Shown here: positions 1 to 64,000 of the stretch, in pieces
Numbering within the stretch: position 1 is the stretch's first letter
How the letters are laid out: each line of letters starts with the position of its first letter
Origin: Candidatus Afararchaeum irisae
Lineage (GTDB): Archaea; Halobacteriota; Halobacteria; Halobacteriales; Afararchaeaceae
Assembly (NCBI GenBank): GCA_034190545.1
Contig: JAXIOF010000014.1
Location: forward strand, 1 to 64,000
Reading direction: 5' to 3'
DNA length: 64,000 nucleotides
Made by a program: the position numbers and the translations under genes
The notes under the pieces: generated by a model
The model's database searches: none
Seen by the model: the letters and a program-made list of their open reading frames with translations, nothing else
Told to the model about the DNA's origin: nothing

Positions 1-15
1 CAGGTCTTTTCCCGT

Positions 16-60
16 CACTCCGACTCCGACTCCGACTCCGACTCCGACTCCGACTTCGAC
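16..60. repeat. Hexanucleotide microsatellite (CTCCGA)n
   Basis: About seven tandem copies of a CTCCGA/GACTCC unit, followed at 61-80 by a GAGACC-type repeat. It lies outside any gene I can see, just downstream of the Bat C-terminal part. The same type of unit occurs inside that gene at about 361-405, where it encodes a Ser-Glu run. Confidence 0.85.
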
Positions 61-103
61 ACAGAGACCGAGACCGAGACTACACCGATCTGACCCCGAC
101 ATG

Positions 104-1090
104 TCAGCCGTTTAGAAATGCATCTATGAGCTTTCTCTCCGCAGTACGTAGATGCTGGTGGTAGGTCGACGGAACTATACCCATCGACTCGGCGAGCGTC
201 TCCCCCTCGACACGTCTGGGCCAGTCGAAGAATCCGCCCGTGTATGCCTTCTGGAGAGCCGTGATCTGACGCTGTGTCAGACGGTCTCTGACCTCGCCCC
301 TGAATCCCTGTGCGGTCTGTGAGGCTTCCTCGACGGTTCTGTAGGTCACGAGACTGACGTCTGTCTCCGACTCTGACTCCGACTCTGACTCCGACTCCGA
401 CCCTGAGTAGGTCTGTCTCAGGCTGTCGAGGAGACGGCGTGCTTCTCTCTCGTTTCCGACGTCCAACTCCACCTCGACTCCGTCGGGTGAAAGCTTCATC
501 GACCTCAGACGTCCACCGTGTTCGGAGACCTCGCCCACGAGACCGAGTCTGTCGAAACGTATCTGTACGACACTACCTTCGTCGTCCGAGACGAGGACTT
601 CGGCGTCTATGACTCTCTCAGACGACCTCGCGGCTTCGGCGGTCTCCTCCGGGTCGGCTGACGTGCTCACAAGTATAGCAAGGCTTCCACTCTGTGTCAC
701 GGCTGCCTCGTGTTTGAGACTCGTGTCTATCCTGTCGGCGACGTCTACGAGAGGAGAGCCGCTGCCCTCTATCCGGAGACCGACTCGCACGACCGAGTCA
801 GTCGACATAGTTCTCTTAGTCAAGACGTCGTTTATCGAAGCGCCGACGCTCCTCCCAACCGACGAAAGAAGCATAGCCTCACGGCTGTCGAGGTCACCGT
901 CCCCCCAGACCCCTACGACACCGTATGTCGTCGACTGGTAGGTCACCGGGACAGTGATACAGAAAGACGACTTCTCAGAGCTATCCTGTCCTTGTCTGTC
1001 ACTTTCACTCTCAATCTCACCCTCACCCTCATTCGACCCCCCCCAGTATACGACGACGGAGACTGTCGGCTTTGTCGCCCTCGACCACAC
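104..1090 (-). pseudogene. bat: Bat-type bacterioopsin activator, C-terminal part (GAF end, linker, HTH_10)
   Basis: This is the second half of a Bat-family transcription regulator, separated from the first half (1029-2222) by a frameshift at the G8 tract at 1037-1044. It begins inside the GAF domain (a strand reading ITVPVTYQSTTYGVVGVW) and continues through the Bat-specific linker domain to a C-terminal HTH_10 helix-turn-helix (RLTQRQITALQKAYTGGFF, then SMGIVPSTYHQHL). A Ser-Glu run near residue 240 is encoded by a hexamer repeat. The first residues before the tract (about 1045-1090) are probably not real coding sequence in this frame, and there is no convincing start. In Halobacterium, Bat activates bop and carotenoid/retinal genes, and here it lies next to Brp and rhodopsin genes. 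Either a pseudogene, a phase-variable gene, or a homopolymer sequencing error. Confidence 0.8.
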
Positions 1091-2222
1091 GTGTCTCGTG
1101 TTCTCCGACTACGTCAGCCATGAGGGCGGCTTCGGGGTCTCCCTCCTCGACACCGATGAGCCCCTGACAGTCCTTGTCGGCTTCGATCGCTCCGACCTCA
1201 CCGACCGCGACCGAGGTCTCCTCGACTGTCACCCCGTCGTCCGCGGGGCTGTACCTTCCGATCCAAGCCTCGTCGTACTCCTCGCTGAGTCTCCCGACTA
1301 CCGACTCCTCGACCTCCCCGCGGCTCTCGGCACGTACGAGACATCTCGTGATGTCGTTTATGAGGCTGTTCATCCGGTCTATGAGACGGTCGAAAGCCTC
1401 ACGTTCCTCTTCGAGCTCTTGTCTGAACCTCTCACGCTCGGTGACGTCCATCTGGAAACCGACGTAGTAGGACAGCTCCCCATCCGAGTCGAATATCGGA
1501 CTCACGTCGACCTGGTTCCAGAAGAGGTCACCGTCCCGGGTGTAGTTACGCAGTGTAACCCGTGTGTCGCGTCCCTCGGAGACACCCCTGCCGAGTTCCT
1601 CGACCTTCTCGGTGTCTGTCTCGCTTCCCTGTAGAAACCTGTGGTTGGCACCCACCGCCTCCTCAGCCGAGTACCCTGTTAGTCTCTCGAAGGACTCGTT
1701 GAGGTAGATTATGGGGTTGTCGGGGTCGTCGGCGTTCGAGACGGTGATTCCTATAGGAGCCTCGTCGAGGACACGTTCCTTGAGACGTCTCTCGTCCTCG
1801 AACGGCAGGTCGGATATTGGCATACGTCTGTCGCTTTCCCGTCCCCGTGTACTCACGTTCCTCTCGATCGCGTCAGCTAAGGCTTCGAGAGCGTCGTCAT
1901 CGCCTGCTGGCACCAAAGCCGTCGCGTCGGCTTCGACGGCGCGGCGTGCTACCTCTCCCACCTCGTCGTCCCGGACTACTAAGCCTACGGGAATCCCCAA
2001 GCCTTCACGTCGTACGGATTCGAGGAGATCGATCCCCCTGAAGCCGTCGTCGGTCTCAGCCGCCACGACACCCCTGACAGAGTCCTCCCTCGCGGATTCG
2101 AGAGCCGTGACGAAGTCGGATTCGTGTACGACCTGGAGCCGGTCGAGACTCTCGTCTACCGAGTCGGGACTGACACCGTCTATCTCACCGCCTGCGTAGA
2201 GTATCCTTCCTTGATCCGTCAT
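1029..2222 (-). pseudogene. bat: Bat-type regulator, N-terminal part (pseudo-receiver, LOV-like PAS, truncated GAF)
   Basis: First half of the split Bat regulator. Residues 1-125 look like a receiver domain lacking the usual phospho-acceptor pattern. Residues 145-265 form a PAS domain of LOV type: NHRFLQG at 193-199 occupies the place of the LOV NCRFLQ motif with His instead of the photoactive Cys, and NYTRDG, FWNQV and GFQMDV match the LOV flavin-pocket Asn/Asn/Gln pattern. A coiled linker and the start of a GAF domain follow, then the frame stops just past a run of eight G (coding strand). Reading one G fewer continues in frame into 104-1036, giving a full-length Bat of about 700 residues. 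The ATG at 2222 is clear. The gene is probably transcribed separately from brp upstream, with 75 bp between them. Confidence 0.82.
1037..1044 (-). repeat. G8 homopolymer tract at the bat frameshift
   Basis: Eight consecutive C on the + strand (eight G in the coding strand of bat). With G8 the frame reads Leu-Gly-Gly-Val-Glu-stop. With G7 it reads Leu-Gly-Gly-Ser-Asn-Glu and continues through the GAF domain to the HTH. It is therefore the exact point where the regulator is switched off in this sequence. Confidence 0.85.
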
Positions 2223-2297
2223 CTTATCTTGACCTGTCTAGTCTTGTTTCTTTCGTGGTTATTTCTCGATTTCTCTCCGTGTGACTGTCGTTTTTGG

Positions 2298-3314
2298 TCA
2301 TGGGACGTACCATATCCCCCTCGATCTGTCGATAAGACCTCCAATGACTACGTGGGGAACTGCTATTATGCTCACGAATACCGTCCAGAAAGCCACGAGT
2401 CCCGGTAGGATTCTCGCACCGCCGAGGGGCTGTGACGAGACTGACCAGAGGAGACCCGCTAACACCACAGTCGCCACGACGAGTGAGACTACTACAGCCG
2501 GTGCGTCAAAGCCGTCCCGTTCCGTCTCGGAGTCGTCGACCGCCCTCATACGGGCGACCTGTCTCGCCGAGTACCACAGGGGGAAGTAGAGACCAACGGC
2601 TACCACGACGGGAGTCACTGCGAAGTAGGCGACGAGAAGGAGGATCTCGCCCGCGTCAGATCTGAAAGAGCCACTCTCCGATCCCATGTATCCCAGTATC
2701 AGGTACACAGCCGTTATGGCTCCGAAGACGACACCCAGCAAACGGCTCGCGGTCTCGAAGCTTCCGTACCCGAGTCTCGTGAGACCACCGGGCTCGAATA
2801 TATTCACCATCACGGCGCTCAGACCGTAGAATGCGTCGGGATGGAAAGCCATCGGAACTACCATCACTACACCACCTCTGACCGTCGCAGCTAGCCACCG
2901 CTGGATCTCTGTCTGTATGTGGTCGCCGTAGAGAGTCTCTACGACGCTCAGGTCTCCGAAACCTCCCTTAGCCATCGCGACACAGACGCCGAGACCCAGT
3001 CCCACGACGGGGTCGAAGAAGAAGACGGCTGTGAAAGCCGTTATGGTGAGCACGTAGGAGGCTATGTATCCCATCTGGAACCTCGTGTCACGTCCGTCGA
3101 GGTTATGTAAGTTCTCGTAGCCACCCTGGGGGAGGTTCATCCCAACCATACCTATCAGATAGACGGCTGACTGGAGACGCAGTGAGACGTCTAAGCCCGC
3201 GAGACCCATGACGCCGAAGCCGACTGTGAGCCACAGTAAGCCGAGCCTCGACAACGTGAGGTATGAACTCGATGTTCGGCGTCTCCTTAGCCGTCGGAGA
3301 CCAAAACCCGTCAT
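2298..3314 (-). CDS. brp: Brp/Blh-family membrane protein (bacteriorhodopsin-related)
   Basis: Polytopic membrane protein of about 338 residues related to Brp/Blh, the family that cleaves beta-carotene to retinal. Family landmarks are present: NLPQGGYEN near residues 60-68, AKGGFGDL near 115-122, GLYFPLWYSARQVAR near 242-255, and VPHVVIGGLIDR near the C-terminus. The positions that are His in the catalytic family (PHGAxDH; the W-H-S-x-R-H stretch) are Gln, Asn, Tyr and Gln here, so iron binding and enzyme activity are doubtful. I chose the ATG at 3314 because a TATA-like box lies 24-31 bp before it; an in-frame ATG at 3398 exists but would add an unlikely Arg-rich leader. It sits in the light-response island, so a role in retinal supply is inferred from context. 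Confidence 0.75.
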   Translation of the reverse strand: MTGFGLRRLRRRRTSSSYLTLSRLGLLWLTVGFGVMGLAGLDVSLRLQSAVYLIGMVGMNLPQGGYENLHNLDGRDTRFQMGYIASYVLTITAFTAVFFFDPVVGLGLGVCVAMAKGGFGDLSVVETLYGDHIQTEIQRWLAATVRGGVVMVVPMAFHPDAFYGLSAVMVNIFEPGGLTRLGYGSFETASRLLGVVFGAITAVYLILGYMGSESGSFRSDAGEILLLVAYFAVTPVVVAVGLYFPLWYSARQVARMRAVDDSETERDGFDAPAVVVSLVVATVVLAGLLWSVSSQPLGGARILPGLVAFWTVFVSIIAVPHVVIGGLIDRSRGIWYVP

Positions 3315-3337
3315 ACTTAGAATAGGCTCCGTCACAG

Positions 3338-3345
3338 TATTAAAA
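3338..3345 (-). promoter_or_regulatory. TATA-like box of brp
   Basis: TTTTAATA on the minus strand, 24-31 bp upstream of the ATG at 3314. This is the spacing expected for a leaderless haloarchaeal transcript and is the reason for choosing that start. Confidence 0.55.
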
Positions 3346-3410
3346 CGAGCCCTAACTGTTGGGGTGTACAACACTACTCTTAAGACCGTGTCATCCATCT
3401 TCTCCTAGCG

Positions 3411-3617
3411 ATGCCTGTCAGGGATATACGGTGTCCCGTATGTGGCGTCGAGGTCAGGATGGGACTCCCCAGAGACGCGACGGTAAAAGGGGTATTCGAG
3501 TCTGACGACGAGACAGAAGACGACGCCGCAAATAGAGATGGAAGTAGAAAACTAAGACGTCTCTCGTGTTCCAACGACCACGTCTTCGGTGTTCTCTTCG
3601 AGGTAGAAGGGAACTGA
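3411..3617 (+). CDS. Small zinc-finger protein (68 aa)
   Basis: A short acidic protein with one CPVCG knuckle at residues 9-13 and a C-terminal Cys/His pair (SCSNDH) at 52-57, which could together ligate one zinc. Haloarchaeal bop regions often carry a small zinc-finger regulator (Brz), and this gene sits between brp (divergent) and the rhodopsin gene (convergent, 6 bp apart). A Brz-like role is possible, but Brz is defined by experiment in Halobacterium and I cannot establish orthology. The start codon follows a CTTAAG-like box at about -27. Confidence 0.65.
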   Translation: MPVRDIRCPVCGVEVRMGLPRDATVKGVFESDDETEDDAANRDGSRKLRRLSCSNDHVFGVLFEVEGN

Positions 3618-3623
3618 GACTGA

Positions 3624-4328
3624 TCACGTCTCGGCTGTGTCCGCCGCCGAGGGGGTACGTATCGACGACACGACGTCGTGGCTGTTGACGAGTATGAAAC
3701 CGAATCCGACCTTAGTTATGAGATCGAGGTAGAGTATTATGATAATCTCAGTGGCGGGCTCTAAGAGACCCGTTCCGTAGGGTCCGACCAGCCAGACAAC
3801 GGGATAGACCGACCACAGGACTACTGTCAGGTTCCTTAGCTTCTGGAACAGAGACGCGACCCCCCTGCCCCTCGCGGCGTCCGAGAGGGTTCTCATGAGT
3901 AGGTAGAGGAGAACCACGTAAGCCACCGATCCCGCGCTGAAGTAGACGTACTTGACCCAGGAGGTCGAGAGCGACGCCGCGACTCCCGATCCTATCATCG
4001 CGACGTCTGAGCCTATCAGAGCCGCGTACGTCTTCCTCTTGACGCCCGCGAGGAGACCCAGGTCGAGTATGAGTAGGGGCGTCGTTATCAGCCAGTCGGC
4101 GTATCTCGGGAGGTAGACAGTCACTCCGTCGGATTCGAGCGAGCCTATCCCGAGAGCCATCGCGGCGTAGGCGGCGGACGCTATGAAGGCGACCGCGGCT
4201 ATGACACTGTAGTACTTCCTCGTCTCGTCGTCGCTCCTGACACCTGAGGCTACGAAGACTACCATTCCCGCGAACATACCTACCGCGCCTATCCAGAACC
4301 AGGTCGTCGTGTCGGTTATCTCCACCAT
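3624..4328 (-). CDS. sopII: Sensory rhodopsin II-like microbial rhodopsin with a proton-donor Asp
   Basis: Seven-helix retinal protein, 234 aa. Helix C reads RYADWLITTPLLILD: Arg75, counter-ion Asp78, Thr82, and Asp89 at the bacteriorhodopsin Asp96 (proton donor) position. Helix F has LWSVYPVVW (Tyr175). Helix G has YLDLITKVGFGF with retinal Lys206, Asp202, Thr205 directly before the Lys, and Tyr200. Thr before Lys plus the Tyr on helix F is the signalling pair of sensory rhodopsin II (Thr204/Tyr174), and Tyr200 matches the SRII Tyr199 that contacts HtrII. Sensory rhodopsins normally lack the Asp96 donor, so this is a hybrid of sensor and pump features. The ATG follows the stop of the Htr-like transducer with no gap, indicating co-translation with its signalling partner. 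Confidence 0.9.
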   Translation of the reverse strand: MVEITDTTTWFWIGAVGMFAGMVVFVASGVRSDDETRKYYSVIAAVAFIASAAYAAMALGIGSLESDGVTVYLPRYADWLITTPLLILDLGLLAGVKRKTYAALIGSDVAMIGSGVAASLSTSWVKYVYFSAGSVAYVVLLYLLMRTLSDAARGRGVASLFQKLRNLTVVLWSVYPVVWLVGPYGTGLLEPATEIIIILYLDLITKVGFGFILVNSHDVVSSIRTPSAADTAET

Positions 4329-5942
4329 CTACCTCTCACCTCCCTTTCCGTCTGCTTGTGCTAACTCCGGACCGGTCTCGGATAGTCGTCTCTCACCGTC
4401 TCTGGTAGTCACACTGAAGCCCTCAAGTAGTTCGTTGAGATCGTCGGCTCCCTCGGCGAGTCTCTCGGCTCTCTCCGAGACTGACTTGACTGTCTCGGTC
4501 TGACTCTCGGCTTCGTCGGTGACGTTCTTCGCCTCGTCGGCTGTGTTCCTGCTGAGCTCGGAGACCTCGTCGGTGACCGACACGACCTCCTGTGTCGAGT
4601 TAGCCTGGCTCTCGGTCACGTCACGTATCTCCTGGACTCCCGAGTTGGTCTCCTCGACGTATCCGACTATCTCTTCGAGCGACTCGACTGTGTCCTCGAC
4701 TGTCTCGACACCCTTGGTTATCCTGTCGCTCGTCTCGTGTATGTCGTCCACTGTGCTCTCGGTCTGATCCTGTACGTCGGATATGACCTCCTCTATCTCG
4801 GACGCCGACTTCTTAGTCTCCTCGGCGAGCTCCTTTATCTGGTCGGCGACGACAGCGAAGCCGTCCCCCTCCTCTCCCGCCCTCGCCGCCTCTATGCTCG
4901 CGTTGAGAGCGAGTAGGTTGGTCTCCTCGGCTATGTCGGTGATGACATCGACTATCTCCTCTATCTCCTTCATCTGTTCGTCGAGCTTGACTATCTCCTC
5001 GACCGTCTTCTCTGTCTCCGACTCGACCTGGTTGATCTCGTCTATGGCTATCTCGGCTGCGTCCCTTCCCTCCTGACCCAGATCAGCCATTCTCTGTGAA
5101 GTCCCCGCTAGCTCGTCAGCCGACGACGCGACCTCCTCTATAGTCGCCGACAGGTCGCTCATCTCGGTCGATATGTTCTGTAGCTTGTCGTCCTGTTCGT
5201 CGGTGTCGCGTGATATCTCACGTATGTAACTGTTTATCTGTTCACTCGACTCACGTATCTCGTTCGCGCCTCTCTCGACCTCACGTGTCGACTCGGTGAC
5301 CTCGTCCGAGAATCCCTTTACGTTAGCCACAGTCTCCTCTAAGCCGTCCATCATGCTGTTGAAAGCCTCTCCTATCTCCCTCATCGCGTCGTTACGTGTC
5401 TCGGCGTCGACACGTCTCGTGAGGTCTCCGTCTACGGCGTCCCTCATGACGTCCTTGTACCCCTCAGCCTGTTCCGCGAGACGTCTGTTGAGCTCCTCGG
5501 CTTCCTCCTGTCTCTCCTCGGCTATCCTCTTCTGTTTCTCCGCCCTCTCCCTTTCGCGCTCCGCCTCGTCTATCTTCTGTCTCAGCGAGTCCCTCATCTC
5601 GGAGAACGAGTCATACAGATCTCCCATCTCGTCCTGTCTGTCGGTTTCGAGGTCGACGTCGAGGTCTCCCTGACCCATTCTCGATGACTTCCTCTGGAGA
5701 ACTTCGAGTGATATAGCCGTGTTACTTCCTATGGTCGATCCTATGAGACCCAGGTTTACGACGTTGAGGAGTATCAGACCCACGACACCCGAAGTAGTGT
5801 CTGAGACACCCGCCTCAACCTGTCTGAGGAGGACTACGCCGAAGACTACCGTGGTCACTACGGCTGTGAAGAGAACCGCAGTCAGCTTCGCGGTGTAGCT
5901 CTCCCGTAGCCTACTCGGAAGAACAGACCCAGACCCCCGCAT
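4329..5942 (-). CDS. htrII: HtrII-like phototaxis transducer
   Basis: Membrane chemotaxis transducer of about 537 aa with two N-terminal transmembrane helices (about 18-42 and 50-75) joined by a very short external loop, so there is no periplasmic ligand domain. HAMP domains follow (KSSRMGQGDLDVDLETDR, and a second at about 165-220), then a long coiled coil and the hairpin signalling tip ([19 protein letters not shown]). This matches Natronomonas HtrII in length and layout; NLGLIGST in TM2 contains the Asn that contacts SRII. It precedes and abuts the rhodopsin gene, the usual htrII-sopII order. A GTG three bases upstream (5945) is an alternative start; the GAGGTG just before the ATG may act in ribosome binding. 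It should signal through CheA/CheW to the archaellum; no che gene is in the window. Confidence 0.9.
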   Translation of the reverse strand: MRGSGSVLPSRLRESYTAKLTAVLFTAVVTTVVFGVVLLRQVEAGVSDTTSGVVGLILLNVVNLGLIGSTIGSNTAISLEVLQRKSSRMGQGDLDVDLETDRQDEMGDLYDSFSEMRDSLRQKIDEAERERERAEKQKRIAEERQEEAEELNRRLAEQAEGYKDVMRDAVDGDLTRRVDAETRNDAMREIGEAFNSMMDGLEETVANVKGFSDEVTESTREVERGANEIRESSEQINSYIREISRDTDEQDDKLQNISTEMSDLSATIEEVASSADELAGTSQRMADLGQEGRDAAEIAIDEINQVESETEKTVEEIVKLDEQMKEIEEIVDVITDIAEETNLLALNASIEAARAGEEGDGFAVVADQIKELAEETKKSASEIEEVISDVQDQTESTVDDIHETSDRITKGVETVEDTVESLEEIVGYVEETNSGVQEIRDVTESQANSTQEVVSVTDEVSELSRNTADEAKNVTDEAESQTETVKSVSERAERLAEGADDLNELLEGFSVTTRDGERRLSETGPELAQADGKGGER

Positions 5943-6010
5943 CACCTCGTCTCCCCCCTCGAATCCCTTCTCGGCTCGGAACTCTGTCTCGAACCTGTTG
6001 CTGTCATCGG

Positions 6011-6020
6011 CTTATATACG
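6011..6020 (-). promoter_or_regulatory. Probable TATA box of the htrII-sopII operon
   Basis: CGTATATAAG on the minus strand, about 70 bp before the htrII start, within an AT-rich stretch (6010-6040) that stands out from its surroundings. It would give a leader of about 45 nt. Confidence 0.45.
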
Positions 6021-6082
6021 CCACAGATATATATCAAGACACAGCCAAAACAGTTGGGCACGAAATTCGGAAATACGAGGCT

Positions 6083-6105
6083 GAAACAGAAACAGAAACA
6101 GAAAG
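6083..6105. repeat. Hexamer repeat (GAAACA)n between carB and htrII
   Basis: Three tandem GAAACA units plus a partial one, starting just after the stop codon side of carB. Non-coding; one of many short tandem repeats in the window. Confidence 0.8.
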
Positions 6106-6117
6106 GTAGTTAGCCGT

Positions 6118-9100
6118 CTACTCGTCCTCCGACTCGTTTATGTAGTCCTCTATCGACTTGACCGACATCTCCTCGTCCCTCGCTGCCTCTATGGCGTCGG
6201 CGGCGGCGTCGGCGGCTCTGACTGTCGTGATGTAGGTGACATCCCTGTCGACTGCGGCGCGTCGTATGTCGGCTCCGTCGTCCCTCGCCGTCTTCTCGTC
6301 GGGTGTGTTTATTATGAGATCGATCTCGTCACGTTTCATGAGGTCGACGACGTTGGGAGACGCCTCGTGTACCTTCTCTATGAACTCAGCCTCTATTCCG
6401 TTCTGCTTGAGATGTGCCTGTGTTCCCTCGGTAGCCACTAAGTCGAAGCCGAGGTCGTCGAGCTTTCTCGCCACGGGGACTATCTCGTCCTTGTCCTTGT
6501 CCCTCACGCTTATGAATATCTTCCCGGTGTCGGGGAGTGCGTTGCCCGCGGCGAGCTCAGCCTTGTAGAATGCACGTCCGAAGTCGTAGTCGACCCCCAT
6601 GACCTCTCCCGTTGACTTCATCTCGGGTGAGAGTGTCGGCGAGACTCCCGGAAGGCGGTCGAACGGCAGGTCGACCTCCTTGACAGTGACGTGTTCGCCG
6701 TAGGGCTCGTCCTCGTAGTCGAAGTCGTCTATCGAGGCTCCCATCATGACCTCGGCGGCGATCTTCGCGATCGGGACTCCGACCGACTTGCTCACGAAGG
6801 GGATAGTACGTGACGACCTCGGGTTGGCTTCTAAGACGTAGACCTCGTCGTCCTGTACAGCCATCTGGACGTTGAGAAGACCCTCGACGTCGAGAGCGCG
6901 TGCTATCCTGCGGACGTAGTCGCGCGCCTTGTCGAGGACGTCCTCGCCTATGTTCTGTGGCGGTATGACACACGCCGAGTCTCCCGAGTGGACTCCTGCC
7001 TCCTCTATGTGCTCCATTATCGCACCTATCAGGACGTCCTCTCCGTCACTCACGGCGTCGACATCGAGCTCCACGGAGTCGGCGAGGAAGTCGTCTATGA
7101 GTATGGGATGGTCGGGAGAGACACGGACGGCTTCCTCCATGTACTCTCTGAGTTCGAGTTCGTCCCAGACTATCTCCATCGCACGTCCTCCTAGGACGTA
7201 CGACGGACGCACGAGGACGGGGTAGCCGATCTCGTCGGCTATTTCGAGAGCCTCCTCCTCGGAGTATCCCGTTCCGCCCTCGGGCTGGGGAACACCTATC
7301 TCGTCCATCAGCGAGTTGAAACGGTCACGATCCTCGGCGAGATCCATCGAGTCGGGTGAAGTTCCGACGACCTCCGAGTCGAGACCCTTGCGTTCTATCT
7401 CCTCCGACAGAGGCACGGCGAGGTTGACACTCGTCTGTCCTCCGAACTGTGTCATCACCGAGTCGATCCCCTCTGTCTCGACTATGTTGGCGACGTCTTC
7501 GAGTGTGAGGGGATCGAAGAATAGCTTGTCGGAGGTGTCGTAGTCTGTCGATACCGTCTCGGGGTTGTTGTTGACTATCTGAGCCTCTATGTCCCTCTCA
7601 CGGAGTGCCTGTATCGCGTGGACGGTACAGTAGTCGAACTCGACCCCCTGTCCTATACGTATCGGACCCGCTCCGACTATGAGAGCCTTGTCGCCCTCTG
7701 TCTCCTTGATCTCGTTCTTCGACTCCCACGACGAGTAGTAGTAGGGCGTCTCAGCCTCGAACTCGGCGGCGCACGTGTCGACCATCTTGTAGGTCGCGTC
7801 TCCCTTGAGTTCGTCGACGTCCTCCCTCGTCAGACCGTCCCCGGCGTTCTCGGCGATCTCGTCGTCGGTGAATCCCATCTGCTTCGCCTCCTCTACGGTC
7901 TCCTCGGTGAGGTCTTCGCCCTCGTCGGCTATCTCCCTCTCCTTCTCGACTATCTTCTTCGCGCGTGCGACGTACCACTCGTCGAATCCGGTGAGTTCGG
8001 CGACCTCCTCGACGTCTATGTCGTGCCTGAATGCCTCTAAGACGGCGAAGTTACGTATGTCTGTGGGTGTTTCGAGGTATCTCCGTACCTCCTCCTCCGA
8101 CTCGAACTCGGGCTCTACTATGTCGAGCGAACGCAGAGCCTTCTTGTACGACTCCTCGAATGTGCGTCCTATCGACATCACCTCTCCGGTCGACTTCATC
8201 GCGCTTCCTATAGTGCGGTCGACCTCGGGGAACTTGTCGAAGGGCCAGCGGGGTATCTTAGTGACGACGTAGTCTATAGTCGGCTCGAAGGCGGCAGGAG
8301 TCTCCTTAGTGACGTCGTTCTCTATCTCGTCGAGGTTCTTACCGACCGATATCTTCGCAGTCACACGTGCTATGGGGTATCCCGTCGCCTTCGACGCGAG
8401 AGCCGACGACCTTGAGACACGCGGGTTGACCTCGACTATGGTGTAGTCGTCCTTCTCGTCGCTCCACGCGAACTGTATGTTACATCCGCCCACGATTCCG
8501 AGTTCGCGTATGACCTTTATAGCGGTCGAGCGCATCCTCTGGTGTGCGTCGTCGCTTATCGTCTGTGACGGAGTGACGACGGTCGACTCACCGGTGTGTA
8601 TACCCATCGGGTCGATGTTCTCCATGTTACAGATGGTTATACACGTGTCAGTCGAGTCACGTATGACCTCGTACTCGAACTCCTTCCAGCCCTCGACTGA
8701 CTCGTCGATAGTGACCTCGTTGTTCATCGAGAGCTTGAGACCACGTCTGACCTTCTCCTCTAGCTCCTCGCGCGTATCGACGACTCCGCTTCCGCTTCCT
8801 CCGAGAGTGTAGGTCGTACGGACGATAACCGGAAGACCGAACTCGTCTATGACGTCGTCGACCTCGTCGAGGCTCGTCACGGTCATAGAACGCGGCGTCT
8901 TCTCGCCTATGTCGTGTATGAAGTCGTAGAACTTCTGTCTGTCCTCGGCGAGATGTATGGTTTCGAGGTCAGTACCGAGGAGCTCGACGTCGTTCTCCTC
9001 CAAGACGTCCATCTCGGCGAGCTGTGCGGCGACGTTGAGTCCGGTCTGACCTCCGAGTCCGGCTATCAGACCGTCGGGATCTTCCTTCTCTATTATCTCA

Positions 9101-9324
9101 GCGACGTACTCGGGTTCGAGAGGTTCGAGGTAGACCTCGTCGGCTATGTCTGGGTCAGTCATTATCGTCGCGGGATTCGAGTTGACGAGGACGACTTCGA
9201 TCCCCTCCTCCTGTATCGCGCGACATGCCTGTGATCCCGAGTAGTCGAACTCTGCCGCCTGTCCAATCACAATGGGTCCTGAGCCGATCAGAAGGACCTT
9301 ATCGAGGTCAGTTCGCGTGGGCAT
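6118..9324 (-). CDS. carB: Carbamoyl-phosphate synthase large subunit
   Basis: Full-length 1068-residue CarB, which makes carbamoyl phosphate from bicarbonate, ATP and glutamine-derived ammonia for pyrimidines and arginine. Two homologous ATP-grasp halves are visible: each opens with a GSGPIVIGQAAEFDYSG or GAGPIRIGQGVEFDYC phosphate loop, and each carries its metal/ATP motifs (VEVNPRVSRSSALASKATG; VLEANPRSSRTIPFVSK). The C-terminal MGS-like allosteric domain spans about 930-1060. The start is the ATG before PTRTDLDKVLLIGSGP. The small subunit CarA is not in the window. It reads in the same direction as nog1 upstream, 39 bp away. Confidence 0.97.
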   Translation of the reverse strand: MPTRTDLDKVLLIGSGPIVIGQAAEFDYSGSQACRAIQEEGIEVVLVNSNPATIMTDPDIADEVYLEPLEPEYVAEIIEKEDPDGLIAGLGGQTGLNVAAQLAEMDVLEENDVELLGTDLETIHLAEDRQKFYDFIHDIGEKTPRSMTVTSLDEVDDVIDEFGLPVIVRTTYTLGGSGSGVVDTREELEEKVRRGLKLSMNNEVTIDESVEGWKEFEYEVIRDSTDTCITICNMENIDPMGIHTGESTVVTPSQTISDDAHQRMRSTAIKVIRELGIVGGCNIQFAWSDEKDDYTIVEVNPRVSRSSALASKATGYPIARVTAKISVGKNLDEIENDVTKETPAAFEPTIDYVVTKIPRWPFDKFPEVDRTIGSAMKSTGEVMSIGRTFEESYKKALRSLDIVEPEFESEEEVRRYLETPTDIRNFAVLEAFRHDIDVEEVAELTGFDEWYVARAKKIVEKEREIADEGEDLTEETVEEAKQMGFTDDEIAENAGDGLTREDVDELKGDATYKMVDTCAAEFEAETPYYYSSWESKNEIKETEGDKALIVGAGPIRIGQGVEFDYCTVHAIQALRERDIEAQIVNNNPETVSTDYDTSDKLFFDPLTLEDVANIVETEGIDSVMTQFGGQTSVNLAVPLSEEIERKGLDSEVVGTSPDSMDLAEDRDRFNSLMDEIGVPQPEGGTGYSEEEALEIADEIGYPVLVRPSYVLGGRAMEIVWDELELREYMEEAVRVSPDHPILIDDFLADSVELDVDAVSDGEDVLIGAIMEHIEEAGVHSGDSACVIPPQNIGEDVLDKARDYVRRIARALDVEGLLNVQMAVQDDEVYVLEANPRSSRTIPFVSKSVGVPIAKIAAEVMMGASIDDFDYEDEPYGEHVTVKEVDLPFDRLPGVSPTLSPEMKSTGEVMGVDYDFGRAFYKAELAAGNALPDTGKIFISVRDKDKDEIVPVARKLDDLGFDLVATEGTQAHLKQNGIEAEFIEKVHEASPNVVDLMKRDEIDLIINTPDEKTARDDGADIRRAAVDRDVTYITTVRAADAAADAIEAARDEEMSVKSIEDYINESEDE

Positions 9325-9363
9325 ACTTAGTCGTGGGAAGTAGAGTATGCCCGCCTAATAGAC

Positions 9364-10347
9364 TCACGGTTTTAGTTTTTGAGAAGAGATCTCGTCGAGA
9401 CCGGCTTCGAGAGCCTCATCGACCCCCTCGCCTTCCTCTACGCTCATCCACACGTCGACGTCGACGCCGACTTCGACTTCGACTTCGACCGAGTCGACGT
9501 CATATAGGTCAGTCTTGTTAGCTACGGTGACGACGGGAACGTCGAAGCCACTACGTATCTCGTCGAGGAGATCGACCTGTGCCCCTAACTCGTATCCACA
9601 GTACTCGCTCGGGTCGAGGACGAAGACTACGACGTCGGCGAGCTTTTCGAGGGCTGTGACCGCCTGTCTCTCCATCGAGTTCCTGTCGTCTATCGGACGG
9701 TCGAGGAGCCCCGGAGTGTCGACTATCTGGTACCGTATGTAGTCGCGCTCGAAATGTCCTATGCCGACGCCCTTCGTCGTGAAGGGGTACTCGGCTATCT
9801 TCGGCTTCGCGTTCGTGACACTTTCGAGGAATGTCGACTTGCCGACGTTGGGATAGCCCGCTAAGACGACAGTTGGATGGTCTTCCACCTCGGGCACGTG
9901 TGTCAGAACCGACCTCGCCTCCCCGAGACGGTCGAGGTCGTCGGATATATTCGAGAGTACCGAGTCCATACGTGCGAAGGCACGTTTCCTCGCCTCTATC
10001 GCGTCCTCGTAGTCGCCGCCCGACATCTCTCTCTGTGTCTCGTTCGCAATCTCCTTCACCTTCGTCGACGCCCAGTCGACCGCGCCGAGCGACTGCTTTA
10101 TCTCGTCGAGACCCAGTGCGGCGTCGGCTATCTCGCGGTAGAAGTCGTCTACCCTGTCGAACGACGGAAAGCTCGTGACTATGTACTCTAGGTTGTCGTG
10201 GAGTATGTTAGAAGACGTCATCAACATACTCCTCTGTGCGTCTATACCCGAGCTTGATCCCGCCGCCCTCTTCGCCTTAGAGAAGGACTTGTCGAGGAGT
10301 TCGTCCTTGTCGGGGACATACGGAATGTCTTCGAACGGAGTCGCCAT
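9364..10347 (-). CDS. NOG1-like GTPase (Obg-related)
   Basis: Archaeal Nog1-family GTPase of 327 aa, expected to act in large-subunit ribosome assembly. A helical N-terminal domain (about 1-155) is followed by an Obg-type G domain: G1 GYPNVGKST near 168, G2 YPFTTKGVG, G3 DTPGLLD, and G4 NKTD. Near the C-terminus is an alternating Val-Glu/Val-Asp run encoded by GTCGAC/GAAGTC-like repeats (9455-9490), an insertion of low complexity after the G4 motif. Function is by family; the repeat insertion is the odd feature. Confidence 0.9.
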   Translation of the reverse strand: MATPFEDIPYVPDKDELLDKSFSKAKRAAGSSSGIDAQRSMLMTSSNILHDNLEYIVTSFPSFDRVDDFYREIADAALGLDEIKQSLGAVDWASTKVKEIANETQREMSGGDYEDAIEARKRAFARMDSVLSNISDDLDRLGEARSVLTHVPEVEDHPTVVLAGYPNVGKSTFLESVTNAKPKIAEYPFTTKGVGIGHFERDYIRYQIVDTPGLLDRPIDDRNSMERQAVTALEKLADVVVFVLDPSEYCGYELGAQVDLLDEIRSGFDVPVVTVANKTDLYDVDSVEVEVEVGVDVDVWMSVEEGEGVDEALEAGLDEISSQKLKP

Positions 10348-10392
10348 AGATAAGATACTCTCCGACCGCCTTTCCGTGTTTCGGCTCCTGAC

Positions 10393-10836
10393 CTACTCTA
10401 TCTCTATACTCTCGCCCGTCTCTACCTCTTTCTTAGGCAGACGGAGTTCGAGTACGCCGTTGTCGTAGGTCGCCTCTGCGTCTTCGGCTTCGACCGCCGC
10501 GGGAAGACGTAGGGTTCTACTCAGGCTCTCGTGTCTCCTCTCCTTTCTGTGGTAGTCCTCCTCGTCTATCTCCGACTCCTCTGTCGAGTCAGCCGAGAGT
10601 GTCACTGTCTCCTCGTTCGCCTGTACCGAGATCTCGTCCTTCTCGAACCCCGGGAGGTCGGCTCTCACGAGTACCTCGTCCCCGAGGTCGGCTACGTCGA
10701 CCGAGACACGGCTCACCAGATTCTCAGGACTCGGAATCTCTCCTCTCTCCATCTCTCTCTCAACCTCGCGCGTGACCTCGTCGAGCCTGTCAGCGATCTC
10801 TTCGAGCCTCTTGAACGGCTGGAGTTTGCGCCTCAT
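10393..10836 (-). CDS. hsp20: Hsp20/alpha-crystallin small heat shock protein
   Basis: 147-residue ATP-independent chaperone. After a helical N-terminus, the alpha-crystallin domain runs from about 50 to 140 with the conserved tail LRLPAAVEAEDAEATYDNGV and GVLELRLPK. It ends in an Ile-Glu-Ile motif (IXI type) that usually mediates oligomer assembly. A TATA-like box lies at the leaderless distance upstream. Confidence 0.93.
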   Translation of the reverse strand: MRRKLQPFKRLEEIADRLDEVTREVEREMERGEIPSPENLVSRVSVDVADLGDEVLVRADLPGFEKDEISVQANEETVTLSADSTEESEIDEEDYHRKERRHESLSRTLRLPAAVEAEDAEATYDNGVLELRLPKKEVETGESIEIE

Positions 10837-10861
10837 ACTCGACTACATACCGAGTCTCGTG

Positions 10862-10869
10862 TATAAATA
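10862..10869 (-). promoter_or_regulatory. TATA-like box of hsp20
   Basis: TATTTATA on the minus strand about 26-33 bp before the hsp20 ATG, consistent with a leaderless transcript. Confidence 0.5.
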
Positions 10870-10967
10870 GATTGTCCCGTGTCCTGTCGTCGGCTCTGTT
10901 GTGTTCTGTTCTATTCTATTCTAATCCCCACGGTTATACGCTCCGAGGACGAAGATACCGGAAAGAC

Positions 10968-11814
10968 ATGGTGAACTCGGGATCACGGAGAAAGATCGAG
11001 AGAATAGAGGCTGTCGTCCTCATCGCAGGTACTGTCCCAGAGCGCTACCTACCTCGACGACAGCCGCCGACACCACGTCTGGAGCTACACCAAGTACTTC
11101 CATCTGCCTCTTCTTATCCAGAACAACACCAAGCGTGTACTCTTCATAGGTGGAGGTGGATTCACGGGTCCGAAGGCGTTCGTCTCGACCTATGACGACA
11201 TACAGGTCGACGTCGTTGAGATAGATCCCGCTGTGATACGGACGGCGAAGACATACTTCGGCGTGAACGATTCCGACCGTCTAAATATCTATAACCAGCC
11301 CGGACGCGAGTACCTATCGGAGACCCAGAAGACATACGACCTGATAGTCGTTGACGCCTACAGGAAGGACAGGGTTCCGTTCCAGATGACGACACGTGAG
11401 TTCGCCTCACTCGTCAGGTCGAGGCTCACCCAAGATGGCGTGATGCTCGCTAACGTGATAGCCGCCCCCGAAGGAGAGGCGTCGAGGTTCTACAGGTCGG
11501 AGTACAGGACATTCGACACTGTCTTCCCTCAGACCTACGCATTCAGAACCTCGGAGACTGACAGGGTTCAGAATATCGAGATAGTAGCTACGAAGAGATC
11601 CGACCGTCTCTCGGAGTCGGAGCTACGTAGTCTGAGCCGAAAAAGAGACGTCGGAGTAAACCTGAGTGAAGAGATAAGGGGGTACATCCACGACGTCGAC
11701 GCCAACACCTCAGAGACTCCTGTACTCTACGACGAACGTGCCCCAGTGAGCCGTCTCCTCGATCCCGCTATAAGCAAGAAGTACGTCGTCGAACCGTCGT
11801 CGGCGTCTTCTTAG
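10968..11814 (+). pseudogene. Decayed spermidine-synthase-like gene with internal deletion
   Basis: The 5' end codes for MVNSGSRRKIERIEAVVLIAG in one frame, resembling the first membrane helix of haloarchaeal spermidine-synthase-like membrane proteins. At about 11030-11040 the frame changes, and from 11041 a different frame encodes the cytosolic methyltransferase-like domain: YLDDSRRHHVW, YTKYFHLPLL, RVLFIGGGGFTGPKAFV, DVVEIDPAVI, VVDAYRKDRVPF, then a C-terminus ending YVVEPSSASS. The expected membrane helices between helix 1 and YLDDSR (roughly 200 or more residues in relatives) are missing, so this is a deletion plus frameshift rather than a short gene. No good start codon exists for the downstream part (a GTG at 11233 would lose the SAM-binding loop). 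It converges on and overlaps the end of the AMP phosphorylase gene by 4 bp. Confidence 0.75.
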
Positions 11815-13301
11815 ACCCTCTCGACGAGAGCCTCTTCCTTGTTCCGTATACGGAAGACCTCTGAGGTCTCTTCGAGGTACTTAGCGTGTTCGAGCTTCTC
11901 GTTCTTCTCGGCGTATATAGTAAATAGCCTATCGCCCTTCTCGACTCTTGCTCCGACCTTCTTGTTGAGGTAGACACCCGCTCTCTTGTCCTTCGGTGCG
12001 CCCGCACGTCTGCCTATCTGGCTTATGAGGCTGTTGTCGATGTGTTTGACTATCCCTGATCTGTCTGCCCTAACTGCGTGTCTCTGGCTCGCCGGCTTTA
12101 GTTCGTCTGTTGTAACGTCGGGGTCGCCGTTCTGAGCCTCGATTATCTCGCGGAACTTACCGAGTGCCTTCCCCGAGTCGAGTATCTCGTGCGCGTCGGC
12201 GTCTGTCCCCGAAATCTCGAAGAGTATGTCTGCGATACGTAGACTCTTTATCCTGAGATCCTCGGGTCCTCCTCCTTCGAGAACCCGGAGTAGGTCGCGG
12301 GCTTCTAACACGGGTCCTATTCCGCGTCCTATCGGCTGTGAGCCTCCCGTAATCGTACAGTCGAGCTTTATGTTGAGATGCCTTCCGACCCTCTTGAAGT
12401 CGTCGGCGAGCTCACGTGCGTCTTCGAGGCTCTCGACCTTTGCCCCCTCGCCGTAGGGTATGTCTATGACGACGTGGTTCGACCCCGAGCTTTCCTTCTT
12501 CGAGAGAACCGAGGCTATGACCTGTCCCGGGGGGTCTATCGAGAGAGGATTCTCGACACGTATGATCTTGTCGTCAACGGGTGAGAGGTTGACCGAGCCA
12601 CCCCAGACCATACAGCCGTTGGTCTCCTCGACTATCTCCTTTATCTCTTCGAGACCGAAGTCGACCTCACACAGAACCTCGACGGTGTCCGCCGTCCCAG
12701 CCGGAGACGTAATCGCACGTGACGAGTTCTTCGGGATCTTGACGCCTGCGGCGGCGACTACGGGGACGATTATCGGAGTCACGCGGTTTCCCGAGACACC
12801 TCCTATCGAGTGCTTGTCGGCGATGACGTCATCGTCCCAGTCTATCTTCTCACCGACCTCGGTCATAGCCTCGGTGAGATGTATAGTCTCCTCTATCGAC
12901 ATCCCGTTGGTGTAGGCTCCACAGACATACGCTCCGAGCTCGACGTCGTTGAGCCGGTTCTCGTCTATGTCACGTATCACCGAGGTTATCTCGGCTCTGT
13001 CAAGCTCTATGTCTTCGAGCTTCTTCTTTATGTACTTGACAGAGCTCGGCTTCGGTGAGAGTGTGACCTCGACTGTCTCGTTCCCCGATAGGTAGCTCAG
13101 ACGTCTACTTACTCCCAGAGTCCCTTCGTCAACGAGACGGCTCGTGACCTCGACTATACCCGTAGTCTGGTGACCGCCCTCGTGCTGACGTATCTGGAGA
13201 CGGTCCATCGCGTGAACCCCGAGCTCCTCGGCGTCTATCTCGTTGAGTATCACCGTGGGTGACCGCGTCCCTAGGTCGACCTCCTTTACTTCGAACTCCA
13301 T
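11811..13301 (-). CDS. deoA: AMP phosphorylase
   Basis: 496-residue member of the thymidine/AMP phosphorylase family. It converts AMP (also CMP/UMP) plus phosphate to base and ribose 1,5-bisphosphate, the first step of the archaeal pathway that feeds form III RuBisCO. It has the archaeal N-terminal extension domain (about 1-85) absent from bacterial DeoA, the phosphate/substrate motifs DKHSIGGVSGNRVT and KNSSRAITSPAGTADT, and a C-terminal domain with VGARVEKGDRLFTIY. It directly follows rbcL (32 bp), so the two are probably co-transcribed. The ribose-1,5-bisphosphate isomerase that links them is not in this window. Confidence 0.95.
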   Translation of the reverse strand: MEFEVKEVDLGTRSPTVILNEIDAEELGVHAMDRLQIRQHEGGHQTTGIVEVTSRLVDEGTLGVSRRLSYLSGNETVEVTLSPKPSSVKYIKKKLEDIELDRAEITSVIRDIDENRLNDVELGAYVCGAYTNGMSIEETIHLTEAMTEVGEKIDWDDDVIADKHSIGGVSGNRVTPIIVPVVAAAGVKIPKNSSRAITSPAGTADTVEVLCEVDFGLEEIKEIVEETNGCMVWGGSVNLSPVDDKIIRVENPLSIDPPGQVIASVLSKKESSGSNHVVIDIPYGEGAKVESLEDARELADDFKRVGRHLNIKLDCTITGGSQPIGRGIGPVLEARDLLRVLEGGGPEDLRIKSLRIADILFEISGTDADAHEILDSGKALGKFREIIEAQNGDPDVTTDELKPASQRHAVRADRSGIVKHIDNSLISQIGRRAGAPKDKRAGVYLNKKVGARVEKGDRLFTIYAEKNEKLEHAKYLEETSEVFRIRNKEEALVERV

Positions 13302-13332
13302 CTTGGTTCCTCAGAGTAGACCCGCCTTTTCC

Positions 13333-14580
13333 TTACGTCTTCTGTTTACCCCATCTGTCGAGTGCCTGTGCGAGCTCTTCGCTCTCCTCCGCCTTCTCAT
13401 CGACCGTGACCCCCTCGGCTACGGCGTCTACGGCGTCCCTCAGAGCCCTCGCTCCGGATCTCGTGCCGCCGGGATGTGCGTGGACGCCGCCTCCCGCCTG
13501 TACTACGGTGTCAGTACCGAGAACTTCGACGACTCCCGAGACGACTCCGGGATGGAGACCTCCCGACGCGACGGGTATGACGTTCTCAGTACCGTACCAG
13601 TCGCTTCTCAGAAAGTCGTATATCTCCTTTATCTCGTCGGCGTCCGATTCCATCTTCCCGAGGACGGTTCCTGCGTGGAGGTTGTCGATTCCCGCGAGAC
13701 GTGCGAACTTGGCTACCGAGAGCATCGAGATACCGTGGTACGGCAGACGTGTGTAAGCGGCGTGCTGGGCGCGGTGGGCGTGTATTCCGATACCATCGTC
13801 GAGGTACTCCCTCATCTCCTGGAGAGCCGACCAGCCCGCTGTGAGTATGTCGATCATGACGTAGCTTCCGCCGTTCTCGACGACTGCGTCGGCACGTCTC
13901 TTCATCTCCGAGACGGGTGCGGTTATGTTGGGGAAGTAGAGCTTCGAGTCGCCCGTCTCTGTCTCGGCTTCGCGTTTACGTTCGAGTGTCTCCTCGACCC
14001 TTTCGTAGAACGGGTTAAACTCCATGTCAGTGAGGTTCTCGTCGTCCTTCACGAGGTCGAGACCTCCAACCCAGGCTTCGTAGGCGACCTCGGCGTGTTC
14101 GTCTGACCGGAGACCGAGCTTCGGCTTGACTATCGTACCACACAGAGGTCTGTCGTCGGCTCCGACCCTTGACTTGATCTCTTCTACACCGAGTTCGGGA
14201 CCCTCGAAGCTCCTGACGAACTCCTTCGGAAAGTCGACGTCTTCGAGTCTGAGATGTCTTATCTCCTCGAGTCCGAATATGTTTCCGGTTATCGACGAGA
14301 GTAGCTGAGGCAGGCTCGACGGTTCGAAGACCTCTGTCGTGTAGGCGACGCTTATCTCGTTCGCCTCGGCGTCGAGTTCGAAGACCGTCGCCGCGAGATC
14401 CTCGACTCCTTCTGTCATAGTCTTGAGGTCGGGATCCCACGTACCCACAGACGACTCCGCCGCTACCCCACCCGCGACGCGTCTGAACTCCGCATCTTCG
14501 TGTGGCTCGATGTGATAACGACAGACGAGTTCGGAGTCGTCGGGGCTATAACCCTCGTCGACGTAGTCGGTGTACTCCAT
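13333..14580 (-). CDS. rbcL: Form III ribulose-bisphosphate carboxylase large subunit
   Basis: 415-residue archaeal RuBisCO. Active-site motifs are intact: GTIVKPKLGL (catalytic Lys), GGLDLVKDDENLTDMEFNPF with the Lys carbamylated by CO2 and the Mg-binding Asp/Glu, HAHRAQHAAYTR, loop 6 HAGTVLGKMES, ASGGLHPG, and QAGGGVHAHPGGTRSG. Length and sequence style are those of form III, which works in AMP salvage, giving two 3-phosphoglycerates from ribulose 1,5-bisphosphate, rather than in a Calvin cycle. No phosphoribulokinase is seen nearby. It lies upstream of deoA on the same strand. Confidence 0.96.
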   Translation of the reverse strand: MEYTDYVDEGYSPDDSELVCRYHIEPHEDAEFRRVAGGVAAESSVGTWDPDLKTMTEGVEDLAATVFELDAEANEISVAYTTEVFEPSSLPQLLSSITGNIFGLEEIRHLRLEDVDFPKEFVRSFEGPELGVEEIKSRVGADDRPLCGTIVKPKLGLRSDEHAEVAYEAWVGGLDLVKDDENLTDMEFNPFYERVEETLERKREAETETGDSKLYFPNITAPVSEMKRRADAVVENGGSYVMIDILTAGWSALQEMREYLDDGIGIHAHRAQHAAYTRLPYHGISMLSVAKFARLAGIDNLHAGTVLGKMESDADEIKEIYDFLRSDWYGTENVIPVASGGLHPGVVSGVVEVLGTDTVVQAGGGVHAHPGGTRSGARALRDAVDAVAEGVTVDEKAEESEELAQALDRWGKQKT

Positions 14581-14627
14581 GGCGACGTCTTCGCGCCCCT
14601 CTCACTTATACTCAGGGACACGAAATC

Positions 14628-14960
14628 TCAGATGAGCTCGCGGACCTCGGAGTACCACATGTCGTGTTCGTCGACCTCGTCGAGTGCCTCGGCTATCTCG
14701 ACGGCGATTATATGCCAGCACTTCTCTCCCTCGTCGACGTCGAGGTTGTACTCGTAGTCCTTACACATACACGACTCGTCCTCGACTATGTACTCGTCTC
14801 CCTTGCCGACGACGACTGTGAAGTCGCGGTACTCCTTCACGCGTCCCTCGGAGACAGCCTCGACTGCGCGCCTGCCTCTGTCTCCGTGTTCACGTACTAT
14901 CCCGTCGAGTATCTCGGGGGTGACCTCTCCTTCTTCCTCAAGCTTCTGAATCCAGTCCAT
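14628..14960 (-). CDS. SWIM zinc-finger protein
   Basis: 110 residues with a C-x-C ... C-x-H SWIM signature (CMCKDYEY at about residue 64, then KCWHIIAVEIA at about 80). SWIM domains bind zinc and mediate DNA or protein contacts; in archaea small SWIM proteins accompany Rad55/57 paralogues, but no such gene is adjacent here. Function not assigned. It lies between rbcL and the sensor kinase on the same strand, with short gaps. Confidence 0.8.
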   Translation of the reverse strand: MDWIQKLEEEGEVTPEILDGIVREHGDRGRRAVEAVSEGRVKEYRDFTVVVGKGDEYIVEDESCMCKDYEYNLDVDEGEKCWHIIAVEIAEALDEVDEHDMWYSEVRELI

Positions 14961-14991
14961 CTCCTCGACGGTAGTATGGAGTAGCCGGGGT

Positions 14992-17262
14992 TTAAGCCTT
15001 CGATGGCTCGTCCCGCGGCTTGGGGAGATTTATGACTACGGAGCTACCACCCATGCTACTCTCACCGAACTCCAGGACTCCGTCTGACTCCCTGACTATC
15101 AGGCTCACGAGCCAGAGTCCGAGACCGCTCCCGTGGTAGAGGGGATCTGTCTCCATCTCCCTAACGACGTCTCTCTCCATCTCGGGAATACCCGGTCCGT
15201 CGTCCGAGACTGAGAGACTCACCGTCGCCTCTCCTTCCTCGACTTCTATCCTAACCGAAGTAGACTCTGTCCCGGAGTGGACTACGGCGTTCTCGACTAG
15301 CTCCCAGACGGCTTCGGATATATGGGGTGTCGCACGTACCTGTACCTCACAGCCGTCGGTGTCAGGGAGGTCAACCGTGATGTCGGCTTGGGGATACCTC
15401 TCTCTAGCCTTCTCAGCTGCCGTCTCGACCGTCTCGGGGATGTCGACGACCTCGACCTGGGGCGACTCCGACAGAAACCGAGTTATCTCGTGTTCCTTCG
15501 AGACGGTTTCGAGGAGCTTCTCTCCCGTGCTTACGATCTTGTCGGCGTCATCGGTGACGTCCTCGTCTCCCTTCTCACGTATGAGCTCTGCGTGTCCACG
15601 TATCACGTTCATGTCGTTCCTGAGGTTGTGGCGTAGAACCCTGTCGAGTACACGTATCTGGTGGATACGGTTCTCACGGTCGGAGACGTCAGTTATCAGA
15701 CTGATGAGACCTGCGACTTCGCCGTCGGCGTTCTCGATCTCAAAGACAGTAGTCTCACCCGGGAAGCTCTGTCCCGACTTCTTACGGTACTCCACGGTTC
15801 GTGTCAGACGACCTGACTCGTCGTTGTGTATCGCCTCGCCTATACGGTCGAACTCGTCGTCGTTTTCGTATATGAGACGTGACGACTCTCCCTCTATCTC
15901 TTCGAGGTCGTATCCGAATAGATCCGTGAAAGCCGGGTTGGCGTTCACAGCCTTTCTCTGAGTGTCCGAGACGAGTATCGCGTCACCTATGCTGTTGAAG
16001 AGAGCCTCGTACCTGTTGAGTACCTCCTGTTCCTGTCTCTTGATCTCCGAGATGTCCTTAGTGACCTCGACGAAGCCACGTATCTCGCCGTCGTCAGTAA
16101 TCGGAGCGATAGTCTGGCTAGCGACGTACTTCTCTCCGTTCTTCCTCGTGTTGGTAATCTGATTCTCCCAGACATCCCCCGACCGTATCGTCTCCCACAT
16201 CCTCTCGTAGAACTCGTCGTCGTGTTCTTCTGACCTGAGTAGACGAGGAGTCCTGCCGACGACTTCGTCCTCGTCGTAACCCGTCAGACTCTCGAATGCG
16301 GGGTTGACGTACTCTATCTCGCCGTCGTCGTCGGCTATCAGAACCGAGTGCCCCGAGTGTTCGACAGCCTTCTTGAACTTACGTGCCTCTTCCTCTCTCC
16401 GTGCGAGTCTCCTGTAAACTGTCCTCTGAGGATCGGTGAGACCGTTCTTGACCACGGCGAGGTAGACGAGGTAGAAAGACCCGAACTTGAGGAAATGTCC
16501 GACTGCGTTCGAGATGTCGTAGACACCAACGTAGAGTGTGAACGCCATCTCGGAGCCGATACTGAGTACGATTCCCGCCACGAGTAGTCTGAACAGGGTC
16601 TCGTCGTGTCTCTCCCTTCCCGAATGGAGGAGTACAACTGCGACTACCAGAAGCCCTATTATGACGTACTCGCTGAGTATCTTGAACCGTGTCAGACCCT
16701 CCCCCTCGGTATACGCCGCCGGGAAGACGTCGGAGCCAAGTACTGAGAAGAGACCTAAACCCACGACTACGGCGTAGACAGCCACGAGACGTCTGAGAGA
16801 CGGGTCATACGGCTCGGATCTGAGTCTGAGGAAAGGAGCGGAACCTACCAGACTTGCTCCCACGAGAGAGACGGATTCGAGATACCGCCCGAGTATCCAG
16901 AGCTGTGTCGGGAGATCGGCACCCGCCTCGGGGAAGACCCCCATTCCCTTGTAGGCGAGTGTGTGTAACAGGTCGACTCCGCCCACGAAGAGATAACCCA
17001 CACCTATCACGCCTAAGAAGGGGTTTTCGAGGTTCTCGCGCGTGTTCCACGCGATCACGAAGACGCCGAACGCCACGAGTATGCTGAACACCTCGACGAG
17101 GCTGTGGAAAAGTAGGTAGTTGCGCGCCTCGATAAGGTAGAGTCCTAAGATTCCTACGCCTCCCGCCGCCAGATGTGTGACGTAGCTCCTCGAATCACCC
17201 TCGTCATCCATTACACAAGATACGTCAGAAGTCTCAAGTAAACTCTTTGATGGGTCGCTCAC
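14992..17262 (-). CDS. Membrane sensor histidine kinase: MASE3, two PAS, HATPase
   Basis: 756 residues. An N-terminal MASE3-type membrane sensor (about 30-255, seven or eight helices, including NPFLGVIGVGYLFVGGVDLL) is followed by two PAS domains (about 285-400 and 410-525; typical NPAFESLTGYDEDEV and NPAFTDLFGYDLEEI). The dimerisation/phospho-acceptor helix contains VLRHNLRNDMNV, and the ATPase domain shows ELVENAVVHS (N box), SDDGPGIP (G1) and GSGLGLWLV (G2). The ligand is unknown. No response regulator is adjacent. An in-frame ATG about 14 codons downstream (MDDEGDSRS) is an alternative start. Confidence 0.92.
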   Translation of the reverse strand: MSDPSKSLLETSDVSCVMDDEGDSRSYVTHLAAGGVGILGLYLIEARNYLLFHSLVEVFSILVAFGVFVIAWNTRENLENPFLGVIGVGYLFVGGVDLLHTLAYKGMGVFPEAGADLPTQLWILGRYLESVSLVGASLVGSAPFLRLRSEPYDPSLRRLVAVYAVVVGLGLFSVLGSDVFPAAYTEGEGLTRFKILSEYVIIGLLVVAVVLLHSGRERHDETLFRLLVAGIVLSIGSEMAFTLYVGVYDISNAVGHFLKFGSFYLVYLAVVKNGLTDPQRTVYRRLARREEEARKFKKAVEHSGHSVLIADDDGEIEYVNPAFESLTGYDEDEVVGRTPRLLRSEEHDDEFYERMWETIRSGDVWENQITNTRKNGEKYVASQTIAPITDDGEIRGFVEVTKDISEIKRQEQEVLNRYEALFNSIGDAILVSDTQRKAVNANPAFTDLFGYDLEEIEGESSRLIYENDDEFDRIGEAIHNDESGRLTRTVEYRKKSGQSFPGETTVFEIENADGEVAGLISLITDVSDRENRIHQIRVLDRVLRHNLRNDMNVIRGHAELIREKGDEDVTDDADKIVSTGEKLLETVSKEHEITRFLSESPQVEVVDIPETVETAAEKARERYPQADITVDLPDTDGCEVQVRATPHISEAVWELVENAVVHSGTESTSVRIEVEEGEATVSLSVSDDGPGIPEMERDVVREMETDPLYHGSGLGLWLVSLIVRESDGVLEFGESSMGGSSVVINLPKPRDEPSKA

Positions 17263-17286
17263 AGCGTCAGCGTAGAAGACTCAGAT

Positions 17287-17355
17287 TACGGTGAGGAGGG
17301 GATTTGAACTACGGTCAGTTCCTTCCCTGGTTCAAACCTCACGGATAAGTAATAC
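17287..17355 (-). repeat. Partial tRNA-Ser 3'-end duplicate with a 38-bp shared element
   Basis: Downstream of tRNA-Ser (minus strand) lies a 23-bp exact copy of the tRNA 3' end region (17287-17309, duplicating 17353-17375; period 66 bp). Directly before this copy is a unique block containing CAGGGAAGGAACTGACCG, so that 17299-17336 is 38 bp identical to 30155-30192 on the + strand, next to the tRNA-Lys gene. TTTGAAC at one end and GTTCAAA at the other are inverted repeats, the second belonging to the copied T-loop. It looks like a very small insertion or a remnant of an element that targeted the tRNA T-arm. Confidence 0.8.
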
Positions 17356-17440
17356 GGTGAGGAGGGGATTTGAACCCCTGAGGCGTTGCGCCTACCGGTT
17401 TTCAAGACCGGCACGATCGGCCAGGCTCTGTCACCTCACC
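17356..17440 (-). tRNA. tRNA-Ser (UGA)
   Basis: 85-nt class II tRNA without encoded CCA. The acceptor GGTGAGG pairs with CCTCACC. The anticodon stem CCGGT/ACCGG encloses loop CTTGAAA, giving anticodon TGA. A long variable arm GGCG-CAA-CGCC and a T-arm GGGG-TTCAAAT-CCCC are present. No intron. Confidence 0.95.
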
Positions 17441-17466
17441 TTACCCGAAGTACCGGATTCGTCTTA

Positions 17467-19626
17467 TTAGGAGTTACGTTTGTCCTCCAGCCAGTCGACA
17501 GCCTCGTCGACCTCGGAGAGAGGACGTGAACACGTGAATCCTCGGCAAGCGTATACTTTCGGCTCGCCGTCCTCGGTTCCTCTCCCCTTCCAGATCGGCG
17601 GCACGTCTTCGAGTCCGAGTCTATCCGCCGCAGATCCGGCGTCCTCGGGGCGTCTCGTCACAACTCTGTGAGGAATATAGACGTCGCCGAGTCGGTCGAT
17701 CCAGTCGGCGACAGTCTCTTCGTCTCCCGCGAGGGTAATCTCAGCCGATCCCCTCGTGTAATGGTCGGCGGCGAGAGCGAGCGACGGGTAGCCGAGTGGG
17801 TTCGACTTCACCGTCTCGGCGTGTGTCTTGAGCACCGCCTCGGCTATCTCCCCGAAGTCGGGGTCGAAGGCGGAGAGCGAGAGAAGGAGATCGACTGTCA
17901 CTCCGAGACTCGAAGGCGTCGACGAGTCATTTAGCTCCTGTGGACGCGCGACGAGGCTCTCGCCCGTCTCGGAGGTGAAGTAGATCGTCGAGTCGTCGGC
18001 GTCCCAGAACTCGTCTCTTATCCGGCGCGCGAGTTCGACCGAGAGTACGAGGTGATTCAGGTCGCCTGTGGCTTCGTAGAGGTCGAGTGCCCCCCTCGCG
18101 ACGAAGGCGTAGTCCTCCAGGTAGCCCTCGACGGCGACGTCACCGTCTCTGTATCTCCTGTAGAGTACGTTGCCGTCCCAGAGATTCTCGCGGACGAATC
18201 CGAGGCAGTCCTCGGCTATCCGTATGTACTCCTCCGATCGGTCAAGACACGTCGAGTTCGCGAGCGCCGAGACCATCAGACCGTTCCATCCCGCGAGTAT
18301 CTTGTCGTCCCTGTCGGGTCTCACCCTCTCCTCGCGCGCCTCGAAGACATTCGCCTTCGCGTCTTCGAGTAGCCTCTCTACCTCTTCGACTCCCATGCCG
18401 CGTTCGTCGGCGATCTCGCCGAGGGAGTTCGAGACTGTCAGGACGTTACTCCCCTCGAAGTTGCCGCTCTCGGTCACTCCGTACCTCTCGCGGAAGAGTT
18501 CGGCTTCGTCTTCCGAGAGTACGTCGTCGACCTCGTCGGCTGTCCAAGTATAGAACTTGCCCTCCTCGCCCTCGCTCCTTGCGTCGAGTGTCGAGTAGAA
18601 GCCCCCCTCGGGCGATGTCATCTCCCTCTCGACGAAGTCGAATGTCTCCTCGACTACATCGGCGTACCTCTCCTTTCCCGTAACCCTGTAGGCGTCGAGG
18701 AAGAGACGTGGAATCTCGGCGTTGTCATAGAGCATCTTCTCGAAATGGGGAACCACCCAGTCCCTGTCGGTGACGTATCTGTGGAAGCCGCCGCCTACGT
18801 GGTCGTAGAGACCCCCGTTCGCCATCGCGTCGAGGCTCTCGACTGTGACCTTGAGAGCCGATCTTCCTGTTCGGTCGTACGCCGACACGAGGAGACGGTA
18901 ACGTGGAGGTGTGGGAAACTTGGGTCCCGAGTCCCCGAAGCCGCCGTACTTCCTGTCCGCGCTTCTCACGGCTTGTTGGACTCCGTCTTCGAGAATCCCG
19001 TCGAAGTCGACCTCCCCCGGCTCCGTCTTCGGTGTTTCCGATCCCGAAAGCTCTAGCTCGCCCTTAACGGCACGCGTCCATCTGTCGGCGCGTTCCTCGA
19101 TCTCACCCCTGTCGTTCTCCCAGTCGTCCGCGAGCTTCTGGAGTAGGTTCAGAAAGCCGTTCTGTCCCCTCTTCGGAGTCTTCGGGAAGTAGGTGCCTAT
19201 GTAGAAGGGACGTTCGTCGGGAGTGAGCCAGACAGACAGGGGCCAGCCGCCGCCTCCCGCGACCATCTGACACGTCGTCTGGTAGATACGGTCGAGATCG
19301 GGACGCTCCTCCCTGTCGACCTTGATCGGCACGAAGTTCTCGTTGAGAGCCTCGGCGACCTCGTCGTCCTCGAACGACTCCTCCTCCATCACGTGACACC
19401 AGTGGCACGAGCTGTAACCTATCGAGACGAAGATCGGGACATCGCGCTCTCTCGCCTCTTCGAGTGCCTTGTCGTCCCACGGCTGCCAGTTCACGGGGTT
19501 GTCGGCGTGCTGCTGGAGATACGGGCTCTTCTCGTCACTGAGACGGTTGGTGTCGGTGTATGAGTCGGAGTTCGAGTTTGGGTTTGGGTCTGAGTTGGAC
19601 ATACCACGTCTATGAGTCGACGGCAT
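17467..19626 (-). CDS. Thioredoxin-domain protein, DUF255/YyaL family
   Basis: 719-residue two-domain protein. The N-terminal thioredoxin-like DUF255 domain contains [15 protein letters not shown] (CxxC), and the long C-terminal part is an (alpha/alpha)6-type barrel related to N-acylglucosamine 2-epimerases (motifs [35 protein letters not shown]). The family (spermatogenesis-associated protein 20, bacterial YyaL) has no firmly established reaction. The first 25 residues are a Ser/Asn/Asp/Pro low-complexity run; an ATG at 19602 (MSNSDPNPN) is the likelier start. Confidence 0.9.
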
Positions 19627-19650
19627 ATCAAACCCAGACCCCGACCAGTC

Positions 19651-20430
19651 CTATGTCACGCTGACGTACTCCTCGACGAACTCGTCGATGGCGTCTTCGA
19701 GTCTCGGCTCTCCGATCGTTTCGAGTCTGTAACGTGTCGTGTGGACACGCGCTTCTACATCGATGACACGTCTGAGGTCGGTGGGAGTCCCGAGAACCAC
19801 GCCGTCGACGTCCGAGGTCGCACGTCTGATCGTCTCTTCGAGATCCTCAAGCTGTCTTTCAGAGTAACCCATAGCGGGGACGACATCCCTCAGGTCGTAC
19901 TCGTCTATGGCTTCGGCTAAGCTTCCGACGGCATACTCCGAGGGGTCGACGGGCTCGGCACCGTACTTACGTGCACCGACGTACCCGGCGCCGTACCTCA
20001 TTCCGCCGTGTGTGACCGTCGGACCGTCCTCGACGACGAGAACCCTCCTGCCGCGTAGTTCGTCGTGGTTCTCGACCCATACAGGGGACGCCGCCTCAAT
20101 CAGAGACGCGTCGGGGTTAGTCTCGTAGATATTCTGCCTCAGCTTCCCCACGGCGTCGCCGCTCGCTGTGTCTGTCTTGTTTAGGATTACGTAGTCAGCC
20201 ATACGCAGGTTGGTCTCACCCGGATGGTACCGAGTCTCGTCTCCGAGACGTAACGGATCGGCGAGAACCACGTGTAAGTCGGTCTCGAAGAAGGGAATGT
20301 CGTTGTTGCCCCCGTCCCAGACGATGACATCCGAGTCTTCCTCAGCGCGTTCGAGTATAGCCTCGTAGTCGACGCCGGCGTAGACGACGTTGCCGTCTTC
20401 TATGTGGTGTTCGTACTCCTCTCTCCTCAA
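19651..20430 (-). pseudogene. Cyclic 2,3-diphosphoglycerate synthetase-like GTPase, C-terminal part
   Basis: C-terminal two thirds of a GTPase-like protein annotated in archaea as cyclic 2,3-diphosphoglycerate synthetase-related. It begins REEYEHHIEDGNVVYAGVDYEA and carries DVIVWDGGNND, ADPLRLG, HPGETNLRMADYVILNKTD and VLVVEDGPTVTHGGM. It has only a TTG as a possible start and lacks the nucleotide-binding half, which lies in another frame at 20342-20989. The two frames join at a GAGGAGAGAGGAG stretch (about 20419-20432, coding strand), where relatives read Glu-Glu-Arg-Glu-Glu-Tyr-Glu: two bases appear to be missing. Confidence 0.8.
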
Positions 20431-20989
20431 GAGTTGTCTCGTACTCCTCGAGGTCGGAGTAGTCGGCGAACCTCTGTAGCCTCTGTTTGGAGAGGTCGCC
20501 GTAGGGCATCGGATGTCTCACGACACCGACGTCGTAGCCGCGGTCTCGGAGAAGACGTGTTATCTCGCGCGTCGTCTGTGACTTTCCGCAGCCTGTCCTG
20601 ACCGCACAGACAGAGAGAACCGGTGTGTGGGTCTCGATCTGTACGTCTTCGGGTCCCAAGATACTGAAAGACGCCCCCGACGCGAGAGACCGCGAAGCCT
20701 GATGCATCACGTACTCGTGGGATAGGTCTGAGTACGACAGAAAGACGTCGTCGACCCCTCTCTCGCGTACTATCTCTTCGAGGTCGTCGGCGGGCTCTAT
20801 AGGAATCGGATCGTCGTAGAGGTCGTCCGCGAGATCCTCGGGATACTCCCTACCCTCTATCTCGGGTATCTGTTCTGCTGTGAAAGCGACGACCTCGTAC
20901 TCGTCGTTCCCGCGGAAGAAGACGTTGAAGTCGTGGAAGTCACGTCCCGCTGCCCCCATTATCACGGCACGTCTGGGTCTCTGAGCCAT
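20342..20989 (-). pseudogene. Cyclic 2,3-diphosphoglycerate synthetase-like GTPase, N-terminal part
   Basis: N-terminal part of the same broken gene. It starts MAQRPRRAVIMGAAGRDFHDF with a Rossmann-type domain, then a P-loop-like VRTGCGKSQTTREITRLLRDRG near residue 130-150, and leaves the family sequence after DLEEYETTLE; the last 30 residues (an Arg-rich tail) are out-of-frame noise. Joined with 19651-20430 it would give a protein of about 440 residues. Either a recent pseudogene or a sequence error in a short GA-rich repeat. Confidence 0.8.
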
Positions 20990-21031
20990 ACTTCTAAGAG
21001 GCGGCTCGGACGGATAGATTTAGGGGTCGGG

Positions 21032-21775
21032 TCAGAGAATCACTACGCGGTCACCGTTCTCACGGCAGTCTTCGAGTCCTATCTTGGCGTCCATGCTCGC
21101 CTCCTCGGGCGTCTCGGACCGTCCCGCACCGACCTTTAGCTCGACCTCCGCCTCGTTCTCGACGTGTTCTATCGCTCCCAGAAGCTCTTTCTCTCCCAGA
21201 TCACGTGTCACGCTTATGACGTTGTCTCCGCCGACGAAGAAAGACGCCGACGACTCTTGTTTCCACATATACTCCATCAGCGACGCGTAGCCTCTCTCGA
21301 TATGTATGAAGCTGTCGAATGCGTTGAGCTCATCGGTGTACTTCTCGGTGGCGTCGTTGACGTCGAAATGTGCGATCTGTGCGGTGTCGCCTATCTCACA
21401 CGCCTCGCCGCCGAGTAGCTCCTCCTGTCTCTCCTCGTCCTGTGCACTCCCCGCCGTCTGGAGACTCTCGGTAGCGTCTAAGAGGGCGTCCCTCGGCGTG
21501 TCGCGACAGCCTATGCTCATAGAGACCGACACTGGGTACCGGTTCGAGACCGACTCCTGTACCCTGAGATGGTCGTCGACATCCATCCCGTTGGTGACGG
21601 CTATCATGTTGTCGAAACGCGTGAAGAAGACGAGACAGCCGTAGCTTCCGAAGGTCTGTGAGAGGTCGGCGAAGAGACGTGACTGAAGCGTCTGTAGATC
21701 CGCCTCTCTCCTCGGCTCGGGGGTGACAGTCCAGGGTCCGTAGTTGTCTATCTGTATCAGGGTTATCTGTACCAT
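21032..21775 (-). CDS. arfA: GTP cyclohydrolase III
   Basis: 247 residues matching the archaeal GTP cyclohydrolase III family (GTP to a formamidopyrimidine), the entry step to riboflavin and F420 in archaea. The start MVQITLIQIDNYGPWTVTPEPRREADLQ is the family's N-terminus, and two related halves (palm-like domains) are visible, with FTRFDNMIAVTNG in the first and FFVGGDNVISVT in the second. It stands alone between the broken GTPase and the divergent phosphomutase. Confidence 0.9.
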   Translation of the reverse strand: MVQITLIQIDNYGPWTVTPEPRREADLQTLQSRLFADLSQTFGSYGCLVFFTRFDNMIAVTNGMDVDDHLRVQESVSNRYPVSVSMSIGCRDTPRDALLDATESLQTAGSAQDEERQEELLGGEACEIGDTAQIAHFDVNDATEKYTDELNAFDSFIHIERGYASLMEYMWKQESSASFFVGGDNVISVTRDLGEKELLGAIEHVENEAEVELKVGAGRSETPEEASMDAKIGLEDCRENGDRVVIL

Positions 21776-21920
21776 GGTTGGGGGTTGGGAGAGTCTACTT
21801 TGCGTCTCAGTACTGAAATACGTCTCATAACTGAATAGGTGGGCGAGATTGGTTATAAGCCTGATGTTTCTGGCTCTTACTTCTCTAAAGCTTCAAGTGT
21901 CCCTGCGGATACTCTAAGCC

Positions 21921-23234
21921 ATGGGTCTGTTTGGAACGAGCGGCGTAAGGGGAGTAGTCGGAGACGAGATAACTCCGGAGCTTGGCTTGGAGATAGGTGC
22001 GGCGGTCGGAAAGGACGCCGACGAGGTCACTGTAGGACGTGACACGCGCGTGACAGGAAAGGCTCTCGAAGACGCAGTCGTCGCGGGCGTGCTGTCACAG
22101 GGAGCCGACGTCAGACGTCTCGGTGTCGCAACGACGCCCACGACTGCACGTCTCACGCGTGACAGCGGAATCGTGATAACTGCGAGTCATAACCCTCCCG
22201 AGTACAACGGCTTCAAGCCGTGGAACTCCGACGGAACCGCATACGACGTCGATCAGAGAGCGAGGGTCGAGGATCTCGTCGAGTCGGGTCTTTCGCCCGT
22301 CGAACCCACCGAGTTCGGCGACTCCGAGGAGATAGACGGCTCTCTCAGAAGACACGCCGACGAAGTTCTCGACGCGGTCGGCGAGTCGACCCTCAAGGTC
22401 GTCGTAGACGGAGGATGTGGTGCGGCGTCTTGGATAACACCCCACGTCCTGAGAGAGATGGGATGTGAGGTCGTCACACTCAACTGCCAGTACGACGGCA
22501 ACTTTCCCGCTCGTCTCCCCGAGCCCACAGCCGAGAACCTCGAAGACCTCCAGACTGCTGTCGAGTCTACTGACGCTGACTTAGGTGTCGCACACGACGG
22601 CGACGGAGACAGGATGGCGGCTGTCGACGAGAACGGGGAGTACGTCGAGCCCGACCGTCTTATGGCACTCTTCGCGCGCAACGAGGACGCCGACACAGTC
22701 GTAGCTCCTCTCAACACGAGTCTCGTGGTCGACCAGGTCGCCGAGGTCGTGAGGACACAGGTCGGAGACGTCCACGTCGCACAGAAGCTAAAGGAGACCG
22801 GCGGCGACTTCGGGGGCGAGCCTTCGTGCTCTTGGATATTCCCCGACGAGACCTACTGTCCCGACGGCGTCTTAGCCGCCGCGAAGGTCGTCGACCTCGT
22901 GTCTGACTCCTCGAAGTCGCTGTCTCAGCTATCCGACTCGTTACCGTCATATACCGTCCGCAGAGCCAACTTCGACTGCCCCGACGACTCGAAGGACGGT
23001 GTAATGTCGAGGGTCGCAGAGACCGCCGAGTCGGAGTACGGCGACTACACCGACATAGACGGCGTGCGTGTCGAGACCGACAAGGGCTGGTTCCTGATAC
23101 GTCCGAGCGGTACCGAGCCCCTGATACGTCTCAACGCCGAGTCAGGCGACGAGGACGACGCCGACTACCTCTTCGAGTCGGCGAAGGAGATACTCAGAGA
23201 CGCTCTCGAAGCCGAATCCGAGACAGAAAGATGA
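21921..23234 (+). CDS. glmM: Phosphohexomutase (phosphoglucosamine/phosphomannomutase)
   Basis: 437-residue alpha-D-phosphohexomutase. The N-terminus GLFGTSGVRG is family-typical; the phosphoserine loop is ITASHNPPEYNGFK, the Mg site is HDGDGDRMAA, and the C-terminal phosphate-binding loop is RPSGTEPLIR. It interconverts hexose 6- and 1-phosphates; whether glucosamine or mannose is preferred cannot be told from sequence alone. The stop overlaps the nop5 start by 4 bp. Confidence 0.92.
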   Translation: MGLFGTSGVRGVVGDEITPELGLEIGAAVGKDADEVTVGRDTRVTGKALEDAVVAGVLSQGADVRRLGVATTPTTARLTRDSGIVITASHNPPEYNGFKPWNSDGTAYDVDQRARVEDLVESGLSPVEPTEFGDSEEIDGSLRRHADEVLDAVGESTLKVVVDGGCGAASWITPHVLREMGCEVVTLNCQYDGNFPARLPEPTAENLEDLQTAVESTDADLGVAHDGDGDRMAAVDENGEYVEPDRLMALFARNEDADTVVAPLNTSLVVDQVAEVVRTQVGDVHVAQKLKETGGDFGGEPSCSWIFPDETYCPDGVLAAAKVVDLVSDSSKSLSQLSDSLPSYTVRRANFDCPDDSKDGVMSRVAETAESEYGDYTDIDGVRVETDKGWFLIRPSGTEPLIRLNAESGDEDDADYLFESAKEILRDALEAESETER

Positions 23235-24025
23235 CAGACACTGACACAGATACACAGGGATACTGGTGTGACTCCGCCTCGGAGTCGAAGGACGCCGACG
23301 AGATAGCTGAGAGGGTCGAGAGTCTCACAGCCGAGACGCCGAGAGAGCTCAGCCGCGACTGTGTCGACTCTGGCTTCGTCGACGACGTGGACGAGTACTA
23401 CGATCTCCTTCACGAAGTCTGTCTGAAGCTTGCGAGACGGGAGGTGGAGTCGAGGCTCGGAGCCGTAGACGCCGACCTCGTCAATGCGGTTCGGTCTCTC
23501 GAAACTACCGAGGAGGCACTCAACGAGATAGACGAGAGGATACGTGACTGGGAGTCGGGATCGGCGGGTGAAGACCCCGAGATACTACATGAGTTCCGTG
23601 AGACAGCCGAAGACCTCAGAGAGACAGCCGAAGAACTCCGTGAGTTCATAGAGACAGAGGCGTGGGAGGTCGCCCCGAATCTCTCGAACCTCGCGGGACC
23701 CTTCCTCGCTGCACGTCTCATATCGCTCGCCGGAGGTCTCGAAGACCTCGCGAGGAAGCCGAGTAGCACCCTCCAGGTACTTGGGGCGGAGGACGCTCTC
23801 TTCCGACATCTCCAGTCGGGGACGCCACCCCCCAAACACGGCGTCATATTCACACATCCCTACGTCAGGAACACCTCTCCCGACGAGAGAGGCAGCGCGT
23901 CACGTGCTCTCGCGGGGAAGCTCACGATAGCCGCTAGGGTCGACTACTACTCGGACTCGGGCGACCTGCGTGAGAGCCTCGCTGAGGAGCTAGACGAGAA
24001 GATAGAGAGGATAAGACAGAGATGA
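23231..24025 (+). CDS. nop5: Nop5 (C/D box sRNP core protein)
   Basis: 264-residue archaeal Nop5, which bridges L7Ae-bound C/D box RNA and fibrillarin in 2'-O-methylation complexes. A coiled-coil region at about 85-150 is followed by the Nop domain, APNLSNLAGPFLAARLISLAGG and the signature GAEDALFRHLQSGTPPPKHG at 185-205. The charged C-terminal tail common in other archaea is short. It overlaps flpA by 4 bp. Confidence 0.95.
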   Translation: MTDTDTDTQGYWCDSASESKDADEIAERVESLTAETPRELSRDCVDSGFVDDVDEYYDLLHEVCLKLARREVESRLGAVDADLVNAVRSLETTEEALNEIDERIRDWESGSAGEDPEILHEFRETAEDLRETAEELREFIETEAWEVAPNLSNLAGPFLAARLISLAGGLEDLARKPSSTLQVLGAEDALFRHLQSGTPPPKHGVIFTHPYVRNTSPDERGSASRALAGKLTIAARVDYYSDSGDLRESLAEELDEKIERIRQR

Positions 24026-24657
24026 CACGAAATATTAGATGGCTCGAAAAGGGAGAAAACGAGTATCCCGCTACCGAGGGGGAACGCGTGAGCGACGAGG
24101 AGATGGTCGAGAGCCTGCGCGTCTGGAACCCCCATGACAGCAAGCTCGCCGCCCTCCTCGTGAAGGGATACGACGATGAAGTCCCTCTGAGTCCCGAGAC
24201 GAAGGTACTCTACCTCGGCGCGGCGGCGGGTACGACTCCGTCTTACGTTGCCGACGTCACCAAGGTCGTCTACGGTGTCGAGATCGCTCCGCGTCCGTCA
24301 CAGAGACTTATCGAGGTCGCCGAGTCACGCGAGAACCTCATGCCCGTGGTAGCCGACGCGCGTAAGCCCGAGGAGTACACGCCCCTCGTCGAGAAGGTCG
24401 ACCTCCTCTACCAGGACGTCGCTACGAGGGATCAGGCACATGTCGCAGTCGAGAACTCGAAGTTCCTCAGAGACGGTGGGAGGCTGTGTATGATGGTCAA
24501 GGCGAGGAGTGAGGACGTCACAGCCGACCCCGAGGAGGTCTACGAAGAGGTCGCCGAGAGTCTCGAGGAGGCATACGAGGTCGAGGAGGTAGTCGACCTA
24601 GAGCCCTTCTACTCCGACCACGCGTGTGTCCTCGGACGGCTTAGGGAGACTGACTGA
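24022..24657 (+). CDS. flpA: Fibrillarin-like rRNA/tRNA 2'-O-methyltransferase
   Basis: 211-residue SAM-dependent methyltransferase, catalytic subunit of the archaeal C/D box sRNP. The SAM loop is LYLGAAAGTTPSYVADV, followed by VYGVEIAPRPSQRLIE, and the Lys of MVKARSEDV is in the KDKE-type catalytic set. It is translationally coupled to nop5, the usual archaeal order. Confidence 0.95.
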   Translation: MTRNIRWLEKGENEYPATEGERVSDEEMVESLRVWNPHDSKLAALLVKGYDDEVPLSPETKVLYLGAAAGTTPSYVADVTKVVYGVEIAPRPSQRLIEVAESRENLMPVVADARKPEEYTPLVEKVDLLYQDVATRDQAHVAVENSKFLRDGGRLCMMVKARSEDVTADPEEVYEEVAESLEEAYEVEEVVDLEPFYSDHACVLGRLRETD

Positions 24658-25682
24658 TGTCCGACCCCGAGTCCCAGTCCCAGTCCCAGCCTCACGACGG
24701 CTTCGACGTCGGTGTGGAGACGACTGCGAGGCTCCATTTCGGCTTCGTCAACCTGTCTCTCGCACGCAGACGTATATACGGAGGCGTGGGAGTCGCAGTC
24801 GACCGTCCTCACGCAGTCTTGAGAGCGCGCCGATCAGACGAAGTCTCGGTCACGCGCTCCGGGCTCGGTTCTGAGTATGACACCGACTTCACGGGGATCG
24901 AGAGTTACGCTCGTAGGGCTGTCTCCCTACTCGGCGTAGACGGTGTCGAGATAGAAGTCGAGAGACATATCCCGAGACACGTGGGTCTTGGAAGCGGGAC
25001 ACAGATCGCCCTCGGTGTCCTGAGATGCGTCGCCGAAGCCCACGGCGTCGAATCCGACCTCAGAACTCTCGCGCCCGAGATGGGACGCGGCGGAAGGTCG
25101 GGTGTAGGGGTCGCTTGTTTCGAGTCGGGCGGATTCGTCCTCGACGCCGGACATCCCTCCGAGAGATTCACGTCACGGAGTCCTGAGAGGGGCGACTGGG
25201 AGGTACCGCCCGTCGTCGCCCGCCACAACCTCCCCGATGACTGGAGGTTCGTGGTCGTAGTCCCCGAGGCAGAAGAGGGTAAACACGGTGACGAGGAGGA
25301 GACTAGCATAAGACGTGTCATAGAGAGCGCCGATCCCTCTGTGGCGGACGAGATCAGTAACGTCGTCCTCGACCGTGTCCTTCCCGGTGTCGCGTCGGGA
25401 GACATAGACGAGTTCGGCGCGGGTGTCGAGGAGATAGGCAGACTCAACGGCGCGTGGTACACGAGGTTCCAGGGAGGCGTCTACCGTGAGGAGTCGAAGC
25501 CGGTCGTAGAAGAGCTAAGGAGTCTGCCGGCTGTCAAGGGGGTCGGACAGTCGTCGTGGGGTCCATCTGTCTACGGCGTCACGACAGAAGACCGCGCCGT
25601 GGAAGTCGCCGGCGCAGTCGACGGCGAAGAAAGAGAGGTCTACGTTGCCGAGCCCGACAACACCGGACACGAACTCGTGTGA
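24657..25682 (+). CDS. mptG: Beta-ribofuranosylaminobenzene 5'-phosphate synthase-like protein
   Basis: 341-residue GHMP-kinase-fold protein of the beta-RFAP synthase family, which condenses 4-hydroxybenzoate or pABA with PRPP in methanopterin-type cofactor synthesis. Motifs: ETTARLHFGFVNLS, VGLGSGTQIALGVL, GRGGRSGVGVACFESGGFV. Haloarchaea carry this family although they mostly use folates, so the product here is uncertain. The N-terminus has a Ser-Gln repeat (CAGTCC units). The ATG overlaps the flpA stop by one base. Confidence 0.88.
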   Translation: MSDPESQSQSQPHDGFDVGVETTARLHFGFVNLSLARRRIYGGVGVAVDRPHAVLRARRSDEVSVTRSGLGSEYDTDFTGIESYARRAVSLLGVDGVEIEVERHIPRHVGLGSGTQIALGVLRCVAEAHGVESDLRTLAPEMGRGGRSGVGVACFESGGFVLDAGHPSERFTSRSPERGDWEVPPVVARHNLPDDWRFVVVVPEAEEGKHGDEEETSIRRVIESADPSVADEISNVVLDRVLPGVASGDIDEFGAGVEEIGRLNGAWYTRFQGGVYREESKPVVEELRSLPAVKGVGQSSWGPSVYGVTTEDRAVEVAGAVDGEEREVYVAEPDNTGHELV

Positions 25683-25690
25683 AGTATAGA

Positions 25691-26221
25691 CTAATCGCCG
25701 TCTGACTCACCGAGTATCTCCGAGATACGTCTTCTGAGTGACCTGTCTTTCTGTGTCTCGACCTTCTTGGTGAGGTAGTAGGCTGACTCGCCGTCGCGGT
25801 AGTACGAGTCGATCCTCTTCTGTATCTCGAAGCCGAGGTGTTGGTAGAAGCCGACCGCGTTCTCGTTCGTCGTCCTAGTGTGACACGAGACACGTCCGTG
25901 GCTCTCCTCCGTCTTATGGACGAGGCTCTCGCCCACTCCCTTGCCTCTGTACCTCGGGTCGACTCCCAGGAAGAGTATGTAGCCGTCGCTTCTCACGGTG
26001 ATGAATCCCGCGACAGTCTCGTTCCCCCCTCTCTCACCCTCACCGTTCGTCATCTCGGCGGCTGTGTCGATATAGAGATGACATTCGTTTTTGGTGTAGG
26101 CACGTGAGAAGAAGTCCCAAGTCTGGCGGAGGTAGCCGTCACGGCGTCTTATCCTCTCTTTGAGACTCCAGACCCTGTCGAGGTACTCGGACTCCCCACC
26201 GCTTTCCTTTACGTGCTTCAC
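25691..26221 (-). CDS. GNAT-family N-acetyltransferase
   Basis: 176 residues with the acetyl-CoA loop RYRGKGVGESLV (about residue 92) and the C-terminal NENAVGFYQHLGFEI motif of RimI-type acetyltransferases. The substrate is unknown. Its strand is opposite to mptG, with ends 8 bp apart. Confidence 0.88.
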   Translation of the reverse strand: MKHVKESGGESEYLDRVWSLKERIRRRDGYLRQTWDFFSRAYTKNECHLYIDTAAEMTNGEGERGGNETVAGFITVRSDGYILFLGVDPRYRGKGVGESLVHKTEESHGRVSCHTRTTNENAVGFYQHLGFEIQKRIDSYYRDGESAYYLTKKVETQKDRSLRRRISEILGESDGD

Positions 26222-26280
26222 GTCACTTCACGTCTACACATGGTCTATAATCTAACATAACTCCACCGCCTCGTGTCTTC

Positions 26281-26700
26281 TCAGACGTGAACCTTGACCT
26301 CACCCTCACGAGTGATACCGACCTCGACATCCGAGACGAGGCTCCTGCCGTCGACGACTCCCTCGGTTCTGAGATGCTCGTAGAGATGACTGTATAGCTC
26401 TGGCTCACAGTACTCTATCTTGACCCCCGTCTCGTCGCCCTTCTCGTAGACCTCGTCGACGAGGTCACGTATGTCGGCTCCCTCCTCGGCTGTCACGCTC
26501 GCGGGCGACCTGAGGAGACGTGCGACTTCGAGCGTCCGACGAGCCTTCTCTATGTTGTCACGCGCCGCGGACTCGACCGCGCTCACGTTCGCCGCAGTAG
26601 TCCCGAGCTCTTCGGCGACCTCCTCCTGTGTCAGCCCCTCCTCACGTAGTCGCAGAACCTCTATCTGTCTCTGGGTGAGTACAGTCGAGTCGGCGTCCAT
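26281..26700 (-). CDS. Tfx-family HTH regulator
   Basis: About 139 residues from the ATG at 26700. The N-terminal helix-turn-helix (LTQRQIEVLRLREEGLTQEE, then LGTTAANVSAVESAA) is of the Tfx family, first described as a DNA-binding protein at the molybdenum formylmethanofuran dehydrogenase operon of Methanothermobacter. It is divergent from the tungstate/molybdate transporter with 45 bp between the starts, so control of that operon is a natural inference. An ATG at 26745 would place the start inside the promoter and overlap the neighbour, so I rejected it. Confidence 0.82.
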   Translation of the reverse strand: MDADSTVLTQRQIEVLRLREEGLTQEEVAEELGTTAANVSAVESAARDNIEKARRTLEVARLLRSPASVTAEEGADIRDLVDEVYEKGDETGVKIEYCEPELYSHLYEHLRTEGVVDGRSLVSDVEVGITREGEVKVHV

Positions 26701-26717
26701 GGTGTATAAACAGTTTT

Positions 26718-26731
26718 GTTTAAAATAAACT
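26718..26731. promoter_or_regulatory. Shared AT-rich promoter between the Tfx-type gene and wtpA
   Basis: TTTAAAATAAACTT lies about 18-31 bp before the Tfx-type ATG (minus strand) and about 15-28 bp before the wtpA ATG at 26746 (plus strand). Both genes can use it as a TATA region for leaderless transcripts. The two promoters overlap, so one bound regulator could affect both. Confidence 0.5.
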
Positions 26732-26745
26732 TTAAGGTTAACCAC

Positions 26746-27690
26746 ATGAGTTTGTGTAGCATGGACAGAAGGAGTTTCCTGAGGACGGCTGGAGCCACGG
26801 CGGCTGCGGGTCTCGCGGGATGTACGACGGGTGGGGGAGGTGGGTCGAGTTCGGCGGGAGACGTCTATCTTCTCTCAGCGGGGAGTCTCTCGGTGATACT
26901 CGGCGACAATATAGGCGGGTCTTTCGAGGAGGAGACGGGTATAGAGTTCCAGGGCGAGTTCCACGGCTCGAACGCTGTGATGCGTTTCATAACCTCGGGG
27001 CAGAAGTCCCCCGATGTCGCCGCGAGTGCCGACGCCTATCTCCTGCGTGACGAACTCAAGCCCGACTACGCGACGTGGGACGTCGTCTTCGCGTCTAACT
27101 CGGTCGGTATCACGTACAACCCCGAGACTGAGGTCGGCAAGAGGCTCGAAGACGGCGATCCGTGGTACGAGGCAGTTGCCGAAGCCGACTCCGAGATAGC
27201 GAGGAGCGACCCCGACCTCGACCCCCTCGGATACAGGACTGTCCAGATGTTCAAGCTAGCCGAGGATTACTACGGAATCAAGGGTCTCGCCGACGACCTC
27301 ACAGACCGTCTCGTGGTCGATCCCCAGGAGGCACATCTCTTGGCGAGCATAGAGACGGGAGACAGAGCCGCCGCAGTCTGTTATAAGAACATGGCGGTCG
27401 ACCACGGTCTGCCCTTCGTCTCTCTCCCCGACGAGCTAAACTTCTCGAACCCCGAGTACGCCGACCATTACGCGAGCGTCGAGTACACCACAGACAAGGG
27501 TGAGACTTTTAAGGGAACACCCGTTCTGTACAACGCTACCGTGCTCGAAGACGCTGACAGCCCCGAGAACGGAAGACGTTTCATAAGATATCTTCTCCAG
27601 AACTCAGATGTTCTCAGTGAGAACGGACTCATAGTCGACGACAGATTCCCGATAGAGAAGGGCGAGGTTCCCGAAGAGGTGATTCCGTGA
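26746..27690 (+). CDS. wtpA: Tungstate/molybdate ABC transporter substrate-binding lipoprotein
   Basis: About 314 residues. A twin-arginine lipoprotein signal MDRRSFLRTAGATAAAGLAG ending in Cys begins at 26761, followed by a Gly/Ser linker. The mature part is a WtpA/ModA-type binding protein (LLSAGSLSVILGDNI, FHGSNAVMRFITSGQKSPDV, SADAYLLRDELKP). It should be exported folded and anchored outside. I give the ATG at 26746 because the TATA region fits it; the ATG at 26761 is equally possible. Confidence 0.9.
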   Translation: MSLCSMDRRSFLRTAGATAAAGLAGCTTGGGGGSSSAGDVYLLSAGSLSVILGDNIGGSFEEETGIEFQGEFHGSNAVMRFITSGQKSPDVAASADAYLLRDELKPDYATWDVVFASNSVGITYNPETEVGKRLEDGDPWYEAVAEADSEIARSDPDLDPLGYRTVQMFKLAEDYYGIKGLADDLTDRLVVDPQEAHLLASIETGDRAAAVCYKNMAVDHGLPFVSLPDELNFSNPEYADHYASVEYTTDKGETFKGTPVLYNATVLEDADSPENGRRFIRYLLQNSDVLSENGLIVDDRFPIEKGEVPEEVIP

Positions 27691-28502
27691 GTCAGAGACG
27701 CGAGAGAGAGAAGCCTTCACGTATCTTCTCGATCCCGGGCGACTACACCGTATTCGGTCTCCTCGGAGCTGTCTTAGCCGTCTATGTCCTCTATCCCTTC
27801 GTGACCTTCTTCGCGGGCGCCCAGAACGTCACAGTCGCCGACTTCACGCGTCCCGAGATAGTCTCGGCAGTCAAGTACTCTCTCACGACAGCACCCGTTT
27901 CGACGGCTATCGCGACAGTCTTCGGTGTACCCCTCGCCTACTTCCTCTCACGCACCGATTTCAGGGGTAAGCTACTCGTCGAGTCGGTAGTCGTTCTTCC
28001 GCTGGTTCTCCCGCCCGTAGTCGGAGGCGTGATGCTTCTCACGGGCTTCGGAAACTTCACTCCGGTGGGTGAGATAGCCAACTCGCTTGGACTGAGTCTC
28101 ACCAACTCGTACGTCGGTATACTCTTCGCTCAGACCTTCGTGGCGTCGCCGTTCGTCGTCATAACATCGCGTGCGGGCTTCGACTCCGTAGAGGAGTACG
28201 AGAGGGCTTCGAGGAGTCTCGGTAAGGGACCTGTCGAGACATTCTTCCGGGTCTCGCTCCCTCTGGCGAGCGGAAACATACTCGCGGGTGTCGTCCTGAC
28301 CTTCGCGCGGTCACTTGGCGAGTTCGGCGCGACTATGATGACGGCTTACAACCCCCACACTATGCCGACACAGATCTGGGTCACATTCATGTCGAGAGGT
28401 GTCTTCGCGACACTTCCTATCGTAGTGATACTCGCGTCTGTGGGGCTCACGGCTGTCGTGGGTATAAGATACTTCGGAAAGACTCTAGGGATGAGCCGAT
28501 GA
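27687..28502 (+). CDS. wtpB: Tungstate/molybdate ABC transporter permease
   Basis: 271 residues with about six membrane helices and the EAA loop EEYERASRSLGKGPVETFFRV that docks on the ATPase. Overlaps wtpA and wtpC by 4 bp each, so the three are one operon. Confidence 0.93.
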   Translation: MSQRREREKPSRIFSIPGDYTVFGLLGAVLAVYVLYPFVTFFAGAQNVTVADFTRPEIVSAVKYSLTTAPVSTAIATVFGVPLAYFLSRTDFRGKLLVESVVVLPLVLPPVVGGVMLLTGFGNFTPVGEIANSLGLSLTNSYVGILFAQTFVASPFVVITSRAGFDSVEEYERASRSLGKGPVETFFRVSLPLASGNILAGVVLTFARSLGEFGATMMTAYNPHTMPTQIWVTFMSRGVFATLPIVVILASVGLTAVVGIRYFGKTLGMSR

Positions 28503-29554
28503 TAAGCCTCGAAGACGTAACCAAGGAGTACGACGGATTCAGTCTGGGTGCCGACCTCGACCTCACCGACGGCGTCACAGCCGTCATAGGACCCAGTGGG
28601 AGCGGGAAGTCTACACTTCTGGAGATAATCGCTGGGTTCGAGACCCCCGACTCGGGGTCGGTAAGCCTCGGTGGCAGACGTCTCGACGGAGTCGCGCCCG
28701 AGGACAGGAACGTCGGGACTGTCTTCCAGAGGCCCACTCTCTTCCCTCATCTCTCCGTAAGGCAGAACATAGAGTACGGAGCCGAGTTCGAGACTGAGGA
28801 GATACGTCAGCTGTGTGACCTGCTTGAGATAGAGTCTCTCTTCGAGTCGGAAAGATCTCCGGAGACCCTCTCAGGAGGCGAGAAGAGACGTGTCTCCGTA
28901 GCTAGAGCGGTCGTAGCTGACCCCGACGCACTCCTCCTCGACGAGCCGACGACGGGTCTCGACGAGCCGATACGCCGACGCCTCAGGTACGAGCTCAGAC
29001 GCGTCCTCTCCGACCTCGACGTGCCGTGTGTCTATGTCACCCACGACCAGAATGAGGCGTCCGTAGTCGCCGACTCGGTAGTCGTGATGAGGGACGGAGA
29101 CGTGGTTCAGCAGGGAAGTTACGAGAAGATACTTGACTCTCCGCGTAACGAGTTCGTCGCCGACTTCGTCGGAATAGACAACCTGATAGACGGGGAGGTC
29201 ACCGAGGTTGCCGGAGGACGGACAGCCGTCGACATAGGCGTAGCGGAGGTTGAAGTCGAGGTCGAGACTACACAGACGCCGAGTCCGAGTCCCGGGTCAG
29301 ACGTCTCCGTCGGAGTTCCCTCGGAGTCAGTGGGGGTACTCGACGCGGGAAGCGACGGAGGACATCCGTCGGTCAACTCCCTCGACTGTGTAATCGAACG
29401 CGTCGTGCCTGAGAGGGGATCGAAGACGGTCTTCCTCGACTGTCGAGGCTCCGACCGTCTCAGACTCAGAGCAAAGACCGACCTCCCGAGCGGGATAGAC
29501 GAGGGAGACGAGGTCACAGTCGAGTTCGACCCCTCCGACGCCGTGGTTGTGTAG
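28499..29554 (+). CDS. wtpC: Tungstate/molybdate ABC transporter ATP-binding protein
   Basis: 351 residues. Walker A GPSGSGKST, Q-loop VFQRPTLFPHLS, signature LSGGEKRRVSVARAV, Walker B LLLDEPTTGLD and the switch His in VTHDQ are all present. The C-terminal TOBE-like regulatory region has a low-complexity VEVEVE stretch and a Pro-Ser insertion between its two halves (about residues 250-285). Confidence 0.93.
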   Translation: MISLEDVTKEYDGFSLGADLDLTDGVTAVIGPSGSGKSTLLEIIAGFETPDSGSVSLGGRRLDGVAPEDRNVGTVFQRPTLFPHLSVRQNIEYGAEFETEEIRQLCDLLEIESLFESERSPETLSGGEKRRVSVARAVVADPDALLLDEPTTGLDEPIRRRLRYELRRVLSDLDVPCVYVTHDQNEASVVADSVVVMRDGDVVQQGSYEKILDSPRNEFVADFVGIDNLIDGEVTEVAGGRTAVDIGVAEVEVEVETTQTPSPSPGSDVSVGVPSESVGVLDAGSDGGHPSVNSLDCVIERVVPERGSKTVFLDCRGSDRLRLRAKTDLPSGIDEGDEVTVEFDPSDAVVV

Positions 29555-29643
29555 AAATATAGAAAGAAAAATATACGCTCGTCAAGTATATTCGAGTAAG
29601 CGAGGGCCGGTAGCTTAGCCTGGCTTAAAGCATCGGGCTTTTA

Positions 29644-30094
29644 AGCCTTGTCAGATCACATGGCAGAAGAACACCCCAAACAGAAAGGCATTAAGACAGA
29701 AGCCATACTCCTCTCGGAGTTGGTCAAGAGGGATCTGACTGTCTTAACGCCGTTTGGGGACAATGAGAGATACGACTTCGTAGTTGAAGTCGAGGGTATC
29801 TTCCATCGTGTACAGGTCAAAACCGGACGATGGGAAAACGGAGGTGTAGTCTTCGAGACCCGAAGTACGGGGATTCACACCTACAAGACAGTACGTGACA
29901 CCTATCAGGGTGACGCGGATCTCTTCGGTGTGTATTCATACGAGGAAGACACCGTATACATGGTTCCGGTTCACGAGACGGGGTCATCGCAGATGAAGCT
30001 CCGTGTCGACGATCCCGGTATCAACTCGCCCAATATAAACTGGGCTGACGACTACACCCTCGACTCTTGGATCGAAGGTCTGTAAGGCGAAGAC
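29644..30094 (+). other. ORF-bearing archaeal tRNA intron with a canonical bulge-helix-bulge
   Basis: Intron at the canonical 37/38 position. The junctions form a strict hBHBh' motif: anticodon stem TCGGG/CCCGA; 3-nt bulge ACA (30093-30095) containing the 3' cut C^A; 4-bp central helix CTTT (29638-29641) with GAAG (30089-30092), including one G-U pair; 3-nt bulge TAA (29642-29644) containing the 5' cut A^A; and intron helix GCCTT (29645-29649) with AAGGC (30084-30088). This is the substrate of the archaeal splicing endonuclease. At 451 nt it is far longer than usual archaeal tRNA introns because it holds a whole nuclease gene. Confidence 0.92.
29660..30085 (+). CDS. Intron-encoded PD-(D/E)XK homing-type endonuclease
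   Basis: 141 residues from the ATG at 29660 (a TTG at 29648 is an in-frame alternative). The fold signature of the group I intron-associated PD-(D/E)XK family is visible: helix Glu14, Asp39 in NERYDFVVEVEG, and Gln52-Val-Lys54 in HRVQVKTGRW, followed by a strand and YQGDADLFGVYSYEEDTVYMVPV. I-Ssp6803I, encoded in a bacterial tRNA group I intron, belongs to the same fold. Here the ORF lies entirely inside the tRNA-Lys intron, and its TAA stop (30083-30085) overlaps the intron helix strand. Stand-alone relatives exist in haloarchaea. A homing role, cutting intronless tRNA-Lys genes, is inferred; the DNA target is not known. Confidence 0.88.
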   Translation: MAEEHPKQKGIKTEAILLSELVKRDLTVLTPFGDNERYDFVVEVEGIFHRVQVKTGRWENGGVVFETRSTGIHTYKTVRDTYQGDADLFGVYSYEEDTVYMVPVHETGSSQMKLRVDDPGINSPNINWADDYTLDSWIEGL

Positions 30095-30130
30095 ACCCGA
30101 GGACCACGGGTTCAAATCCCGTCCGGCCCG

Positions 30131-30207
30131 TAACGGAGTGAGGTAACCGACGATTTTGAACCAGGGAAGGAACTGACCGTAGTTCAAATCCCGTCCGGCG
30201 CGTAACG
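30131..30207 (+). repeat. Partial tRNA-Lys 3'-end duplicate with the same 38-bp element
   Basis: After the tRNA 3' end comes a 24-bp spacer, then the 38-bp block 30155-30192 (containing CAGGGAAGGAACTGACCG), identical to 17299-17336 on the minus strand beside tRNA-Ser. It runs into a second copy of the tRNA-Lys 3' end (30183-30207 duplicates 30111-30135, 24 of 25 bp, period 72). The arrangement is the same at both tRNAs: tRNA, 18-24 bp spacer, common block, cognate tRNA 3' end again. Confidence 0.82.
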
Positions 30208-30264
30208 CAACTAACTCAGACATCAGAGAACAACCCTTTTGGTGGACTGAGGGGTATTCCGCGT

Positions 30265-30720
30265 ATGGCTAACTCGTCTTCTGATACATCTTCTGACTCC
30301 GGCGGTGGAGACCCCGAGGAGTCGGTCCGTAAGGCTGTCGAAAGGTCATAGTCGGGAGCTCCCGCCGCGGGAGCCGTGGTGCGTGACAGGTTCGAGACCG
30401 ACGAGGTCTTTCAGCGTATACTTGCCGACGCAGACCACGAGATTGACACGGGCTTACGTGAGCTCTTCTACAAGGCGGTTTTCGCGGGATTCATAGTCGC
30501 GGGTGTCGTCTGGATCGACTTCGCGGCGCGTGACACCGTCTCACGTCTCGTGATAATCTATATGGGCTTCCTAGCGATACCCTCGGGGAACCTGTTCCAC
30601 GTCGTCGTCTCGTTTACCGAGATGGTCTTTCTGGTTCTCGAAGGTCATATACGGTTCGTGGCGGGGTTCTCCAACTTCGTCCTTCCCGTTCTCATGGGTA
30701 ACACAGTCGGCGGTGTCTTA
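30265..30720 (+). pseudogene. Formate/nitrite transporter family pseudogene, 5' part
   Basis: Frame from ATG 30265 encodes a Ser/Asp-rich leader, hits an in-frame TAG at 30349, and continues in the same frame as GAPAAGAVVRDRFETDEVFQ with ADADHEIDTGLRELF, the N-terminal signature of haloarchaeal formate/nitrite (FNT) transporters. It then jumps straight to the second half of the channel (ARDTVSRLVIIYMGFL, SFTEMVFLVLEG, LPVLMGNTVGGVL); the first few helices are missing, as if lost by recombination between the similar LFYKxxFAG-type stretches of the two halves. The frame is cut by the IS at 30721 and resumes at 32161. Confidence 0.82.
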
Positions 30721-30867
30721 CGTTGAGACAGGCGCAAAGCCCCGTCCTTCAGGGCGGGGATACGCGCCGTAAACTTGGTTTGTCTTCGGCACACGGTGCA
30801 TAGCCCGATATTCCCACCGGAAGTGCGTAACCATTTTGCCTACTACTGTCGATATACAACTGTAACC

Positions 30868-31917
<1,050 letters not shown>

Positions 31918-32160
31918 CAGTTCGGCTGACGCGAACCGTGCGGCCTCGCGGGTTGAAGAACCCGCCGTCTTCGACGCCCGGCGTGACCGGGGAGGAAGGC
32001 CGCTTTGACACGGCTGTACGCGCTGGAACGCACACCGTTGGTCACAACTCGGTGGCAACCTATGACGCTCCACGCGAAAGCGTACTTGAGAGCCGAGGAA
32101 ACGCGCAACCTGAATATCCCCTTCGGGGAATCCTCGCCCTTTAGGGCGGGGAGGATGTCA
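31918..32160 (+). ncRNA. Probable right-end guide (omega) RNA region
   Basis: The 243 bp after tnpB contain no gene but several hairpins, ending in TCCTCGCCCT/AGGGCGGGGAGGA and GATGTCA at the element end. In this family the guide RNA is read through the 3' end of tnpB to the right end, and the bases just outside (from 32161) serve as guide. Placed by analogy only. Confidence 0.4.
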
Positions 32161-32337
32161 ATCGTCACTGCCGTCAACTACTTCCAGGCTACACAGAGAC
32201 GTGTCGAGGTCGCACGTGGAGACGCCGAGGATCAGCTGCGTATGACTGAGTGGCTCTTCGGTAGCTTAGCCGGAAGGTCATACGTCCCTTCTAACTCTAA
32301 CTCTAACCCAGACTCAGACTCAGACTCAGACGGCTGA
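32161..32337 (+). pseudogene. Formate/nitrite transporter pseudogene, 3' part
   Basis: 58 codons continuing the interrupted FNT frame: IVTAVNYFQATQRRVEVARG, then MTEWLFGSLAGRS, the usual cytosolic tail of haloarchaeal FNT proteins, then an Asn-Ser/Asp-Ser run encoded by AACTCT and GACTCA repeats (32290-32334). It has no start of its own. Confidence 0.8.
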
Positions 32338-32423
32338 TACGACAAAGACAAAGAACAAGGACGGACAAAGACCCGAGACCCGAGAAGAGAAGACTTAACT
32401 CGTAACTCGATCATATTCTTACA

Positions 32424-34787
32424 GTGTCTCAATACGAACTCTACGCCGTACTTACGGTGGTCTTACTACCCTTCGTCGGTGCTCTCGTCTACCCCTACAT
32501 CCACAGGGCTGTTGGTGAGCGCGCGGCTTACTTTGCCACTCTCGTGGCGTCTGTCTCATTCGGACTCGTCGTCTGGCTCTACACGGCTCAGCGCGGAGTC
32601 GTGGGTGTCGACTGGATTCCGACCTATTCTATACGTCTCTCGTTCCTACTCGACGGTCTGTCTCTCATGATGGGAGGCATTGTCTCGGGCGTCGGTGTTC
32701 TGATCACAGTCTACGCACGTGGATATATGCACGGCGAGGATCGGCAGGGACGTTTCTTCGCCTACCTACTCGGATTCATGGGCTCGATGCTCGGTGTAGT
32801 CTTCTCTAACAGCCTCGTTCTTCTCTTCGTCTTCTGGGAGCTCACTTCTTTCACGTCTTTCATGCTCATAGGCTTCTACACTCACGACTCCGACTCTGTC
32901 TACGGAGCGCGTAAGAGCATGGTTATAACCGTCTCGGGAGGTCTCTTCATGCTCGTCGGCTTTCTCCTGATACATCTCGTCACCGGAAGCTTCTCTTTAG
33001 CCGAGATAACCTCCTCGTCTCTGTCTCCGTCTCTCGCGGAAAGTCCCCTCTACTTGCCTATACTCGTACTCGTCCTCCTCGGAGCCGCGACTAAGAGCGC
33101 GCAGGTGCCTTTCCATATCTGGCTTCCGAACGCGATGGAAGCACCCACTCCCGTATCGGCATTCCTCCATTCTGCGACTATGGTGAAGGCAGGGGTCTAC
33201 CTACTCGGAAGACTCTCTCCCGCTCTCTCGGGTTCGAGTTTCGAGTGGACCCTCGTCGTAAGTCTTCTCGGAATGGTGACCATGACAGCCGCGGCTGTTC
33301 TCGCAGTCGGAGCCACCGACATAAAGGAGCTTCTCGCCTACTCGACGGTGAGTCATCTCGGACTCATAACCGCGACCTTCGGATTCGCGAACAAGATAGG
33401 TGCGGAGGCGGGCGTATTCCATATACTCAACCACGCGACCTTTAAGGCGACCCTCTTCATGGTCGCGGGAATAGTAGCCCACTCGGTCGGGACTCGTAGT
33501 ATTGACGACCTCGGCGGTCTACGTCACCGTATGCCGTTTGTAGCCGCTTTCGCGGGGATAGCGTCGCTGTCGATGGCAGGTGTACCCCCCTTCAACGGCT
33601 TCTACTCGAAGGAGTTCCTCTATGAGGCGTCCTTAGAGATGTCTCACACGGTTTCGTGGGGGTGGATATTCCCCGTCGTCGCTGTCGCCGGCTCGGTCTT
33701 CACATTCGTCTACTCGATGGGGTTCTTCTTCCGTGTATTCTGGGGCGAAGAGACCGAGTACATACGGAACCACGGCTTCCACTCTCCCTCAGTCCCCTCG
33801 CTCGTACCTCCCGGGATTCTTGTTGTTGTAATCGGAGTCATAAGCGTAGATCCGACAGTAGCCGCCGACTTAGTCGTCACCGAAGCTATAGGCTCTGTCT
33901 ACGGTCACTCAGTCGAGTTCCATCCCCATCTTCCGACATCGTTGACCACTGCTTTCGGGATGAGCATACTCACGGTTCTGATCGGAGTAGCTCTGTACAC
34001 GAGGTACGATCTCATCCACCGCTCGGTAAGATGTCTCCTCGACTCGGAGCCTCGTCTCACCGTCAACTACTACTACGACGGCTTCATGTCTACCGCGCCA
34101 CGTCTCTCGAAGGCGACCGTCGACAGGATAGACAAAGGGTATCTCAGAACCTATGTCACATTGATGCTTCTCTCGACTGTCGTAGTAGCAGTCGCGGGAT
34201 ACGTAGTCGGTGACGTCTTTCCAGTTTCGTCTTCGTTTTCGTTAGCTTTCAGTCCCGATACAGCTTCCCTCGTAGGTGTTCTACTTCTTACAGTGATCGC
34301 GAGCATAGCAGTCCTGTTTGCACCATCACATATAGCGGGTGTTCTGATGCTTTCGATAATCGGATTCATGGTCGGTATCTTCTATGTGATAGCCTCGGCA
34401 CCCGATCTCGCTATAACACAGATAGTAGTCGAGACGGTGACACTCGTCTTCTTCCTCGTAGTTCTCCAAAGACTCCCCGCGTTTTACCAGGAGAGAAAGC
34501 CAGGGATAGACAGGGAGCGCGACCTTCTAATCTCTCTCCTAGTCGGAGCCACAGTCTTTGTGACTGTGATAGGAGCGAGATCCGGAACGTCTAGTGTACC
34601 CAAGATATCCGATTACTTCATAGAGAACTCCGTAGAACTCGGAGGTGGACACAACGTCGTGAACGTCATACTCGTTGACTTCAGGGGTTTCGACACTCTC
34701 GGTGAGTCGGCTGTGGTCATGATGGCTGCGCTCGGAGTCATAACACTCATAGCTTCGAGGACGAAGTCGGGAGGTGGTTCGGAGTGA
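32424..34787 (+). CDS. mrpA: Mrp Na+/H+ antiporter subunit A
   Basis: 787 residues starting with GTG. The large antiporter-like subunit, related to NuoL: the ion-path Glu in FWELTSFTSFMLIGFYTH and Lys in TKSAQVPFHIWLPNAMEAP and MVKAGVYLLGRL are present. About 20 membrane helices; the C-terminal MrpB-like part (DUF4040-type) begins near residue 600 (APDLAITQIVVETVTLVFFLV). First gene of a seven-subunit mrp operon that exports Na+ in exchange for H+, overlapping mrpB by 4 bp. Confidence 0.94.
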   Translation: MSQYELYAVLTVVLLPFVGALVYPYIHRAVGERAAYFATLVASVSFGLVVWLYTAQRGVVGVDWIPTYSIRLSFLLDGLSLMMGGIVSGVGVLITVYARGYMHGEDRQGRFFAYLLGFMGSMLGVVFSNSLVLLFVFWELTSFTSFMLIGFYTHDSDSVYGARKSMVITVSGGLFMLVGFLLIHLVTGSFSLAEITSSSLSPSLAESPLYLPILVLVLLGAATKSAQVPFHIWLPNAMEAPTPVSAFLHSATMVKAGVYLLGRLSPALSGSSFEWTLVVSLLGMVTMTAAAVLAVGATDIKELLAYSTVSHLGLITATFGFANKIGAEAGVFHILNHATFKATLFMVAGIVAHSVGTRSIDDLGGLRHRMPFVAAFAGIASLSMAGVPPFNGFYSKEFLYEASLEMSHTVSWGWIFPVVAVAGSVFTFVYSMGFFFRVFWGEETEYIRNHGFHSPSVPSLVPPGILVVVIGVISVDPTVAADLVVTEAIGSVYGHSVEFHPHLPTSLTTAFGMSILTVLIGVALYTRYDLIHRSVRCLLDSEPRLTVNYYYDGFMSTAPRLSKATVDRIDKGYLRTYVTLMLLSTVVVAVAGYVVGDVFPVSSSFSLAFSPDTASLVGVLLLTVIASIAVLFAPSHIAGVLMLSIIGFMVGIFYVIASAPDLAITQIVVETVTLVFFLVVLQRLPAFYQERKPGIDRERDLLISLLVGATVFVTVIGARSGTSSVPKISDYFIENSVELGGGHNVVNVILVDFRGFDTLGESAVVMMAALGVITLIASRTKSGGGSE

Positions 34788-35242
34788 CGACACTCATTCT
34801 CAAGACGACTTCGAGGGTCGTTCTACCTCTCATAATTCTATACTCGTTCGCTCTGTTCCTCCAGGGGCACAGCCTCCCCGGCGGCGGCTTCATAGCAGGG
34901 GTTCTAACCTCGATAGGCATAACTCTCGTCTATCTCGCCTACGACATCGACTACCTTGAGGAGCATATACTCAACGAGGAAGACGTCGGAATACCCGCTC
35001 TACCTGACATAGTCGACAGATACAGGACGGTCTTCGGAGCGGGTCTCAGTCTGATACTCGTAAGCGGTCTCGTATCGGTGGCACTCGGCTTTCCGTTCCT
35101 GACACAGGACTACACAGAGGCTGTAATACCTGTGTATGGACACGTCGAGTTAGCCTCAGCAGTAGTCTTCGACCTGGGTGTCTATGCGGTCGTAGTCGGT
35201 GCACTCCTCACCGTCATCTCAGTAATGGGGGGATCGTCGTGA
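34784..35242 (+). CDS. mrpB: Mrp antiporter subunit B
   Basis: 152 residues, four membrane helices, with the subunit-B signature GHSLPGGGFIAGVLTS near the N-terminus. Overlaps mrpA and mrpC by 4 bp at each end. Confidence 0.93.
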   Translation: MTTLILKTTSRVVLPLIILYSFALFLQGHSLPGGGFIAGVLTSIGITLVYLAYDIDYLEEHILNEEDVGIPALPDIVDRYRTVFGAGLSLILVSGLVSVALGFPFLTQDYTEAVIPVYGHVELASAVVFDLGVYAVVVGALLTVISVMGGSS

Positions 35243-35586
35243 GTCTCGTAACATTCATGATCGCCCTCACTCTGGGTGTGATGTTCACATCGGGTACCTA
35301 TCTCCTCCTCCAGAAGGACGTCGTAAGGGCTATCTGGGGTGTCACGATCATAAGCCAGGCAGCCAACGTCTATCTCATAACTATGGGTGGTATAGGAGGC
35401 ATAGCACCGATAGTAGGAGTAGGAGTAGGAGACGGCTCCGGGTACACAGACCCTCTCGTACAGGCACTCGTACTTACTGCGATAGTCATAGGATTCGGAG
35501 TCACGTCTTTCGCTCTTGTCCTCACCTACCGTCTCTACGAGGAACACGGTACAATAAACCTATATGAGCTTGGAGGTGGTGACTGA
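35239..35586 (+). CDS. mrpC: Mrp antiporter subunit C
   Basis: 115 residues, three membrane helices, NuoK-like; TDPLVQALVLTAIVIGFGVT is the conserved helix 3. GTG start overlapping mrpB. Its stop is followed directly by the panE ATG. Confidence 0.93.
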   Translation: MSLVTFMIALTLGVMFTSGTYLLLQKDVVRAIWGVTIISQAANVYLITMGGIGGIAPIVGVGVGDGSGYTDPLVQALVLTAIVIGFGVTSFALVLTYRLYEEHGTINLYELGGGD

Positions 35587-36588
35587 ATGACTGTCGAACT
35601 CCAGATACTCGGTGCTGGAAGCCTCGGGAGTCTCTTAGGAGGTCTCTTCTCCCACTCTGGAACCGATGTCAGACTCGTGGGACGCGAGCCACATGTCACG
35701 AGGATAAGAGACGACGGACTCCGCATAACGGGAGAGTACGACATGACTTCTTACCCCGAGGCGGCGACTTCTCCCGCGGAGGCGGAGGTAACAGTCGTCA
35801 CTGTCAAGAGCTACGACACCCAGGAGGCGGCGCGCTCAGTCGAGGGCCTCCAGGAAGTAGTCGTGAGTCTCCAGAACGGGATGGGTAACGAGGAGACTCT
35901 TGAGAGAGTATGCTCAAACTCCGAGGTGCTCGCGGGAACTGCGACGTATGGAGCGCGTATCGAGGAGCCGGGTGTCGTGAGATGTACCGGAAGAGGTGAG
36001 ATAGAGATAGGTGACCCCGAAGGGGGCGAGTCTGACGCAGCGAAGGAGTTCGCCGGGACAGTCTCAGACGGCGAAGTCGAGGTCGATCTGAGGGACGACA
36101 TGCCGGAGAGACTCTGGTCGAAGACGGCTGTCAACGCAGGTATAAACCCGGTTACAGCAATCACACGTCTCACGAACGGTGAGGCAGTCGACGACCCCGA
36201 ACTACGCCGTACCATAGAGGAAGCAGCGAAAGAAGTCGAGGATGTCGCGTCGGAACACGGTGTCAGCATAGACAGTGCCGCCGAGAGAGCCGTCGACGTG
36301 GCGCGTTCAACCGCCGATAACGAGTCGAGTATGCTTCAGGACATAAAAGCCGAGAGAAGAACCGAGATCGACTCCATAAACCGATACGTAGTGAGGAAAG
36401 CCGACGAAGAAGACGTGTCTTCGGGTCTAAACAGGAGACTTGCGGCTCTCGTGAGAGGCATAGAGAAGTCGTATCTTACTGATACTGAGTCTGAGTATCT
36501 CACTGGGGATGGATACGGGAACAAGAATGAAAATAATAACGAGAGTGAGAAAGAGAGCGAGAACCAGAAAGACGAGGTGGTAGAATGA
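35587..36588 (+). CDS. panE: Ketopantoate reductase family protein inside the mrp operon
   Basis: 333 residues. NADP-binding GAGSLGSLLGG at the N-terminus, VKSYDT, SLQNGMGNEE, the catalytic Lys region RLWSKTAVNAGINPVTA, and SMLQDIKAERRTEID are all typical of PanE/ApbA, which reduces 2-dehydropantoate for coenzyme A. The C-terminal 40 residues are an Asn/Glu/Lys low-complexity tail. It abuts mrpC without a gap and overlaps mrpD by 4 bp, so it must be co-transcribed with the antiporter although no functional link is known to me. Confidence 0.9.
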   Translation: MTVELQILGAGSLGSLLGGLFSHSGTDVRLVGREPHVTRIRDDGLRITGEYDMTSYPEAATSPAEAEVTVVTVKSYDTQEAARSVEGLQEVVVSLQNGMGNEETLERVCSNSEVLAGTATYGARIEEPGVVRCTGRGEIEIGDPEGGESDAAKEFAGTVSDGEVEVDLRDDMPERLWSKTAVNAGINPVTAITRLTNGEAVDDPELRRTIEEAAKEVEDVASEHGVSIDSAAERAVDVARSTADNESSMLQDIKAERRTEIDSINRYVVRKADEEDVSSGLNRRLAALVRGIEKSYLTDTESEYLTGDGYGNKNENNNESEKESENQKDEVVE

Positions 36589-38159
36589 TGCTGACGCTGA
36601 CACCAATCATCTTCGACAGCCACGTCGCCATACTCCCTATGCTCTCGGCTCTGGTAGCCGGAGTCGGATCTCTGATTCTGAGACGCCGTCCGTCGGCACA
36701 GAAGGCTGTGGCTCTACTCGGAGGAGTCGCTGTCTTCGTCTCGTCTCTCGTCGTAGCCGACGCCGCGAGGAGCCGCACACTCGTCTACCGTCTCGGCGAC
36801 TGGAAGCCACCCTTCGGAATAGTGCTTGAGATCGACGCCCTCTCGGGATTCATGATGGCGTTCTCATCCTTCGTGATGCTCGTCGCACTCATCTACTCAC
36901 TCGACTCCATACCGGCTGAGGGCAGAAGAAGATCCTACTACGCCCTCTGGCATTTCCTCGGACTCGGTATAATGGGAGCCTACTCGACGGGGGACATATT
37001 CAACCTCTTCGTCTGGTTTGAGGTTCTCCTGATGTCGTCTTATATACTCGTCGTCTTCTACTCAAACCCCGACGACACGAGAGCGGGACTTCACTATGTC
37101 ATCATAAATCTCATAGGCTCTGCTGTGATGCTCCTTGCGATAGGAGGCATATACTCGTCTGTCGGCACACTCAACATGGCACATATCGCACAGCGTCTCT
37201 CGACCGGAACACACACGCCAGCCGTCTATGGACTTAGCGGCATACTTCTCACTGTCTTTCTCCTCAAGGCGGGCGCAGTACCTCTCCATTTCTGGGTTCC
37301 GGAAGTCTATCCCGCGTCACCGTCTCCCGTTGCGGCTGTACTCGCAGGTGTCGTCAAGAAGGTGGGAGTCTACGCCGTGATACGTCTCTATGTCACGGTC
37401 TTCGCACCCCTCAACGACTTCTTCTTCCCAGTAATCCTAGTAGTCAGCCTCGCGTCTGTAGTATACGGAGGATGGGCAGCACTTTCACGTGACAGTCTTC
37501 TCGACGTTCTCTCCTACTCGTCAGTAGCACAGGTCGGCTTTATCTTCCTCGGAGTAAGCGTGGGGCTCTCCGACGCTCCCGCAGACCTCCGCGTTCTGGG
37601 TGTCACCGCAGCACTCGTCTACTCGCTCAACCACTCACTCATAAAGTCGCTCCTCTTTCTCGTCGCAGGCTATATATCTGACGAGACGGGTACGACGAAC
37701 TTCGCCGAACTCGGCGGTATCTTCGAGACGAACCGTGTCCTGTCTTATTCGTTCCTCGTCGGTGGGTTAGCACTAATAGGAATACCGCCCCTCAGCGGAT
37801 TCTTCGGAAAGCTTCTCGTGCTCGACTCAGGAGTGAGTCTTACCCAATACACCGACGTAGTCCCCGTATACGTACCCGTTTCTGTCGTCGGAGGCGCACT
37901 CGTGGGCTCGATCCTCACGGTTCTCTACATATCGAGGACATGGTCGTCGGCGTTCTGGGGAGAAAAAGGAGACTCGGTCGGGACGCTCGGGAAGCCGTCA
38001 CTCAGAATTATACTGCCCGTCGTGGTTCTCGCACTCTCCGTACTCATCGCTGGCATCGTGTTCGATCCCGTACTTAGCTACGCACAGAATGCCGCACATG
38101 CCGCCGTCGACAGTCAGACGTATATAGATGCAGCCCTAAACGGAGGTGTAAGTAAATAG
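36585..38159 (+). CDS. mrpD: Mrp antiporter subunit D
   Basis: 524 residues, about 14 membrane helices, NuoN/NuoM-like. Ion-path residues: Glu in FVWFEVLLMSSYILVVFY and Lys in LKAGAVPLHFWVPEVYPASP and VVKKVGVYAVIRL. Abuts mrpE. Confidence 0.94.
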   Translation: MMLTLTPIIFDSHVAILPMLSALVAGVGSLILRRRPSAQKAVALLGGVAVFVSSLVVADAARSRTLVYRLGDWKPPFGIVLEIDALSGFMMAFSSFVMLVALIYSLDSIPAEGRRRSYYALWHFLGLGIMGAYSTGDIFNLFVWFEVLLMSSYILVVFYSNPDDTRAGLHYVIINLIGSAVMLLAIGGIYSSVGTLNMAHIAQRLSTGTHTPAVYGLSGILLTVFLLKAGAVPLHFWVPEVYPASPSPVAAVLAGVVKKVGVYAVIRLYVTVFAPLNDFFFPVILVVSLASVVYGGWAALSRDSLLDVLSYSSVAQVGFIFLGVSVGLSDAPADLRVLGVTAALVYSLNHSLIKSLLFLVAGYISDETGTTNFAELGGIFETNRVLSYSFLVGGLALIGIPPLSGFFGKLLVLDSGVSLTQYTDVVPVYVPVSVVGGALVGSILTVLYISRTWSSAFWGEKGDSVGTLGKPSLRIILPVVVLALSVLIAGIVFDPVLSYAQNAAHAAVDSQTYIDAALNGGVSK

Positions 38160-38669
38160 ATGAGAAACTGGCTCGTCTCAGCCGGGGTTCTCGGCGTGGT
38201 CTGGATAATTCTGCACTCGGCTTTTGGTCTCGGAGGCGTCCTATCGGGCGTAGTCCTCGGGACAGCCGCTATACTCCCGTTCAGGAGGATGTATCCCGGC
38301 GAGACGAGTCTCGTCTCGGTCGCAAAGGGGATTCCGCCGCTCGCCGTCTACATCGCCATATTCACGAAGGACGTACTCGTCTCGAACGTAGATGTCGCGT
38401 GGCGTGTCCTCTCGCCGTCGATGCCGATAAACCCGACGGTGATAGAGCTTCCGTTACGTGTCGAGTCCGACGCCGCCGTAGCTATGATAGCCAACTCGAT
38501 AACCCTCACTCCGGGTACGCTCACGATGGACTACGACGAGGAGAGCCACTCACTCTACGTACACACCATGACAGGCGAGGACATAACCGGTCCCGTGAGA
38601 GTCTGGGAGAAGTACGCCATGAGAGTATTCGATAGGAACTCTGAGGATAGACAGGACTCGGAGGTGTGA
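38160..38669 (+). CDS. mrpE: Mrp antiporter subunit E
   Basis: 169 residues: two or three N-terminal helices and the cytosolic domain with NSITLTPGTLTMDYDEES and LYVHTMTGED, the family core. Confidence 0.93.
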   Translation: MRNWLVSAGVLGVVWIILHSAFGLGGVLSGVVLGTAAILPFRRMYPGETSLVSVAKGIPPLAVYIAIFTKDVLVSNVDVAWRVLSPSMPINPTVIELPLRVESDAAVAMIANSITLTPGTLTMDYDEESHSLYVHTMTGEDITGPVRVWEKYAMRVFDRNSEDRQDSEV

Positions 38670-38673
38670 TAAG

Positions 38674-38958
38674 ATGGATCTGATGAGTCTCGACGCAGTG
38701 GTTCTCTCCACGGGTCTCGTAGTGACCCTACTCACTGTCGGTGTCGGGTACAGGGTCATAAGAGGACCTACTGTACCTGACAGAGTGGTCGCGCTTGATG
38801 TCATAAGTACCCATTTTGTCGCACTCGTCGCACTCTTCTCACTCTACACGCGGAGTGGCTTCTACATAAACGCCGCAGTCGTGATAGCAGTCATAGGGTT
38901 CGTCTCGACAGTAGCGTCCGCGAAGTACCTCATAGACGACAGGATGTTATCCGACTAA
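38674..38958 (+). CDS. mrpF: Mrp antiporter subunit F
   Basis: 94 residues, three helices, with RVIRGPTVPDRVVALDVIS, the subunit-F signature. Confidence 0.93.
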   Translation: MDLMSLDAVVLSTGLVVTLLTVGVGYRVIRGPTVPDRVVALDVISTHFVALVALFSLYTRSGFYINAAVVIAVIGFVSTVASAKYLIDDRMLSD

Positions 38959-38959
38959 T

Positions 38960-39334
38960 ATGATGAAGATGATACCCATACCCATATCAGCCTCACCAGC
39001 CGCCACGACTCAGTCGCTCTTAGTAACAGTACTCACCTCAGTACTCGTTTTATTCGGTCTCTTCTTCCTCGTGACGGGAACAGTCGGACTTCTACGTATG
39101 CCCGACGTATATAACAGAATGCATGCCACTACGAAGTCGACGACACTCGGTGCTTCGTCATTACTTCTCGCCAACTTCGTCTACTTTGGTTCAAGTTCTA
39201 ACGGACTCCGAGCTCTTCTCGGCGTAGTCTTTCTCTTTCTCACGGCTCCCACAGGAGCACATATGATATCCAGAAGTGCACAGAGGATGGGTGTCGACTT
39301 CTACGGAGACGCTGACTGGCCTGAAGATGAGTAA
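38960..39334 (+). CDS. mrpG: Mrp antiporter subunit G
   Basis: 124 residues, three helices, with GTVGLLRMPDVYNRMHATTK and LTAPTGAHMISRSA, typical of subunit G. Last gene of the operon; it faces hemD end to end with 20 bp between. Confidence 0.93.
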   Translation: MMKMIPIPISASPAATTQSLLVTVLTSVLVLFGLFFLVTGTVGLLRMPDVYNRMHATTKSTTLGASSLLLANFVYFGSSSNGLRALLGVVFLFLTAPTGAHMISRSAQRMGVDFYGDADWPEDE

Positions 39335-39354
39335 GAAGACGAAAGCAGTTAGTG

Positions 39355-40194
39355 TTAGTTATTCACCGTCAAGTCAAGACCCGAGGCTAGACTCTCGAAT
39401 GTCTCCTCTTCAGGGACATAGTCGACGTCTATGCCGACTGACTCCGCAGTCTCACGTGTCGGCTCCCCTATCGCACCGACGAAGACGCCGTCGTTGTCGT
39501 TGTCGTTGTCGTTACCGTTGAGCTTTTCGATGAACTCCTCTTTCTCACCCACAGAGTCCGCGGCTTCTAAGAGATGTTCGACCGTCAGAGAGGACGTGAA
39601 GAGGACTGCGTCGACCTCGCCTTCTAAGACGCCTTCGACAGTCTCGTCTCCGCCTCCCTCGGGTCTCACTAACTCGTAGAGTACCGTCTCGTGGACGAAA
39701 GCACCTTTGTCGTTGAGTCCGTCGATGAGTTTCTGAGAGCCGTGGTCACTCCTCGCGACCTCGACCTTCTTCTCCTCGACTTCGTCGCCGAGGCACTCGA
39801 CGAGTCCCGTGCTCGTGTACTCGTCGGGGACTACCGAGACTTCGACTCCTCTTTCTTCGAGGGCGTCACGTGTCTTGGGACCTATCGCACAGACGTGTGT
39901 AGACTCCAGATCCTCGGGATCGAGAGACGACAACGACAGAGCGAGGTCGACGCCCGTGACGCTCGTAAGGATCGTGTATTCTGCCGAGGTAAAAGGAGTC
40001 TCCGACGTCGCTCGGGGTTCGAGGAGAGGGTCGCTCAAGACCTCGTGTCCCATGCCTTCGAGGAGTTCGACGCTCTCGTCCTCACGTCTACCCGACGGAC
40101 GGAATATAGCTACTCTCAGCCTGTCTGCCTCGGTATCCGTGTCAGTCTCAGCCTCAGTCTCAGCCTCAGTATCAGTATCTGTCTTAGTCGTCAT
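39355..40194 (-). CDS. hemD: Uroporphyrinogen-III synthase
   Basis: About 279 residues from the ATG at 40194, one base after the SUMT stop (an ATG at 40212 would overlap it). HemD closes hydroxymethylbilane to uroporphyrinogen III. The sequence is diverged, as usual: RVAIFRPSGRRE at the start, CAIGPKTRDALEERG, DAVLFTSSLTVEHLLE and GAIGEPTRETAESVG mark the two lobes. It has a Thr-Asp/Glu-Ala repeat at the N-terminus and an Asn-Asp repeat (TCGTTG units, about 39490-39515) inside. Confidence 0.88.
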   Translation of the reverse strand: MTTKTDTDTEAETEAETDTDTEADRLRVAIFRPSGRREDESVELLEGMGHEVLSDPLLEPRATSETPFTSAEYTILTSVTGVDLALSLSSLDPEDLESTHVCAIGPKTRDALEERGVEVSVVPDEYTSTGLVECLGDEVEEKKVEVARSDHGSQKLIDGLNDKGAFVHETVLYELVRPEGGGDETVEGVLEGEVDAVLFTSSLTVEHLLEAADSVGEKEEFIEKLNGNDNDNDNDGVFVGAIGEPTRETAESVGIDVDYVPEEETFESLASGLDLTVNN

Positions 40195-40195
40195 C

Positions 40196-41155
40196 TTAGA
40201 GTATGAGGTCATCTATCTCGTCGCGCACCTTAACTACGTCGCCTATAACCGTTATAGCCGGCGACTCTATCCCCTCGTCCCTCGTCCTCTCGACTATGTT
40301 TTCGAGGCTCCCTGTCACGTACTTCTCGCCGTCACGTGTCGCTTTCTCGACCATCGCGGCTGGCGTACTCGCGTCGACCCCGTGTTGCGTGAGTGCTTCG
40401 ACGTTGTCGGGGAGACGTCTGACCCCCATCAGGATTACGAGTGTTCCTCCTGCTTCTATGTTACGTGCGAGGGCTTCCCAGTCGATTGCACTCTCCTCCT
40501 TAGTGGGGTCTTCGTGTCCCGTAATTACGGTAAAGCTCGAAGAGTGGTTTCTGTGTGTCAGAGGTATTCCTGAGACCCCAGAGGCGGCGACGACGCTCGT
40601 GACTCCCGGAACTATCTCGAACTCGACGTCCTCGGAGGCGAGATGTTCCGCCTCCTCTCCGCCTCTCCCGAATACATCGGGGTCTCCGCCCTTGAGACGC
40701 ACTACAGTCTTCCCCTCGCGCGCCTCGTCGACCATCAGCGAGTTGATCTCGTCCTGTGGAGTCGTCTTTCCGTCGGGTCTCTTTCCGACGTTTACGACAT
40801 CGGTCGAGTCGGGTATCAGGTCGAGAACACCGTCGTCGACTAGAGAGTCGTGGAGAACCGAGTCCGCCTCTTCGAGGAGACGTCCCGCCTTAAGTGTCAG
40901 AAGCTCGGGATCTCCGGGTCCTGCGCCGACTAAGTAGACAGTTCCGTTCTCGGACTCCGTTCTTTCTGCCTCCGTACTCTCCGCGCCTCCGTTCTTCCTC
41001 GCCTTCACATCTACGTCCCCGAGACCGCCGGAGTCATCGTGGTTACCCTTACTTCGTGCCTCGGTGTCTCGTTCTCCCTCGGCGTCGTGGTCGTACTCGA
41101 CACGTGCTCCGTCTCCCACGACGGTCTCGTTTCTCGTCTCGTCCATCAACTCCAC
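40196..41155 (-). CDS. cobA: Uroporphyrinogen-III C-methyltransferase (SUMT)
   Basis: 319 residues. The catalytic domain starts near residue 72 (VYLVGAGPGDPELLTLKAGR) and includes VRLKGGDPDVFGRGGEEAEH and GVTSVVAASGVSGIPLTHR. It makes precorrin-2, the entry to sirohaem and cobalamin and, in most archaea, haem. About 70 residues of acidic, low-complexity sequence precede the domain; whether they are translated is uncertain, though no start closer to the domain is obvious. Confidence 0.92.
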   Translation of the reverse strand: MELMDETRNETVVGDGARVEYDHDAEGERDTEARSKGNHDDSGGLGDVDVKARKNGGAESTEAERTESENGTVYLVGAGPGDPELLTLKAGRLLEEADSVLHDSLVDDGVLDLIPDSTDVVNVGKRPDGKTTPQDEINSLMVDEAREGKTVVRLKGGDPDVFGRGGEEAEHLASEDVEFEIVPGVTSVVAASGVSGIPLTHRNHSSSFTVITGHEDPTKEESAIDWEALARNIEAGGTLVILMGVRRLPDNVEALTQHGVDASTPAAMVEKATRDGEKYVTGSLENIVERTRDEGIESPAITVIGDVVKVRDEIDDLIL

Positions 41156-41179
41156 AAATAGATTTGTATTACTTCAAGT

Positions 41180-42094
41180 TTACTTGTTTTCGTCCCGGGT
41201 TGCCTCCTCGACGAGCTCTACCGCGCCCCTGTCGACCATCTCGTCGGCGACCTCCTGCGCGCCCTCGTAGTACGACTCGACGGGTATCTTGTCCTCGACC
41301 CTGACCTCTTCCTCTCCGTCGAGCGACAGTACCTCGGCGGTAATCTCTATGTGTTCGCCCTTTATACGCGCGTAGACACCCATAGGAGCCACACATCCCG
41401 CGCCTATCTCGGCGAGGACGACCCTCTCGGCTGTCGTCTCAACACGTGTCTTCGGATGGTCTATCCCGCGTATCTCCTCGAACTCGTCTGTCTCGTCGCG
41501 CGCTGTGACAGCGATCACGCCCTGGTTCGCGCTCGGCACGAACTCCGAGAGGCTGAGTTTCACGCTCGGGATATCGATGTCCATACGTTCGAGCCCCGCG
41601 CCCGAGAGGACGACTGCGTCGTAGTCTCCCCTTCTGAGCTTGTCTATACGTGTGTCGACGTTTCCCCTCAGACCCTGTACGTTGAGGTCGTCCCTGTACC
41701 TCTTTATCTGTGCGCGTCTCCTCTGGCTCGAAGTCCCTATCACAGCACCGTGTCCGAGGTCGTCTATCTCCTTTCCGTCTGTCGAGACGAGAACGTCGTT
41801 CGGGGTGTCGCGTTTGAGGACTGCGGCGACCTCTACGCCCTCGGGGCGTTCGACGGGCATATCCTTCATCGAGTGTACCGCGGCGTCGAAGTCGCCGTCG
41901 GAGACACGTGCGTCTATCTCCCTCACGAAGACCCCCTGTCCGCCTATCTCGGCGACCTTCGAGTCGAACCTGTCCTGGCTCCTGTCTCCCGACGTCTCTA
42001 CGACCTCGTACTCCGACTCTGACCTGAGAAACGACTGAACCTTACGTGTCTGGTATAGAGCGAGGTCGCTTCCACGTGTTCCTATCCTTATCAT
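41180..42094 (-). CDS. hemC: Porphobilinogen deaminase (hydroxymethylbilane synthase)
   Basis: 304 residues from [18 protein letters not shown] at 42094; the ATG overlaps the hemL stop (ATGA). Conserved [12 protein letters not shown] and the dipyrromethane-cofactor Cys in [14 protein letters not shown] are present. An open extension upstream to 42232 lies inside hemL and is not part of the gene. Confidence 0.95.
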
Positions 42095-43371
42095 AAGGCT
42101 TCCTTGTACGCCTCTAGAGTCTCCTCGATCTCCTCCTCGGTGTGTGCGTAGGAGACGAACTGGCTCTCGTACTGTGACGGCGGCAGGAAGACACCCTCGT
42201 CGACCATCTCGTCCCAGAATATACGTGACCATCTCTCGGTGTCACACGCGTTGACCTCGTCGTAGTCGGTCGGCTTCTCGCCGTCGTTTCCGAAGAAGAC
42301 CTTGAACATACTTCCGACACCGCCGACCGAGTACTCGGGTCTCTCGTCTTCGACTATGTCTTCGAGCCCCGAACGCATCTTCTCACCCAGGCGGTTGACG
42401 TAGTCGTGGACGTTCTCGCGCTCGGCGTACCTCAGTGCGGAGTATCCCGCCGCCATCGTCACGGGGTTTCCGCTGAAGGTACCCGCCTGGTAGACGTCTC
42501 CCGAAGGAGCGACGTTCTCCATTATCTCTGACTTGCCACCGAAGATACCTACCGGGAAGCCCGCTCCCGTGACTTTTCCGAGTGTCGTCATGTCGGGTGT
42601 GACGCCGTACTTCTCCTGCGCGCCTCCGGTTCTGAGACGGAAGCCCGTGATGACCTCGTCGAATATCAGAACGACGTCGTGCTCCTCTGTGATCTTCCTG
42701 ACCTCTTCGAGGTAGCCGTCGTCGGGCGTAATTATCCCCGAGTTACCCATTATGGGCTCCATTATGACCGCGGCGAGGTCGTCGGAGTGTTCCTCGACGG
42801 CTTTCGTCATAGCCTCTATGTCGTTGTACGGAACCTGTAGGGTGTGCTGTGTGAAAGAACGCGGAACCCCGGCGGAGTCGGGCTTTCCGAGTGTCGAGGG
42901 TCCGCTTCCCGCCTTTACTAGCGCGCCCTCGTGGGCTCCGTGGAAACCGCCCTCGACCTTGATGAACTTGTTCTTACCCGTGTAACCCCTCGCGGCACGT
43001 ATCGCCGACATAGTCGCCTCAGTACCCGTGTTGACGAACCGTAACATCTCTACTGAGGGTACCCTCTCGGCTATGAACTCGGCGAACTCGACTTCGAGAC
43101 GTGTCGGAGCACCGTAGAGGTTGCCGTTAGCTATCTGACTCTGGACGTCTGACTCGACCCTGTCGGGGAGTCCATGACCCAGAAGAAGCGGACCGTACCC
43201 CATGCAGTAGTCGATGTACTCGTTGCCCTCCTCGTCCCAGACGCGTGACCCGTCTCCCTTCTGTACGAAGAATGGGTAGGGTTCGACGTTTCTCACGGGC
43301 GACGAGACTCCTCCGGGCATTACCTGCATCGCTCTGTCGAAGAGATCCTTCGAGTCAGGACGTCGTTTCAT
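42091..43371 (-). CDS. hemL: Glutamate-1-semialdehyde 2,1-aminomutase
   Basis: 426 residues, PLP enzyme making 5-aminolevulinate. The Schiff-base Lys is in [16 protein letters not shown]; other landmarks are [36 protein letters not shown] and [12 protein letters not shown]. First gene of the hemL-hemC-SUMT-hemD operon. Glutamyl-tRNA reductase and ALA dehydratase are not in the window. Confidence 0.96.
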
Positions 43372-43458
43372 GTCTACTAACTAAGACGCAGTTTCGACAT
43401 ATGCGTCTTTCCATACCTCACAGCCCCGTATACTGTGGAATGGGAACGCGTGACAACC

Positions 43459-43466
43459 TTTAAATA
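43459..43466 (+). promoter_or_regulatory. TATA box of hemAT
   Basis: TTTAAATA, 24-31 bp upstream of the hemAT ATG at 43490, indicating a leaderless transcript. Confidence 0.6.
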
Positions 43467-43489
43467 AGACTCGACCCACTCTTTGTTTT

Positions 43490-44941
43490 ATGAGTAAGAC
43501 GAAGGACGGCGAAACGGGCGACGATCTTGCTTCGCAGGTCTCGGGTGAGGAGCTAGCCGACGAGATAGGTCTCGACGACGACGAGATACGCCACAGAAAG
43601 GAGTTCGTCGAGTTCGACGACTCCGACGTCGAGACCCTCCAGGGTATGAGCCGTATATTCGCCGACGTGAGAGACGAAGTCGCCGAGAAGTTCTACGACC
43701 ACACCTCGTCCTTCGACGAGACGCGTGAGGTACTCCACAGGTCGACACGTGAGACCGACCCACTCAAGACAGTACACGGGACATACCTCATACCCCTCGG
43801 ACGCGGCGAGTACGGAAGGGGATACTTCGAGAACCGCGCGAGGATAGGCAAGCTACACGAGATGGTCGACCTCCCCGTCAAGCATTACATAGGCATGTAC
43901 ATGGTCTACAACGACCTCATACTCTCGGAGGTCTTCGACCGTCTCCGTGACGAGGTTGACAACGTTGAGGCGGTTGATGAGGCACTCGACCGCACACTCT
44001 CGTACCTCCGTATAACCAACCTCGACATGCAGGTAGCGATGGACACATACATACAGGCTTACCAGGACGAGATGGAGGACGAACTCGAAAAGAGACGTGA
44101 GGTCTCGGAGAGAATACAGGAGTCTGTGACAGAACTCCGAACCTCGTCGGACGACGTCGCCGAGTCCTCACAGGAGATAACCGACCTCGCACATGAACAG
44201 TCGGAGTCGATGGACGAGGTCTCGTCTGAGGTCTCGAACCTGAGTGCAACTGTCGAGGAGATCGCTTCGAGTGCCGACGAGGTCAACACGAAGAGCCAGA
44301 GGGCTGAGGAACTCGCCGAGGAGGGACGTGAGTCAGCCGAGAGGACACGTGAGGTCATGAGAAACGTCGGTGAGGCGGGCGAGGAGGTCGCTGAGGACGT
44401 TACGTCCCTCAGGAATAGGGTCGAGGACATAGACGAGGTCGTCGATGTCATAAACGACATAGCAGACCAGACTAACCTCCTCGCACTCAACGCGAGCATA
44501 GAGGCGGCGCGAGCGGGAGAGGCGGGCGACGGCTTCGCAGTCGTGGCTGACGAGGTCAAGAGCCTCGCAGAGGAGTCACAGGAACGCGCCGACGAGATCG
44601 GTGACCTCATAGAGGAGATACAGGACGACACAGACGAGACCGTCGAGAGTCTTGAGGAGGCGAACGACCAGATAGATGAGGGCGTCGAGAAGGTCGAGGA
44701 GTCGATGCAGAACCTACAGAGGATAGCCGAGGCTGTACGTGAGACTGCACAGGGGATCGAGGAGGTCGCACAGGCTACCGACGACCAGGCGGCTTCGACC
44801 GAGGAGGTCGCTAGCATGATAGACGACGCCGCCGAGAAAGCCGAGATGGTCTCAGAACGCGTCGACGACATAGCCGCGGCGAACCAGGAACAGACTGCTA
44901 TGGTCGAGGAGATAGACAGAACAGTAGACAGGCTGACGTGA
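43490..44941 (+). CDS. hemAT: HemAT-type haem-based aerotaxis transducer
   Basis: 483 residues, soluble (no membrane helices). Residues 35-190 form a globin-coupled sensor domain; His123 in [13 protein letters not shown] is at the proximal haem-ligand position of HemAT. A coiled coil and the methyl-accepting signalling hairpin ([20 protein letters not shown]) follow. It senses oxygen through haem and signals to CheA. It lies inside the haem biosynthesis region, divergent from hemL. Confidence 0.93.
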
Positions 44942-44962
44942 CGTAACGTAGCTAACTACTAA

Positions 44963-45553
44963 CTACAGTCTCTTGAACTCCTCTTCGAATCCGCCTTCGT
45001 CTTCCTCTACGAATCCCTCACGTAACTCGTCGAGGTCTCCAAGAAGCTCGTTGACACGGTCTTCGAGATCCGAGAACTCATCGCTCTGTTCGAGCTCTTC
45101 CTGTGACTTCTCCTCCTCTAAGACAGTCTTCTTGTTGACTAAGCTGAGGTACTCGTTTACCTTGTCGTCGTACTCGTCCCTGTCGAGACAGTTCTCGACT
45201 GCTTCGTAGAGGTCGTCCCTGTCGACGGGCTTCGTGAGGTAGTCGTCGAAGCCCATCTCTATTATGTCGAAGTCGGGACTTATAGCCGTCAGCATCACTA
45301 TGTGAGGAGAGAGCGAGTCGTCGTCCTGTATACGTTCGAGAACCTCGTCGCCACTCAGGTCGGGCATACGGCGGTCGAGGAAGACGACGTTTACGGTGTC
45401 GTCCACTTTTTCAAGGGCTTCTTCCCCCCCATACGCCTTGACTACGTCGTATCTCTGAGAAAGAAGAGCTTCAAAGAGGTCTGCTACGTCTTTCTCGTCG
45501 TCGACTACCATCACCTTTGCGGGGGTTCCATCTCCCTGATTTTCATCATCCAT
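44963..45553 (-). CDS. Response regulator with HalX domain
   Basis: 196 residues. Receiver domain with Asp18-Asp19, phospho-acceptor Asp60 (VVFLDRRMPDLSG), Thr in MLTAISP and Lys in DYLTKPVDR, followed by the helical HalX domain found in haloarchaeal regulators and no DNA-binding domain. The partner kinase is unknown. It converges on hemAT (21 bp between ends). Confidence 0.92.
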   Translation of the reverse strand: MDDENQGDGTPAKVMVVDDEKDVADLFEALLSQRYDVVKAYGGEEALEKVDDTVNVVFLDRRMPDLSGDEVLERIQDDDSLSPHIVMLTAISPDFDIIEMGFDDYLTKPVDRDDLYEAVENCLDRDEYDDKVNEYLSLVNKKTVLEEEKSQEELEQSDEFSDLEDRVNELLGDLDELREGFVEEDEGGFEEEFKRL

Positions 45554-45639
45554 GTATAGTTCCCTCTGTCTCTTGACCAGATGAGCTTAACACGAATATA
45601 TCAGTCCTTGCGTATATAACTTTTCTTGGTTTTGTCGTC

Positions 45640-46953
45640 TCAGCCGTCGTGACTGACCTCTCGCGCGATCTCGTCGGCGGTCTGACGTGCCTCGCGCAGA
45701 CGTGTCGGAACACCGACACCTGAGATGTAGTTCGAACACAGACGTATACCCTCGGGGGTCTCCAGACCGTCGAGAGCCTCCCACGACGTGTCGTAAGACG
45801 GCATCCCGTCGACCCACCGACTTACGTTTATAAGCTCGGCGTCACAGCCGGTTATCTCCTCGAACTCCTGCGTAGTTATCTCCTCTAGCTCCGAGTTGTC
45901 GGCTGTCACGGCTTCGGGGTTCCATACGCCGCCCACAAATGCGGTGTAGATACCGTCTCTGTTGTCGGCGTCGAATATGCTGTCGTTGAATGTGACACCC
46001 AGAGTAGTGTACTCCTCGTCCTTCCTTATCTGGTATCCGAAGCCCTCGACGTCACATTCCGGCGACCTGAGATGTATAAGTCCCACCGAGTTGTAGTTCA
46101 GACTTCGGAGTGACTCCGACGTCTCGGCGTCTATGTCCTCAAGCAGGTCGGCGGCGACGTAAGCCGGAGTGGTTACGACGATCCTCTCCGTCTCCACCTC
46201 TCCGTCTTCGGTCTCGACTACGTAGCCTTCTTCCTCCTTCTCGTCTATACCGACAACCCCCCTACCCAGCTCTACCGCGTCGGAGTTCTCGTCGTAGATG
46301 GCGTCGGTGAATGTCTGCATGCCGTCCTCGAAGGAGACTGCGGGCGTTCTCGCGTCACCCGAGAGACCCCTTCTCAACATCGGCTTGAGTAGGCTACCCT
46401 CTTTTTCCTCCATACGTCTCAGGCGCGAGAGCGAGTGTCTCACGTACATCTCGTCGGGGTCGGAGCCGTAGAGACCGCCGAAGAGAGGCTCGATCACGTT
46501 CTCGTATGCCTCGCCGCCGAACTTCCTCGTGAACATATCCCCAGCGGTCTCGTCGGGCTTCGCGCCGTCGGTGAGAGGCTCGACGAGTAGCCTGAGCTTT
46601 CCTCCGAGAGACAGAACGTCGGTTCTGAGGAACTCCGAAGCCGAGAAAGGCACGAGACGTAGCTCAGAGTTGAAGTAGACGTACATAGGTACCTCCATCC
46701 TCGCCTCGATGACCTCGTCGTCTATTCCGAGAGACTCGACGAGTTTCTCGACGTCGTCTGTGTAGCGCATCCTCTGAGGACCGTTCTCGACGAGTCTGGC
46801 GTCGACAGTCTCGGAGTCTATGACTCCACCCGGCTCCGGCTCCGACTCGAATGTCACGACGTCTATACCCTTACTCCGTAGGAAATGCGTGAGACACAGA
46901 CCCGAGACTCCCGCCCCCACGACGACGACGTCGGCTGGGTCGTCCGACGACAT
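45640..46953 (-). CDS. hemY: Protoporphyrinogen/coproporphyrinogen oxidase-like flavoprotein
   Basis: 437 residues. FAD-binding VVVGAGVSGLCLTHFLRSKG, MFTRKFGGEAYENVIEPLFGG, SFEDGMQTF and the C-terminal ISGVGVPTRLREARQTADEI fit the HemY family of oxygen-dependent (proto/copro)porphyrinogen oxidases. It is 5 bp downstream of the ferrochelatase gene, so the pair forms an operon. Which porphyrinogen it oxidises cannot be read from sequence. Confidence 0.88.
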   Translation of the reverse strand: MSSDDPADVVVVGAGVSGLCLTHFLRSKGIDVVTFESEPEPGGVIDSETVDARLVENGPQRMRYTDDVEKLVESLGIDDEVIEARMEVPMYVYFNSELRLVPFSASEFLRTDVLSLGGKLRLLVEPLTDGAKPDETAGDMFTRKFGGEAYENVIEPLFGGLYGSDPDEMYVRHSLSRLRRMEEKEGSLLKPMLRRGLSGDARTPAVSFEDGMQTFTDAIYDENSDAVELGRGVVGIDEKEEEGYVVETEDGEVETERIVVTTPAYVAADLLEDIDAETSESLRSLNYNSVGLIHLRSPECDVEGFGYQIRKDEEYTTLGVTFNDSIFDADNRDGIYTAFVGGVWNPEAVTADNSELEEITTQEFEEITGCDAELINVSRWVDGMPSYDTSWEALDGLETPEGIRLCSNYISGVGVPTRLREARQTADEIAREVSHDG

Positions 46954-46958
46954 CGGTT

Positions 46959-48008
46959 CTACTCTACCTGTACGGGCTTGTAACAGACCGTCCCGGGAGT
47001 CTCCTTACATCTGCACTGACCCATCTCCGACTCCTCGACAGCGCCGGTTACCACGGGCTGGACGAGGTCGGCGAGGACGGAGCCGAACCTCGGGTCGTCG
47101 TGTGGCACGGGGACGCGGTAGAGTTCGAGACCCTCCTCCTCCGCCTCCTCGGCAAGTTCGATGTCGAGCTCCGAGAGTGTCTCCGACTGTTCGTGCATGA
47201 AGCTCACGGCGTCGACCACGACCCTCTCGGCGTCTATCCCCTCTATGACCTCCTCGGTGTCGGGCTCTGTCCAGTCTATGTCACGGTTCTCGTGGTTCTG
47301 GTATCCTATCGTATAGGAGTCGACATCCAGTCTGTCGGCGACCTCAGCACAGTGTTCCTCGACGTACTGGTCGTACCTGCTTCCCTCTTCTAAGTAATGT
47401 ATAGGCGTTCCGTGTGCTGAGAAGACGAGTTCGGTGTCGTCGTCGTTGAGGTCGACCTCCTCCGCTTCGGCGTAGTCACGTATGTTCTCGACACGTATGT
47501 CGACGTAGTCGGGGTGTTCGTGCCATCCGGTTATCTCGTTGTACTCGCCGTCCCAGTCCGACTCCTCGACGGTGTCACTCAGGTCTTCGAGAGACGAGAC
47601 CGTTGTAGAGGGTCCACACAGCGGGTAGATCGGAAGACCGATTATGCGGTCTACTCCGTCCTCCTTCGCTTCCTCGACTGCGTCCGAGATAAAGGGCTCG
47701 GTGAACTGCATTCCGAAGTAGGTCTCGACGTCGAAGCCCCGCGACACTAGAGCGTCCTCAACCATCTGTGCCTGGCTCTTCGCCTGAGGTATCAGAGGCG
47801 AGCCTCCTCCCATCTCCTCGTACTCCTCCATCAGACCGGGTGCGCGTCTCTCGGCTAGCTTCGAGGCGCGTTTGCGGGCGTCCTCCTCCGACATGCCGCC
47901 TTCGAGCGACATGTTGTCGAGGAAGATACGTTCGAGATACGGAACCACCTTGTCTCTCGTGGGGTTCTGGGGCTCGCCGAAGTTGAGAAGAACTACTCCT
48001 GTGGTCAT
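46959..48008 (-). CDS. hemH: Ferrochelatase (proto- or coproporphyrin type)
   Basis: 349 residues. LLNFGEPQN, GGGSPLIPQAKSQAQ, the metal-site His in VFSAHGTPIHY and Glu in SFMHEQSETLSELDIEL identify a class II chelatase inserting Fe2+ into a porphyrin. The C-terminus has Cys-Arg-Cys and a third Cys eight residues later (CRCKETPGTVCYK), reminiscent of the [2Fe-2S] ligands in some ferrochelatases. Together with the HemY-like gene it suggests a porphyrin route to haem. Confidence 0.9.
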   Translation of the reverse strand: MTTGVVLLNFGEPQNPTRDKVVPYLERIFLDNMSLEGGMSEEDARKRASKLAERRAPGLMEEYEEMGGGSPLIPQAKSQAQMVEDALVSRGFDVETYFGMQFTEPFISDAVEEAKEDGVDRIIGLPIYPLCGPSTTVSSLEDLSDTVEESDWDGEYNEITGWHEHPDYVDIRVENIRDYAEAEEVDLNDDDTELVFSAHGTPIHYLEEGSRYDQYVEEHCAEVADRLDVDSYTIGYQNHENRDIDWTEPDTEEVIEGIDAERVVVDAVSFMHEQSETLSELDIELAEEAEEEGLELYRVPVPHDDPRFGSVLADLVQPVVTGAVEESEMGQCRCKETPGTVCYKPVQVE

Positions 48009-48101
48009 CTTGCGTCATATAAGGACTCCAGGCTCTTGAATTTACGTATGTAAGTCCGCCTCCCGAAACTCGGATATACGGCGAGATGCTAAGACAGAGT
48101 A

Positions 48102-48737
48102 GTGATACCCCTCCTCCACGACCTCTCGGGAAAGACAGTCGTAGTCGTAGGCGGCGGATCTGTCGCGTTACGTAAGGCGACCCTCTTCTCGTCGTCCTCC
48201 GAGGCTGACGTCCGTGTCGTCGCCGACTCCTTCGACGACGGATTCGACGACGTCGACTGCGAGAAGGTCGAGGAGGAGGTCTCGCGTGACAACATCGCGG
48301 AGTACGTCGACGACGCCTACCTCGTCTTCCCCGCGACCTCTGACGACTCGGTAAACGCCGCGGTAACAGAGGTCGCGTCTGAGAGGGACTGTCTCGTCAA
48401 CACGACACACGAAAAGGGAGACGTAGCAACCCCGAGCGTAGTCGAGACAGACGAGTCCGTCGTTGGGATATCGACACACGGCGGCAGTCCGGCGATGACG
48501 AAGTACCTGCGCCGGCGTATAGAGCCAGTCCTCGAAGAAGCCGACCCGATGGTACGTCTTCAGAAGGAGATACGTCCCGTCCTCAAGGACGAGGTCGACG
48601 GACACAGGGAGAGGCGAAGACTACTCTGGGACGTCATAGAAGACGACCGAGTATGGGCGGCTCTCGAAGACGGTGACTACGACGCGGCTCTGAGAAGGGC
48701 GTCTGAGATTACTGGGATCGAGTTCTCCGTTGATTAA
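48102..48737 (+). CDS. sirC: Precorrin-2 dehydrogenase (sirohaem synthase N-domain type)
   Basis: 211 residues from GTG. NAD-binding VVVVGGGSVALRKATLF and the family's HGGSPAMTKYLRRRIEP are present; it oxidises precorrin-2 to sirohydrochlorin. Complements the SUMT gene at 40-41 kb. Divergent from hemH; overlaps the end of sppA by 4 bp. Confidence 0.92.
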   Translation: MIPLLHDLSGKTVVVVGGGSVALRKATLFSSSSEADVRVVADSFDDGFDDVDCEKVEEEVSRDNIAEYVDDAYLVFPATSDDSVNAAVTEVASERDCLVNTTHEKGDVATPSVVETDESVVGISTHGGSPAMTKYLRRRIEPVLEEADPMVRLQKEIRPVLKDEVDGHRERRRLLWDVIEDDRVWAALEDGDYDAALRRASEITGIEFSVD

Positions 48738-49753
48738 CGCAGCCTGAACCGGAAGCCGTCGAACTCCTTATCCTCTATGACAGACGCGACTCCCGAGCCG
48801 AAGCCCTCGGCTATCTTCGACGCACCGATCCTCATCCTGTCCCTGAGATGTAGACGTGGCTCCATCTCTCTCACGACGCCTCTCTCGACGTCCATGAGTT
48901 CGGCGAGACGCTCCTTCGCGTCGTCGCGTGTACCGATCTCGTCGACGAGACCCATCTCCTCGGCTGTGTCTCCTAAGTAGTACCTCGCTTCGGTGTCTCT
49001 TATCTCGTCCTCCGAGAGACTGCGTCCCTCGGCGACACGGCTCACGAAGGCGTCGTAGTAGTCGTCTATGATCCCCTGTATGAAGTCGCGCTCGTACTCC
49101 TCGATCTCCTTTAGGGGTGTCCCGGCGTCCTTGTACTTCCCCGCGGCGAACCTCTCGTACGACACACCCAGCCTGTCGGCGAGCTCCTTGGCGTTGACGC
49201 GTGATCCTAAGACTCCTATGCTCCCCACGACGCTCACGTCCCTCGCGTATATCTCGTCACACGCGCTCGCTATCCAGTAGCCTCCGCTCGCACAGACGTC
49301 CTTCGTGTATGCCACCACGGGACCGTCGAACTCCTCGACTGCGAGACGTATGTCGTCGCTCGGGACGACCTCACCGCCGGGGGTGTTGAGACGTAGAAGG
49401 AGTCCGTCGGTGTTCCTGTCGTCGTCGGCTGTCTCTATCATCTCGACTATGTCGTCGGCACCCCGTCCGACGGGAGCCGAGGGGAGACGTCCGCCTCCGT
49501 CACGTGTTATAGATCCCTTGACGCCGACCTCGGCGACGTTGTACCTACCGAAGAGTGATCCTGCTATACTTCCGAAGACACGTAGACCCACGACTCCTAC
49601 CCCGACGAGTAACACGACCGTCAACGGTTCCACGCCTGTCTTCGACGGAACCTCGACGAGTAATGCGTATCCGAGAACGAGGAGACCCAACATACCACCT
49701 AAGGCTACGGCTGCCTGTATGGTTCCCCTGAGTAGGGCTTTCGACCTCTTCAT
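48734..49753 (-). CDS. sppA: SppA-type signal peptide peptidase (S49)
   Basis: 339 residues with two or three N-terminal helices and one S49 domain. The nucleophile Ser is in VCASGGYWIASACDEIYA, the general-base Lys in FAAGKYKDAG; RLNTPGGEV and VGSIGVLGSR are conserved. Expected to degrade cleaved signal peptides in the membrane. Confidence 0.93.
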   Translation of the reverse strand: MKRSKALLRGTIQAAVALGGMLGLLVLGYALLVEVPSKTGVEPLTVVLLVGVGVVGLRVFGSIAGSLFGRYNVAEVGVKGSITRDGGGRLPSAPVGRGADDIVEMIETADDDRNTDGLLLRLNTPGGEVVPSDDIRLAVEEFDGPVVAYTKDVCASGGYWIASACDEIYARDVSVVGSIGVLGSRVNAKELADRLGVSYERFAAGKYKDAGTPLKEIEEYERDFIQGIIDDYYDAFVSRVAEGRSLSEDEIRDTEARYYLGDTAEEMGLVDEIGTRDDAKERLAELMDVERGVVREMEPRLHLRDRMRIGASKIAEGFGSGVASVIEDKEFDGFRFRLR

Positions 49754-49865
49754 ACGGTAAGTAAGTCTTCGGCAGGGTTAAAGCTTCAGACGTGTACGTA
49801 TGTACGTGTTTTCCTCAGACTTAAGACACCCACACCGGTAGTCCCAGACGAGATACTTAGCGACA

Positions 49866-50618
49866 ATGAAGACAGACAGACTCAGAGGTGGACTCGGTCT
49901 CGCGAGCGAAGCGGGTGTGACCGACTCCGACTACGTGATAGAACGCTCGGGGTTCGTCGACTTCGCCTTTCTGGGAGGCTTCCACACTGACGAGGAGACG
50001 ACGGCAGCCGCCTACGAGATGATACAGAGAGGGCGTAACGAGTTCGTCTACGAAGACGCCGTCGGATTCATCTGTGACGAGGTTTCACGTCTGCGTCGGA
50101 ACTCCCCCGGTATAGGCGTCGGCTTGAACGTCAGAGCATCGTCGTTCGACTCGCTCGCCCGCGTCGGTAAGGTCGCGCGGGAGTACGGCTGTGTCCTCGA
50201 AATAAACGCCCACTGCCGGCAGGACGAGATGGTCGAGGTCGGCTGTGGTCACTCCCTACTCAGAGAAAGTCAACGTCTCGCCGACTGGACACGACGCCTC
50301 AGCGAGATGGGTGTTACTGTCGGAGTCAAGACCCGAGCCGAGGTCGTAGACGACGCCGCAGTCGCTCGGGAGTTCGAGGACGCGGGCGGCGACTTCTTAC
50401 ATATCGACTGTATGGACTCTCCCGACGCTGTCGACGACGTCGCACGTGCGACCGATCTCTTCGTGATAGCCAATAACGGCGTGCGGTCGGGAGCCGACGC
50501 CGCCGACTACTTCGAGAGGGGAGCCGACATGGTGAGTACTGCTAGAGCGGCTCGGAGACTCGACGACCTCGCTGACCTGTACGAGGAGGTGAGACGGTGT
50601 CCGACGCTCCGGATCTGA
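49866..50618 (+). CDS. Dus-like (dihydrouridine synthase-related) TIM-barrel protein
   Basis: 250 residues with a flavin-enzyme-like TIM barrel: GLASEAGVTD at the start, VLEINAHCRQDEMVEVGCG (the Asn-x-x-Cys of Dus enzymes), GVKTRAEV and NNGVRSGADAADYF. It is shorter than bona fide Dus proteins and lacks their C-terminal RNA-binding domain, so the substrate is uncertain. It forms an operon with the next two genes (overlaps of 22 and 4 bp), a trio that recurs in archaea. Confidence 0.75.
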   Translation: MKTDRLRGGLGLASEAGVTDSDYVIERSGFVDFAFLGGFHTDEETTAAAYEMIQRGRNEFVYEDAVGFICDEVSRLRRNSPGIGVGLNVRASSFDSLARVGKVAREYGCVLEINAHCRQDEMVEVGCGHSLLRESQRLADWTRRLSEMGVTVGVKTRAEVVDDAAVAREFEDAGGDFLHIDCMDSPDAVDDVARATDLFVIANNGVRSGADAADYFERGADMVSTARAARRLDDLADLYEEVRRCPTLRI

Positions 50619-51451
50619 CACCCGCACAGACCGCGCAGCTTGCGATGCTTGTCGAGGTGGGATCTGACCCGAAGCCCGGGAACGTCGACAGGCGACATGA
50701 CCACGGAGACACGACTTTCCTCGACTTTGTCGCGAGTGCTGTGGGTGTTCTGCCGTCGTTGAGACGTGCACGTGAAGACGGCGCAGGTGTCGGAGAGGTA
50801 TTCGAGGACGCCGTCCGTCGGTCACAGTTCCACTCGGGCGGAAACACCCATTTCGGAGCCCTCCTACTTCTCGTCCCCCTCGTCTCGGCGTCGTACTCCG
50901 ACGCGGGTCTCGGCTCAGTATCTAGCCTCGTAGAGGAGACGACTGTCGAGGACTCGGTGCGGTTCTACGACTCCTTCAGCCACGTAGACGTATACGTCGG
51001 CGACGACACCGAGACCGACCTCCCCGACGTGAACCATGAGGACGCGTCTGACGAGGTCAGGGAGAGAGGACTCACGATGTACGACGTGATGGAGTCGAGC
51101 GTCGAGGTCGACGACGTAGCGCGCGAGTGGGTCACAGGATTCGGGAGGAGCTTCACGGCGTCAGGGTACATAGACGAGGCTTACCACGAGACACGCGACG
51201 TCAATACCTCGGTGACTACGGCTTATCTCAGACTTCTCTCCGAGAGACGTGACACATTTGTCGAGAAGAAACACGGACGTGAGGTGGCTGAGGAAGTGAG
51301 ACGCCAAGCCGAGGATGTCCTTCGAGACGGTCTGTCGGCTGAGGATCTCGACTCGACCCTCTTGGACGAGGGGATCAACCCCGGGACGACAGCCGACATA
51401 CTCTCGGCGGGTGTCTACATAAGCCTGCGCGAAGGAGGTCTGCGTCTTTGA
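50597..51451 (+). CDS. Triphosphoribosyl-dephospho-CoA synthase-like (CitG/MdcB family)
   Basis: 284 residues, all-helical. ATP/substrate motifs GSDPKPGNVDRRHDHGDT and GGNTHFGALLLLVPLVSA are typical of CitG-like proteins. Archaea have no citrate lyase to serve, and relatives occur beside methanopterin-biosynthesis genes, so a cofactor role is more likely. Starts within the preceding gene (GTG). Confidence 0.82.
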   Translation: MSDAPDLTPAQTAQLAMLVEVGSDPKPGNVDRRHDHGDTTFLDFVASAVGVLPSLRRAREDGAGVGEVFEDAVRRSQFHSGGNTHFGALLLLVPLVSASYSDAGLGSVSSLVEETTVEDSVRFYDSFSHVDVYVGDDTETDLPDVNHEDASDEVRERGLTMYDVMESSVEVDDVAREWVTGFGRSFTASGYIDEAYHETRDVNTSVTTAYLRLLSERRDTFVEKKHGREVAEEVRRQAEDVLRDGLSAEDLDSTLLDEGINPGTTADILSAGVYISLREGGLRL

Positions 51452-52071
51452 CTCCTACTCTCCCTCCCGAGAACGGCTCCTACGACTGGTCTTTCCTCGA
51501 CGCACGTATAACCGAGACGGTAGCGACGACTCAAGGGAAAGCAGGTCTCAACGCCGCGCCGATGGGCATTATAAGAGAGGACGGCGACGGATACGCACGT
51601 CTCTGGGAGGGTAGTGACACACTCGAAAACGTGCGTAGTACGAGGAGGGTCGTCGTCAACTTCAGTTCCGATCCCGTAGTATATGTTGAGGGAGCTCTCT
51701 CCGAACTCGGCTCGGAGTACTTCGAAACTCACGCTGACACCGATCCGCCGAGGCTCTCCGACGAGTACGCCGACGCTTGGCTGAGATGCTCCGCCGAGAG
51801 CGTCCGAGAGGAGAGGGGCGGCGACGTAGAACGGTGGAGGCTCGTCCCCGAGGAGGGCGAGACACGGAGGAGACGTCTCTTTACTGTCGACCGCGGCTTC
51901 AACTCCGTGATAGAGGCGACAGTCCACGCCACGAGGGTCGAGTTCGAGCCCGAGCTAGAGGAGCTTATACTACACCATCTCGGTATCGCCCGAAAGTGCG
52001 GCGGAGACAGAGTAAGAGAAGCGGCTGACCTTATCGAGGAGTACGTCGATGTGGAAGCTGACGCTGAGTAA
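51448..52071 (+). CDS. DUF447 family protein
   Basis: 207 residues matching the DUF447 family (split-barrel, flavin-reductase-like): ITETVATTQGKAGLNAAPMG at the N-terminus and VEATVHATRV-type strand, then a helical C-terminus. Function unknown. In methylotrophs and archaea DUF447 genes cluster with methanopterin cofactor genes, which fits an mptG homologue elsewhere in this window. Confidence 0.82.
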   Translation: MTPTLPPENGSYDWSFLDARITETVATTQGKAGLNAAPMGIIREDGDGYARLWEGSDTLENVRSTRRVVVNFSSDPVVYVEGALSELGSEYFETHADTDPPRLSDEYADAWLRCSAESVREERGGDVERWRLVPEEGETRRRRLFTVDRGFNSVIEATVHATRVEFEPELEELILHHLGIARKCGGDRVREAADLIEEYVDVEADAE

Positions 52072-52083
52072 CTATAACTACAA

Positions 52084-52695
52084 CTACTTCTCAGCCGTCG
52101 TGACTATCGCGAGGTCGTCGTTCCACTTAGGACCCAGAAGATGGTTCTCTATGTCGTGCCATCCCGCCTCACAGAACATACGTGTCGCCTCCTCCTCGTC
52201 GTAGAACAGCATTATGGCGTCGGCGAGCGACCTGAAGAGTGCCGAGTCGGGCTCGTTGGGTCCCACGACGAGAACCTCGCCACCCTCCTTCGTGACACGT
52301 CTCATGTCCCTGAGCGCCTTCTCGGGGTCGGGCCAGTACTCTATCGAGCCCGCAGAGACGACGTAGTCGAATGTCTCGTCCTTGTACGGGAGTCTGTGGG
52401 CGTCTCCTCTCGCGAACCTGACGTCCTCCAGGCTCTTCTTCTCGAACGCCTTCTCCATCTGGTGTTCGCTCTGGTCGAGTGCGTCGATATTCGATGTCCT
52501 TCTCACCAGACCGCTCGTTGTGAAGCCCGTGCCACATCCGACGTCGAGAACCCTGTCGCCCTCGTCTATGTCGAGAAGGCTCAGAGCCTCCTCCCTCATC
52601 TCGACTGTCCAGAAAGCCGGATTTACTGTGTCGTAGACCTTCGACAGGTACCTGTAGAACGTCCTCGCACGTCCCTTGTCCTCAAGGAATCCCAT
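52084..52695 (-). CDS. SAM-dependent methyltransferase (UbiE/MenG-like)
   Basis: 203 residues. Class I SAM motif VLDVGCGTGFTT, then DALDQSEHQM, ARGDAHRLPYKDETFDYVVSAGSIEYWPDPEKA. Resembles quinone-ring methyltransferases of the MPBQ/MSBQ and MenG type, which in haloarchaea may act on menaquinone, but the substrate is not established. Its end faces the end of the DUF447 gene. Confidence 0.82.
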   Translation of the reverse strand: MGFLEDKGRARTFYRYLSKVYDTVNPAFWTVEMREEALSLLDIDEGDRVLDVGCGTGFTTSGLVRRTSNIDALDQSEHQMEKAFEKKSLEDVRFARGDAHRLPYKDETFDYVVSAGSIEYWPDPEKALRDMRRVTKEGGEVLVVGPNEPDSALFRSLADAIMLFYDEEEATRMFCEAGWHDIENHLLGPKWNDDLAIVTTAEK

Positions 52696-52740
52696 TACTC
52701 GATCAACGGTCTTGGAAGACTAATATCTTGCTCTTATCCC

Positions 52741-53178
52741 TTAGACGCCGTGGCTCCGGAAACGCAGTATGTCGATCTTGAAACGAAGCTCCTCGAAGTC
52801 GTCGTCAGCCCCTGCAACTAGTGTTGCGTCCCGGCTATGGGCAAGAGCTACCGCATAAGCGTCTCCGAGTGAGAGTCCTCCGTCAGCCTTGACTTCGGCT
52901 GCGGTTCTCCAGTCGGCTGAGACAGTCGTGAGTCCTCGACGTTCAAGCGCACGCAGATCCCTGTCTGCTTCCCTTATCGAGGCTCGTGTCGGCTTCTCGT
53001 CGACACCTTCGAACCGTGCGACTAGATAGAACACCTCCGATGCGTTGGTCTCGGTAATATATCCCTCGTACTCGCCCTCGAAGACACCGTTGAGTAGCTC
53101 CGCTACTCTCTCATGACCGGGTTCGTTGTAGAGAAATGCGATTACAGCCTCTGTGTCGAATACGTATCTCTCGGTCAT
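52741..53178 (-). CDS. vapC: PIN-domain toxin (VapC type)
   Basis: 145 residues. Metal-binding acidic residues of the PIN nuclease fold are present: Asp in YVFDTEAVIAFLYNEPG, Glu in TETNASEVFY, Asp in LSLGDAYAVALA and the C-terminal VAGADDDFEE. It is expected to cut RNA when free of antitoxin. The antitoxin gene (54731-55030) lies upstream on the same strand but has been separated by the IS at 53181-54733; on removing the IS the antitoxin stop TAA would overlap this ATG (TAATG). Confidence 0.9.
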   Translation of the reverse strand: MTERYVFDTEAVIAFLYNEPGHERVAELLNGVFEGEYEGYITETNASEVFYLVARFEGVDEKPTRASIREADRDLRALERRGLTTVSADWRTAAEVKADGGLSLGDAYAVALAHSRDATLVAGADDDFEELRFKIDILRFRSHGV

Positions 53179-53180
53179 TA

Positions 53181-54733
53181 TACGTAGTACAGGAGAATAC
53201 CTGACCCTGAAGGGTCAGGATGAATCCGTTCTCGAAGTTACCACTTCGAGGGCTGTTGAGCTTTGCTCAACAACGTTAAACTACTCACCAAACCATTCTA
53301 ATAGACACAAACGGATATTCAACGAAACTCATATTCGAGTAAGATTTAATAATATACATATACAATAACTACGTGTAGTCATGGAGACCAACCTAACAGT
53401 AACAGCCGAAATACTAAATCACTCTCAAGTAGAGAGTGATTTAGACAGGCATGGTTGGTCTGCCTCGAAACTGTGGAATGTCGCCAGATACTACACTAGA
53501 GAAGTCTGGCAAAAGACAGGAGAGATCCCTGAAGAAGATACGTTGAAGACTGAGTTGAAAGAACACGAAAGATACGAGGACTTACATTCACAGTCCAGTC
53601 AGAAAGTTCTAGAAGAGCTTTCTGAAGCCTACCAGTCTTGGTACGGCTCCGACGATGACAGGGACAATCCTCCTGGCTACCGCAAACGTTGGTACTACGA
53701 TGACTTTGGTAATCTAGTCCACGAAGAACATCCTAGGAGTACGGTCACATGGAAGAATCGTGGCATAAGACACGATTCTGACAATAACAGAGTACGTCTC
53801 TCTAAAGGCAAAAACCATAAAGAAGAACGTAGCGACTTCATCCTCATAGAGTACGACTTACACAGACCGGACAACGAGATAGACGGAAGTATACAGCAGG
53901 TTCGTGCTGTATACGACGAAAAGAAGGAAGAATGGGAGTTACACCTAGTCGTACAGAAAGAGATAGAAGTAGAAGACTCGGGAGAAGAGACTGTAGGAGT
54001 CGATCTAGGTATCAGTAACTTCGCTGCACTCTCGTTCGAGAACGGTGATACCGTTCTCTACCCCGGTAACGAACTCAGCCAGAACAACTACTACTTCGAG
54101 AAAGAGAAGGCTAAACTCGATAAGTCGGACGGTAGAGAACGTACTCGTCTAGACCATCTACAGTCAGAGAGACGTAGACATTTCCTCCATTCGTTGTCTA
54201 AGCATATTGTAGAGGAGTGTAAGAAGAGAGACGTTGGAAAGATCGCCGTAGGCGATCTTGAAGACATTCGTCAGAACGAGGATGGAGAAGCCAGAAACTG
54301 GGGAGACTCAGGTAATCTAAACCTGCACAAGTGGGCGTTCGACCGCTTTACTGGGATGTTAGAGTACAAGGCGAGGCTGAGTGGTATTGAGCTAGAGAGG
54401 ATAGACGAAGAGAACACGTCGAAGACGTGTTGTGTCTGTGGTAAGCTCGATGGTGACCAGAGAGTTGAGCGTGGTCTGTACGTCTGTGAGGACTGTGATA
54501 CGGTAGCTAACTCGGACATTAACGGGGCTGAAAATATAAGACAGAAGTCCGAAGGTAACTCCGAGTCTTCTTGCTTTGAGCAAGAAGATAGGAGTATCGG
54601 TTGTTTGGCACAACCTGGGGTCTACCTGTATGATCGGTCTTGCGGATTCGAACCGCAAGAAGCCGTTGGGTAGACTGCAAACCTTAATATCCCAACCTGG
54701 GATTCACCCGACTTCAGGCGGGTGAGGATGTCA
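53181..54733 (+). mobile_element. Second IS200/IS605-type element, TnpB only, between vapB and vapC
   Basis: 1553 bp. The left end has hairpins at 53200-53219 (CCTGACCC/GGGTCAGG), 53231-53250 (CTCGAAG/CTTCGAG) and 53254-53270; the right end has CACCCG/CGGGTG at 54706-54724 followed by GAGGATGTCA, identical to the right end of the 30.7-kb element. No TnpA. Excision of exactly these bases recreates a TAATG coupling of the toxin-antitoxin genes. Composition is lower in G+C than the first element. Confidence 0.85.
53381..54673 (+). CDS. tnpB: TnpB, RNA-guided nuclease
   Basis: 430 residues. Catalytic Asp in VGVDLGISNFAALS, Glu in IAVGDLEDI, Asp in NSDINGAENIR; zinc ribbon CCVCGKLDG...CEDCD. It is clearly distinct in sequence and codon use (ATA, AGA rich) from the TnpB at 30.9 kb, so the two elements arrived separately. 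The last 35 residues are Cys/Ser-rich and run into the right end. Confidence 0.92.
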   Translation: METNLTVTAEILNHSQVESDLDRHGWSASKLWNVARYYTREVWQKTGEIPEEDTLKTELKEHERYEDLHSQSSQKVLEELSEAYQSWYGSDDDRDNPPGYRKRWYYDDFGNLVHEEHPRSTVTWKNRGIRHDSDNNRVRLSKGKNHKEERSDFILIEYDLHRPDNEIDGSIQQVRAVYDEKKEEWELHLVVQKEIEVEDSGEETVGVDLGISNFAALSFENGDTVLYPGNELSQNNYYFEKEKAKLDKSDGRERTRLDHLQSERRRHFLHSLSKHIVEECKKRDVGKIAVGDLEDIRQNEDGEARNWGDSGNLNLHKWAFDRFTGMLEYKARLSGIELERIDEENTSKTCCVCGKLDGDQRVERGLYVCEDCDTVANSDINGAENIRQKSEGNSESSCFEQEDRSIGCLAQPGVYLYDRSCGFEPQEAVG

Positions 54734-55030
54734 ATCGTCTCCGTCCGACGGACGAAGCCTCTCTACATTCTCCTCTTCTCTTTCTCTCTCTCCTTCTTTT
54801 ATCTCACGTACTCTCTCGGCTATCTCACCTCTCTCGTGATCTCCTGAGTGAATTCCATGGAGATCTTCGCCTGACGGCACCGGCTCTATTACTATTCCGT
54901 CTCTCCCTTCGTAGATGAACACTTCACCCGGAGTCTCTATTCCGAACTTCTCGCGGAGATTCTTTGGTATAGTAGTCTGACCCTTCGGGGAGACTCGTAC
55001 AACCTCGGGGTCTTTTGTACTACTCGACAT
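54731..55030 (-). CDS. vapB: AbrB/SpoVT-type antitoxin
   Basis: 99 residues. The swapped-hairpin AbrB domain is at about 8-50 (VRVSPKGQTTIPKNLREKFG), followed by a charged helical tail that would wrap the toxin. The present stop codon TGA is formed by the last bases of the IS right end; the original was probably TAA overlapping the vapC start. Antitoxin and its operator-binding function remain intact, but coupling to vapC is lost. Confidence 0.9.
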   Translation of the reverse strand: MSSSTKDPEVVRVSPKGQTTIPKNLREKFGIETPGEVFIYEGRDGIVIEPVPSGEDLHGIHSGDHERGEIAERVREIKEGEREREEENVERLRPSDGDD

Positions 55031-55168
55031 TCTCGGTAATATCTAATGACTTCAGTATTACTAAACCTTCCGCCGAGGCTTTAGTCCGAGCCACGGTCAC
55101 ATTTCCTGCCTTGTATCTAGTTGGTTCCGATAGCTTTAACCTAATCTGAGTACGCCCTAATACTATAC

Positions 55169-56080
55169 ATGAGTTTCAAGGTTTCTATAGTCGGAGCCGG
55201 CGGTACGGTAGGAGCCATGGTAGGCTTCAACACGGCACTAAGCGGAGTAGCCGACGAGATAGTCTACATAGATATCGCCGAGGACAAGGCACTCGGACAG
55301 GCACACGACACGATGCACGGTATCGCGTACGATACCGACACAGACGTCTACCAGGGCGGATACGAGGACGCCGAGGACAGTAACGTCGTCGTAATTACAG
55401 CAGGAAAGCCGAGGGAGCCCGGGATGACGAGACTCGACCTCGCCGACGCCAACAAGCCGATAATAGGGGACATAATGTCGGAGATAGACGAGTACGCCCC
55501 CGATGCGGTTACTATACTCACGACCAATCCGATGGACGTACTCAACCACCATCTCTACTCAGTCAGCGAGAGAGACCGTGACAAGGTGATAGGATTCGCG
55601 GGAAGACTCGACTCCGCCCGTTTCCGTTACGTCCTCTCCGAGAGGTTCGACACCTCCGTACTCAACGTCGAGGCGTCTATAATAGGAGAACACGGAGACA
55701 CACAGGTCCCCGTCTTCTCGAAGGTACGTGTCGACGGCAGAGATCCCGACTTCACACACGAGGAGCGTGACGAGATCACAGAGACGCTCCGTGAGAGTGC
55801 CATGAACGTCATAGAGAAGAAGGGAGCGACCGAGTTCGGTCCCGGCAGGGGGGTCGCTCAGGTCATAGAGTCGATAGCACTCGACAGGGACGACATAATT
55901 CCGTCGAGTGTCGTCTTAGACGGCGAGTACGGGGTCGAGGACGTCTCGATAGGAGTCCCCGCGAAGATAGGAGAGGGCGGCGTCAAGGAGGTCGTAGAGT
56001 GGGAGCTCTCCGACCGCGAGAAGGAGATGTTCGACGAGTCCGCCGAGAAGCTCTACGACCATCAGCACCCCGACGAGTAG
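55169..56080 (+). CDS. mdh: Malate dehydrogenase (LDH-like)
   Basis: 303 residues. NAD-binding [15 protein letters not shown], substrate Arg in [12 protein letters not shown] (Arg indicates malate rather than lactate specificity), [28 protein letters not shown], and the catalytic His in [12 protein letters not shown]. Haloarchaeal-type tetrameric enzyme interconverting malate and oxaloacetate. Confidence 0.95.
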
Positions 56081-56112
56081 CACCCTCTTTTCTGTCCACG
56101 CTCCGTCATCCG

Positions 56113-56355
56113 TCATACCCCATCGTCGACGTCGGGTACGTTACGTCTGTACAAGACCCCAGCACGTGCGAGCGAGAAGACACCCACGACGAGAAACGGA
56201 GCGGCTTCTCCGAGGCTCCTGAAGTACCACAGCATAAGACCGAGAGAGACCGAGATCGGACCTACGTTGAGATGTAGGACTGTTCTCCAGAACGCCTTTC
56301 TAAGGCTGTCAGGGACGCCGTTGGCGTCGGTGCTCTTTTCCTCGGTATCGGTCAT
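56113..56355 (-). CDS. Small membrane protein (80 aa), function unknown
   Basis: Two predicted membrane helices (about 30-48 and 50-66: VGPISVSLGLMLWYF, APFLVVGVFSLARAGVLY), short charged ends. I do not recognise a named family with certainty. It lies between mdh and the ATP synthase operon, divergent from the latter. Confidence 0.7.
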   Translation of the reverse strand: MTDTEEKSTDANGVPDSLRKAFWRTVLHLNVGPISVSLGLMLWYFRSLGEAAPFLVVGVFSLARAGVLYRRNVPDVDDGV

Positions 56356-56465
56356 CTAATCTGACGAAGTTAGTCGTCCACGGTATTAGAGGTTTTGTTT
56401 TCTCAACCCCTCTACAAAATAGAAACCTCCTTATACTCGCCTACACACAAATTCATGTTAATAAG

Positions 56466-56813
56466 ATGGCAACCGCAGAGGAAGAAGGCATACTAAGAGA
56501 TATAAAGCAGGCAGAGAAAGACGCTGACGAGATAGTCGCAGACGCAGAGGAAGAGGCGGACGAGATAGTCGAGGAAGCGCGCCAAGAGGCGGATGAGATA
56601 GTCGAGGAAGCGCGCGAGAAGGCGAGTAGTCTCAAGGAGGAGAAACTCGCCGAGGCGGAGGAGGAGATAGACGAGAAGAAGCAGAGGATACTCGACGACG
56701 GGAGGGACGATGTTCGCGACCTCGAAGACGAGGCTGAGAAGAACCGAGAAGAAGCCGTCGAACAGGTCATAGACAGATTCAAGGAGGGGGTGCATGCCAG
56801 GACTCAGACCTAA
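56466..56813 (+). CDS. ahaH: A-type ATP synthase subunit H
   Basis: 115 residues, almost wholly coiled coil with repeated ADEIVxxA heptads; forms the peripheral stalk with subunit E. First gene of the atp operon. Confidence 0.9.
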   Translation: MATAEEEGILRDIKQAEKDADEIVADAEEEADEIVEEARQEADEIVEEAREKASSLKEEKLAEAEEEIDEKKQRILDDGRDDVRDLEDEAEKNREEAVEQVIDRFKEGVHARTQT

Positions 56814-58908
56814 GGAGATGAGCAAGGTCTCCGTAGTGGGATCTAAGCGAGTTCTAGACGATGTCATAGAGTCGCTCTATAGACTCGACCTCCTCCATAT
56901 GGAGGACTACGACGGAAGCTGGGAGGGATTCGATAACGGCGATCCTCTCGACCTCGGCGAGGAGGCGAGCGAGAAGCTCGTCCAGATACGTTCTATACAG
57001 AACATACTCGGAGTCGAGGACGACGACTACAGCCGTAGCCGTGGGTTCGACCTCGACGACGACGAGATAGAGTCGCGCCTCGAAACCGTCCGTCAGAAGG
57101 TCAACGACTTAGAGGACGAACGTGACGACCTCCGTGACCAGCTCAGGGAGGTGCGCGATCAGAAGTCGTCACTCGAACCCTTCGCGGAGCTCGGGGTCGA
57201 ACTCGATCTCCTACGTGGCTACGACTCGATAGACGTAGTCGTCGGAGAGACAGACGACTTAGACGACGTCAAGGACGTTCTGAGGTCGTCGGAGGAGGTC
57301 GACGAGTTCGAGACGATAGGTAGCTCCGACGTAGTCGCAGTTGCGGCTACGGTCACCGATGACACCGACCTTTCGGATGTGCTCGTGGGAGCGAGCTTTT
57401 CGGCGGTCGAGGTTCCCGAGGCGGAGGGCTCCCCTAAGGAGCTTCTGAGGGAGCTCGAAACACGTCAGAACCGCCTTGAATCGGAGCTCGACGACCTCGA
57501 CTCGGTACGTGAGGAGATAAAGAACAACTCAGCCGACTTCCTCCTCGCCGCTGAGGAAGCGCTCACCGTAGACGTAGAGAAGGCGGAGGCTCCACTCCGT
57601 TTTGCGACTACGGAAAACTCGTTTGTGGTTGAGGGCTGGATTCCGACCGAAACCTTCGACGAGCTAGAGTCGAGGATAAAGGATGTCGTCGGTGGACACG
57701 TCGAAATAAGAGAGCTCGAAAGAGCTCAACACGGTGACTCGGGGCACAGCCACGGAGACGAGGAAGAAGACAGTCCTCCCGTCGTACAGGATAACCCGGA
57801 TCCCGCGAAGCCCTTTGAGATACTCGTAAAGGCTGTCAGCCTGCCGAAGTACTCTGAGTTCGATCCTACGGTTTTCCTACTTCTGACTTTCCCCGTCTTC
57901 TTCGGATTCATGATAGGAGACCTAGGGTACGGACTCCTCTATCTAGGAATAGGAGCCGTTCTCTACACCAAGTTTGAGAGCCCGGCTATGAGGAGCCTCG
58001 GCGGTCTCACACTCTGGGCTGGCGGACTGACGGCTGTCTTCGGTGTGCTCTACGGAGAGATATTCGGACTCCACATACTCGGAGATGTCATCTGGGGAGG
58101 ACATCCCCCAATACACAAAGGTCTCCAGCCGGCCTTCGGGGACTACGCACTCGGGTGGGTTGTACTCTCGCTATTCGTGGGACTCCTCCATCTCACAGTG
58201 GGATGGATTACCGACTTCATAGAGAATCTCGAACACGGCTTCAGTGACGCGATGACTGAAAGTGGATCGTGGCTAATGATGATGTTCGGACTCTGGACGT
58301 GGATATTCGCCGGAGCATCCGGAAAGGCACCCCCGATACTCGTCGGATCCGAGTCGGTCTTTGCGGGCAATCCCTTCCCTCTTGGATTCACGGGCTTTCC
58401 ACCTACGGTTGGTCTCGGGGGGCTCGCCGTGTTCTTCATAGGGTTAGTCCTTCTCGTCTACGGAGAGCCTATCGAGGGTGTTGAGTTCCTCAACGTTCTT
58501 GTCAACGTCTTGTCATATACTCGTCTCGCGGCTGTACTTCTCGCGAAGGCGGGAATGGCATTTGTCGTCAATCTCCTTTTCTTCGGTGTATATGTCACCG
58601 GTGAGGGAGAACACGCTGAGTGGCACTTCGGACTTGGTCATATGCCCCACGTTGGCGATATGGTTCATGGACACGAGGTTACCGAGATAATGTTCGGAGG
58701 CCTGTCCCACAGCGGTATAGCGGGAGTTATATTCGGTATCGTAGTTCTAATACTCGGACATACTCTTGTCCTGGCTCTGGGCATAACTAGTGCAGGGCTT
58801 CAGGCAGTGCGTCTTGAATACGTCGAGTTCTTTGGTAAGTTTTATGAAGGCGGCGGTGAGACATACGAACCGTTTGGATTTGAAAGAAAGTATACCACAG
58901 AGGAGTAA
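56794..58908 (+). CDS. atpI: A-type ATP synthase subunit I (a-like)
   Basis: 704 residues: a cytosolic coiled-coil half (about 1-340, with a His/Glu-rich loop near 315) and eight membrane helices. The ion-channel Arg region is NVLVNVLSYTRLAAVLLAKAG. A good ribosome-binding site (AAGGAGG) lies 6 bp before the ATG, which overlaps ahaH by 20 bp. Confidence 0.94.
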   Translation: MPGLRPKEMSKVSVVGSKRVLDDVIESLYRLDLLHMEDYDGSWEGFDNGDPLDLGEEASEKLVQIRSIQNILGVEDDDYSRSRGFDLDDDEIESRLETVRQKVNDLEDERDDLRDQLREVRDQKSSLEPFAELGVELDLLRGYDSIDVVVGETDDLDDVKDVLRSSEEVDEFETIGSSDVVAVAATVTDDTDLSDVLVGASFSAVEVPEAEGSPKELLRELETRQNRLESELDDLDSVREEIKNNSADFLLAAEEALTVDVEKAEAPLRFATTENSFVVEGWIPTETFDELESRIKDVVGGHVEIRELERAQHGDSGHSHGDEEEDSPPVVQDNPDPAKPFEILVKAVSLPKYSEFDPTVFLLLTFPVFFGFMIGDLGYGLLYLGIGAVLYTKFESPAMRSLGGLTLWAGGLTAVFGVLYGEIFGLHILGDVIWGGHPPIHKGLQPAFGDYALGWVVLSLFVGLLHLTVGWITDFIENLEHGFSDAMTESGSWLMMMFGLWTWIFAGASGKAPPILVGSESVFAGNPFPLGFTGFPPTVGLGGLAVFFIGLVLLVYGEPIEGVEFLNVLVNVLSYTRLAAVLLAKAGMAFVVNLLFFGVYVTGEGEHAEWHFGLGHMPHVGDMVHGHEVTEIMFGGLSHSGIAGVIFGIVVLILGHTLVLALGITSAGLQAVRLEYVEFFGKFYEGGGETYEPFGFERKYTTEE

Positions 58909-58914
58909 ACAACA

Positions 58915-59163
58915 ATGATAGGAACACTAGTCGAAAACGCAGTATCGCTTCAGCAAGCAGCACCCGCTATCCCCCCAACTTCTGCGGCAGCACTCGGAGT
59001 CGGACTCGCCGCACTTGGAGCGGGTTTAGCTGAGAGAGGAATCGGATCGGCAGCCATGGGCGCGATAGCAGAGGATCAGAGCCTCATCACACAGGGTCTC
59101 ATAATGACGGTTCTCCCTGAGACTCTCGTAATTCTGGCTCTGGTCGTCGTATTCGTGGTCTAA
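58915..59163 (+). CDS. atpK: A-type ATP synthase subunit K (rotor ring)
   Basis: 82 residues, two helices; the ion-binding Glu is in VLPETLVILALVVVF. The standard one-hairpin form. Confidence 0.94.
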   Translation: MIGTLVENAVSLQQAAPAIPPTSAAALGVGLAALGAGLAERGIGSAAMGAIAEDQSLITQGLIMTVLPETLVILALVVVFVV

Positions 59164-59184
59164 AAACACCTTTTTTCTTTAACA

Positions 59185-59772
59185 ATGGGACTACAAACAG
59201 TAGTTGAGGATATAAAGGACGAGGCTCGTGACGAAGCCGAGGAGATCATCGAGGAGGCTGAGGAGCGCGCCGACGAGATAGTATCCGACGCCGAGGAAGA
59301 GGCAGACGAGATAATCTCCGAGGCGGAGGACGAAGTCGAGTCGGAGATAGAGACGCGGCGCGAGGAGACACTCGCGAGTGCTAAGCTTGAGGCAAAACAG
59401 ATGAGGCTCCAGGCGAAGAAGAGGCTACTCGATGACCTCAGAGACGATGTTGAGGAGAGTATCGGGAGCCTCGAAGAAGACAGACAAGAGCTTAACGAGG
59501 AGCTTCTCGAAGGAGCCGTCGACGATCTCGACGCCGAGTCGGGTACGGTACTCGTGTCTGAGAAAGACGAGGATGCAGTGGGCGAACTCCTCGAGTCGTA
59601 CGACGGCTTCGAGTTCGGAGGAACTACCGACATACTCGGAGGCGTCGTCGTCGAGGCTGAGGGCGGAAAGGTCAGGGTCGACAACTCATTCGACTCCGTC
59701 CTCGACGAGGTCTGGGACAACAGTATCAGACACGTGTCGGCGACACTCTTCGGTGAAGAGGAGGGTGAGTAG
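59185..59772 (+). CDS. atpE: A-type ATP synthase subunit E
   Basis: 195 residues: N-terminal coiled coil (ADEIV and ADEII repeats), C-terminal globular head with GGVVVEAEGGKVRVDNSFD. Peripheral stalk partner of subunit H. Confidence 0.93.
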   Translation: MGLQTVVEDIKDEARDEAEEIIEEAEERADEIVSDAEEEADEIISEAEDEVESEIETRREETLASAKLEAKQMRLQAKKRLLDDLRDDVEESIGSLEEDRQELNEELLEGAVDDLDAESGTVLVSEKDEDAVGELLESYDGFEFGGTTDILGGVVVEAEGGKVRVDNSFDSVLDEVWDNSIRHVSATLFGEEEGE

Positions 59773-59774
59773 TC

Positions 59775-60878
59775 GTGGTAGGGAGCGTCGATTCCGAGGT
59801 CTCAGGCGAGTCGAACTTCGAGTATGTGACCTCGCGTGTCCGTGTCCGTAAGTCGAAGCTCTTCGACGAGGACGACTACAGGAAACTCGTGCGTATGCAG
59901 CCCAACGAGATAGCGCGGTTCATGGAGGAGTCGGAGTACTCACGCGAGGTAGACCGTCTCGCATCGCGGTATACAGGTGTCGACCTCATCGAGTACGCTC
60001 TCTACGACAACATGGCGCGTCATTTCAGCGACATAGTCCGCTGGTCAAACGGCAAACTTCACAGTCTAGTCGTCGAGTACTTGCGTAGCTACGACGCGTG
60101 GAATATCAAGACGGTTCTACGTGGCGTCTACACGGGTGCTACGGAGACTGAGATAAAGAATGACCTCATCCTCGCGGGAGAGCTTGATGAGGAGTTCTTC
60201 GACCAGATCGTGGGACTAGAAGATGTCGAACAGGTTGTCGAAGCCGTCTCTGACACTGTTTTCGGAGATTCCCTCAAGGACGCAGTCAGTGAGTTCCGCG
60301 AGACAGGGGTTCTCCTCCCGCTCGAAAACGCAGTCGACAGAACGTTCTACGAACAGCTAGTCGGCTCTGACGGCGATCTCGGGGAGGCTCTCCAGTCGAA
60401 GTACCAGAGTGGTCAGGGACCCAGACAGGTCTACAACGACCTTCTCAGGGTCGAGATAGACATACTCAACATACGTAACACTGTCCGTGTTGCCGAGGAG
60501 ATGGAGAACGTCGATATCTCCGATTACTTCATCGAGGGCGGAAAGGTCTTCTCTGAGGACGATCTCAAGAGGCTCTCGGGCAACCGCGAGGAGCTACTCA
60601 ACGCACTTAGGGAGTCCGAATACGGCGACCGTCTCGAAGATGCCATAACCTCTCTTGAGGAGGCAGGAAGCCTCACTGAGTTCGACGAGGCGATAGACAG
60701 GGTTCTGATGGGATACTCACAGCGGATGACCTACCAGTATCCCCTCTCGATGGCTCCCGTGATCTCGTACATACTTCACAAGGAGCGTGAGGTCGCTAAC
60801 ATACGTGCTATAGCACGTGGGAAAGAAGCCGGACTCAGCCGTGAGGAGATAGAAGACACCATAATGGTGGTAGAATGA
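59775..60878 (+). CDS. atpC: A-type ATP synthase subunit C
   Basis: 367 residues from GTG. Funnel-shaped helical protein linking the central stalk to the K ring; conserved YEYVTSRVRVRKSKLF-like N-terminus (here FEYVTSRVRVRKSKLF) and REVANIRAIARGKEAG near the end. Confidence 0.93.
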   Translation: MVGSVDSEVSGESNFEYVTSRVRVRKSKLFDEDDYRKLVRMQPNEIARFMEESEYSREVDRLASRYTGVDLIEYALYDNMARHFSDIVRWSNGKLHSLVVEYLRSYDAWNIKTVLRGVYTGATETEIKNDLILAGELDEEFFDQIVGLEDVEQVVEAVSDTVFGDSLKDAVSEFRETGVLLPLENAVDRTFYEQLVGSDGDLGEALQSKYQSGQGPRQVYNDLLRVEIDILNIRNTVRVAEEMENVDISDYFIEGGKVFSEDDLKRLSGNREELLNALRESEYGDRLEDAITSLEEAGSLTEFDEAIDRVLMGYSQRMTYQYPLSMAPVISYILHKEREVANIRAIARGKEAGLSREEIEDTIMVVE

Positions 60879-61189
60879 AGGTAGGTGTGATCGGAAGTCC
60901 CGACTTCACCGACGGTTTCCGTCTCGCGGGAGTCGACACCTTCCGTGAGGTGCGTGACCAGAACAAGGACGACGAACTAGACGGCGCAGTCGAGGATCTC
61001 CTCGAAAACGACGAAGTCGGAATAATAGTGATGCACCAAGACGACCTCGACTACCTGTCGAGGGACGTCAGGAACGAGGTAGAGAACAGCATAGAGCCGA
61101 CCTTTGTGACCCTCGGCGGTGAGGGCGGCGCAGGCGGACTCAGACAGAAGATAAAACGTGCAATCGGAATAGACCTTATGGAGGAATAA
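60875..61189 (+). CDS. atpF: A-type ATP synthase subunit F
   Basis: 104 residues; [18 protein letters not shown] at the start and [20 protein letters not shown] at the end, typical of the central-stalk subunit F. Overlaps atpC by 4 bp. Confidence 0.93.
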
Positions 61190-61191
61190 AC

Positions 61192-62952
61192 ATGAGCAAG
61201 GCAGAACAGCAGACCGTCGAAGACGGTGATGGCGAGATATCCAACGTGAGCGGTCCCGTCGTTGAGGCGACGGGTCTCGACGCACGTATGAACGACGTCG
61301 TCTACGTCGGAGACGAAGGACTGATGGGTGAGGTCATAGAGATAGAGGGCGACACGACGACTATACAGGTCTACGAGGAGACATCGGGGATAAGCCCCGG
61401 AGAGCCCGTCGTTACGACGGGAGCACCCCTGAGTGTCGACCTCGGACCCGGAATACTCGACACGATATACGACGGAGTCCAGCGTCCTCTCGACATTCTT
61501 GAGGACGAGATGGGGGCTTTCCTCGACAGAGGAGTCGACGCCCCGGGTATCGACCTCGAAAAGGAGTGGGAGTTCGTCCCCGAGGTCGAGGAGGGCGACG
61601 AGATAAGCTCCGGAGACATAGTCGGCACAGTCCCTGAGACAATAAGCATAGACCACAAGGTAATGGTTCCGCCCGACGAGGAAGGTGGCACCGTCGCCGA
61701 GATCAAGCAGGGAGATTACACCGTTGAGGAGCCTGTCGTGATACTCGAAGACGGAACTGAGATCACGATGAAACAGGAGTGGCCTGTCAGGAAGTCGAGA
61801 CCCTTCGACGAGAAGGTCACTCCGCGCGACCCTCTCGTGACGGGACAGCGTGTACTCGACGGTCTCTTCCCTATCGCTAAGGGAGGAACCGCTGCGATTC
61901 CGGGACCCTTCGGAAGCGGAAAGACAGTCACACAGCACCAGCTTGCGAAATGGAGTGACGCAGACATAGTCATCTATGTCGGCTGTGGTGAGAGAGGAAA
62001 CGAGATGACTGAGGTCGTCGACGACTTCCCTGAACTCGAAGATCCCAAGACGGGGAACCCCCTGATGTCGAGGACTTCTCTCATAGCTAACACGAGTAAC
62101 ATGCCCGTCGCGGCGCGCGAGTCTTCGATATACACCGGAATTACTCTCGCCGAGTACTACCGTGACATGGGATACGACGTCGCTCTGATGGCGGACTCGA
62201 CGAGCCGATGGGCGGAGGCGATGCGTGAGATATCCTCGCGCCTTGAGGAGATGCCGGGTGAGGAGGGATACCCCGCGTACCTCGCCGCGGCTCTCGCCGA
62301 GTTCTACGAGAGAGCGGGACGTGTCAACACTCTCGGAAACCAGGACGGCAGCGTGAGTGTCATAGGTGCTGTCTCTCCCCCGGGAGGCGACTTCTCGGAG
62401 CCCGTCACACAGAACACTCTACGTATCGTGAAGTGCTTCTGGGCTCTCGACGCCGACCTCGCCGAGAGACGCCACTTCCCGTCGATAAACTGGAACGACT
62501 CGTACTCACTCTACAAGAACCAGCTCGACCCGTTCTTCGAGGACGAGGTCGACTCCGACTGGCCCAACGCGAGACAGTGGGCTGTGGGTGTACTCGACGA
62601 GGAGAACGAGCTACAGGAGATCGTCCAGCTCGTCGGAAAGGACGCTCTTCCCGAGGATCAGCAGCTCACACTCGAGGTCGCGCGTTACATACGTGAGGTC
62701 TTCCTCCAGCAGAACGCCTTCCACGACGTCGATACCTACTGTGAGCTAGACAAGCAGTTCGCGATGCTGAGTCTGATACGTAAGTTCAACGACCTAGCAT
62801 TCGACGCACTCGACGCGGGCGTGCCTGTCGAGGAGATAAACCAGGCGGAGACGCCCAAGAGACTCTTCGACATACCCACGGAGGAGGACTGGGAGCCCCT
62901 CGTCGACGAGATAGACGACGAGTTAGAGAACGAGTTCAACGAAATGAGGTGA
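61192..62952 (+). CDS. atpA: A-type ATP synthase catalytic subunit A
   Basis: 586 residues, normal length with no intein. Walker A GPFGSGKT, the non-homologous insert region at about 110-190, [16 protein letters not shown], and [12 protein letters not shown] near the C-terminus. Hydrolyses or makes ATP in the A3B3 head. Confidence 0.97.
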
Positions 62953-62956
62953 TAAG

Positions 62957-64000
62957 ATGAAGGAGTACAAGACAATAAACGAGATCAGCGGACCCCTTGT
63001 GATGGTCGAGGTCGACGAGCCCGTCGGATACGACGAGATGGTCGAGATAAAGGTCGGCGACGAGATCAAGAAGGGGCAGGTTCTCGAAGCGGGAGACGAC
63101 ATAGTCAGCGTCCAGGTCTTCGAGGGTACGAACGAGATAGACCAGAACTCGAGCGTACGTTTCCTCGGAGAGACGATGAAGATGCCCGTCACCGAGGATC
63201 TCCTCGGACGCGTCCTGTCGGGACGTGGAAACCCCATAGACGGCGGTGCTGAGATAGTCCCCGACGAGAGACGTGACATAATCGGCTCCTCGATAAATCC
63301 GACCGCGCGCGAGTATCCCAAGGAGTTCATACAGACGGGTATAAGCGCGATAGACGGCATGAACACCCTCATACGTGGGCAGAAGCTCCCGATATTCTCG
63401 GGAAGCGGACTTCCCCACAACGACCTCGCGCTCCAGATTGCGCGACAGGCTGAGGTTCCCGAGGAAGGTGACGAAGACACCGAGTTCGCGGTTGTCTTCG
63501 GCGCGATGGGAATCACACAGGAGGAGGCAAACGAGTTCCTGGAGGAGTTCGAACGCACCGGCGCGCTCGAACGTTCTGTCGTCTTCCAGAACCTCGCCGA
63601 CGACCCCGCTGTCGAACGTATAGTCACTCCGAGACTCGCTCTCACGACGGCGGAGTACCTCGCCTTCGACAAGGGATACCACGTCCTCACTATACTCACA
63701 GACATGACCAACTACTGTGAGGCTCTGCGTGAGATAGGCGCGGCGCGTGAGGAGGTTCCGGGACGACGTGGATACCCGGGTTACATGTACACCGACCTCG
63801 CCTCGCTCTACGAGAGAGCGGGACGTATCGAGGGGGTCGAGGGAAGTGTGACACAGATCCCTATACTCACGATGCCGGGAGACGACGACACACATCCCAT
63901 ACCTGACCTCACCGGCTACATTACCGAGGGTCAGATATACATAGACAGGAACCTCGAGTCGGAGGGAGTCGTCCCGCCGATAGACGTCCTTCCGTCGCTC
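62957..64000 (+). CDS. atpB: A-type ATP synthase subunit B, truncated by the window end
   Basis: First 348 codons. N-terminus [38 protein letters not shown] occupies the degenerate P-loop position typical of the regulatory B subunit; [15 protein letters not shown] and [17 protein letters not shown] follow. Continues beyond 64000. Confidence 0.97.

Follow-up and report, generated by a model that had tools for sequence, protein, structure and literature searches.

Structure of the split tRNA-Lys(UUU) gene

The analysed stretch of DNA (64,000 nt, referred to as the window) contains a tRNA-Lys(UUU) gene that is split by an intron. With introns allowed, ARAGORN reported a tRNA-Lys(ttt) with a 451-nt intron at positions 29604–30130 of the forward strand; neither ARAGORN without introns nor Rfam reported this gene. 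The 5' exon (29604–29643) extends up to nucleotide 37 and the 3' exon (30095–30130) from nucleotide 38 to the discriminator base. Both were assigned from the ARAGORN call and the cloverleaf, the former also from the sequence itself. The intron between them (29644–30094) is further supported by the predicted fold and by a junction test. Splicing at 29643/29644 and 30094/30095 yields a 76-nt tRNA in which 21 of 21 cloverleaf pairs are Watson-Crick. Its anticodon loop reads CUUUUAA, which places the intron at the canonical 37/38 site.

Both exon-intron junctions meet the strict hBHBh' criterion. The motif comprises the anticodon stem TCGGG/CCCGA, the bulges TAA and ACA, a central helix CTTT/GAAG and an outer helix GCCTT/AAGGC. 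The 5' strand of the BHB and its closing stem is located at 29638–29657 (CTTT, bulge TAA, GCCTTG-T-CAGATC) and the 3' strand at 30077–30095 (GGTCTGTAAGGC, GAAG, bulge ACA), both on the forward strand and both assigned from the MFE structure of the pre-tRNA and the junction test. The MFE structure of the whole 527-nt pre-tRNA retains the cloverleaf and the BHB, except that the first central pair is not formed. In this structure CAGATC/GGTCTG lengthens the outer helix to 12 bp. The ends of the intron thus close the nuclease ORF described below in a hairpin, the stem of which takes in the final codons of that ORF and its stop. When intron ends were drawn at random, the strict motif (a 4-bp centre and an outer helix of at least 5 bp) occurred in 64 of 200,000 draws, a chance of about 3e-4. 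The fold of the pre-tRNA had a z-score of -6.1, which is only indicative because the shuffled controls keep neither the ORF nor the tRNA. The sequence itself shows a tRNA-Lys(UUU) gene interrupted at 37/38 by an intron whose ends form a strict BHB; that this intron is spliced out is inferred.

The intron-encoded nuclease

The intron consists almost entirely of an intact ORF for an I-Ssp6803I-like nuclease of the PDDEXK_5 family (29660–30085, forward strand). The protein has 141 residues when read from the first ATG at 29660, and 145 residues from a mechanically assigned TTG start at 29648; the stop codon TAA occupies 30083–30085. The ORF leaves about 25 nt of the intron uncovered, 16 nt before it and 9 nt after it. 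Inspection by eye for an internal promoter of the ORF revealed only TTTTAA at 29639–29644, too near the ATG to be convincing.

The assignment of the ORF rests on Pfam, PDB, alignment and model evidence. The Pfam profile PF11645 (PDDEXK_5) matched with E = 1.2e-37 and 129.4 bits against a gathering cut-off of 26.1, and the sole sequence match in the PDB was I-Ssp6803I (PDB-entry 2ost, E = 4.5e-9). A superposition of the AlphaFold model (mean pLDDT 83) with the same entry gave E = 1.1e-9 and a TM score of 0.71, with resolvases far behind. In an alignment of 17 sequences E18, P35, D43 and Q56 were invariant and K58 was present in at least 90%. PADLOC returned a single match for the protein, 'homing endonuclease'. 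The closest relative shares 57% identity, so the nuclease is well diverged and recent mobility is not shown. The identity of the ORF is established by sequence, whereas cleavage of DNA by its product is inferred.

The first-pass annotation, made from sequence alone, had claimed that removing 29644–30094 leaves a perfect tRNA-Lys(UUU), that the junctions form a strict hBHBh' motif and that the 451-nt intron holds a complete ORF for a nuclease of the I-Ssp6803I fold. All three claims held, the first by ARAGORN and the complete pairing of the cloverleaf, the second in the junction test and, apart from the open first central pair, in the full-length fold, the third by PF11645 and 2ost. It had further called the intron mobile and protein-spliced; mobility is strongly implied by the co-occurrence data given below without being shown, and splicing remains an inference. 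Three observations had been named that would refute it: a second intact tRNA-Lys(UUU) gene, which was not found genome-wide; a false join of unrelated halves, which is rejected as the halves form one perfect tRNA; and relatives of the nuclease that never occur at tRNA sites, which is contradicted by 81 of 89 loci near tRNA genes.

The host genome and the sequence around the gene

The host assembly (Candidatus Afararchaeum irisae, Halobacteriales) comprises 1.90 Mb in 117 contigs and is 98.9% complete. Genome-wide, 37 tRNAs scored above the cut-off, among them one tRNA-Lys with the anticodon CTT. A second tRNA-Lys(UUU) gene was not found in this 98.9%-complete assembly. Since the split gene is the only Lys-UUU gene found, it must be spliced for AAA codons to be decoded, and the long ORFs of the window alone contain 63 of them. 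Two further tRNA genes of the host carry introns at 37/38, Met (33 nt) and Trp (126 nt), and the cell must therefore splice BHB introns in any case. RtcB is present in the genome. No match to EndA was obtained in the assembly, either with the PF01974 profile, which was positive in controls and in relatives of the host, or with the Haloferax EndA protein. A gap in the assembly or a divergent enzyme could account for this, and the missing match stays a hole in the case. Several expected tRNAs (for example Arg-UCU, Gly-CCC, Leu-CAA and Glu-CUC) were absent from the genome-wide matches; these may fall into gaps, or their genes may contain large introns and have escaped the scan for that reason.

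Downstream of the tRNA gene a degenerate second copy of its 3' end together with 6 nt of flanking sequence was identified by local alignment (30182–30207, forward strand). It matches 30110–30135 at 25 of 26 positions, with 46 nt between the two copies. Aligned with the whole tRNA it scored 43, compared with at most 33 in 2000 shuffles. This repeat could be the remnant of a duplicated tRNA target or an att-like scar, although neither reading is more than a possibility. Further downstream, 30376–30726 encodes only the C-terminal part of a formate/nitrite transporter, matching PF01226 at profile positions 131–232 alone, and is directly followed by a gene of the IS605-type OrfB/TnpB kind at 30775–31917. 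The transporter gene was probably broken by this insertion element.

A family of tRNA-linked nucleases in Halobacteriales

Relatives of the nuclease were present in 190 of the 394 genomes of the order. Elsewhere in the phylum, outside Halobacteriales, PF11645 gave only matches below the cut-off. The contexts of 89 non-redundant loci were examined; 81 have a tRNA gene no more than 1 kb away, and in every one of these the nuclease is on the strand of the tRNA. It is usually positioned just 3' of the tRNA, at a median distance of 146 nt. Proximity to a tRNA would be expected for some 3% of loci (a rough estimate, based on about 45 tRNAs in 3.5 Mb).

The clades of the nuclease tree track the identity of the adjacent tRNA (Lys-UUU, Asn-GUU, Pro-UGG and Asp-GUC); the tRNA label changes 8 times on the tree, versus 49.7 times in shuffles. 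The Lys group, including the nuclease of the window, forms one branch with a support of 96/83, within which the window protein is the sister of the free-standing nucleases. This sister position makes capture by the intron most simply a derived state. No other nuclease embedded in an intron was found among roughly 90 contexts examined in the order, and the captured state was seen only in the genome of the window. The association with tRNA genes expected by the first-pass annotation thus held, with the qualification that the relatives in the order stand freely beside the tRNA and not inside introns; among them the window is an exceptional, captured state. A family of tRNA-associated nucleases linked to tRNA introns goes beyond what that annotation had proposed, and is the larger finding.

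The Pro and Asp clades adjoin intronless tRNAs. Many Pro-clade nucleases are long ORFs (L007–L012, L089–L092 and others), and in L007, the only one tested, two PDDEXK_5 domains are fused in tandem. In Halobacterium sp. CBA1126 (L006, around 1908–1922) a short 3' scrap of tRNA-Pro lies upstream of the nuclease, with no intact tRNA in the locus. In many loci an Asp-clade nuclease lies between a pair of same-strand tRNA-Asp(GUC) genes (L017, L018, L088, L100, L102–L104, L107 and others), as though a duplication of the target tRNA had enclosed it. ARAGORN calls including tRNA-Arg(ccg) i445 (L012), tRNA-Gly(ccc) (L078, L085) and tRNA-Val (L134) were discarded as probably false, since they fall on coding DNA or have odd introns.

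Co-occurrence of nuclease and intron

Lys-clade nucleases occur in 11 other genomes, in every case as a free-standing gene beside a tRNA-Lys(UUU) that itself contains an intron. These introns are of the BHB type, 34–39 nt long, free of ORFs and located at 37/38. Across the order the 37/38 intron of tRNA-Lys(UUU) was found in 36 of 394 genomes, and the gene is uninterrupted in most others inspected (by a search pattern that also catches Lys-CUU). The intron thus accompanies the Lys-clade nuclease in 11 of 11 cases compared with 25 of 382 genomes without it (raw Fisher p = 8e-13, kinship ignored). Within Haloferax (genus g50) the intron was present in 4/4 nuclease-plus and 1/8 nuclease-minus genomes (p = 0.01); the corresponding counts in genus g17, 4/4 and 5/14, are weak support (p = 0.08). 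Among the genomes sampled, chromosomal tRNA-Lys genes next to a Lys-clade nuclease were never intronless. This pattern is the one expected if carrying the intron gives protection against the nuclease, and if loss of the nuclease may leave the intron behind.

The link is looser for Asn than for Lys. The adjacent tRNA-Asn carries an intron in 15 of the 20 Asn-clade loci retrieved; the remaining five nucleases adjoin an intronless tRNA-Asn, and one of these nucleases contains an in-frame stop. A survey of the 394 genomes found the tRNA-Asn intron in 66, many of them without a nuclease nearby.

Relatives were also retrieved from viral contigs of IMG/VR. Three of these (L171–L173) contain a tRNA cluster with an intronless viral tRNA-Lys(UUU), and some 140 nt downstream of this tRNA they encode a protein 47% identical to the window nuclease. 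The anticodon stem of this tRNA ends in CGGG/CCCG, like that of the window, whereas most haloarchaeal hosts have CTGG/CCAG. Further relatives are located among viral tRNA-Asn or tRNA-Ser genes. In one contig (L176:1938–2441, IMGVR_UViG_3300022821_000003) the anticodon loop of a bacterial-type viral tRNA-fMet is broken by 429 nt, nearly all of which is a PDDEXK_5 ORF; the ends of this insert pair with each other, and no group I intron match was recognised in it. That viruses carry the nuclease family is a plausible inference, and no more than that at present.

Comparison with known systems

The closest characterised counterpart is I-Ssp6803I from a group I intron in a cyanobacterial tRNA-fMet. 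The two proteins share the PD-(D/E)XK homing endonuclease fold and the D...QxK motif. The gene for each lies in an intron that interrupts a tRNA anticodon loop, and the anticodon region of the host tRNA gene is the probable target in both; I-Ssp6803I reportedly cuts this region of tRNA-fMet (Bonocora and Shub 2001). The host genes differ, cyanobacterial tRNA-fMet in one case and archaeal tRNA-Lys in the other, and so does the mode of splicing: the cyanobacterial intron is a self-splicing ribozyme, whereas the intron of the window lacks a ribozyme and has BHB ends suited to splicing by proteins.

Archaeal rRNA introns of the BHB type encode LAGLIDADG homing endonucleases (PMC4496867; PMC6125680), as the first-pass annotation had stated. 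They resemble the intron of the window, for which splicing and homing are inferred, in being protein-spliced with a homing endonuclease gene inside, and differ in the host gene (rRNA instead of tRNA) and in the class of nuclease (LAGLIDADG instead of PD-(D/E)XK). BHB introns bearing such genes were found described only in rRNA; the open-access literature searched contained no earlier description outside rRNA, and subscription papers were not covered. The novelty claimed for a protein-coding BHB intron in an archaeal tRNA is within this limit likely.

The small 37/38 BHB introns of haloarchaea, such as the 34-nt intron in Haloferax tRNA-Lys(UUU) (L001), share the tRNA, the position and the BHB geometry with the window. 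They are only 34–39 nt long and ORF-less, with the nuclease outside the tRNA, in contrast to 451 nt with an ORF. A similar arrangement is known from collaborative homing in phages, where a free-standing nuclease acts together with an ORF-less group I intron (reviewed in PMC3984707). There too the nuclease lies beside an intron at its presumed target, and the intron may later capture it. The present case differs in that it concerns archaeal BHB introns in chromosomal tRNA genes.

Proposed mechanism

Taken together, the intron of the window is best explained as a tRNA-specific homing endonuclease gene captured in an archaeal BHB intron. We consider this explanation likely; cutting, homing and splicing are inferred, and there are no cleavage, transfer or splicing data. 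We propose the following course of events. The target of the nuclease would be tRNA-Lys(UUU) DNA without an intron, cut in the region of the anticodon loop by analogy with I-Ssp6803I and tRNA-fMet. An intron would split this site and render its bearers immune. Repair of the break from an intron-bearing donor would then copy the intron together with the neighbouring nuclease gene, that is, by collaborative homing. In the lineage of the window, illegitimate recombination would have placed the nuclease inside the intron and created a mobile intron in one piece, a route that has been proposed for group I introns (PMC3984707). Splicing of the pre-tRNA by the archaeal splicing endonuclease and RtcB would make the insertion harmless.

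A bolder reading extends this to the whole family. Haloarchaea and their viruses would host PD-(D/E)XK homing endonucleases that target tRNA genes, with one clade per tRNA, and that drive both the acquisition and the spread of BHB introns by collaborative homing. The window would represent the capture step, by which an ORF-less BHB intron becomes self-mobile while still being spliced by proteins, and the family a selfish-element cause for archaeal tRNA introns. The balance of evidence tips slightly in favour of this reading. The homing proposal gives no account of how bearers of Pro- and Asp-clade nucleases are themselves immune.

Alternative explanations

The ORF could be a chance insertion or a passive passenger in a spliced intron, with a nuclease that is not, or no longer, homing here. 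In favour of this, there is a single captured case among the genomes of the order examined, identity to relatives reaches 57% at best and biochemical data are lacking. Against it, the clade of the inserted gene already resides at tRNA-Lys(UUU) in 11 other genomes, and the active-site residues are intact. A random passenger would not be expected to match its host tRNA, and we regard this explanation as unlikely.

It also appears improbable that the nucleases beside tRNA genes derive, as cargo or as remnants, from elements or viruses that integrate into such genes, with introns gained by integrase-mediated exchange and not by homing. The 26-nt duplicate of the tRNA 3' end downstream in the window, the many Asp-clade nucleases between two tRNA-Asp genes and the relatives in viral tRNA clusters would fit such an origin, and intron gain via integration has been proposed for tRNA-Thr of Caldiarchaeum (PMC3293823). 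The intron, however, contains no integrase, and the gap between tRNA and nuclease (median 146 nt) is usually too short for one. Moreover, the insertion is at the anticodon loop and not in the 3' att region, and the insert is a nuclease alone, with the fold of a homing enzyme specific for the tRNA anticodon region.

A third possibility is that the protein acts on RNA or DNA as a tRNA-related factor (a toxin, or one of maintenance or defence) and stays beside its target tRNA gene for regulation. The constant same-strand place beside tRNAs and the absence of introns from the Pro and Asp clades speak for it. We consider it very unlikely, since a DNA homing endonuclease is the top match by structure as well as by sequence, PADLOC gives 'homing endonuclease' alone and the distribution is patchy within genera.

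A false join of two unrelated tRNA halves with a nuclease gene between them, introduced during assembly or binning, is conceivable in a 117-contig assembly without reads to inspect, but is practically ruled out by the single, fully Watson-Crick-paired tRNA that the halves give, by a strict BHB at the junctions that chance would rarely produce and by an intron position identical to that of related introns. A group I intron was rejected: Rfam gave no group I match up to E = 1, and the roughly 25 non-ORF nucleotides leave no room for one.

Implications for archaeal tRNA introns

The origin of archaeal tRNA introns is an old open question, and a role against the integration of mobile elements has been proposed for them (PMC4090602, PMC3293823). 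Should these introns be spread, or selected for, by tRNA-specific nucleases, this question would become testable in culturable species, for example in Haloferax, in which species both with and without the intron already exist, some having the nuclease and some lacking it. As far as our searches show, the window would contain the first protein-coding archaeal tRNA intron and would be a natural record of a free-standing nuclease fusing with an intron that is spliced by its host.
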